From a virus: DNA of 27,090 bases. Below, piece by piece: positions 1 through 27,090 of this stretch. The stretch's first letter is position 1; every line of letters starts with the position of its first letter. The translations under genes and the position numbers were made by a program. The notes beneath the pieces are model-generated. The model worked only from the letters and a program-made list of their open reading frames with translations. It was not told where the DNA came from and made no database searches. The stretch covers positions 1 to 27,090 of IMG/VR virus record IMGVR_UViG_3300027797_000112, one strand, 5' to 3'.

Positions 1-375
1 CTTGAAGGCATTGGCCGTGGGCAAGATCGTGAATCACTCATGATGTTCCTTCAGACAATCTCACAAGCCCTTGGTCCCGAAGCTATGGCTCAATACATCG
101 ACCCAGAGGAAGCCGTTAAGCGTCTTGCTGCTGCTCAAGGTATTGATACCCTTAAGCTGGTTAAGACCGCAGAGATGCGGCAACAAGAACAACAGAAGAC
201 TATGCAAATGCAAATGACTTCTAATCTTGTTGGGCAGGCAGGGCAACTTGCTAAAGCCCCGATGATGGACCCAACCAAAAACCCTGATTCTATTGAAGCC
301 TTACAAAATGTCGTCAATTCAGCCTCGCAAGCAACCGGCCAACCAGCCCAAGGACAACCTGCCCCTCAACAGTAA
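1..375 (+). CDS. Portal (head-tail connector) protein, C-terminal part, T7 gp8-like
   Basis: Frame 1 is open from the first base and ends with TAA at 373-375, giving the last 124 residues of a protein whose start is outside the window. The fragment opens with LEGIGRGQD, which matches the LEAIGRGQD stretch near the C-terminus of T7 gp8. It then has the same layout: a helical segment ending in a Q-rich, M-rich run (EMRQQEQQKTMQMQM) and a disordered Ala/Gln/Pro tail. Portal proteins form the dodecameric ring at one capsid vertex through which DNA is packaged and ejected. The scaffold and capsid genes follow directly, as in T7. An internal ATG at 40 is unlikely to be the true start, because the similarity begins upstream of it. 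Confidence 0.9.
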   Translation, partial: LEGIGRGQDRESLMMFLQTISQALGPEAMAQYIDPEEAVKRLAAAQGIDTLKLVKTAEMRQQEQQKTMQMQMTSNLVGQAGQLAKAPMMDPTKNPDSIEALQNVVNSASQATGQPAQGQPAPQQ

Positions 376-523
376 CAATGAAGAGGTTCGTCATCGTTGG
401 GATGATAGTGCCCTTGATAAAGAGCAGGCTCCAGTAAAGATCACACCAAAGGAACAATTCAAGTATGGTGATGTTAAAGTCACCTCTCCTGGTGTTGGCC
501 GTGTTTCCATTACCATTCACTAA
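308..523 (+). CDS. Small hypothetical protein overlapping the portal end
   Basis: A 71-residue ORF in frame 2 that overlaps the portal coding end by 68 bases and stops five bases before the scaffold start. ATG at 308 is the most natural start; an in-frame TTG lies at 293. The part beyond the portal stop is hydrophilic and charged (RHRWDDSALDKEQ, then ITPKEQFKYGDV) and ends in a short beta-like VTSPGVGRVSITIH. No family is recognised. It fills the gap between portal and scaffold, which supports translation of at least its non-overlapping part. The long overlap makes the exact start uncertain, and no clear Shine-Dalgarno sequence helps to choose. Confidence 0.6.
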   Translation: MSSIQPRKQPANQPKDNLPLNSNNEEVRHRWDDSALDKEQAPVKITPKEQFKYGDVKVTSPGVGRVSITIH

Positions 524-528
524 ACCAA

Positions 529-1380
529 ATGTCTGAAATTGTTTTTGATGCTACTGATCCAGATGTTACGTCTGCTCGGGAAACTGAGGAGCTACGTCTC
601 ATGGAACAAGGTAGTCAGCTAATTGAAAAACAAGAAGCTGAGGCCGAAGATAAATATCGCCGCAGTGAACTTGAAGCCCAAGAACACTCTCAGTATGCTG
701 GTAAATTTAAATCAGCAGAAGACCTTGAAAAGGCTTACCTAGAGCTTCAAAAGAAACTAGGTCAGAAAGAAACTGATGAGTCCTCTTCGACAGATGAAAA
801 CGAGAGCGATGAGTCCGAAGACGCTACCCCTGATGAAACTGAGTCCCCGGTAGCCAAGCGGGTAAGTTTTTTAAAGGAGGCATCAGACGAGTACTACTCC
901 AATGATAATCAACTTAAGCCGGAGACAATCGAAAAGCTTAAGGAGATGCCTTCTGAGGAACTCATCGAAGCTTATCTTGAACTACAAAAGAACAATCCTG
1001 TTGTTCAATCTCAACCCCTATCTGATGATGCTGCTAAGAGTATTGTAGCTTCTGTTGGTGGACAGGATGCTTATAATGATACATTAGCCTGGGCTGCTGA
1101 TAACCTCAAACCAGAGGAAGTTGCTGCTTATGACAACGTTGTCAATAGTGGGAACAAAGATGCTATCTTCTTTGCTGTTCAAGCACTGAACCAACGGTAT
1201 AAAGATTCCGTAGGGTTTGAAGGTCAACAAGTCTCAGGTAAAGCACCTAAGGCTACTGTTAAGGGATTCCGTTCCAATGCTGAATTGGCCGCAGCAATTA
1301 GTGATCGTAGGTATCGTACTGATCCTGCGTATCGCTTTGATGTAGAACAAAAGCTCGCTAGTTCTGGCGACTTGCTCTGA
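529..1380 (+). CDS. Capsid assembly (scaffolding) protein, T7 gp9-like
   Basis: A 283-residue, strongly acidic, helical protein in the T7 gene 9 position between portal and capsid genes. Residues about 20-140 are rich in Glu, Asp, Gln and Lys. They include the segment YAGKFKSAEDLEKAYLELQKK, a motif type I associate with cyanophage and T7-like scaffolds, and a weaker echo further on (ELIEAYLELQKN). Acidic stretches around residues 80-105 look disordered. The C-terminus carries basic residues (SDRRYRTDPAYRFDVEQKL), consistent with a capsid-binding tail. Scaffold proteins direct procapsid assembly and leave before DNA packaging. Length is close to T7 gp9 (about 300 residues). A terminator-like hairpin follows ten bases after the stop codon. 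Confidence 0.88.
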   Translation: MSEIVFDATDPDVTSARETEELRLMEQGSQLIEKQEAEAEDKYRRSELEAQEHSQYAGKFKSAEDLEKAYLELQKKLGQKETDESSSTDENESDESEDATPDETESPVAKRVSFLKEASDEYYSNDNQLKPETIEKLKEMPSEELIEAYLELQKNNPVVQSQPLSDDAAKSIVASVGGQDAYNDTLAWAADNLKPEEVAAYDNVVNSGNKDAIFFAVQALNQRYKDSVGFEGQQVSGKAPKATVKGFRSNAELAAAISDRRYRTDPAYRFDVEQKLASSGDLL

Positions 1381-1390
1381 TTAAAATGAT

Positions 1391-1422
1391 GGTGACCGTC
1401 GGGATGACAGGCCACCTTTTTT
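1391..1422 (+). terminator. Rho-independent terminator-like hairpin after the scaffold gene
   Basis: GGTG (1391-1394) pairs with CACC (1413-1416), CC with GG, and GTC (1398-1400) with GAC (1406-1408) around a GGGAT loop. Two small bulges interrupt the stem, and six T follow at 1417-1422. Placement directly after the scaffold stop fits an end, or attenuation, of the portal-scaffold transcript before the capsid gene. Confidence 0.6.
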
Positions 1423-1434
1423 AGTCGACTAAAA
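1419..1434. repeat. 16-bp perfect palindrome TTTTAGTCGACTAAAA
   Basis: A perfect inverted repeat with no spacer that overlaps the T-run of the preceding terminator and lies 43 bases before the RlpA-like gene. It could make the terminator work in both directions or bind a dimeric protein. No function can be assigned from sequence alone. Confidence 0.6.
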
Positions 1435-1477
1435 TGGACGCGCCGTAAGCAATATAAAAGTTCTTTGCACAAACCTC

Positions 1478-1774
1478 ATGTTACCTCTTCTGACTACTCT
1501 GTCTGTTCTTAGCTCTTGGTATGGTCCTGGCTTCCACGGAAACCTAACAGCCAATGGTGAACGATATAATGAAAACGGCCTTACGGCAGCGCACAAGACA
1601 CTACCATTTGGAACACGCCTTAAGGTTTGTTTTGATAGATGTGCCATTGTTCGTGTCAATGATCGGGGTCCCTATGCTCATGGTAGGACACTAGATCTAA
1701 GTAAAGGTGCTGCTGACAGGATCGGATTGACCAGCTCTGGAGTTGGTAGAGTCTTAGTGACTCGCCTTAATTAA
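1478..1774 (+). CDS. RlpA-like double-psi beta-barrel protein
   Basis: A 98-residue protein made up almost entirely of an RlpA-like double-psi beta-barrel. The family signatures are in order: SSWYGPGFHGNLTANGERYN (residues 12-31), AAHKTLPFGT (37-46), VRVNDRGPY (58-66) and RTLDLSKGAADRIG (70-83). They include E28, H39 and D62 at positions usually conserved. Bacterial RlpA proteins are secreted lipoproteins; some are lytic transglycosylases acting on peptidoglycan glycans lacking stem peptides. Here there is no lipobox or SPOR domain, and the hydrophobic first 11 residues are too short for a convincing signal peptide. The gene sits between scaffold and capsid genes, with a terminator-like hairpin on each side, which is an unusual place. 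It may be a virion-associated or lysis-assisting wall hydrolase, or a non-catalytic barrel. Confidence 0.85.
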   Translation: MLPLLTTLSVLSSWYGPGFHGNLTANGERYNENGLTAAHKTLPFGTRLKVCFDRCAIVRVNDRGPYAHGRTLDLSKGAADRIGLTSSGVGRVLVTRLN

Positions 1775-1781
1775 ATGGATT

Positions 1782-1809
1782 GGGGGCACCTCAGAGTCGG
1801 ACCCCCTTT
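1782..1809 (+). terminator. G5/C5 hairpin with short T-run after the RlpA-like gene
   Basis: GGGGG (1782-1786) pairs with CCCCC (1802-1806), with a weak inner CC/GG pair, and TTT follows. It starts eight bases after the RlpA-like stop codon. It may be a weak terminator or the first stem of the capsid leader RNA. Confidence 0.45.
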
Positions 1810-1959
1810 CCCCTTGAGGAAGGATACCTCGTTAAAAAACCAACCGGTTGGAGTATTGGCCCGCTGCGGTGGACACCCAATACAACACATGTTTATTGGT
1901 TATTCTTTTTAAATACAAGTACTTGTAATCGTTATAAATCCCTTTTATTCATTATCCTA
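1810..1959 (+). promoter_or_regulatory. Structured leader upstream of the major capsid gene
   Basis: About 150 non-coding bases packed with inverted repeats: GAGG/CCTC (1816-1830), the 12-bp palindrome CCAACCGGTTGG (1840-1851), GTATTGG/CCAATAC (1853-1859 with 1877-1883) enclosing a CCG/CGG hairpin, and the 14-bp palindrome TACAAGTACTTGTA (1914-1927). AT-rich sequence then leads to the ATG at 1960, with no evident Shine-Dalgarno. It probably carries the late promoter and/or a translation or stability element for the most abundant virion protein. No consensus promoter could be identified with confidence. Confidence 0.45.
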
Positions 1960-2979
1960 ATGACTGCTACCGTATCTTATCTTGGCGCCGCTAACAAAGC
2001 GGGCGGCCAATCTCCTACTTATGCTCAGCGGACTAACTTGTTCCTGAAGCTCTTTACGGGTGAGGTTTATGAAGCCTTCCGTAACTCTACTATTGCTAAG
2101 GATCTGGTGATGAACCGGACCCTGCGTGGTGGTAAGCAAGCTCAATTCATTCACACTGGCCGTATCTCGGCTGGCTACCGCACTCCTGGTGTGCCCATCC
2201 TCGGTTCGGGTAACCCAGCAGCAGCTGAAACCACCATCGCGTTGGATGACCTGCTGGTCGCCTCTGCTTTCGTTGATAACCTCGACGAGATCATGAGCCA
2301 GTATGACATCCGTGGCCCTATTGCCCGTCAGATTGGTCAAAGCCTAGCTGAGTTCTATGATCGCCGTATCTTCCGCGTTCTGGACCGTGCCTCTGCTGCT
2401 TCTGCTGCTGTGACCGGCGAGCCTGGTGGCTTCCAAATCAACCTTGGTGCTTCCAAGGAATATGACGCTCAAGCACTGGTTGATGGCTTCTTTGAAGCTG
2501 CTGCCCGTCTTGATGAAGTGGCTGCTCCTAAGGATGGCCGCGTGGCTGTTCTGAGCCCCCGTCAGTACTACGCCCTGATCTCTCAGGTTGACACCAATAT
2601 CCTTAACCGTGAGTACGGTGCTGCCGGTGGTAGCCTGAACTCTGGTGATGGTCTCTATGAGATCGCTGGTATCTCCATCAAGAAGTCCAACAACATCCCC
2701 TTCCTTGGGAAGTATGGTTCGGCTTCTGGCGCTGCTATTGATGCTGCTGCCGTGACCGGTGAGAATAACACCTATGGTATTGCTACTGACTTCACCAACA
2801 GCTGTGGTTTGATCTTCCACCGCGACGCTGCTGGTGTCGTTGAGGCTATTGGCCCCTCCGTGCAAACCACGGGCGCCGATACCAAGGTGATCTATCAAGG
2901 CGACGTGATTGTGGGCCGTCTGGCCTATGGTTGCGGTGCTGTGCGCGTCGGCGTTGCCGGTGCTTTCCGTAACGTTTGA
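1960..2979 (+). CDS. Major capsid protein, T7 gp10-like
   Basis: A 339-residue protein, close to the 345 residues of T7 gp10A, in the gene 10 position. It builds the icosahedral shell and is expected to adopt the HK97 fold. Supporting stretches are the N-terminal FLKLFTGEVYEAFRNSTIAK (residues about 29-48), the run from GRISAGYRTPG to LDDLLVASAFVDNLDE (about 67-112), and the P-domain-like VAVLSPRQYYALISQ near residue 195. The reading frame stays open upstream to a TTG at 1780, but that stretch is the structured non-coding leader, so ATG 1960 is chosen (MTATVSYLGAANKAGG). Codons are visibly richer in C- and G-ending forms than in most neighbours, which suits very high expression. A strong terminator follows. 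No gp10B-type frameshift signal was seen. Confidence 0.92.
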   Translation: MTATVSYLGAANKAGGQSPTYAQRTNLFLKLFTGEVYEAFRNSTIAKDLVMNRTLRGGKQAQFIHTGRISAGYRTPGVPILGSGNPAAAETTIALDDLLVASAFVDNLDEIMSQYDIRGPIARQIGQSLAEFYDRRIFRVLDRASAASAAVTGEPGGFQINLGASKEYDAQALVDGFFEAAARLDEVAAPKDGRVAVLSPRQYYALISQVDTNILNREYGAAGGSLNSGDGLYEIAGISIKKSNNIPFLGKYGSASGAAIDAAAVTGENNTYGIATDFTNSCGLIFHRDAAGVVEAIGPSVQTTGADTKVIYQGDVIVGRLAYGCGAVRVGVAGAFRNV

Positions 2980-2997
2980 GGGTAATCCTTTAACAGT

Positions 2998-3032
2998 GGG
3001 GCTGACTATTAAAGGTTGGCCCCTTTTCTTTT
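2998..3032 (+). terminator. Rho-independent terminator after the capsid gene
   Basis: GGGGC (2998-3002) pairs with GCCCC (3019-3023), and the stem extends inward through G-T and A-T pairs. TTTTCTTTT follows. This is the same position as the T-phi terminator after gene 10 of T7. Confidence 0.8.
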
Positions 3033-3050
3033 AATAATCCTGTCCGAATT

Positions 3051-3650
3051 ATGACAACCCAACTCCAAGCTATCAACCAAATGCTAACGGGTATCGGGCA
3101 GGCACCAGTGGTGTCGCTCGACATCGCAAACCCAGAGATTGCTACGGCATTAAGTATTCTTGAAAATGTCAACCGTGAGGTTCAAGGAGAAGGATGGAAC
3201 TTCAATACAGAAATTAACTACCCCTTCACTCCTGATGCTAATGGTGAGATTGTAGTGCCTGATAATGTGCTGCAACTTTCTGACAACAAGACTTCTAATT
3301 CCCAACAATACCAGACCGTATTACGCAATGGCAAACTCTACGATAAGGTATTCCATACCTACGAATTCCCAGGTGTTGATCCAGTCCTGTGTGATGTAGT
3401 GTGGTTATTCCCATTTGAGGATCTTCCCCAGGTCTTTAAGAATTATGTCACCCAACGTGCTGCTCGTGTGTTTGCGGGTAGTGTGGTTGGCTCTAAGGAG
3501 ATGTTCCAATTCAATGCCCAAGATGAAACCATGCTAAGGGGTAACTGTCTCGCCTATGACACAGGAACATCTGAAGTTAATATCTTCGGTGTAGAGACTG
3601 GTCAGAATTTCTACATTTCTTATACTCCGTTCCGTACTATTGCACGATAA
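3051..3650 (+). CDS. Tail tubular protein A (tail adaptor), T7 gp11-like
   Basis: A 199-residue protein, nearly the same length as T7 gp11 (196). It begins MTTQLQAINQMLTGIGQAPV, the usual gatekeeper/adaptor N-terminus in which a helix is followed by a short loop and then ILENVNREVQGEGWNFNTE (residues about 37-55). Gp11 forms the dodecameric ring joining the portal to the tail nozzle. Its TAA overlaps the ATG of the next gene by one base (TAATG), which suggests translational coupling with tail tubular protein B. No purine-rich ribosome binding site precedes the ATG. Confidence 0.9.
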   Translation: MTTQLQAINQMLTGIGQAPVVSLDIANPEIATALSILENVNREVQGEGWNFNTEINYPFTPDANGEIVVPDNVLQLSDNKTSNSQQYQTVLRNGKLYDKVFHTYEFPGVDPVLCDVVWLFPFEDLPQVFKNYVTQRAARVFAGSVVGSKEMFQFNAQDETMLRGNCLAYDTGTSEVNIFGVETGQNFYISYTPFRTIAR

Positions 3651-6600
3651 TGGCAGCCATTTCACAAAAGATTGGAAACCTAATTGGTGGTGTTTCACAA
3701 CAACCCGACACCAATAAATTTAATGGGCAATTACGCTCGTGTGATAATTTCTATCCAGACACTGCTCTTGGTCTTACCAAACGCCCTGGACTACGGGGAA
3801 TTAGTAAGCTAGCTAATGCTGTTGCTGATGGTACTTGGTTTCCGATCTTTCGTGATGACCAAGAGAAATATATCGTTCAGTTTAGTAAGGCAGGCGCTCT
3901 TAAGATTTGGAGTGCCAATAATGGTATTCAACAAACAGTGAATGCTGTTGCTGCTGAGTCTGTTACTTATGCTACTCATAAGTCAGCAGATGAACTACAA
4001 ACATTTCAAATCAACGATTTTATCTTTGTTTTAAATAGGACAAAGACGGTAGCAGCAGGAACAGCAGCCAGTGCGCCACAGGTTCCGTTTGCTTTTGTTA
4101 CTATTAATACAGTAGCTTATAGCTCTACTTATACAATCACACTTGACAACGCAACTAACTTTGCTTACACAACACCACACACAAGTGGATCAACACACCT
4201 AAACGTTAATGATGTTGTTGGTAATCTTGTTGCCTTAATTAACGCTAACGCAAATTATATTGCTGCTGCTATTGGTAATACAATTTTTGTAAGCCGAGCC
4301 AACAGTGGTAACTTTGCTATCTCGGCAGTTGGTGGTAATGCTGGTACATCCATCACAGCATTTAAGGGTTCTGTAACATCAGCAGCTCAATTACCTAAAT
4401 CATTTTTTAATGGGTATAAGATAAAGGTTGAAGGTACAACCGACTCTGGTGCTGATGATTACTGGGTAAAATTCGTTACCAGTGATAACACATCTGCTGG
4501 TGCTGGGTTTTGGGAAGAGACTATTGCCCCTGGTGTCATTCAGGATCTTGACGCCACCACGATGCCTCATGTCATTATCAGAGAGGCTAATGGCACCTTT
4601 ACTTATCGTCAACTTGACTTGGCATCAGCGACTGGATCAACTGGTCCATCCACTGTTGCTGGTATTGTCACCGCAGTTATCCTTAGTGGTGTAACAAGTG
4701 CTGGTCACGTTGTTGGGGAACAGTTTGCAGCAAGAGGTGGTACGGGTAATAACCTAAGACTTCAAGTTGATAGGGTTATTAATTCTGTAACTACCTTTAG
4801 TACGGCTGCTAATTCCAATACTTACATTTGGCAAGATCGTAAGCAAATTGGGTTTGAAATCACAACAATAAAATCGCAGATAAAAAGAAGTCCTGTATAT
4901 ACTTACACTTATTACTGGTACGTTAATGGGGCTAACATTGGCGTAACTGAAAACTCTACAAGCTTAACAATTGGTAATACGGTTTACTCACGAAACGGAG
5001 CCTTTACTAGTGTTAGCAATGAACTAAGAGCGGGCATTACTGGTACAACAACCATCAATGGTATCATTGCTGCTGTTAGTATTGTTCAAGCTGGTCAGGG
5101 GTATACCGCTACCAACCTTGTTCAAAATGATGCGGGTGATGCCTTTACAATTACAGCAGTCAATACTGCACCATTGGAAGGTGATGCAAGTCGTCTTAAC
5201 TTCTGGAAGTATCGGGAAATAGGTGATGCCACCACTAACCCAATGCCTTCGTTTGTTGGGTATCCGATTGATTTAATTTCCTTTTATAAGAACCGTATTG
5301 TTTTTGCTTCTAGGCAGAATGTCGTCTGCTCACAGGCAGGAGATTACTTTAACTTCTTTGCTAGTACTGTTATCACTCTTGTTGACAGTGATCCTATTGA
5401 TATTAGTGCTAGTACTCTTAAGCCGATTCGCCTAAAACACGCTATCTCTGCTCCACAGGGATTGCTGTTATTTGGTGATAATGCTCAGATGCTTCTATCA
5501 ACCACAACCGAAGCGTTCTCTCCAAAGACTGCTGAGATTAACCTACTCTCAACCCTCAGTCAAACTGATCGTATTGCTCCAGTTGATATTGGTAGTAGCT
5601 ATGTATTCGTAGAGGAAGGAGTTAAGGCTTCTTCTATTTATGAAATGGTTGTTACGGATATCAATACAAAGCCGCAATCAGCAGAACTAACACGACCACT
5701 ACCAACATATATTCCAGCTGCTATTGTTGATATGCAAGTATCGCAATCAGCGGGAACAATGGCAATACTAAGTAAGCAAGAAACCCGTAGCCTTTACCTT
5801 TATCGTTGGTTTAATTTAACAAACGATAATCGCATATCGGGGTGGTTCCGATGGATCATGCCTAGTGATGTGGAATTCTTTACGTTTGACCATGACATCC
5901 TATTTGTTGTTACCAAACACGGTAGTAACTATGTATTAAGTAGAGCCTCACTTCTTACGGATACTCCTGCTGAGTCATTGTTATTTGAAGGACAGTACCT
6001 TGATGTACGCCTGGATCTCTTTGATTACAATCCATTGTTTACATATGACTTGGCTACTGATGTAACCAGCATTTGTTTTAAGGATGGCTTTGAGGATCTC
6101 AATCTACAAGCAGTATTAGTTTATCTCAATGCTGATGTTGCTGGTTATTTTCAAGAACTTACCATTCAATATGATGCTGCTAAACCCGTTGGTCAACGGT
6201 ACTTTCTAACCCGAGAGGGAAATGAAACAGCAGCAGGAGGTCTATGTACGGTTGATCGTGCCGCAGCGTCCACCACAGCAACCATTACTACCCAGTTCCC
6301 ACATCGCTTAACTACGGGTAATACCATTACGGTATTGACTGGGGTAGTGGTTGGGGACTATGTTGTGACGGTTCTTACACCAACTACCTTCACCATAACA
6401 ACCGTAGCAACTACTGCTATTGTATTCCAGAAGTTTGTATTCTCTTGCGTTAATACTGCGTCTAAGTTTGCTCTTGGATATAAGTATGAAGCCAGTGCTC
6501 AACTACCGGCATTCTATGTTGTCAAGGATGAACGTGGTGGTAAGGATACCCTTAATGTTCCAAGGGTCAGTAGGATCAAAGTAAATAGCTATAACTCTGG

Positions 6601-6847
6601 TCCTTATCGGGCTGTTGTTAGGGCTGATGGAAGGGATGATTTTGTGTTACAACTTCCTCAGGTTAATGCTGATAACTATCAAGCAAATAACATTCCTATC
6701 ATCCGTAATGCTCAAAGTACAATACCAGTAATGGCTAAGGGTGATCAATTTGAATTTGAACTAATTGCTGATAGTCCATTTCAAACAGCCTTTACCTCTA
6801 TTGATTGGGAAGGCACCTACAATAACAAGGGAATTTCAGCCATTTAA
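3650..6847 (+). CDS. Tail tubular protein B (tail nozzle), T7 gp12-like, enlarged
   Basis: A 1065-residue tail nozzle protein; T7 gp12 has 794. The N-terminus (ISQKIGNLIGGVSQQPD, then LTKRPGL) and the central block from NPMPSFVGYPIDLISFYKNR to DSDPIDISAST (about 527-585) match T7 gp12 clearly. The final IDWEGTYNNKGIS matches the T7 ending GCGWEGNY. Extra length comes mainly from a Gly/Thr-rich beta insertion at about residues 325-510, just before the PSFVG block. A second, shorter beta module lies at about 868-927 (TTQFPHRLTTGNTITV ... PTTFTIT) and resembles FCCH-like domains common in phage tails. Six copies form the nozzle in T7. The insertions probably decorate its outside and may contact fibres or the host surface. 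Confidence 0.9.
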   Translation: MAAISQKIGNLIGGVSQQPDTNKFNGQLRSCDNFYPDTALGLTKRPGLRGISKLANAVADGTWFPIFRDDQEKYIVQFSKAGALKIWSANNGIQQTVNAVAAESVTYATHKSADELQTFQINDFIFVLNRTKTVAAGTAASAPQVPFAFVTINTVAYSSTYTITLDNATNFAYTTPHTSGSTHLNVNDVVGNLVALINANANYIAAAIGNTIFVSRANSGNFAISAVGGNAGTSITAFKGSVTSAAQLPKSFFNGYKIKVEGTTDSGADDYWVKFVTSDNTSAGAGFWEETIAPGVIQDLDATTMPHVIIREANGTFTYRQLDLASATGSTGPSTVAGIVTAVILSGVTSAGHVVGEQFAARGGTGNNLRLQVDRVINSVTTFSTAANSNTYIWQDRKQIGFEITTIKSQIKRSPVYTYTYYWYVNGANIGVTENSTSLTIGNTVYSRNGAFTSVSNELRAGITGTTTINGIIAAVSIVQAGQGYTATNLVQNDAGDAFTITAVNTAPLEGDASRLNFWKYREIGDATTNPMPSFVGYPIDLISFYKNRIVFASRQNVVCSQAGDYFNFFASTVITLVDSDPIDISASTLKPIRLKHAISAPQGLLLFGDNAQMLLSTTTEAFSPKTAEINLLSTLSQTDRIAPVDIGSSYVFVEEGVKASSIYEMVVTDINTKPQSAELTRPLPTYIPAAIVDMQVSQSAGTMAILSKQETRSLYLYRWFNLTNDNRISGWFRWIMPSDVEFFTFDHDILFVVTKHGSNYVLSRASLLTDTPAESLLFEGQYLDVRLDLFDYNPLFTYDLATDVTSICFKDGFEDLNLQAVLVYLNADVAGYFQELTIQYDAAKPVGQRYFLTREGNETAAGGLCTVDRAAASTTATITTQFPHRLTTGNTITVLTGVVVGDYVVTVLTPTTFTITTVATTAIVFQKFVFSCVNTASKFALGYKYEASAQLPAFYVVKDERGGKDTLNVPRVSRIKVNSYNSGPYRAVVRADGRDDFVLQLPQVNADNYQANNIPIIRNAQSTIPVMAKGDQFEFELIADSPFQTAFTSIDWEGTYNNKGISAI

Positions 6848-6850
6848 AAC

Positions 6851-7321
6851 GTGAATCTAATCCACAAAGCAAGCCGCTCAGACGCAATCTGGGTGGCTCA
6901 GCACCTTCAAGATGATGATCGAAGGGAACTGGAGGGTCTTGGCCATACCATTATGGAGGCCACCCTCTGCCTTTCTCTTGACCTCTCAGACAACCCGGTA
7001 ACCTTTCGGAACCCACTCGGAGAGATCTGCGGGGTAGCGGGGGTATCCAGAACAGATGCCCATTGCGGAGCCATATGGATGCTAACCACACCACATGTCC
7101 GACCGTATCCAAAACTATTTTTTAAGGAGGCTAAGAAATGGGTCGAACAACAAACCTCCTATGAGATGTTACATAACATAGCTGATCCGAGAAACAAACT
7201 ACATATGAAACTTCTTCATATGCTTGGGTTTAAGAAGCTTATGTATGTCACCACTCAAACCAATCTTACTTATGTTGAATTTGCTAAACTAACGAAATGT
7301 GTAACCCCGCTATTGCCATAG
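6851..7321 (+). CDS. Internal virion protein, T7 gp13-like (GNAT-like fold)
   Basis: A 156-residue protein in the gene 13 position, beginning at GTG 6851, three bases after the gp12-like stop. The pattern of a central GAIWMLTT strand, FFKEAKKWVEQQ helix, LHNIADPRNKLHMKLLHMLGFKKL and a closing strand is the acetyltransferase-like layout seen in the T7 gp13 family (138 residues in T7; WRL...FRKLIMEYRD...VGNTSHIRFLKTIGA). T7 gp13 is needed for proper assembly of the internal core. Acetyltransferase activity has not been shown for that family and is not claimed here. The 3' end overlaps the next ORF by 25 bases. Confidence 0.8.
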   Translation: MNLIHKASRSDAIWVAQHLQDDDRRELEGLGHTIMEATLCLSLDLSDNPVTFRNPLGEICGVAGVSRTDAHCGAIWMLTTPHVRPYPKLFFKEAKKWVEQQTSYEMLHNIADPRNKLHMKLLHMLGFKKLMYVTTQTNLTYVEFAKLTKCVTPLLP

Positions 7322-7851
7322 GTCTTGCAACGGGCCTTATGGGCGCCGTTCAATCCATTGCTGGTTATCAAGCTCAAAGTCAAGCTGCCCGTGCTAGTGA
7401 GCAGGCATACCAACAAAATAGAAATCTGGCATTACAACAACGTAATACTGAAGATCAGAAAGCTCAACTTAAACTAAAGGGGGAAATGGAGAAAGCCTCT
7501 CAGCAGGCTGAGCAAGGGCTTGTGAAGCGCCTTCAAGCACAGGGCACTACTCTAGCTGCTGGCCGCTCTGGACAGGGCATAGGGGGCCTTCTGGCTGATG
7601 CTGAGAGGGTTGAGGGTCGTGACCTTGGATCGCTTGGTATGAACCTTGCTTATGCTCAACAGGATCTCTATTTCAATATGGAGAATAATTTCCTTGCGGC
7701 AAAATCTAATATTAATCAAGCAGCACAATCACGCCTATCAAAGCCAAGTGCTGGTGGATTGGTTCTTGGAATTGCGGGTGCTGGTCTGGCTGGAGCGTCA
7801 AGCTTTACAGAACTTGGTGGAGATTGGAAGAAGCCCTTTGCAAAAGCTTAA
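7297..7851 (+). CDS. Internal virion protein, T7 gp14-like
   Basis: A 184-residue protein (T7 gp14 has 196) starting at ATG 7297 inside the end of the gp13-like gene. It begins MCNPAIAIGLATGLMGAVQS, comparable to the MCWAAAIPIAISGAQ start of T7 gp14: a short hydrophobic, Gly/Ala-rich helix. A long Gln/Ala-rich helical region follows (residues about 25-90, QAQSQAARASEQAYQQ), then a second Gly/Ala-rich hydrophobic segment (VLGIAGAGLAGASSF, about 156-170). In T7, gp14 is ejected first and forms a pore in the outer membrane. Size, order and the two hydrophobic segments support the call; overall sequence similarity is modest. Confidence 0.82.
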   Translation: MCNPAIAIGLATGLMGAVQSIAGYQAQSQAARASEQAYQQNRNLALQQRNTEDQKAQLKLKGEMEKASQQAEQGLVKRLQAQGTTLAAGRSGQGIGGLLADAERVEGRDLGSLGMNLAYAQQDLYFNMENNFLAAKSNINQAAQSRLSKPSAGGLVLGIAGAGLAGASSFTELGGDWKKPFAKA

Positions 7852-7857
7852 GTAATT

Positions 7858-10851
7858 ATGGCAAGCATTTATGAATCACCTGACCAACAGGTTCAACTAA
7901 CTGGATTTCAATCTACATCATCTACTCCATTAGTTCAAGCGTATGATCCATCACGGATAATGCTTGCTCAATCAGATAGAGACTTAGAAGCTTTAGCTAA
8001 ATTTAGTGATACCCTTGGAGGTGTTTTAAAGAAAAGAGGGGAAGAAATAAAGAATGAAACTATTGCCAAAGGTTTTACTAAATTTATTACTGGCGAAGTA
8101 ACGTATAACGCTGACTCTAATGCGTTTAGACAGCAAGAAACTTTAGTGGAAAAGGCAGCAGCAAACGCTATTGCCACTGCTAATGCTGCTGAAGAACTTC
8201 CTGATCAAAAAGGAATGTCGGCTGAAATTCGAAGAACATCACCAGCACTTAGAGGACTAGAGGCAATAGGTGCTTCACGAGCTATGGCTCAAGGGGCGGC
8301 TGTTTCTTATACAAACTATGTTAATCAAGCACTTAACGAAGGCAAAGCTTTAAAAGATCCTGATACAGGAGGAATTATTCAGCTTAATCAACGGATGACC
8401 CGTACTGAATGGGACCGTGCTGAAAAGATTCTTATTGGTCTTTGGGGACAAGAAACTGGTTACAATCGTATTAATCCATCCGTTATGATGGAGTACGGTA
8501 GTAATAATCTTGCTGTTGCCAGGGCTCGTCTTAATGAAACTTTTGGTCAAACTTTGGATGATAATGCCAAAGAAGAAGCCCGAATTAAAAACAATGTTCA
8601 GGGACAAAGTAACCTTTTAACAATTACAGATCGTGCTTCTGCTGAAACAGCACTGGCCGTTAATGAGAGAAATGACCCTAGTCCAACAAAAGATAGAAAC
8701 AATAACTTTAAAGATACTTTAACAGAAACAATTACTGGGCTTCTTGCAAATAATCAGAGTGATAAAGCCTACACCATTTTGCAGAATTCAGGAGATATTC
8801 TGCATCCTAGCAAAGCAGGTACTTATCGGCAATATTTTAGTGCTCTTTACACTGAACTAGAAGGGAAAGTACAGCAGGCCGGTGCTGATAAGAGCAAACA
8901 GATTCTTGAGGAACGTCTTGGACAGTTCACGTTTGAAGCTAAATCTTATGATCAATTGTCTCCAAAGCAGCGACAACCCAAAATAGATGATCTGGCCAAA
9001 CGCGCACGAGCTGCTGGATTGCCTGAGGAGGACATTACTAAGCTTGTATCAGGCGGTAGTACTCCATTTGAAAATGCTATTCTTGAGGGCCTCCGCAGCG
9101 GAAGGTTGATAGGAGGTAAATACGGACTTACAAAAGCCCGGATTGATCAACTTGAAGCTTCTAGGGTAATTGATTCCAGCGTAGCTGCCAGTGCCAAGGC
9201 AATTCCTGGCCTGCCTGAAGGCACCAGAACTGTTGAAGATGATTACAAGTTAAGTGTCCCTACTGCTGAATTAGCTGTTATTGCGTGGCAACAGAAAGGG
9301 TGGGGACCGGCATCAGTAACACCTGAAACTCAAAAAGCTGAAGCCAAACTTGTCCGAGATCTGGCTATTGCTCAAGCTCAAAGCAAGTATCAAGAAGTTA
9401 TTCAACGTCGTATTGATGCAAATCAACCGGCTGATGTAGCTGCTGATGCTGAAGCAATTGCTAATTTAGCTAAACAATATTTAAGTGATCAGAAAAGTCC
9501 ACTTTATTGGAGTTTACAGGGAAAGACGGCTCCTAATAAAGATAAGTTAACTGATCAAAAGCCTAACCTTAATGCCACATTTGACACTAGGTTGCCTACT
9601 GATACTATTAACGCTATTGTTAATAATGCCATGTCTGGAGTGGTGATTCCCGCTACTTCAGTGACGGTTCCTAGAGACATGTATAATGCTGCTCAGTTGG
9701 CAGTTAATACAGGTGGACCAATTCCCACTTCAATTTCAAAAGTAGCTAAGCAAGCTGGCTACGCCAATGCTAATGATTTTCTTGCTAGACAAGCTACTGA
9801 TAATGGCTATGCTCCTTGGAAACCTAATCCGGCGCAAGAACAATACCTTTCAACTGTGAGGCAACTTAGCCCTGCTTTGGCTAAAAAATTAAGTGGAGAT
9901 TTAACCCCCACTGATCGGAGGGCTATTTTGAGTCAAATCAAAGCACTTGAAACTGCTAGGCAAATGCCCCAACAAACACCCGCAATTTCTGGCAATGCTC
10001 TTTCAACATTGCAACAAGAGATTATTCGCACTGAAAGTGGCGGAGATTATGGACAGTATAATTTTGGAGTAGCACGTTCTGGTCCTGGCGATCCGTCTAT
10101 TACAAACCTTAAAGTAAAGGATGTAATTCGTGGTGACTTTACAATTAATGGTCAACAAGTGATCCATTATGGGGCTTATCAATTTAAGCCTGCGACGCTC
10201 AAGGCCGTAATTAAAGCTGCTGGTATTTTGCCTGATCAGGCATTTAACCAAGCTACTCAAGATAAAGCATTTCAAGCACTTGTTGTTGGCGGAGCACTAC
10301 CTTGGCGGGCTAAACTTAATGACTACATGTCAGGTAGGGTTCCAGATAATACGCAAAATTTGGCAGCAGCAATGGCTGATCTTTCGACTGAATGGCAAGG
10401 TGCTCAAAAGATTCCTGATGTTAAATTAGGAAAAATGCTGCGTGACCTTAGGTTGGAACAGACCTCTGTTGTTGATCCGAAAATTTCAGCGCAACCAGGA
10501 CCAGCCCGCACTGTTGAAGTTGGCAAGACACTTCTAGCTCAAGGCATTAAAATTTGGCAACACCCTAACTTTGATCTTAATAAAGGTTTTGTTAGCGGTG
10601 GCGCTAGAGTGGCACCTAGAGGCCGTTCTTTCCATAATTCAAATCAAGCCTTAGACTTGCCGCTGTCTCATAACACTGTTACTCAGTTGGATTCTACTTA
10701 CGACTACCTGCTGAAAAATGCTGAGGCATTGGGTATCAGTGAAATTTATTGGGACCGCAAAGGTTATTACCGTGATGGTCAGATGATTGGCGGACCGAGG
10801 TCCAAAGCAATTCCTAACCATGACGATCATCTTCATGTTTCATTTAATTAA
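7858..10851 (+). CDS. Internal virion protein, gp15-position, with muramidase-like and M15-like peptidase domains
   Basis: A 997-residue protein in the gene 15 position (T7 gp15 has 747). Residues 1-710 are helical and Gln/Ala/Asp-rich, as in ejectosome proteins. Residues about 715-865 resemble lambda-type endolysin (GH104): TESGGDYG supplies a likely catalytic E726, HYGAYQFKPATL (770-781) corresponds to the GAGRYQLLSRWW stretch of lambda R, and a VVGGALPW segment matches its ERGALPMI. Residues about 890-997 look like an M15-type zinc peptidase: RSFHNSNQALDL gives H926 and D933, and HDDHLHVSF at the very end gives H991/H993. Together they could cut both glycan and peptide bonds of peptidoglycan during genome ejection. 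In T7 the wall-cutting transglycosylase sits in gp16 instead. Domain identities rest on motif reading by eye. Confidence 0.82.
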   Translation: MASIYESPDQQVQLTGFQSTSSTPLVQAYDPSRIMLAQSDRDLEALAKFSDTLGGVLKKRGEEIKNETIAKGFTKFITGEVTYNADSNAFRQQETLVEKAAANAIATANAAEELPDQKGMSAEIRRTSPALRGLEAIGASRAMAQGAAVSYTNYVNQALNEGKALKDPDTGGIIQLNQRMTRTEWDRAEKILIGLWGQETGYNRINPSVMMEYGSNNLAVARARLNETFGQTLDDNAKEEARIKNNVQGQSNLLTITDRASAETALAVNERNDPSPTKDRNNNFKDTLTETITGLLANNQSDKAYTILQNSGDILHPSKAGTYRQYFSALYTELEGKVQQAGADKSKQILEERLGQFTFEAKSYDQLSPKQRQPKIDDLAKRARAAGLPEEDITKLVSGGSTPFENAILEGLRSGRLIGGKYGLTKARIDQLEASRVIDSSVAASAKAIPGLPEGTRTVEDDYKLSVPTAELAVIAWQQKGWGPASVTPETQKAEAKLVRDLAIAQAQSKYQEVIQRRIDANQPADVAADAEAIANLAKQYLSDQKSPLYWSLQGKTAPNKDKLTDQKPNLNATFDTRLPTDTINAIVNNAMSGVVIPATSVTVPRDMYNAAQLAVNTGGPIPTSISKVAKQAGYANANDFLARQATDNGYAPWKPNPAQEQYLSTVRQLSPALAKKLSGDLTPTDRRAILSQIKALETARQMPQQTPAISGNALSTLQQEIIRTESGGDYGQYNFGVARSGPGDPSITNLKVKDVIRGDFTINGQQVIHYGAYQFKPATLKAVIKAAGILPDQAFNQATQDKAFQALVVGGALPWRAKLNDYMSGRVPDNTQNLAAAMADLSTEWQGAQKIPDVKLGKMLRDLRLEQTSVVDPKISAQPGPARTVEVGKTLLAQGIKIWQHPNFDLNKGFVSGGARVAPRGRSFHNSNQALDLPLSHNTVTQLDSTYDYLLKNAEALGISEIYWDRKGYYRDGQMIGGPRSKAIPNHDDHLHVSFN

Positions 10852-10860
10852 TGGGAATAA

Positions 10861-10888
10861 AGGAGTTTACTCTGCGGAGTAGGCTCCT
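10861..10888 (+). terminator. Terminator hairpin between the gp15-like and gp16-like genes
   Basis: A 12-bp stem, including two G-T pairs, with a TGCG loop: AGGAGTTTACTC (10861-10872) against GAGTAGGCTCCT (10877-10888). An AT-rich, T-repeating tract (about 10894-10910) follows, not a pure T-run. It sits ten bases after the gp15-like stop codon. Confidence 0.65.
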
Positions 10889-10932
10889 CCCAATCTTTAT
10901 TTATTTATTTACCCTTGAGGGGGTCACTTTAA
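10889..10932 (+). promoter_or_regulatory. Leader of the gp16-like gene with CCCTTGAGG element
   Basis: The 44 bases between the terminator hairpin and the next ATG hold an AT-rich tract and CCCTTGAGG at 10912-10920. The same nine bases occur at 1811-1819 in the capsid leader, also after a terminator-like hairpin. GAGGGGG (10917-10923) could also act as a Shine-Dalgarno, nine bases from the ATG. Promoter function is speculative. Confidence 0.3.
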
Positions 10933-13900
10933 ATGCCTAGTAGTCCTTGGTCCTCAGAGGCCACTTACAATTTTAGCGATCAAACTCCGCTTCTTAATTC
11001 AGGTAAAACTCAAGAACAGATTGATCAAGAGAATCTAGATCGAGAAACTAAAGCGGCCATCCAAAAATCTAGACAGATTAAAAAGGGTAAAGAAAAGGAA
11101 AAGGCTGCTGGTCGTACTCAACGTAATCGTCAGACTTGGAATCCAGCCAAGGTTGCCCAAGAAGCTATTGCTCGACCTCTTAATGGGGTTAGTGCAAAAC
11201 TTGATGAAGTCCTTGCTCCAGTTAACAAATTTGTTGCTGATGTTGGAGAACAAGTTGATAAAAATCTTTATGGTATCAAGGATACTCAAGAGCTTGCTAA
11301 GCGCAGGCGGTTGCGTTCCAATGATAAAGCTGAAAAGGCAAAACTAAATGAACAGTTTCAAAAGAATTTAGAGCCTACTAAGAAAAGCCTTAAACCTCTT
11401 GTTGAAACTGCTAAGGTTGTTTTAAAAGGATCTGGTCCTGGTATCATTGAGGATTATGGTTCTCAACTGATTAAAGCTGGGCAGGAGGGAATGGCTCGCG
11501 TAGGCGAAGCGATTGGTCGCCCGGTAGCCCCAGAACAAGATCCTCGCAGCGATAGGTACATTAAGGCTCAAATTGATTTTGGACTTACTCCAGACGATCC
11601 TACAGCGGCTGGTGCTGCTGAGTTCCTTAAGCTAGTCAATGGAATGCGGTTTCTTAACCGTGTTGCTCCACAGGTAGGGCCAGATGCTGGAAAATTGAAG
11701 AAACTGATGCGGTCAGGCGGCCTTGATTTCTTCGCAGGTTTTATCCATGCGGATACTTCTGAAAAGGGTGGGCCTACCCTTGGCGCACGTTTGGAAGAGG
11801 TTTTGCCTGCTAACCTTAAGCCACTCGTCCCTAAAGCTCTTACTGCTGATCCAAATTATGATAGTGAGGCTCGTTACCGAATCATTGCTGGTTTGGAAGA
11901 CATGGGTCTTGGCAAGGTAGCTGAGGCTGCTGGAGCAGTATTTAAAGCATTGGATATTTTCCAGACATCTAAGAATGCTGTTTCTAAAATTAACGGGGTT
12001 CTGAGAAAGAAAACCACTGCTGAAGCCATTGATGATTCTATTGATGTCCTCAAAAAAGAACTCGATCAAAAGGCAAAAGACGCATCCGTTAAAGAGGTAG
12101 AGGAAGGTCTGCGTTGGGATGATGTCAATCAATTGCGTCGTGATGAAATTCTCAACAAAATTGATAACATTAAAGAACGTCAGACTAATCCATGGGAAGA
12201 CGCTGCTGAACTAAAAAAGCAGCTAGATAATGCTAATGATGAACTGAAAGATATGGATAACACCATTCTTTCTGGAGTCAATAACATTGGTCCTGGTGTC
12301 AAGTCCAATACACGCATTGAAACTGCTGCTGACATTGGTAAGCAGCCAGAATCTTTGCTTCAAAATCGTATTTGGATTACAGATGCCGCCACCAAACGTG
12401 CCAACATGACTGGTGGCTGGAAGGCTAAAATTGATGAGGCTCTTGAATCAAGTCAGAATAAGAATCAACTTGATGCTCTATATCGCCGTTTTGGTGAAGT
12501 TGATGCTACAAAAATTCTTAAGGCTCTGGATGCTGAATCGTTTGAACTTTACGAAAATGTTCTTAACACAGCCAAGTCGCCCAATGAAGTGACCGAAGCT
12601 ATGCTAAAAGCTTTCCGAGAGGAGGGTCAAACGTTTATGGGCGAAGCTGGAACAGAACAAATTAAAACTCCAGCACTTAGGGTCACGCAAGCCATGATTC
12701 GTCGGCTTGGGGAAAAGGCATCTAACATTGGCCAGGATGCTCTTATGTCTGAAGCCGATGGTATCACTGATGGTAACCACTTTGACCGTCTTGTTGATCA
12801 AGCAGTCGGACTTATCATGCTTCGTAAAGAGGCTTGGTCTTTGGAAACCGGAAGGCGACTTGCTGCTGGTAAACGTTGGAATCAACTTCTCGATGAGGTT
12901 GTTTCTGAAGGATCTAAACCTGGGGCAAAAGATAGGACTTTTAGTTCCGCAGAAGTGATGCTAAAGTGGGCAGATTATGTCAAAGATCTTGCTCGCTCTA
13001 ATGATCCAAAATACAGAGATGAAGCTCGTCTGTTCTATCTGGCAATGACTTTGGCTGGAGGAGATCCATCTAAAGTTATTAATTATGGGGCAACTCTTAT
13101 TAAGTACTCAGGCAAACGTGTTTTGGGAATGTTTTATAACAACATCCTTTCAGCACCTAAAACCTTTATCAGAAACCTTTCCGGTACATTCCGTTTGGTG
13201 ATGACTCCAACCATGATTGGCCTGAGGGGGTTGGCTGAAGGAGATGATACCCTTATTGCGTCTGCTGGAGCCGGTTATGCTGCTCTGTTTCAGGGGTCCC
13301 TTGAAGCGGCTCATGTTGCTGCCACTACGTTTAGAACTCAAGTGCCAGCATCGTGGAGTGCGGCTTCTGTTCTTTCTAGGGCTGAAACTCAGTCCTATCT
13401 AAATGCTTTGGAAATGACGGCTGATACTCCAGCAAAGAAAATGGTTGCTGGACATCTTCGGTGGCTAGATTCTTGGATTAAGTATACAGAAATTCCAAGC
13501 CGTTTGATGATGACTTCTGATGACTTCATCACGACGATGGCAGTGCGTCAAAAGATCAATATGGAAGCCTTTAAAAGTGCTGCCGATAAAGGCGGTACTA
13601 ACCTGGCTGCCAATATTGAAATGGCTACTAAAGCACTAGAGCGTGGCTTTGATCCTAAAACAGGTCAAGTTACAGACGAAGCTCTTAAAAAGTATGGTAT
13701 GGAAACTAACTATACCAATGATCCTGGATATTTTGCCCGGCAATTGGAACTACTGGTAAGCGGTGGTCCTGATGCCAAAATTCCGGTTGGCAAATTTATC
13801 ATGCCGTTTATTCGGACACCGGCCAACATTATGGCATATCAAACCTCCTTTACTCCATTGATTGGCAAGTTCATGGGTGGTTATCGTGCTGCGTTGGAAG

Positions 13901-15021
13901 CTGGTGATGAACTTGCTTTGGCAGAACTTCGTGGTAGGGAATCCGTTGGAGCCCTTGTTATCAGTCTTGGTTATAGTGCTGGAACCAGCGGCATGATGAC
14001 TGGAAACATTCCTTTTGATCCAGATGAACGGGAACGGTGGAGGCAGCAAGGCATTCAACCGCGTTCCGTTAAAATTGGTGATAAGTGGATTTCTTATGGA
14101 TGGTTTGAACCTCTTTCTAACTGGATGGCTGCTGCTGCTGATCTTGGTATGCTGTCTAGGTATGGTGAAATTAACGAACTCAATAAGGTTACAGAAACCT
14201 TGTTGTATGGCTTCACGGCTGGATTTACCGAAAAGAGTTATCTTGCCAACCTTGATGGACTAAGTGTTATTTTTAATCCTCAAGACGCCTTTGCCCAATT
14301 AACAGGCAAGAAAAGTAACATTCCAGGGAATCCTAATAACTTCTTGGATCTTATGGCCGGAGTGGGTATTGGGGCTATTAATAATCTGATTCCTTATACC
14401 GCAGCTAGACGGGCTTGGGCAAACTCTAGCGATCCATATTATCGTGAATATGATTCGTTCTATCAAAAAACAATGGCTCAAATTTGGCCAGACATTAGCA
14501 AGAATGCTCCGTTTGAACCAGACATCTTGACTGGCAAGCCAATGCTTCGGTCAACAGGTGGACCTATTAATGCTAACTTTCCATTTGAAACGATGGAGGA
14601 AAACCGGAGTCCTGTTGCTCAGAAATTGATGGAGATGAATGTTTGGCATAAAGGAAACTTTAAAACCGCCTCTACTGGTCAAGTCTATACTGGACTGGAA
14701 CGAGCACAAATTAAAGCCCTTGTCGCCAAGTATGGATTGGAGCAGGCATTAGCTAAACACTTTGCTTCTAAAGAGTTTAAAGCCGATGAGCAGCGGACAA
14801 AGGAAGGCTCACTTAGTCCAAATGAAAGGCTTGTGGAACCTTGGTACAAGCGTCGTACTGAGGAAATTTTTATGCAATATATCAATGCCGCTAAGCAGGA
14901 AGTAGAAGCTACTAATCCTGATTTCCTTAAGCGTAAAGCTGCGTTCCTTAATGAAAGAGCCCTTCAAAGTAGTGGAACTTCTGATCTTGGTACTAATTTG
15001 ATGAAATTCGGCAACCCCTAG
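10933..15021 (+). CDS. Large internal virion protein, T7 gp16-position
   Basis: A 1362-residue protein (T7 gp16 has 1318) in the gene 16 position, directly before the fibre gene. Gp16-type proteins line the ejectosome channel that spans the cell envelope during DNA entry. The first about 60 residues are polar and Lys/Gln-rich. The region about 370-480 is highly charged and probably coiled coil. Two hydrophobic stretches stand out: YNNILSAPKTFIRN onward through GAGYAALFQGS (about 735-795) and ESVGALVISLGYSAGTSGMM (about 1004-1023). These are candidates for membrane insertion. The N-terminus lacks the SLT transglycosylase motif (ES-type catalytic Glu with GLMQ) that T7 gp16 carries. The muramidase-like activity appears to be in the preceding protein. 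The identification rests on size and order. Confidence 0.8.
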   Translation: MPSSPWSSEATYNFSDQTPLLNSGKTQEQIDQENLDRETKAAIQKSRQIKKGKEKEKAAGRTQRNRQTWNPAKVAQEAIARPLNGVSAKLDEVLAPVNKFVADVGEQVDKNLYGIKDTQELAKRRRLRSNDKAEKAKLNEQFQKNLEPTKKSLKPLVETAKVVLKGSGPGIIEDYGSQLIKAGQEGMARVGEAIGRPVAPEQDPRSDRYIKAQIDFGLTPDDPTAAGAAEFLKLVNGMRFLNRVAPQVGPDAGKLKKLMRSGGLDFFAGFIHADTSEKGGPTLGARLEEVLPANLKPLVPKALTADPNYDSEARYRIIAGLEDMGLGKVAEAAGAVFKALDIFQTSKNAVSKINGVLRKKTTAEAIDDSIDVLKKELDQKAKDASVKEVEEGLRWDDVNQLRRDEILNKIDNIKERQTNPWEDAAELKKQLDNANDELKDMDNTILSGVNNIGPGVKSNTRIETAADIGKQPESLLQNRIWITDAATKRANMTGGWKAKIDEALESSQNKNQLDALYRRFGEVDATKILKALDAESFELYENVLNTAKSPNEVTEAMLKAFREEGQTFMGEAGTEQIKTPALRVTQAMIRRLGEKASNIGQDALMSEADGITDGNHFDRLVDQAVGLIMLRKEAWSLETGRRLAAGKRWNQLLDEVVSEGSKPGAKDRTFSSAEVMLKWADYVKDLARSNDPKYRDEARLFYLAMTLAGGDPSKVINYGATLIKYSGKRVLGMFYNNILSAPKTFIRNLSGTFRLVMTPTMIGLRGLAEGDDTLIASAGAGYAALFQGSLEAAHVAATTFRTQVPASWSAASVLSRAETQSYLNALEMTADTPAKKMVAGHLRWLDSWIKYTEIPSRLMMTSDDFITTMAVRQKINMEAFKSAADKGGTNLAANIEMATKALERGFDPKTGQVTDEALKKYGMETNYTNDPGYFARQLELLVSGGPDAKIPVGKFIMPFIRTPANIMAYQTSFTPLIGKFMGGYRAALEAGDELALAELRGRESVGALVISLGYSAGTSGMMTGNIPFDPDERERWRQQGIQPRSVKIGDKWISYGWFEPLSNWMAAAADLGMLSRYGEINELNKVTETLLYGFTAGFTEKSYLANLDGLSVIFNPQDAFAQLTGKKSNIPGNPNNFLDLMAGVGIGAINNLIPYTAARRAWANSSDPYYREYDSFYQKTMAQIWPDISKNAPFEPDILTGKPMLRSTGGPINANFPFETMEENRSPVAQKLMEMNVWHKGNFKTASTGQVYTGLERAQIKALVAKYGLEQALAKHFASKEFKADEQRTKEGSLSPNERLVEPWYKRRTEEIFMQYINAAKQEVEATNPDFLKRKAAFLNERALQSSGTSDLGTNLMKFGNP

Positions 15022-15045
15022 GTCGGACCTCCGGCCCTCTAAAAC

Positions 15046-15861
15046 ATGGCAATCACTAGCAACACATACACGGGGAATGGCACTAACAAGCTATTCTCTA
15101 TTACCTTCCCATATCTAGTTACGTCTGATATTGATGTATACCTTAACGGTGTTCTTCAGACGATTATAACTCAATACACCTTTGCCAACGCTACCACGGT
15201 TGAATTTGTCACCGCTCCATCAGTAGGGGCTGCGGTTCTTCTTGATCGTAGTACGGATGATCAAACCCTTCAGGCTACGTTTTTTCCAGGGTCATCCATC
15301 AAAGCTAATGATCTAAACTTTAACTTTGATCAGATCCTGTATTTATCACAGGAAACAGCTAACATTGCTCAAAATCAAAGCACGGCTGGTCTTCAAGCAC
15401 AGATTGATGCTGCTACTAATACTGCTAATAATGCAGCCACGTCCGCAGGTTCAGCCGCAAGTTCAGCCGCAACATCCGCGTCTATTGCCGCATCAGCCAT
15501 CAGCACCTCCCTTCAAAAGGCTGGTGATACCATTACGGGTAACATTGATAACAGTGCTACTGGGTACTTTGATCTTCCCGTAGGAACCACCGGACAACGC
15601 CCTGGAAGCCCCAACACGGGCATGGTACGGTTCAATGCGGACCTACTTGCCTATGAGGGGTATAACGGCACTGGATGGCTTCCTATCGGGGGTGGTGCAA
15701 AGGGTGGTGGTACGGATGATGTATTTTATGAAAATAGTCAAACCATTACTACCAACTACACCATTACTGCTGGTAAGAATGCTGTGACTGCTGGTCCAGT
15801 AACAATTAACAGTGGTGTGGCAGTGGTCATTCCTTCTGGTTCTGCTTGGAGCATTGTTTAA
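15046..15861 (+). CDS. Tail fibre protein with T7 gp17-type N-terminus
   Basis: A 271-residue fibre. Residues 1-115 match the T7 gp17 tail-attachment domain: YTGNGTNKLFSITFPYLVTSD, DVYLNGVLQ, LDRSTDDQTLQATFFPGSSI, IKANDLNFNFDQILYLSQET. Residues about 118-155 form an Ala/Ser/Thr coiled-coil-like shaft (TANNAATSAGSAASSAAT). A small domain follows (GTTGQRPGSPNTGMVRFN ... EGYNGTGWLPIGG, about 180-219). The last 50 residues (ENSQTITTNYTITAGKNA, ITINSG-like, IPSGSAWSIV) are a C-terminal module I associate with cyanophage and pelagiphage fibres. T7 gp17 is 553 residues, so this is a short fibre; further receptor-binding parts are probably supplied by the following genes. Start ATG 15046 preserves the conserved N-terminus. 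Confidence 0.9.
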   Translation: MAITSNTYTGNGTNKLFSITFPYLVTSDIDVYLNGVLQTIITQYTFANATTVEFVTAPSVGAAVLLDRSTDDQTLQATFFPGSSIKANDLNFNFDQILYLSQETANIAQNQSTAGLQAQIDAATNTANNAATSAGSAASSAATSASIAASAISTSLQKAGDTITGNIDNSATGYFDLPVGTTGQRPGSPNTGMVRFNADLLAYEGYNGTGWLPIGGGAKGGGTDDVFYENSQTITTNYTITAGKNAVTAGPVTINSGVAVVIPSGSAWSIV

Positions 15862-15863
15862 TT

Positions 15864-16334
15864 ATGCCTATTACTATTAACGGAGCCGGTTCCATAACCG
15901 GAATTAGTGCTGGTGGATTGCCAGATGCAAGTGTCATAACGGCTGACATTGCCGATGCCAACATCACAGCAGCCAAGCTCAGCGGCGCACAGACTGGCAC
16001 GGCCCCCATCTACGGGTGTCGGGCTTGGGTGAACTTTGACGGGACTGGAACTATTGGTACTAACCAGACAATTCGCGGAAGCGGCAACGTGTCCAGTGTC
16101 TACAAGAATGGCACTGGTGATTACACCGTGACCTTCACAACGGCAATGACGGATGGAAATTATGCAGTTAAAGGGTCATGTCAATTGAATAGTGTTGCGG
16201 CAAGCATGAACATTGATTTGTTTGGTTCAGGAACAATGGTTGCTGGATCATTTAGAGTAAGATGTTCTGGTGGAAATGCTGCTACAGATTTCATTGCTGA
16301 TAATCCTGTTGTTTGTCTTGCCGTATTTCGCTAA
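15864..16334 (+). CDS. Tail fibre or adhesin-like protein
   Basis: A 156-residue protein beginning MPITINGAGSITGISAGGLP. A short stalk-like segment (DASVITADIADANITAAKLSG, split as DASVITADIADAN and ITAAKLSG) is followed by a beta-rich domain with RAWVNFDGTGTI and NVSSVYKNGTGDYTVTFTTAM. The RAWVNFDGTG plus GDYTVTFT combination is a recurrent C-terminal receptor-binding or trimer-forming module of phage fibres. ATG 15864 is preferred to the in-frame TTG at 15846, which lies inside the preceding gene. It directly follows the gp17-like gene and probably forms a distal fibre part or an alternative adhesin. The binding partner cannot be read from the sequence. Confidence 0.72.
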   Translation: MPITINGAGSITGISAGGLPDASVITADIADANITAAKLSGAQTGTAPIYGCRAWVNFDGTGTIGTNQTIRGSGNVSSVYKNGTGDYTVTFTTAMTDGNYAVKGSCQLNSVAASMNIDLFGSGTMVAGSFRVRCSGGNAATDFIADNPVVCLAVFR

Positions 16335-16343
16335 CCCATCATC

Positions 16344-16919
16344 ATGACTTTACGACTTAATGGCTCGACCTCGGGCTACATTGAAATTGATGCTCCAGCA
16401 GTAAGCGATAACAGCACAATAGTGCTGCCAACGGGTGGAGGACCTTTGAGCAAGATGGTGCTGGAGACCGCCAAGGCATCCACCAGCGGCACCTCAGTGG
16501 ACTTCACGGGCATTCCGAGCTGGGTGAAGCGGGTTACGGTGATGTTTAACGGGGTAAGTCTTAGTGGATCTTCTGACATCTTGGTGCAGATTGGGTCCGG
16601 CTCCTTCACCAGTTCTGGCTATACCTCTAACGGTTTCACATACAACAGCACCAACGCGACAGGGGGTTCGTCATCCAACAGTGGATTTATGGTTGCCCTA
16701 GGTGCTGCTGCAAATGCTCTGCGGGGGACGATGTTTATCAACCTTCATTCCGGCAGTCTATGGGTTTCCACTCACAATGGTCTGGTAAGCACGGTCAACG
16801 TTGTTCAAGGTGCTGGAGACGTGTCGCTGTCAGGAGCCCTGGATAGAGTTCGCATCACCACCGTCAACGGCACCGACACCTTTGACGCGGGGTCGATCAA
16901 CATCCTGTACGAGGGCTGA
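16344..16919 (+). CDS. Fibre-type beta-rich protein
   Basis: A 191-residue protein. The N-terminus (MTLRLNGSTSGYIEIDAPAV, then NSTIVLPTGGG) is the short attachment-type segment found on many phage adhesins. The rest is Ser/Gly/Thr-rich and beta-strand-like (WVKRVTVMFNGVSLSGSSDI, VSLSGALDRVRITTVNG, GSINILYEG), typical of a carbohydrate-binding jelly roll. There are no catalytic signatures. It lies ten bases after the preceding fibre gene and three before the next. It is probably one of several swappable receptor-binding subunits. Confidence 0.65.
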   Translation: MTLRLNGSTSGYIEIDAPAVSDNSTIVLPTGGGPLSKMVLETAKASTSGTSVDFTGIPSWVKRVTVMFNGVSLSGSSDILVQIGSGSFTSSGYTSNGFTYNSTNATGGSSSNSGFMVALGAAANALRGTMFINLHSGSLWVSTHNGLVSTVNVVQGAGDVSLSGALDRVRITTVNGTDTFDAGSINILYEG

Positions 16920-16921
16920 TC

Positions 16922-17659
16922 ATGAGCACACTTAACGTAGCATCAATCAACAGCGGCCCTATCGGCGGATTCCGCAACGCTGTAATCAACGGCAACCCTA
17001 CAATCAACCAACGTGGTTATGTTTCTGGTACTGCAACCAGTGGGGCCAACCAATACACGCTGGATCGCTGGCGGGTTGTCACGTCTGGTCAATCAATTAC
17101 TTGGGCCGATTCCGCCAACGTTCGTACTGTCACCGCTCCAGCTGGTGGTGTTGAACAAGTAGTCGAAGGTATCAATTTAGGAACGGGAACTTATACCTTA
17201 AGCTGGACTGGTACTGCTACAGCAACGGTAGGCGGTACTGCTATTGCTAATGGAACCACTGTGTCGCTAACAGGTGGTGTGGATACAACTGTGCGCTTTA
17301 TTAATGGCACATTCTCTTTAGCTCAACTTGAGCCTGGCACTAGGGCCACACCATTTGAGCGGCGGCCGATTGGGACTGAGCTGGCGCTGTGTCAGAGATA
17401 CCATCAGATCATTCAGTCTCTACGACTTTCAGGCTACCAAATAGCCGGCAATGAAATCTCAGCCCCAGTTGGATATATGACAACCATGAGAGCCGTTCCG
17501 ACAGCAGTGGTAAGCAGTTTTTCCTTAAACAATGTGGCAACTGCGACAGTTTTCGCAATCAATATGACTACGAGCGGCGGAGCTATCGGAATAGTTGCTG
17601 GAGGAACTGGTATCTTAAGTGCAGTTGACGGAACATTTACCCTATCCGCCGAGCTGTAA
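16922..17659 (+). CDS. Fibre or carbohydrate-binding-type protein
   Basis: A 245-residue protein with an N-terminus typical of phage fibre C-terminal modules: GGFRNAVINGNPTINQRGYV, then YTLDRWRVVTSGQSITW (residues about 15-63). A beta-sandwich-like region (TGTYTLSWTGTATATVGGTA) leads into LAQLEPGTRATPFERRPIGTELALCQRYHQII (about 132-164). This tail-end motif occurs in many phage proteins that bind surface glycans. It starts at ATG 16922, preceded by GAGGG, one of the few plausible Shine-Dalgarno sites in this block. Its position within the fibre cluster supports a role in host recognition. Confidence 0.72.
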   Translation: MSTLNVASINSGPIGGFRNAVINGNPTINQRGYVSGTATSGANQYTLDRWRVVTSGQSITWADSANVRTVTAPAGGVEQVVEGINLGTGTYTLSWTGTATATVGGTAIANGTTVSLTGGVDTTVRFINGTFSLAQLEPGTRATPFERRPIGTELALCQRYHQIIQSLRLSGYQIAGNEISAPVGYMTTMRAVPTAVVSSFSLNNVATATVFAINMTTSGGAIGIVAGGTGILSAVDGTFTLSAEL

Positions 17660-17665
17660 CCAACC

Positions 17666-17917
17666 ATGAGCACTTCAATGTATCAACTCACCACAAGCAC
17701 CACTATCCTCCGCCTTACCGACAACGCCTTCATCCCACCCGACCCCGGCAACAGGGACTACCGCGAATACCTGGAGTGGGTAGAGGCTGGCAACACCCCA
17801 GAGCCTGCCCCAGTACCTCCAACTCCACCGGCTCCACCTATACTCACAACGGAGCAAAAGCTAAACGCGGCTGGGCTGACTGTTGCAGAACTAAAAGAAC
17901 TATTCGGACTTCCGTAA
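17666..17917 (+). CDS. Small Pro-rich protein of the fibre cluster
   Basis: An 83-residue protein. The segment LRLTDNAFIPPDPGNRDYREYLEWVEAGNTPEPA (key parts: IPPDPGNRDYREYLEWV) is a conserved small module I associate with cyanophages and other environmental phages, usually beside fibre genes. A proline-rich linker (PVPPTPPAPPI) follows, and then a C-terminal helix (TTEQKLNAAGLTVAELKELFGL). Function is unknown. It could be a fibre chaperone or a connector. Confidence 0.65.
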   Translation: MSTSMYQLTTSTTILRLTDNAFIPPDPGNRDYREYLEWVEAGNTPEPAPVPPTPPAPPILTTEQKLNAAGLTVAELKELFGLP

Positions 17918-17918
17918 C

Positions 17919-18047
17919 ATGGGCAAACCAAAGTCCCATCAAAAGGTAGATCATATTCCTGGTCCACCTAAAAAGACCCGTCAAGGACAAGGACAACGCT
18001 CACTGCCTAATCACGGTCGTAAACAATCTCGCGGTCAAGGCCGCTAA
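17919..18047 (+). CDS. Small basic protein, 42 residues
   Basis: ATG at 17919 begins one base after the preceding stop codon and reads to TAA at 18045-18047. The product is hydrophilic and strongly basic (KPKSHQKVDH, PPKKTRQGQGQR, GRKQSRGQGR). There is no known domain. Tight packing between two genes and an uninterrupted frame support it as real. Its composition resembles the Lys/Arg-rich small proteins encoded before the large terminase, so binding to nucleic acid is possible but not shown. Confidence 0.55.
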   Translation: MGKPKSHQKVDHIPGPPKKTRQGQGQRSLPNHGRKQSRGQGR

Positions 18048-18052
18048 TCATC

Positions 18053-18253
18053 ATGCTTACTTTTCTTGGTCTTAAAGTTTCCTACGAAACTCTTGCCTTC
18101 TTGGCTCTTTTTCTTGCTTCTGAAGTTGTTGGTAACAGCAAACTTAAGGAGAATAGCATTGTTCAACTTCTTTTGAATGCTGTGAACTCCCTTAAGCCCT
18201 TCCGTACTGAGGATGATAAGATCCAAAAGGTTAAGGATTCTATTCTCAAGTAG
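18053..18253 (+). CDS. Single-helix membrane protein, holin candidate
   Basis: A 66-residue protein with one hydrophobic helix (YETLAFLALFLASEVVG, residues about 11-27). A second amphipathic stretch (IVQLLLNAVNSL) and a charged C-terminal tail follow (RTEDDKIQKVKDSILK). It is immediately upstream of the C39-like peptidase and in the place of the T7 holin gene 17.5 (67 residues), between the fibre genes and the terminase genes. That context suggests a role in lysis as a holin. There is no clear sequence similarity to T7 gp17.5, and small membrane proteins of other function look alike. Confidence 0.55.
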   Translation: MLTFLGLKVSYETLAFLALFLASEVVGNSKLKENSIVQLLLNAVNSLKPFRTEDDKIQKVKDSILK

Positions 18254-18265
18254 TAAGGTGGTTGA

Positions 18266-18826
18266 GTGCCTAACATTACTTTAAAAGTCCCTCAATATTA
18301 CCCTCAGCTAGATTCTACCACTCGTCATGGCAGCAGGATGTGCTTCTCAAGTACGGCTGCGATGGCTATCAAGTACCTCAATCCGACTACCCTCTTGGGG
18401 TCTAATGCCGATGATGACTACCTTAAAACGGTACTCAAGTATGGAGATACCACTAGTTCGGTAGCTCAGATCCGTGCCAATGCGGATTACGGGGTCAAAG
18501 CTACGTTCTATCAGAATGGCACCCACACAGTCCTCGAAAGGGAACTAGAGAAGGGCTACCCAGTGGCTTGTGGTATCCTCCACCACGGTCCTGCTCACGC
18601 TCCTAGGGGTGGTGGGCACTGGATGCTGGTCGTTGGGTTTACGGATACCCATGTTATCTGCCATGACCCGTATGGGGTGATGGATAATAGCAATGGAGGG
18701 TATCCTAAACCCGGTGTTGGGGGTAAATATGTCCCCTATGCGTGGAAATTATGGGCAAAACGATGGATGGTAGAGGGTAATGGCTCTGGTTGGTACATGA
18801 CCTTTCGGAAAACAACCCTTAAATAA
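18266..18826 (+). CDS. C39-like cysteine peptidase, endolysin candidate
   Basis: A 186-residue protein. The N-terminal VPQYYPQLD and RHGSRMCFSSTAAMA contain the likely catalytic C26 at the head of a helix. GGGHWMLVVGFTDTHVICHDPYG supplies H118 and D134 in the spacing expected for papain-like C39 peptidases. Proteins of this type are encoded by many environmental phages, where they are thought to act as endolysins cutting peptidoglycan peptide bonds; this is inference here. The start is GTG 18266, preceded by AAGGTGG. It follows the holin-like gene by twelve bases, forming a plausible lysis pair. No signal peptide is seen, so it would need a holin or similar release route. Alternatively it may be virion-associated. 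Confidence 0.75.
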   Translation: MPNITLKVPQYYPQLDSTTRHGSRMCFSSTAAMAIKYLNPTTLLGSNADDDYLKTVLKYGDTTSSVAQIRANADYGVKATFYQNGTHTVLERELEKGYPVACGILHHGPAHAPRGGGHWMLVVGFTDTHVICHDPYGVMDNSNGGYPKPGVGGKYVPYAWKLWAKRWMVEGNGSGWYMTFRKTTLK

Positions 18827-18844
18827 ACACTTTTATTAAATAAA

Positions 18845-19186
18845 ATGGCTTCTATTACAACTGATGCTGTAACAACGGTTGGTACATTCATTTCGGAGAA
18901 TAGCAGCAATGCCTTTTCCCTTGGGGCATCTCGTTCCCTTGCAATTGGGGTAACAACGGCTAATATTGCGTTGACCACAACGTGTCGTTTTGTATCTATT
19001 ACTCCTGCTGGGGGTACTCATTGTCACTATCAGATTGGTAGTGGGGCACAAACAGCTACTTCATCTTCACATTACTTGCGTACTGGTGACCGGATAGTAC
19101 TTGCAGTCCCTGTTAATGCAAATATTGCGACAATTCAGGGTACTGGTGCTAGTACTACCCTTTACATCACAGAACTTTTCAACTAA
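18845..19186 (+). CDS. Small virion-type beta-rich protein
   Basis: A 113-residue protein with alternating Ser/Thr-rich strands (TVGTFISENSSNAFSLGASR, CRFVSITPAGGTHCHYQIG). The C-terminal half is SSHYLRTGDRIVLAVPVNANIATIQGTG and ending TTLYITELF. This pattern of a short YxxxGDRIVLxVP segment ending in a TELxx strand recurs in small structural proteins of phages. The exact role (decoration, head completion or fibre accessory) is unknown. An AT-rich stretch without a Shine-Dalgarno precedes ATG 18845. Confidence 0.6.
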   Translation: MASITTDAVTTVGTFISENSSNAFSLGASRSLAIGVTTANIALTTTCRFVSITPAGGTHCHYQIGSGAQTATSSSHYLRTGDRIVLAVPVNANIATIQGTGASTTLYITELFN

Positions 19187-19195
19187 TTAATTATC

Positions 19196-19612
19196 ATGGC
19201 TACTAGCGCATTTTTTAAATTCAATAGCTTTACTGAAGCAGTAGCAGAAAAGGTTCATAACCTTGGTGCTGATGTACTTGAGGTTGCTCTGACTAACACG
19301 CTTCCAGTAAACACCAACACCCAGCTAAGCAACATCACTCAAATCACCTATACCTTCCTTAACGCTCGTACCGTTACGGTGAGTGGTAGTGCTCAAACTG
19401 CTGGTGTGTATAAGCTGAGCATCACTGACAAGACCCTTACTTCTACTGGCGGTTCTACTGGTCCGTTCCGGTATGTTGTGTTGTTTAATCAGACAGCCAC
19501 TAACGATGAACTGATTGGTTGGTACGATTATGGTTCTTCTATTACCCTTGGAGATGGAGAGTCGCTGCTGCTGAACTTCGACGATGCTAACGGTGTCCTG
19601 ACCATTACCTGA
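19196..19612 (+). CDS. Small virion-type protein, 138 residues
   Basis: It begins MATSAFFKFNSFTEAVAEKVHNLGADVLEVALTN, read as AFFKFNSFTEAVAEKVHNLG and LEVALTNTLP. This N-terminus recurs in small phage virion proteins of unknown role. The remainder is beta-rich (RTVTVSGSAQTAGVYKLSI, TGPFRYVVLFNQTATND, ITLGDGESLLLNFDDANGVL) and looks like a compact sandwich. It is followed by the short 19627 gene. No enzymatic motif is seen; a head-decorating or tail-associated role is a guess. Confidence 0.65.
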   Translation: MATSAFFKFNSFTEAVAEKVHNLGADVLEVALTNTLPVNTNTQLSNITQITYTFLNARTVTVSGSAQTAGVYKLSITDKTLTSTGGSTGPFRYVVLFNQTATNDELIGWYDYGSSITLGDGESLLLNFDDANGVLTIT

Positions 19613-19626
19613 TAACGGAGGGGGCC

Positions 19627-19791
19627 ATGATTTATCCTCCTGATGGAGTTGAGGTATTAGTTACCACTGATGGCAATGAACAGATTTTTGCTATTTGGAA
19701 TGGTAGCTACTGGGAAGTTGGGGTCGAAAATGATCCACTTCAGGCCCCATTAAACAAAACAGTGGTTGAGTGGCAATGGAGGACTGAGTAA
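19627..19791 (+). CDS. 54-residue protein with a strong ribosome binding site
   Basis: ATG 19627 is preceded by GGAGGGGG, the clearest Shine-Dalgarno in the window, and the frame runs to TAA 19789-19791. The TAA overlaps the ATG of the next gene by one base. The product (IYPPDGVEVLVTTDG, FAIWNGSYWEVG, VVEWQWRTE) is a small beta-hairpin-rich, acidic, Trp-rich polypeptide. It resembles the small sandwich domains that phages attach to fibres. Function is unknown. The one-base overlap with the 661-residue repeat protein suggests coupled translation and perhaps a chaperone or cap role. Confidence 0.65.
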   Translation: MIYPPDGVEVLVTTDGNEQIFAIWNGSYWEVGVENDPLQAPLNKTVVEWQWRTE

Positions 19792-21776
19792 TGGCCCCAA
19801 TATTTCAGGCAGAAACTGGGCAGCAAAGCACTTCTGGTAGTAGTGTTACCCTTTCGTGGCCTACTCACCTTACCAATGACATTGGTTTAATTGTCACTGA
19901 GATAGCTGGTAACAGTGCCACCCTAACTCCTCCTGCTGGGTGGACTGCCATTCCAGGTACGCCTGTTTCGGATACTGCTGGCCTCGCGAGCGGCTCCCAG
20001 CTTCATGTTTGGTGGAAGCGGGCAGCATCCGCATCCGAAGCGTCTGTGGTCACTGGATCCACAACTGACCACCTTGTTGCCCGCCTTTTTACGTTTCGAG
20101 GATGCGTTACTACTGGTAACCCTTACAACGTAACGACAACAGGAGCCAAGACCACCAGTAGTCCTACAGCAACGGTTCCAGCCCTTGTTACTACTGTCGA
20201 TGACACGCTCATTACAATGGTGGTGGGGCGTCCAAACGACAGCGGCTTTACGATCCACTTTGGTGTTCCTGTTAATGCAAACCTTACGGGACTAGGTGAG
20301 GCGGGAGAAGGTGGGACAACACTGGGTAACGGGGGTGGTTTTGTTGTCAGCTATGGCGAAAAAGCTACCGCCGGTAATACCGGAACTAGTACCCTAACCA
20401 AAATTACCAGCACGACCGATACTTACGTCGTATTGGCCCTTATTCCGGACCCTTCACTAAAAATACTTAATTGTAGCAGAGGTCTGTTTACTGGGACTCA
20501 GCCTAACGTTCTTCTGCAAACGTCCAGAACGATTGACGGAACTACCCAAACCTACTCAGTTGTTGGAAATAGTCTTGATCTTTCTACGTCTGGTTCCTCG
20601 CCTGTTTCCCTTGACATTAGTACTGGGGCGTTTACCCTTGCGGGGACAACTGCTGGGTTACTGTTCAATAGAAATTTAATTCAACAACTCGGTACATTTT
20701 CGGTTGTTGGGAATAACGTAAATCTTTCTAAGTCTGTTTCCCTTGATGTCAATGTAGGAACGTTTACCTACAATGGAACCACAACGGGACTGCTGTTTAA
20801 TCGAAACTTAATTCAACAACTCGGTACATTTTCGGCTGTTGGACACAACTTACTGCTTCAAAAAACAGCTAGATTAGACATTACAACAGGCTCTTATGCT
20901 GTTAATGGGTTTAATGCAGCTTTAACAAAGCAGTTTTGTATTGATGGAATTACTAGTTCGTATTCCTTTGTTGGTAATTCCGCTCTCCTTCAACGGGCAG
21001 CACGAATAAACGCCACAAGCCAAACGTATAACCTTGTTGGAACCGCAACGGGACTTCTCCAAAATAGACAACTTGTTTCCCAAACAGGAACGTTTTCTAT
21101 TGCTGGTGTTCAGATTGAATTAATCTATACACCAACAGGAGCCACCTTTACCTTAGATAATCAAACAGGAACCTTTGCGGTTACTGGTATCCTTGCAAAT
21201 CTTAACAAGCAATCTATACTAAGCACTCAAATAGGCTCTTACGCTAGTGCGGGCAATACGCTTGGATTTATTCGAGCACTGGCAATACAAAGCATTGTTG
21301 GTACGTTTTCGATTGCTGGAATTTCTGTTGGTATTAATAAACAAATTACACTAAATCTACAGATAGGGACGTACACACTATCCGGCAATACGCTTGGATT
21401 CATTCAAGCACTAGCCCTCCATAGTGTTCTTGGGTCATTTTCTGTGTCCGGTAAGGATGCAGTATTCTCACTTACGAAACCCTTTAGCCTTACAACTGGC
21501 ACCTATACAGTTAGTGGCAATACTGTAGGGGTCAATAGGTTCTATCAACTTAATAATCAACCCGGCAATTACTTTGTTGTTGGGTCAGACTTGGATTACT
21601 TTAGTAGTAGAAATCTGGTTACATTACCACTAGCTATTGTCACTGATTTCCGATCAGTTGGTAACTTCTTCTGGTATCAAACCACACAAACAATCCAACC
21701 CGTCAAGTATAAAATTACCAAGCGTAATGAGTTTATATTGGGACGGCAAACACACATGGGTCGTAGAGGCATATGA
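19791..21776 (+). CDS. Large repeat protein of the virion or fibre type
   Basis: A 661-residue protein. Residues about 1-225 form an Ser/Thr/Gly-rich jelly-roll-like domain (VTLSWPTHLTNDIGLIVTE, PPAGWTAIPG, LHVWWKRAAS, ARLFTFRGC), common in phage surface proteins. Residues 253-613 are sixteen tandem repeats of 22 residues with the pattern GTFSVxGNxxxLxxxxxLxxxx; repeat 1 has 26 residues and repeat 9 has 27. Regular beta-strand spacing suggests a solenoid or a long stack. The last 48 residues are basic (VKYKITKRNEF, ILGRQTHMGRRG). There is no signal peptide or catalytic motif. It starts at TAATG overlap with the 54-residue gene and ends in an ATGA overlap with the small terminase. It is probably a fibre, tail spike or capsid appendage. 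Confidence 0.75.
   Translation: MAPIFQAETGQQSTSGSSVTLSWPTHLTNDIGLIVTEIAGNSATLTPPAGWTAIPGTPVSDTAGLASGSQLHVWWKRAASASEASVVTGSTTDHLVARLFTFRGCVTTGNPYNVTTTGAKTTSSPTATVPALVTTVDDTLITMVVGRPNDSGFTIHFGVPVNANLTGLGEAGEGGTTLGNGGGFVVSYGEKATAGNTGTSTLTKITSTTDTYVVLALIPDPSLKILNCSRGLFTGTQPNVLLQTSRTIDGTTQTYSVVGNSLDLSTSGSSPVSLDISTGAFTLAGTTAGLLFNRNLIQQLGTFSVVGNNVNLSKSVSLDVNVGTFTYNGTTTGLLFNRNLIQQLGTFSAVGHNLLLQKTARLDITTGSYAVNGFNAALTKQFCIDGITSSYSFVGNSALLQRAARINATSQTYNLVGTATGLLQNRQLVSQTGTFSIAGVQIELIYTPTGATFTLDNQTGTFAVTGILANLNKQSILSTQIGSYASAGNTLGFIRALAIQSIVGTFSIAGISVGINKQITLNLQIGTYTLSGNTLGFIQALALHSVLGSFSVSGKDAVFSLTKPFSLTTGTYTVSGNTVGVNRFYQLNNQPGNYFVVGSDLDYFSSRNLVTLPLAIVTDFRSVGNFFWYQTTQTIQPVKYKITKRNEFILGRQTHMGRRGI
20547..21629 (+). 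repeat. Sixteen 22-residue coding repeats (66-bp unit)
   Basis: The encoded repeats begin at residues GTF/GTY/GSY/GSF and carry a Gly at position 7. DNA similarity is highest between units two apart. A 28-bp stretch is identical at 20676-20703 and 20808-20835, 132 bases apart. GGCAATACGCTTGGATT occurs at 21252 and again at 21384, also 132 bases apart. This implies a 44-residue double unit that has been duplicated more than once. Confidence 0.85.
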
Positions 21777-22003
21777 CACAACGAGCTAACGAGCAAGATT
21801 TTAACGAGCTTCACGGCCTCGTTACTAATGAACTGATCATGCGTATTAAATCAGGCACAGCCACCACACAAGATCTAAAAGCTGCTGCTGATTGGCTTGG
21901 TAAGAATAATATTACGGGTGTTCCCGTGATGGGGTCGCCTTTGGCATCACTGTTTAGTAGTCTTGAATTGGAGCTGGAGGATGTCGAACGGGCCATTAGA
22001 TGA
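21773..22003 (+). CDS. Small terminase subunit, T7 gp18-like (probable)
   Basis: A 76-residue helical protein (T7 gp18 has 89). The segment ELHGLVTNELIMRIKSGTATTQDLKAAADWLGKNNI, read as LVTNELIMRIKSG, ATTQDLKAAADWL and GKNNITGVPV, is the pattern I know from small terminase subunits of T7-like environmental phages: a helix, a short Gly-containing turn, then LxxAxxWLxxN. It ends LELELEDVERAIR. Small terminases bind phage DNA and regulate the large subunit. ATG 21773 overlaps the previous TGA (ATGA). Its order after the fibre genes and before an 18.5-position membrane protein agrees with T7. The large subunit is unusually far downstream, at 25734. Confidence 0.72.
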   Translation: MTQRANEQDFNELHGLVTNELIMRIKSGTATTQDLKAAADWLGKNNITGVPVMGSPLASLFSSLELELEDVERAIR

Positions 22004-22217
22004 TGAAGAACATGTGTCAGCAATGCTTAGGAACTTAGCAGCAACTGCTTTCCTAGCACTCTTTAGTTGGCACCTGATCACTCTTCATAATATTGCTAAA
22101 TCAGTTGAGGTGCTTGTCGAAAGAGTAAGTGCCTCCAACTCAAGGATTGAGCGCCTCGAAAACGAAGTATTCTTTAAGGACACACCTTATGGCGCCAAGG
22201 AAAACAACAACCCCTAA
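21981..22217 (+). CDS. Membrane-anchored coiled-coil protein, i-spanin or 18.5-position candidate
   Basis: A 78-residue protein from ATG 21981 (an in-frame TTG lies at 21963), with GGAGCTGGAGG just upstream as a good ribosome binding site. It overlaps the end of the small terminase gene by 23 bases. An acidic N-terminus is followed by one transmembrane helix (LAATAFLALFSWHLITL, about residues 20-36). A heptad-like coiled coil follows (IAKSVEVLVERVSASNSRIERLENEVF, about 40-66). This matches the layout of T7 gp18.5, the inner-membrane spanin (Rz), which lies in the same place after gene 18. No separate Rz1-like lipoprotein was found, so the spanin call is tentative; a holin or antiholin role is the alternative. 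Confidence 0.6.
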   Translation: MSNGPLDDEEHVSAMLRNLAATAFLALFSWHLITLHNIAKSVEVLVERVSASNSRIERLENEVFFKDTPYGAKENNNP

Positions 22218-22467
22218 GCGTAGTGCTGCGTATTATCGGAGTAACCCCGAAGCTTACGCAAAGAAACTTGCTTATGATACAAAGGAGAATAAATCTCGAA
22301 CTGATAGAAAGTATCGCGCTGACCTTGCTGATGCCCGCCGTAAACGTGGCATGATGGGTAAGGGTGGTGATGATCTTTCTCACACCCAGAGTGGCCGCTT
22401 AGTTAAGGAATCGCCCTCAAAAAATCGAGCAAGAAACGGAGCGGGTGGGAAGCCCAAAAAGAAATGA
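22189..22467 (+). CDS. Small basic protein, 92 residues
   Basis: A Lys/Arg-rich, hydrophilic protein beginning MAPRKTTTPKRSAAYYRSNP at ATG 22189. It overlaps the preceding gene by 29 bases and the next by four (ATGA). AYAKKLAYDTKENKSRTDRK is followed by YRADLADARRKRGM and then DLSHTQSGRLVKESPSKNRARNG. The SHTxSGRLVxESxSxNRxRN motif recurs in short proteins of environmental phages and even large algal viruses, without a known function. The composition suggests nucleic acid binding. An upstream TTG start at 22129 is rejected because the extension overlaps the spanin-like gene further and does not look like the rest of the protein. Confidence 0.65.
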   Translation: MAPRKTTTPKRSAAYYRSNPEAYAKKLAYDTKENKSRTDRKYRADLADARRKRGMMGKGGDDLSHTQSGRLVKESPSKNRARNGAGGKPKKK

Positions 22468-22613
22468 ATAAAGGAAACGCTAAGCCACCTGGCCTCTATG
22501 CCAACATGAATGCTCGCAAGGCAGCAGGCAAGAGTCGCCCCAAAAGTAAGTCTACGGTTACCCCAAAGGCTTACGCTAATATGAAAGCAGGCTTCCCTAA
22601 AAAGAAGAAGTAA
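22464..22613 (+). CDS. Small basic protein, 49 residues
   Basis: ATG 22464 overlaps the preceding TGA (ATGA), and the frame runs to TAA 22611-22613. The product contains the internal echo LYANMNARKAAG and AYANMKAGF, and ends FPKKKK. A short PGLYANxxAKR-type protein is a recurrent small gene of cyanophages and other environmental phages. No function is known. It is too short and disordered for fold prediction by eye. Strongly positive charge and tight coupling with the 92-residue gene suggest a common role, possibly DNA binding in the virion or host. Confidence 0.6.
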   Translation: MNKGNAKPPGLYANMNARKAAGKSRPKSKSTVTPKAYANMKAGFPKKKK

Positions 22614-22632
22614 ATTTACTCCTATCGAGTCA

Positions 22633-22950
22633 ATGCCACTCAAGGGTCCTTCCGATTACCTTTTTAATTTAAGGGCTATGTCTTCCTCAGAAGCTAAACG
22701 ACTTTGGCGATCTGCGATAAAAGATCATTGGAATAACCAATGTGTTTATTGTGGATCAAATCATGATCTAACGTTGGATCACGTCATTCCAAAAGCCCGT
22801 GGAGGTCACGACATCACATCGAATGTGGTCCCTGCTTGTCTTAAATGTAACCAGTCAAAAGGTTCGAACCACTGGTTATCTTGGTGGGTTGGTCAAGAGC
22901 ATTTTGACCCATCCAATTTTTCAAAGGTCCTTTCTTGGACAACTAGCTAG
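22633..22950 (+). CDS. HNH endonuclease
   Basis: A 105-residue protein with a canonical HNH/zinc-finger core: C37-x2-C40, then LTLDHVIPKARGG (residues 46-58) with D49/H50, N64 in TSNVVPAC, and C69-x2-C72 N73 (CLKCNQSKG). Such domains are metal-dependent nucleases, found both as homing endonucleases and as terminase-associated nucleases in some tailed phages. It sits between small and large terminase genes, which allows either reading. The N-terminal 35 residues (LFNLRAMSSSEAKRLWRSAIKDHW) form a helical lead-in. No extra DNA-binding domain such as a NUMOD repeat is visible. The 3' part also holds a tRNA T-arm-like inverted repeat. Confidence 0.85.
   Translation: MPLKGPSDYLFNLRAMSSSEAKRLWRSAIKDHWNNQCVYCGSNHDLTLDHVIPKARGGHDITSNVVPACLKCNQSKGSNHWLSWWVGQEHFDPSNFSKVLSWTTS
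22848..22878. repeat. Nested inverted repeat resembling a tRNA T-arm and acceptor end
   Basis: TAACCAGT (22848-22855) and ACTGGTTA (22871-22878) are perfect 8-bp inverted repeats. They enclose CAAAA plus the palindrome GGTTCGAACC (22861-22870), which matches the classic T-loop sequence. No full tRNA can be folded here, because there is no D-arm or anticodon arm with the right spacing. The stretch is inside the HNH coding region and encodes its zinc-ligand end, so it may be chance. Confidence 0.5.
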
Positions 22951-22971
22951 TTAACTTATCCATTAAAACAA

Positions 22972-23523
22972 ATGTCTACAACTTCTGATGCCGTTACTTA
23001 CGGCGGCCTTTCTAATGCTCCTGGTAAGCGTGACGAGGATCAACAAACCAATAAAGCAAAGTCTACCGCCTTCCGTACTGACGCAGTTACCACCACGACT
23101 ACGATTGCTGCCTCTTATGGTGCTGCTACTACGGCTGTCGCTGCTAGTGCCACTGTAGATGCTGCTGAAACCGCAATTCGTGCGGTACGTTCTGCTCGTG
23201 TTAAGCCCACCAACGCAACTACCGGGCTGCCTTCTGCTAAGGCTACCGGCACCGTTCGCCGTGCTGAAACTGGCGCTATTGCTACCTTCGGCACCCGTGT
23301 TAACGGTTCTGGTTATACCTCTGCTACCTACACCAACGTTGCTCTGAGCGGTGGTTCTGGTTATGGCGCTACTGCCAACATCACTGTGACTGCTGGTGCC
23401 GTGACGGCTGCCACTCTGAACCGTCCTGGTCAGTGGTATCTCGTTGGTGACGTTCTGTCCTGTCAACTGATCGGCGCTGGCACCTTGTTTGCTCTGCCTG
23501 TTGCTACCATTACCCAAGGTTGA
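22972..23523 (+). CDS. Virion-type protein with GSGY-rich C-terminal module
   Basis: A 183-residue protein. The N-terminal half is Thr/Ala-rich (TTTTTIAASYGAATTAVAAS, about residues 40-60). The C-terminal half carries GSGYTSATYTNVALSGGSGYG and ITVTAGAVTAATL, with WYLVGDVLS. This GSGYxxGTYxNVxLxGGSG ... ITVxxGxVTxxxL ... YxVGDxLS pattern is a beta module repeated in many cyanophage tail and virion proteins. Codon choice is visibly richer in C/G-ending codons, like the capsid gene, suggesting high expression. A reverse-strand ORF of similar length lies opposite and is treated as a shadow. Role: probable abundant structural protein, not otherwise assignable. Confidence 0.68.
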   Translation: MSTTSDAVTYGGLSNAPGKRDEDQQTNKAKSTAFRTDAVTTTTTIAASYGAATTAVAASATVDAAETAIRAVRSARVKPTNATTGLPSAKATGTVRRAETGAIATFGTRVNGSGYTSATYTNVALSGGSGYGATANITVTAGAVTAATLNRPGQWYLVGDVLSCQLIGAGTLFALPVATITQG

Positions 23524-23529
23524 TTGATC

Positions 23530-24519
23530 ATGGCTCCTAAGAAACCCGTAAAGCCTACTAAGCTACAACAAAAGGCTGATCAAAAAAACAAAGTGCTGAC
23601 TGGCCCTAAGGGGTCTAAGCCACAATCCACAACGACCAATCGTGTGCGTACCCAAGGCGGCACGACCATGAGCAAGCCAGCCCCTAGTGCTGGTCGTCGT
23701 ATTAACCCTAAGGCAGCTAAGCCTAAACCCACTGCTGCTAAGCCCGCTGCTAAGCCGACACGTCCTTCTATTGGTAATGTTCGTGGGCCAGCAAGGTCAG
23801 CACGGCCAACTGCTGCTAAGCCCTCTACCCCTAGTGGGGGTGGTAGGAACCTCTTTGGGGGTGCTGGCAATAAGCCAGCTGCTATCACAAAAGCTGATAG
23901 TCAAAAGGCTCCAAAGCCTGCCTTTAGAACTAGCCGTGCTCCTTTTAGTTCGACAGGTACGCCTACTCGTGCCTCCCTTGGTAACGTAAAGCCAGGCCCA
24001 GCTGCTGCCGCAGCTCCTCGGCAACAAGCACAAGCACAAGGACAGGCAAACGTCAGGGCTGCGCAACTACGGCGACAACAATTGATGGCGGCTAACCAAC
24101 GAAGAGCTGTAGCCAAAGGTGGAACCGGTGCTGCAATAGTAGGAGCCCTCCTAAATGCACCAGAGGAATTGAAAAAACTTCAAGCCCTTCTTAGAAATCC
24201 CAAGGGGGCTCTTAGTCGTGCAAGTTCTGATATTTTGTCAGGTAAGGCTTACGACCCGCAAACAGTTCCAAAAGCATCTAAGCCCGCTACCCCTAAGCCA
24301 GCCACTCCAAAGGGTCCCACAGCGGCTCAACGTAAGGACTTTGCTGCCCAAGAAACGAAGGCCCGTCAATCCCTAACTGCTCGCAAGAAAGCAGCGGGTT
24401 CAGACCAAGCTACCCCTAACACCGCAGCCTCCTTTGATGATGCGTTCAAGGATGCTCGTCGGGCTAAGGTTAAAGCCTTCACCTGGCGTGGGAAGAAGTA
24501 CACCACTGAGATGAAATAG
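23530..24519 (+). CDS. Lys/Ala/Pro-rich histone H1-like basic protein
   Basis: A 329-residue, mostly disordered protein (ATG 23530; an upstream TTG at 23524 is less likely). The first 90 residues are made of Lys-Pro-Thr-Ala repeats (PKPTAAKPAAKPTRP) that read like linker-histone tails. Further basic and Gln/Ala-rich segments follow (RQQAQAQGQANVRAAQLRRQ). A short helix GAAIVGALLNAPEELKKLQALLRN lies near residues 195-220. The end is KAFTWRGKKYTTEM, a tail motif that recurs in environmental phage proteins. No globular fold is evident. It lies among other basic proteins before the large terminase. A role in compacting or neutralising DNA, or as a capsid internal protein, is inference from composition. 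Confidence 0.65.
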   Translation: MAPKKPVKPTKLQQKADQKNKVLTGPKGSKPQSTTTNRVRTQGGTTMSKPAPSAGRRINPKAAKPKPTAAKPAAKPTRPSIGNVRGPARSARPTAAKPSTPSGGGRNLFGGAGNKPAAITKADSQKAPKPAFRTSRAPFSSTGTPTRASLGNVKPGPAAAAAPRQQAQAQGQANVRAAQLRRQQLMAANQRRAVAKGGTGAAIVGALLNAPEELKKLQALLRNPKGALSRASSDILSGKAYDPQTVPKASKPATPKPATPKGPTAAQRKDFAAQETKARQSLTARKKAAGSDQATPNTAASFDDAFKDARRAKVKAFTWRGKKYTTEMK

Positions 24520-24521
24520 TC

Positions 24522-24896
24522 ATGCCCCGTAAACCAACGGCAAATAAAGTTAGCAAAGGTCGCACACCTAAGCCTGCTGCTAATAACATTAAAAGTGTTA
24601 CTAAGTCAGAGCAGTTGGGCAGAGTAAAAGATTTACAAAAAAGGGTTGCTGCCGTTAGAAATAGACTTCCAGTAGGCCCTAATGCCAACAACGCTGTTTT
24701 TAATCGTGGAAACATGATGGGACCAGCCTCGGCAAGAGGAGTTGGTATGCAAGGGGCTTTGTTACATGCCACTACTCCCCTAGCCCGTAACCTTGGACGC
24801 GCAATGGGTACAAAACTAGGCGTAGCTTTACGGCCTGTTGGTCGAGCTATTGATAAAGCCATAGGAACCAAACCCAAAAAGAAACCTAAGAAGTAA
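24522..24896 (+). CDS. Basic hypothetical protein, 124 residues
   Basis: It starts at ATG 24522, two bases after the previous stop codon. The N-terminus MPRKPTANKVSKGRTPKPAAN resembles the start of the preceding H1-like protein. A helical part follows (SEQLGRVKDLQKRVAAVRNRL), then a Gly/Ala/Met-rich segment (NMMGPASARGVGMQGALL) and a basic tail ending PKKKPKK. There is no recognised domain. Shared N-terminal composition with its neighbours suggests a group of proteins with related use, perhaps co-packaged or binding nucleic acid. Confidence 0.58.
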   Translation: MPRKPTANKVSKGRTPKPAANNIKSVTKSEQLGRVKDLQKRVAAVRNRLPVGPNANNAVFNRGNMMGPASARGVGMQGALLHATTPLARNLGRAMGTKLGVALRPVGRAIDKAIGTKPKKKPKK

Positions 24897-24900
24897 TCTA

Positions 24901-25152
24901 ATGGCCCCCAAAAAGAACCCAAGTCTATCTCTTGGACGTGGTGAGAAATCACCAAAGGGGGGCCTTACCGCCAAAGGCAGGGCTAAATACAACAAGGCAA
25001 CGGGGTCTAACCTAAAGGCCCCTCAGCCCGAGGGTGGTCCCCGTAAGAAGTCCTTCTGTGCTCGCATGGGCGGTAACCCTGGCCCAATGAAAACCCCAAG
25101 TGGTAAGCCTACTCGGAAGGCACTAGCTCTTAAACGTTGGAAGTGTAGTTAA
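24901..25152 (+). CDS. DUF6321-type small basic protein
   Basis: An 83-residue protein. [20 protein letters not shown] (residues about 20-39) and [20 protein letters not shown] with [12 protein letters not shown] at the end are the signature I recall for the DUF6321 family: GLTAxGRxxYNxxTGSNLK then KSFCARMxG ... RKALALRRWKC. The family occurs in many tailed phages and in algal viruses; no biochemical role is known to me. Two conserved Cys (in SFCAR and RWKC) could bind metal or form a disulfide. It is tightly linked to the next small basic gene, with two bases between. Confidence 0.75.
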
Positions 25153-25154
25153 TT

Positions 25155-25289
25155 ATGCCCCTATCCAAAGGCTCATCCAAGAAGGCCGTATCTAAGAACA
25201 TCAGCAAGATGGTCAAGGAAGGTCGCCCTCAAAAACAAGCTATTGCTATTGCCATGAGCAAGGCTGGCATGGCTAAGAAATCTAAATAG
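25155..25289 (+). CDS. DUF6496-type small basic protein, 44 residues
   Basis: ATG 25155 begins two bases after the preceding stop and ends with TAG 25287-25289. The sequence [19 protein letters not shown], then [20 protein letters not shown], corresponds to a family I know as DUF6496: KGSSxKxISxNIxxxxxxGxPxKQAVAIAxxxA. It is a short helix-turn-helix-like polypeptide with several Lys and is found in phages and some bacteria. Function is unknown. It closes the run of basic proteins before endonuclease VII. Confidence 0.7.
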
Positions 25290-25296
25290 CCACCAA

Positions 25297-25325
25297 AGGG
25301 GCCTGCAAGCGCCACCAAGGCCCCT
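25297..25325 (+). terminator. GC-rich hairpin before the endonuclease VII gene
   Basis: AGGGGCCT (25297-25304) is a perfect inverted repeat of AGGCCCCT (25318-25325) around a 13-base loop. It lacks a following T-run (CCACCCCCTTAAAGG), so it may be a weak terminator, an RNA processing or stability element, or part of the leader of the next gene. Confidence 0.4.
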
Positions 25326-25354
25326 CCACCCCCTTAAAGGTATATTCCCTCCTT

Positions 25355-25804
25355 ATGACAACTAAAGCCCCCTTAGAGGCCCGCCTAAAGCGGTGCCCCA
25401 AATGTGAATTAACTTTATCACTTGACAAATTTCCTAAAAGTTTAAAAACAAAAGATGGTTTGCATTGTTACTGTAAACCTTGCAAAAAAATTTATAGTTT
25501 GTCTTGGTATCATGCTAATCCAGATAAAACCAGAAATTCAAGATTAAAAAACACGTTTGGCATTACGCTTGAGGATTATAATGACCTCTTAAAAGCCCAG
25601 AACGGTTGTTGCGCAATTTGCCAAACAGACACTCCAACAGGCAGTGCCAGCTTTCATGTTGATCATTGCCACAAAACTAATAAGATCAGAGGCTTACTCT
25701 GCTCTAAATGCAATCATGCTTTAGGTTTATTTAATGACAACCAAAACACCATCCGCAAAGCAATCAAATATCTTGACCGAGCAGAAGCTGAAGGACGACT
25801 TTAG
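25355..25804 (+). CDS. Recombination endonuclease VII family protein
   Basis: A 149-residue protein with the endonuclease VII fold signature. An N-terminal treble-clef-like zinc site (C14-x2-C17, C40-x2-C43) precedes FGITLEDYNDLLKAQNG (68-84). The catalytic core has zinc ligands C86/C89 and C116/C119, with D103 and H104 (HVDHCH) and N120, matching the T4 gp49 arrangement (C23, C26, D40, H41, C58, C61, N62). It ends IRKAIKYLDRA. T4 endonuclease VII resolves branched DNA before packaging; in T7 that job is done by the unrelated gp3. The last 71 bases overlap the large terminase start. It could serve DNA maturation or be a selfish homing-type gene beside the terminase. Confidence 0.88.
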   Translation: MTTKAPLEARLKRCPKCELTLSLDKFPKSLKTKDGLHCYCKPCKKIYSLSWYHANPDKTRNSRLKNTFGITLEDYNDLLKAQNGCCAICQTDTPTGSASFHVDHCHKTNKIRGLLCSKCNHALGLFNDNQNTIRKAIKYLDRAEAEGRL

Positions 25805-27090
25805 CCTATTTTTGCGTCTCTTATGGAAAGGTCTTCAACTGCCTCCACCTACGCGCTCTCAATTAGCAATGGCACAGTACCTCCAATTTGGAGGCAACCG
25901 AATCCAACTTCAAATGTTCCGTGGTTGCGGCAAAAGTTGGGTTACAGCTGGATTTGTATTGTGGAATCTTTTTGGTGACCGAGACAAAAAAATCATGGTG
26001 GTGTCAGCTTCAAAGGCTAGAGCAGATGATTTTAGTTTGTTTTGCCAACGAGTCATTATTGACATGCCTTGGCTTAATCATCTTGCTCCAACAGACGATT
26101 CCCAACGGTGGAGTCGCATTAGCTTTGACGTAGCCGGAGCACGACCTGCTCAAAGCCCCTCGGTAAAAAGCGTAGGTTTGACCGGACAGTTGACGGGTTC
26201 TCGTGCTGACATTATAGTGGCCGACGATATTGAAACGCCCTCTAATTCAGCTACTGATTTACAACGAGAAAAACTCCTTCAATTAATTACTGAGTTTGAA
26301 TCCGTATTAACACCTAAGCTGGACAGCCGTATCGTTTTCCTTGGAACGCCTCAATCAACGTTTTCTGTATATCGACAATTAAGGGAACGTGGTTATGTTC
26401 CGATGGTATGGCCGTCAAGATTTCCACGTTCACTTGTTGGGTACGAAGATGTCTTAGCAAAAGAACTTCAACAAGACGTCGAAGAACAGGGATTAGAAAA
26501 GCTTGCTTGGAAACCTACTGATACACGCTTTTCGGAACTGACTTTGCTGGAGCGTGAACAATCAATGTCTCGTAGCAACTTTATGTTGCAGTTTCAAATT
26601 GATACCTCCCTCTCTGATGCCCTTAAGTTCCCCCTCAAACTCAGCGACTTTTCAGTACTGCCGCTTGATCGGGAAAAGGGTCCTAGTGATTTGGTGTGGG
26701 GCTCCGATAAAGAGACTTTGCTGGACATGCCTGCTGTCGCTCTCCCTGGCGATAGATGGCACCGGCCTAAGGCTGTTTCGGAATTTGTCCATTACGGGCA
26801 AACCATTGTGGCCGTTGATCCGTCCGGACGAGGAAAAGACGAAACTGTGGCCGTAGTTCTGTCACAGATCAATGGACTTATCTTTATCAGGGACATGATG
26901 GCTACCCAAGATGGGTACTCCGATAAGACCCTTTGTGGGATTCTTCGTATGGCGGGAAGGTACGGGGCGTCTATGTGTCTCATTGAGTCTAACTTCGGTG
27001 ATGGGGCTGTGATGGAGCTGATGAAGAAACACGCCCAAGAAATGAAGGTTGGTATGGCCTTTGAGGAAGTACGCGCTACTACCCGTAAGG
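25734..27090 (+). CDS. Large terminase subunit, T7 gp19-like, 3' end outside the window
   Basis: 452 codons are open to the window end. The N-terminus LKDDFSLFLRLLWKGLQLPPPT aligns with [22 protein letters not shown] of T7 gp19, which fixes the start upstream of the nearest later ATG at 25869. ATG 25734 is the best candidate, inside the endonuclease VII gene. Motifs: Walker A RGCGKSW (residues 63-69; T7 RGIGKSF), ISFDVAGA and SPSVKSVGLTGQLTGSRAD (about 125-158), Walker B IIVADDIE (160-167; T7 IIIADDVE), LGTPQS coupling motif (203-208), and nuclease AVDPSGRGKDET with D362. The N-terminal ATPase drives DNA into the capsid, and the C-terminal RNase H-like nuclease cuts concatemers. The frame has no stop, and the remaining nuclease part lies beyond base 27090. 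Confidence 0.93.
   Translation, partial: MTTKTPSAKQSNILTEQKLKDDFSLFLRLLWKGLQLPPPTRSQLAMAQYLQFGGNRIQLQMFRGCGKSWVTAGFVLWNLFGDRDKKIMVVSASKARADDFSLFCQRVIIDMPWLNHLAPTDDSQRWSRISFDVAGARPAQSPSVKSVGLTGQLTGSRADIIVADDIETPSNSATDLQREKLLQLITEFESVLTPKLDSRIVFLGTPQSTFSVYRQLRERGYVPMVWPSRFPRSLVGYEDVLAKELQQDVEEQGLEKLAWKPTDTRFSELTLLEREQSMSRSNFMLQFQIDTSLSDALKFPLKLSDFSVLPLDREKGPSDLVWGSDKETLLDMPAVALPGDRWHRPKAVSEFVHYGQTIVAVDPSGRGKDETVAVVLSQINGLIFIRDMMATQDGYSDKTLCGILRMAGRYGASMCLIESNFGDGAVMELMKKHAQEMKVGMAFEEVRATTRK

Follow-up and report, generated by a model that had tools for sequence, protein, structure and literature searches.

The nearest described systems with which the repeat protein reported here can be compared are the T7 gp17-type tail fibre (PF03906) and the Syn5 proteins gp53 and gp54. 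The likeness to the former lies in a neighbouring position within a T7-like module and in a presumed adhesin role; however, the PF03906 anchor is absent from the repeat protein and present in a separate ORF (15046-15861), and the end that is conserved in the repeat protein is the C-terminus, not the N-terminus. The Syn5 proteins are structural proteins of a related phage, and their large genes lie close to those of the terminase. The repeat itself has counterparts of the same unit length and consensus that are encoded by uncultured Caudoviricetes, both in IMG/VR and in the Manatee Spring podovirus (UOF81327.1), with a tblastn E-value of 3e-11 between the Manatee Spring phages and our protein. 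These counterparts belong to other phages and differ in N-terminal domains, C-termini and unit numbers, and the array described here is more degenerate than other arrays of the family and has a 44-residue super-period. Two BFVD entries, A0A6J7WAX7 and A0A6J5NQD7, resemble the protein by predicted structure. The Cthe_2159-type carbohydrate-binding protein (PF14262) was matched weakly by some family members and not at all by the protein studied here. A literature search, conducted largely outside subscription journals, returned no paper on the 22-residue repeat.

Genome context and probable host

The stretch analysed, hereafter the window, is the whole IMG/VR virus record IMGVR_UViG_3300027797_000112 (27,090 bases). 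Annotation with PHROG and Pfam gave a gene order that begins with the portal C-terminus, scaffold, capsid, tail tubes and internal virion proteins, continues with a T7-type tail-fibre N-domain (PF03906), further tail-fibre pieces, a C39-peptidase endolysin and two small proteins, and ends with the repeat gene, TerS, HNH, an endonuclease VII-like gene and TerL. Judged from its sequence, this is a T7-like, cyanophage-like structural module. The nearest isolates by capsid and terminase are T7-like phages of Synechococcus and Prochlorococcus (major capsid protein 69% to S-CBP2, TerL 61% to S-CBP42), and on this similarity the host is probably cyanobacterial. No such repeat protein was found among the annotated genes of the equivalent region in Syn5, S-CBP2 and S-SRP01; since these related cultured cyanopodoviruses lack it at this site, the gene is accessory. 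No promoter or terminator above chance was detected around it.

Other features of the module were recorded in passing. The tail-fibre region (15046-17659, +) is divided among a series of four ORFs, some of which overlap; the T7 tail-fibre N-domain lies in the first, and the third occurs twice (4495-5121 and 5289-5744) in L003, one of the relatives treated below. ORFs of 183 and 331 aa lie at 22972-24519 (+), the position equivalent to Syn5 gp53/gp54, and the 331-aa gene has mostly no match in L003 and in a further relative, L002. An RlpA-like DPBB gene (1478-1774, +) separates the scaffold and capsid genes, and a 'rare lipoprotein A' gene lies at a similar position in cyanophage DSL-LC07.

Table 1. 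Features of the repeat gene and its downstream neighbour (window coordinates)
Feature	Position	Strand	Remarks
Repeat protein gene	19791..21776	+	661 aa, stop included; gene order conserved in relatives
N-terminal domain, residues 1-230	19791..20480	+	~72% identity in L003; unrelated/diverged domains in L004, L006
Degenerate extra unit GLFTGTQPNVLLQTSRTIDGTT	20481..20546	+	canonical unit in L003/L005
Sixteen tandem units	20547..21629	+	two units of 26-27 aa; array recognised by HMM from other phages
Copy 1, VSLDxxxGxFTxxGTTxGLLFNRNLIQQL stretch	20592..20690	+	L004/L006-like
132-bp double unit missing in L002	20661..20792	+	exact placement depends on alignment
Copy 2, VSLDxxxGxFTxxGTTxGLLFNRNLIQQL stretch	20724..20822	+	L003/L007-like
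Ninth unit, 27 residues, with longer hairpin-like insert YTPTGATF	21087..21167	+	comparable long units across family
Conserved C-terminal 48 residues and stop, putative virion anchor	21630..21776	+	75-100% identity in relatives
Terminase small subunit (PHROG 891)	21773..22003	+	start overlaps repeat-gene stop; overlap retained in relatives

The repeat array

The ORF of the 661-aa protein is intact in the window (G000). The sixteen 22-residue tandem units described in the initial annotation are present, with the correction that a degenerate unit precedes them; because L003 has a canonical unit where GLFTGTQPNVLLQTSRTIDGTT stands, seventeen is the better count. Fourteen of the sixteen units are 22 aa long, and the first and ninth are about five residues longer (26-27 aa); the unit consensus is G-[SAT]-[FY]-x-[LVI]-x-G-x-x-[AV]-x-L-x5-L-x4. 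BLOSUM-based autocorrelation of residues 229-600 peaked at lag 44 (1.12), followed by 22 (0.52), then 88 and 66, with a maximum of -0.10 across all lags in 500 shuffles. The 22-residue period is far above chance, and by autocorrelation the array has the dominant 22-residue spacing.

At the DNA level, identity was highest at lag 132 (0.436), as had been claimed. The two identities quoted in support, 28 bp at 20676/20808 and GGCAATACGCTTGGATT at 21252 and 21384, proved exact, and the gene contains no longer exact repeat; after codon shuffling the longest exact repeat averaged 10.7 bp, with a maximum of 14. The 44-residue double unit stood for the window array, where it is the top lag, but did not extend to the family: in 71 wider-family arrays, the comparison of even with odd lags gave no general 44-residue super-period (Wilcoxon p = 0.45), and a family-wide 44-residue structural pair was looked for and not found, even lags being ahead in 33 of the 71 only.

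A wider family of 22-residue repeats

The repeat had not been recognised as a named family, and profile searches bore this out: neither Pfam nor NCBIfam gave a match over the repeats, and no PHROG model was confident (best E 0.007). We defined family members by tandem units with G1, F/Y3, an aliphatic residue at 5, G7, A/V10, L/F12 and an aliphatic residue at 18, and the window protein conforms to the G-x-[FY]-x-[LVI]-x-G, 22-residue definition. An HMM from which the close relatives of the window had been excluded recognised most of its units, with a best single-unit E of ~1e-5.

A DNA pattern of three units at 66-nt spacing matched at least 120 IMG/VR stretches, and 110 of 118 new loci had an ORF with at least four units by HMM, a model built from units of many of the same loci, which confirms extra units without independence. 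Further HMM-validated loci came from a reversed pattern (39 of 55) and from a 23-residue spacing pattern (5 of 17), to a total of more than 150 on phage contigs. The reversed pattern was discarded as a negative control, since its 39 loci hold real members and it is no gauge of scan background. Spacing was 22 residues in 727 of 869 family intervals (17-34 aa), at loci preselected for three units at 22; the largest arrays have ~54 units. Unit lengths of 20, 24 and 26 were commoner than 21, 23 and 25, and by eye the length variation falls between unit positions 12 and 18. In bacterial and archaeal genomes 27 of 80 loci were validated; these are plausibly prophages. Arrays of 12 and 8 units (L276 and L265) occur on contigs named Synechococcaceae cyanobacterium and Methanothrix, respectively.

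Laminin_G_3 lectin-like domains were found in 10 of 95 family ORFs. Flanking genes with a nameable product belong mostly to the structural and packaging classes, each PHROG being matched at no more than 3 of 107. Several candidate relationships were dismissed: Lipocalin_4, YscD, ComJ and other Pfam matches of members, mostly with no stretch passing alone, were put down to composition; the Lap adhesin match (6xi3, E 5e-6) stems from GSYSLTG, a short motif that recurs within longer domains, and was not read as homology; and weak matches to NCBIfam YabP and to a PHROG 'flavodoxin' were set aside. A close search of IMG/VR with the Manatee Spring protein as query found nothing. The repeat family is uncatalogued, and what is new is the repeat itself together with its natural unit-number variants; the protein is otherwise ordinary in kind, a variant of a familiar phage protein.

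Close relatives and exchange of N-terminal domains

Close relatives of the repeat protein were found on seven IMG/VR contigs, of which L001 is identical throughout. The repeat pattern also brought up L086, which is more distantly related but has the same TerS neighbour. The overlap between repeat gene and TerS is kept in all close relatives. In L003, L004 and L006, the relatives with upstream sequence, the endolysin and the same two small proteins precede the repeat gene and the gene order of the window is kept; in the others it is kept from the repeat gene onward. The conserved C-terminal 48 residues were found only in this group.

The opposite end is exchanged, with at least three different N-terminal domains among the relatives. 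That of L003 is window-like; the domain of L004 is unrelated and matches CBM_4_9 weakly (E 1e-4, below the cut-off), and the N-terminus of L006 resembles the minor tail proteins of PHROG 13352 (E 2e-25). No named family is a good match to the N-terminal domain of the window protein. A 54-residue ORF (19628-19791, +) shares a TAATG overlap with the beginning of the repeat gene and is conserved in L003; L004 and L006 have fewer than 20 bases between the genes and lack this ORF. To judge by this distribution, it seems to travel with the window/L003-type N-terminus, and the two may be exchanged together.

Change of unit number by probable recombination

Unit counts, taken from translations, were 17 in the window, 15 in L002, 13 in L003 and L005, 16 in L004, 12 in L006 and at least 13 in L007, so that the repeat number ranges from 12 to 17 between relatives. 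L002 and the window differ in the repeat gene at 24 of 1292 aligned bases (98% DNA identity), and L002 lacks exactly 132 bp, or two units. The L002 junction is chimeric, its upstream side corresponding to copy 1 of the window and its downstream side to copy 2 (Table 1), which, with the 132-bp loss, supports the proposal that array length changes by whole units through recombination between repeats. After the ninth unit, the stretch between fixed landmarks holds three units in the window, four in L004 and a single one in L003, L006 and L007, and single-unit steps therefore also occur. From the 24 differences, pN/pS is 0.82, too few to claim selection.

The view that pairs were recently duplicated had to be abandoned, as the two copies have their closest matches in different relatives and the two best-matching units are only 71% identical overall. 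Over the 66 nt that precede the motif common to both, copy 1 and copy 2 of the window share 59% identity, whereas identity to L004/L006 is 74-77% for copy 1 and identity to L003/L007 is 82-85% for copy 2. Fisher tests on the 66 sites gave p = 0.002 (copy 2 versus L007) and 0.04 (copy 1 versus L004), values that are indicative only, as sites and comparisons were picked after looking. Such a pattern would arise either from units of two lineages joined by recombination or from an old duplication lost differentially.

Predicted fold

AlphaFold2, given seven units with 63 register-aligned segments, predicted a regular all-beta structure at modest confidence (mean pLDDT 67.7, pTM 0.60); a model of the full protein with seven relatives (pLDDT 44) was discarded. 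In the PDB, Foldseek gave no significant match (all at E 0.1 or worse, TM-score ~0.41 at best), and the weak matches were mostly to beta-helix proteins (tapirin, pectate lyase, ice-binding). Predicted phage-protein models in BFVD matched with probability 1.00, TM 0.76-0.81 and E 0.007-0.014, a match between predicted structures. The initial suggestion of a regular, fibre-like repeat protein is supported.

Two arrangements of the shaft compete, with stacked hairpins as a further candidate. A beta-solenoid was the initial suggestion; in single-chain form, with one rung per 22 residues, a length that suits such a rung, it is compatible with an adhesin, and we consider it a little short of an even chance: strands fall at identical places in every unit of the seven-unit model, and both the beta-helix proteins among the weak PDB matches and the weak matches of some family members to beta-helix Pfam models such as Cthe_2159 point the same way, but those PDB matches are poor, and the changes of length at one site of the unit, with 20, 24 and 26 favoured, would also fit the tip of an antiparallel hairpin. 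The other arrangement, an intertwined homotrimeric shaft of strand, Gly turn, strand and variable loop like the triple beta-spiral of the adenovirus fibre, seems rather unlikely. Phage fibres are usually trimers, and the unit pattern (hydrophobic-x-hydrophobic-x-Gly-x-x-hydrophobic-x-hydrophobic plus a length-variable loop) resembles the motif by analogy; nevertheless, Pfam and PDB gave no sequence match to fibre shafts, and the monomer model is regular without partners.

Role of the protein

We interpret the protein as an adhesin or fibre attached to the virion of a T7-like phage, probably one of cyanobacteria, with a swappable head, a recombinable shaft and a C-terminal anchor (probability roughly 0.6); its presence in the virion, binding, orientation and exact fold are what we infer. 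The N-terminal domain would bind a target on or near the host, the shaft of 22-residue all-beta repeats would keep this head away from the particle, and the conserved ~48 C-terminal residues would dock the protein to the virion, although their conservation could also reflect a role in assembly or processing. As the units share DNA in register, unequal recombination would add or remove whole units without breaking the frame, and could join units of different lineages, so that the length and sequence of the shaft may vary while the reading frame stays intact. The lectin-like Laminin_G_3 fusions in the family suit an adhesin.

By analogy with Syn5, the protein might instead be a capsid decoration or horn component, since the structural proteins gp53, gp54 and gp58 of that phage are encoded near the terminase genes, and gp53 and gp54 are horn components. 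We regard this as improbable: the Syn5 genes follow TerS and HNH, with gp53/gp54 between HNH and TerL, whereas the window repeat gene precedes TerS, and the gp53/gp54-equivalent positions (22972-24519) are occupied by other window genes. The adjacency of lysis genes could suggest a secreted or cell-associated product acting outside the virion, for example in a matrix or in superinfection exclusion, but inspection of the repeat ORF by eye showed no evident signal peptide, structural genes are among the neighbours of the family and the lectin-like fusions suit adhesins; we consider such a product very improbable.

Beyond the adhesin interpretation of this one protein, we offer as a speculation, tentative at best, that the repeat unit represents a structural shaft module not described before, with no counterpart of its fold in the PDB, common to many kinds of phage and serving as a length-adjustable spacer. 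If so, phages would retune reach and target together by exchanging heads and by recombining repeats, across lineages as well. The repeat is common to many unrelated phages and absent from Pfam, NCBIfam and PHROGs, which would allow joint annotation of 'hypothetical' phage proteins, many of which could become candidate shaft proteins, and the effect of shaft length on adsorption becomes testable with naturally occurring pairs like the window and L002, whose arrays differ by a whole number of units.
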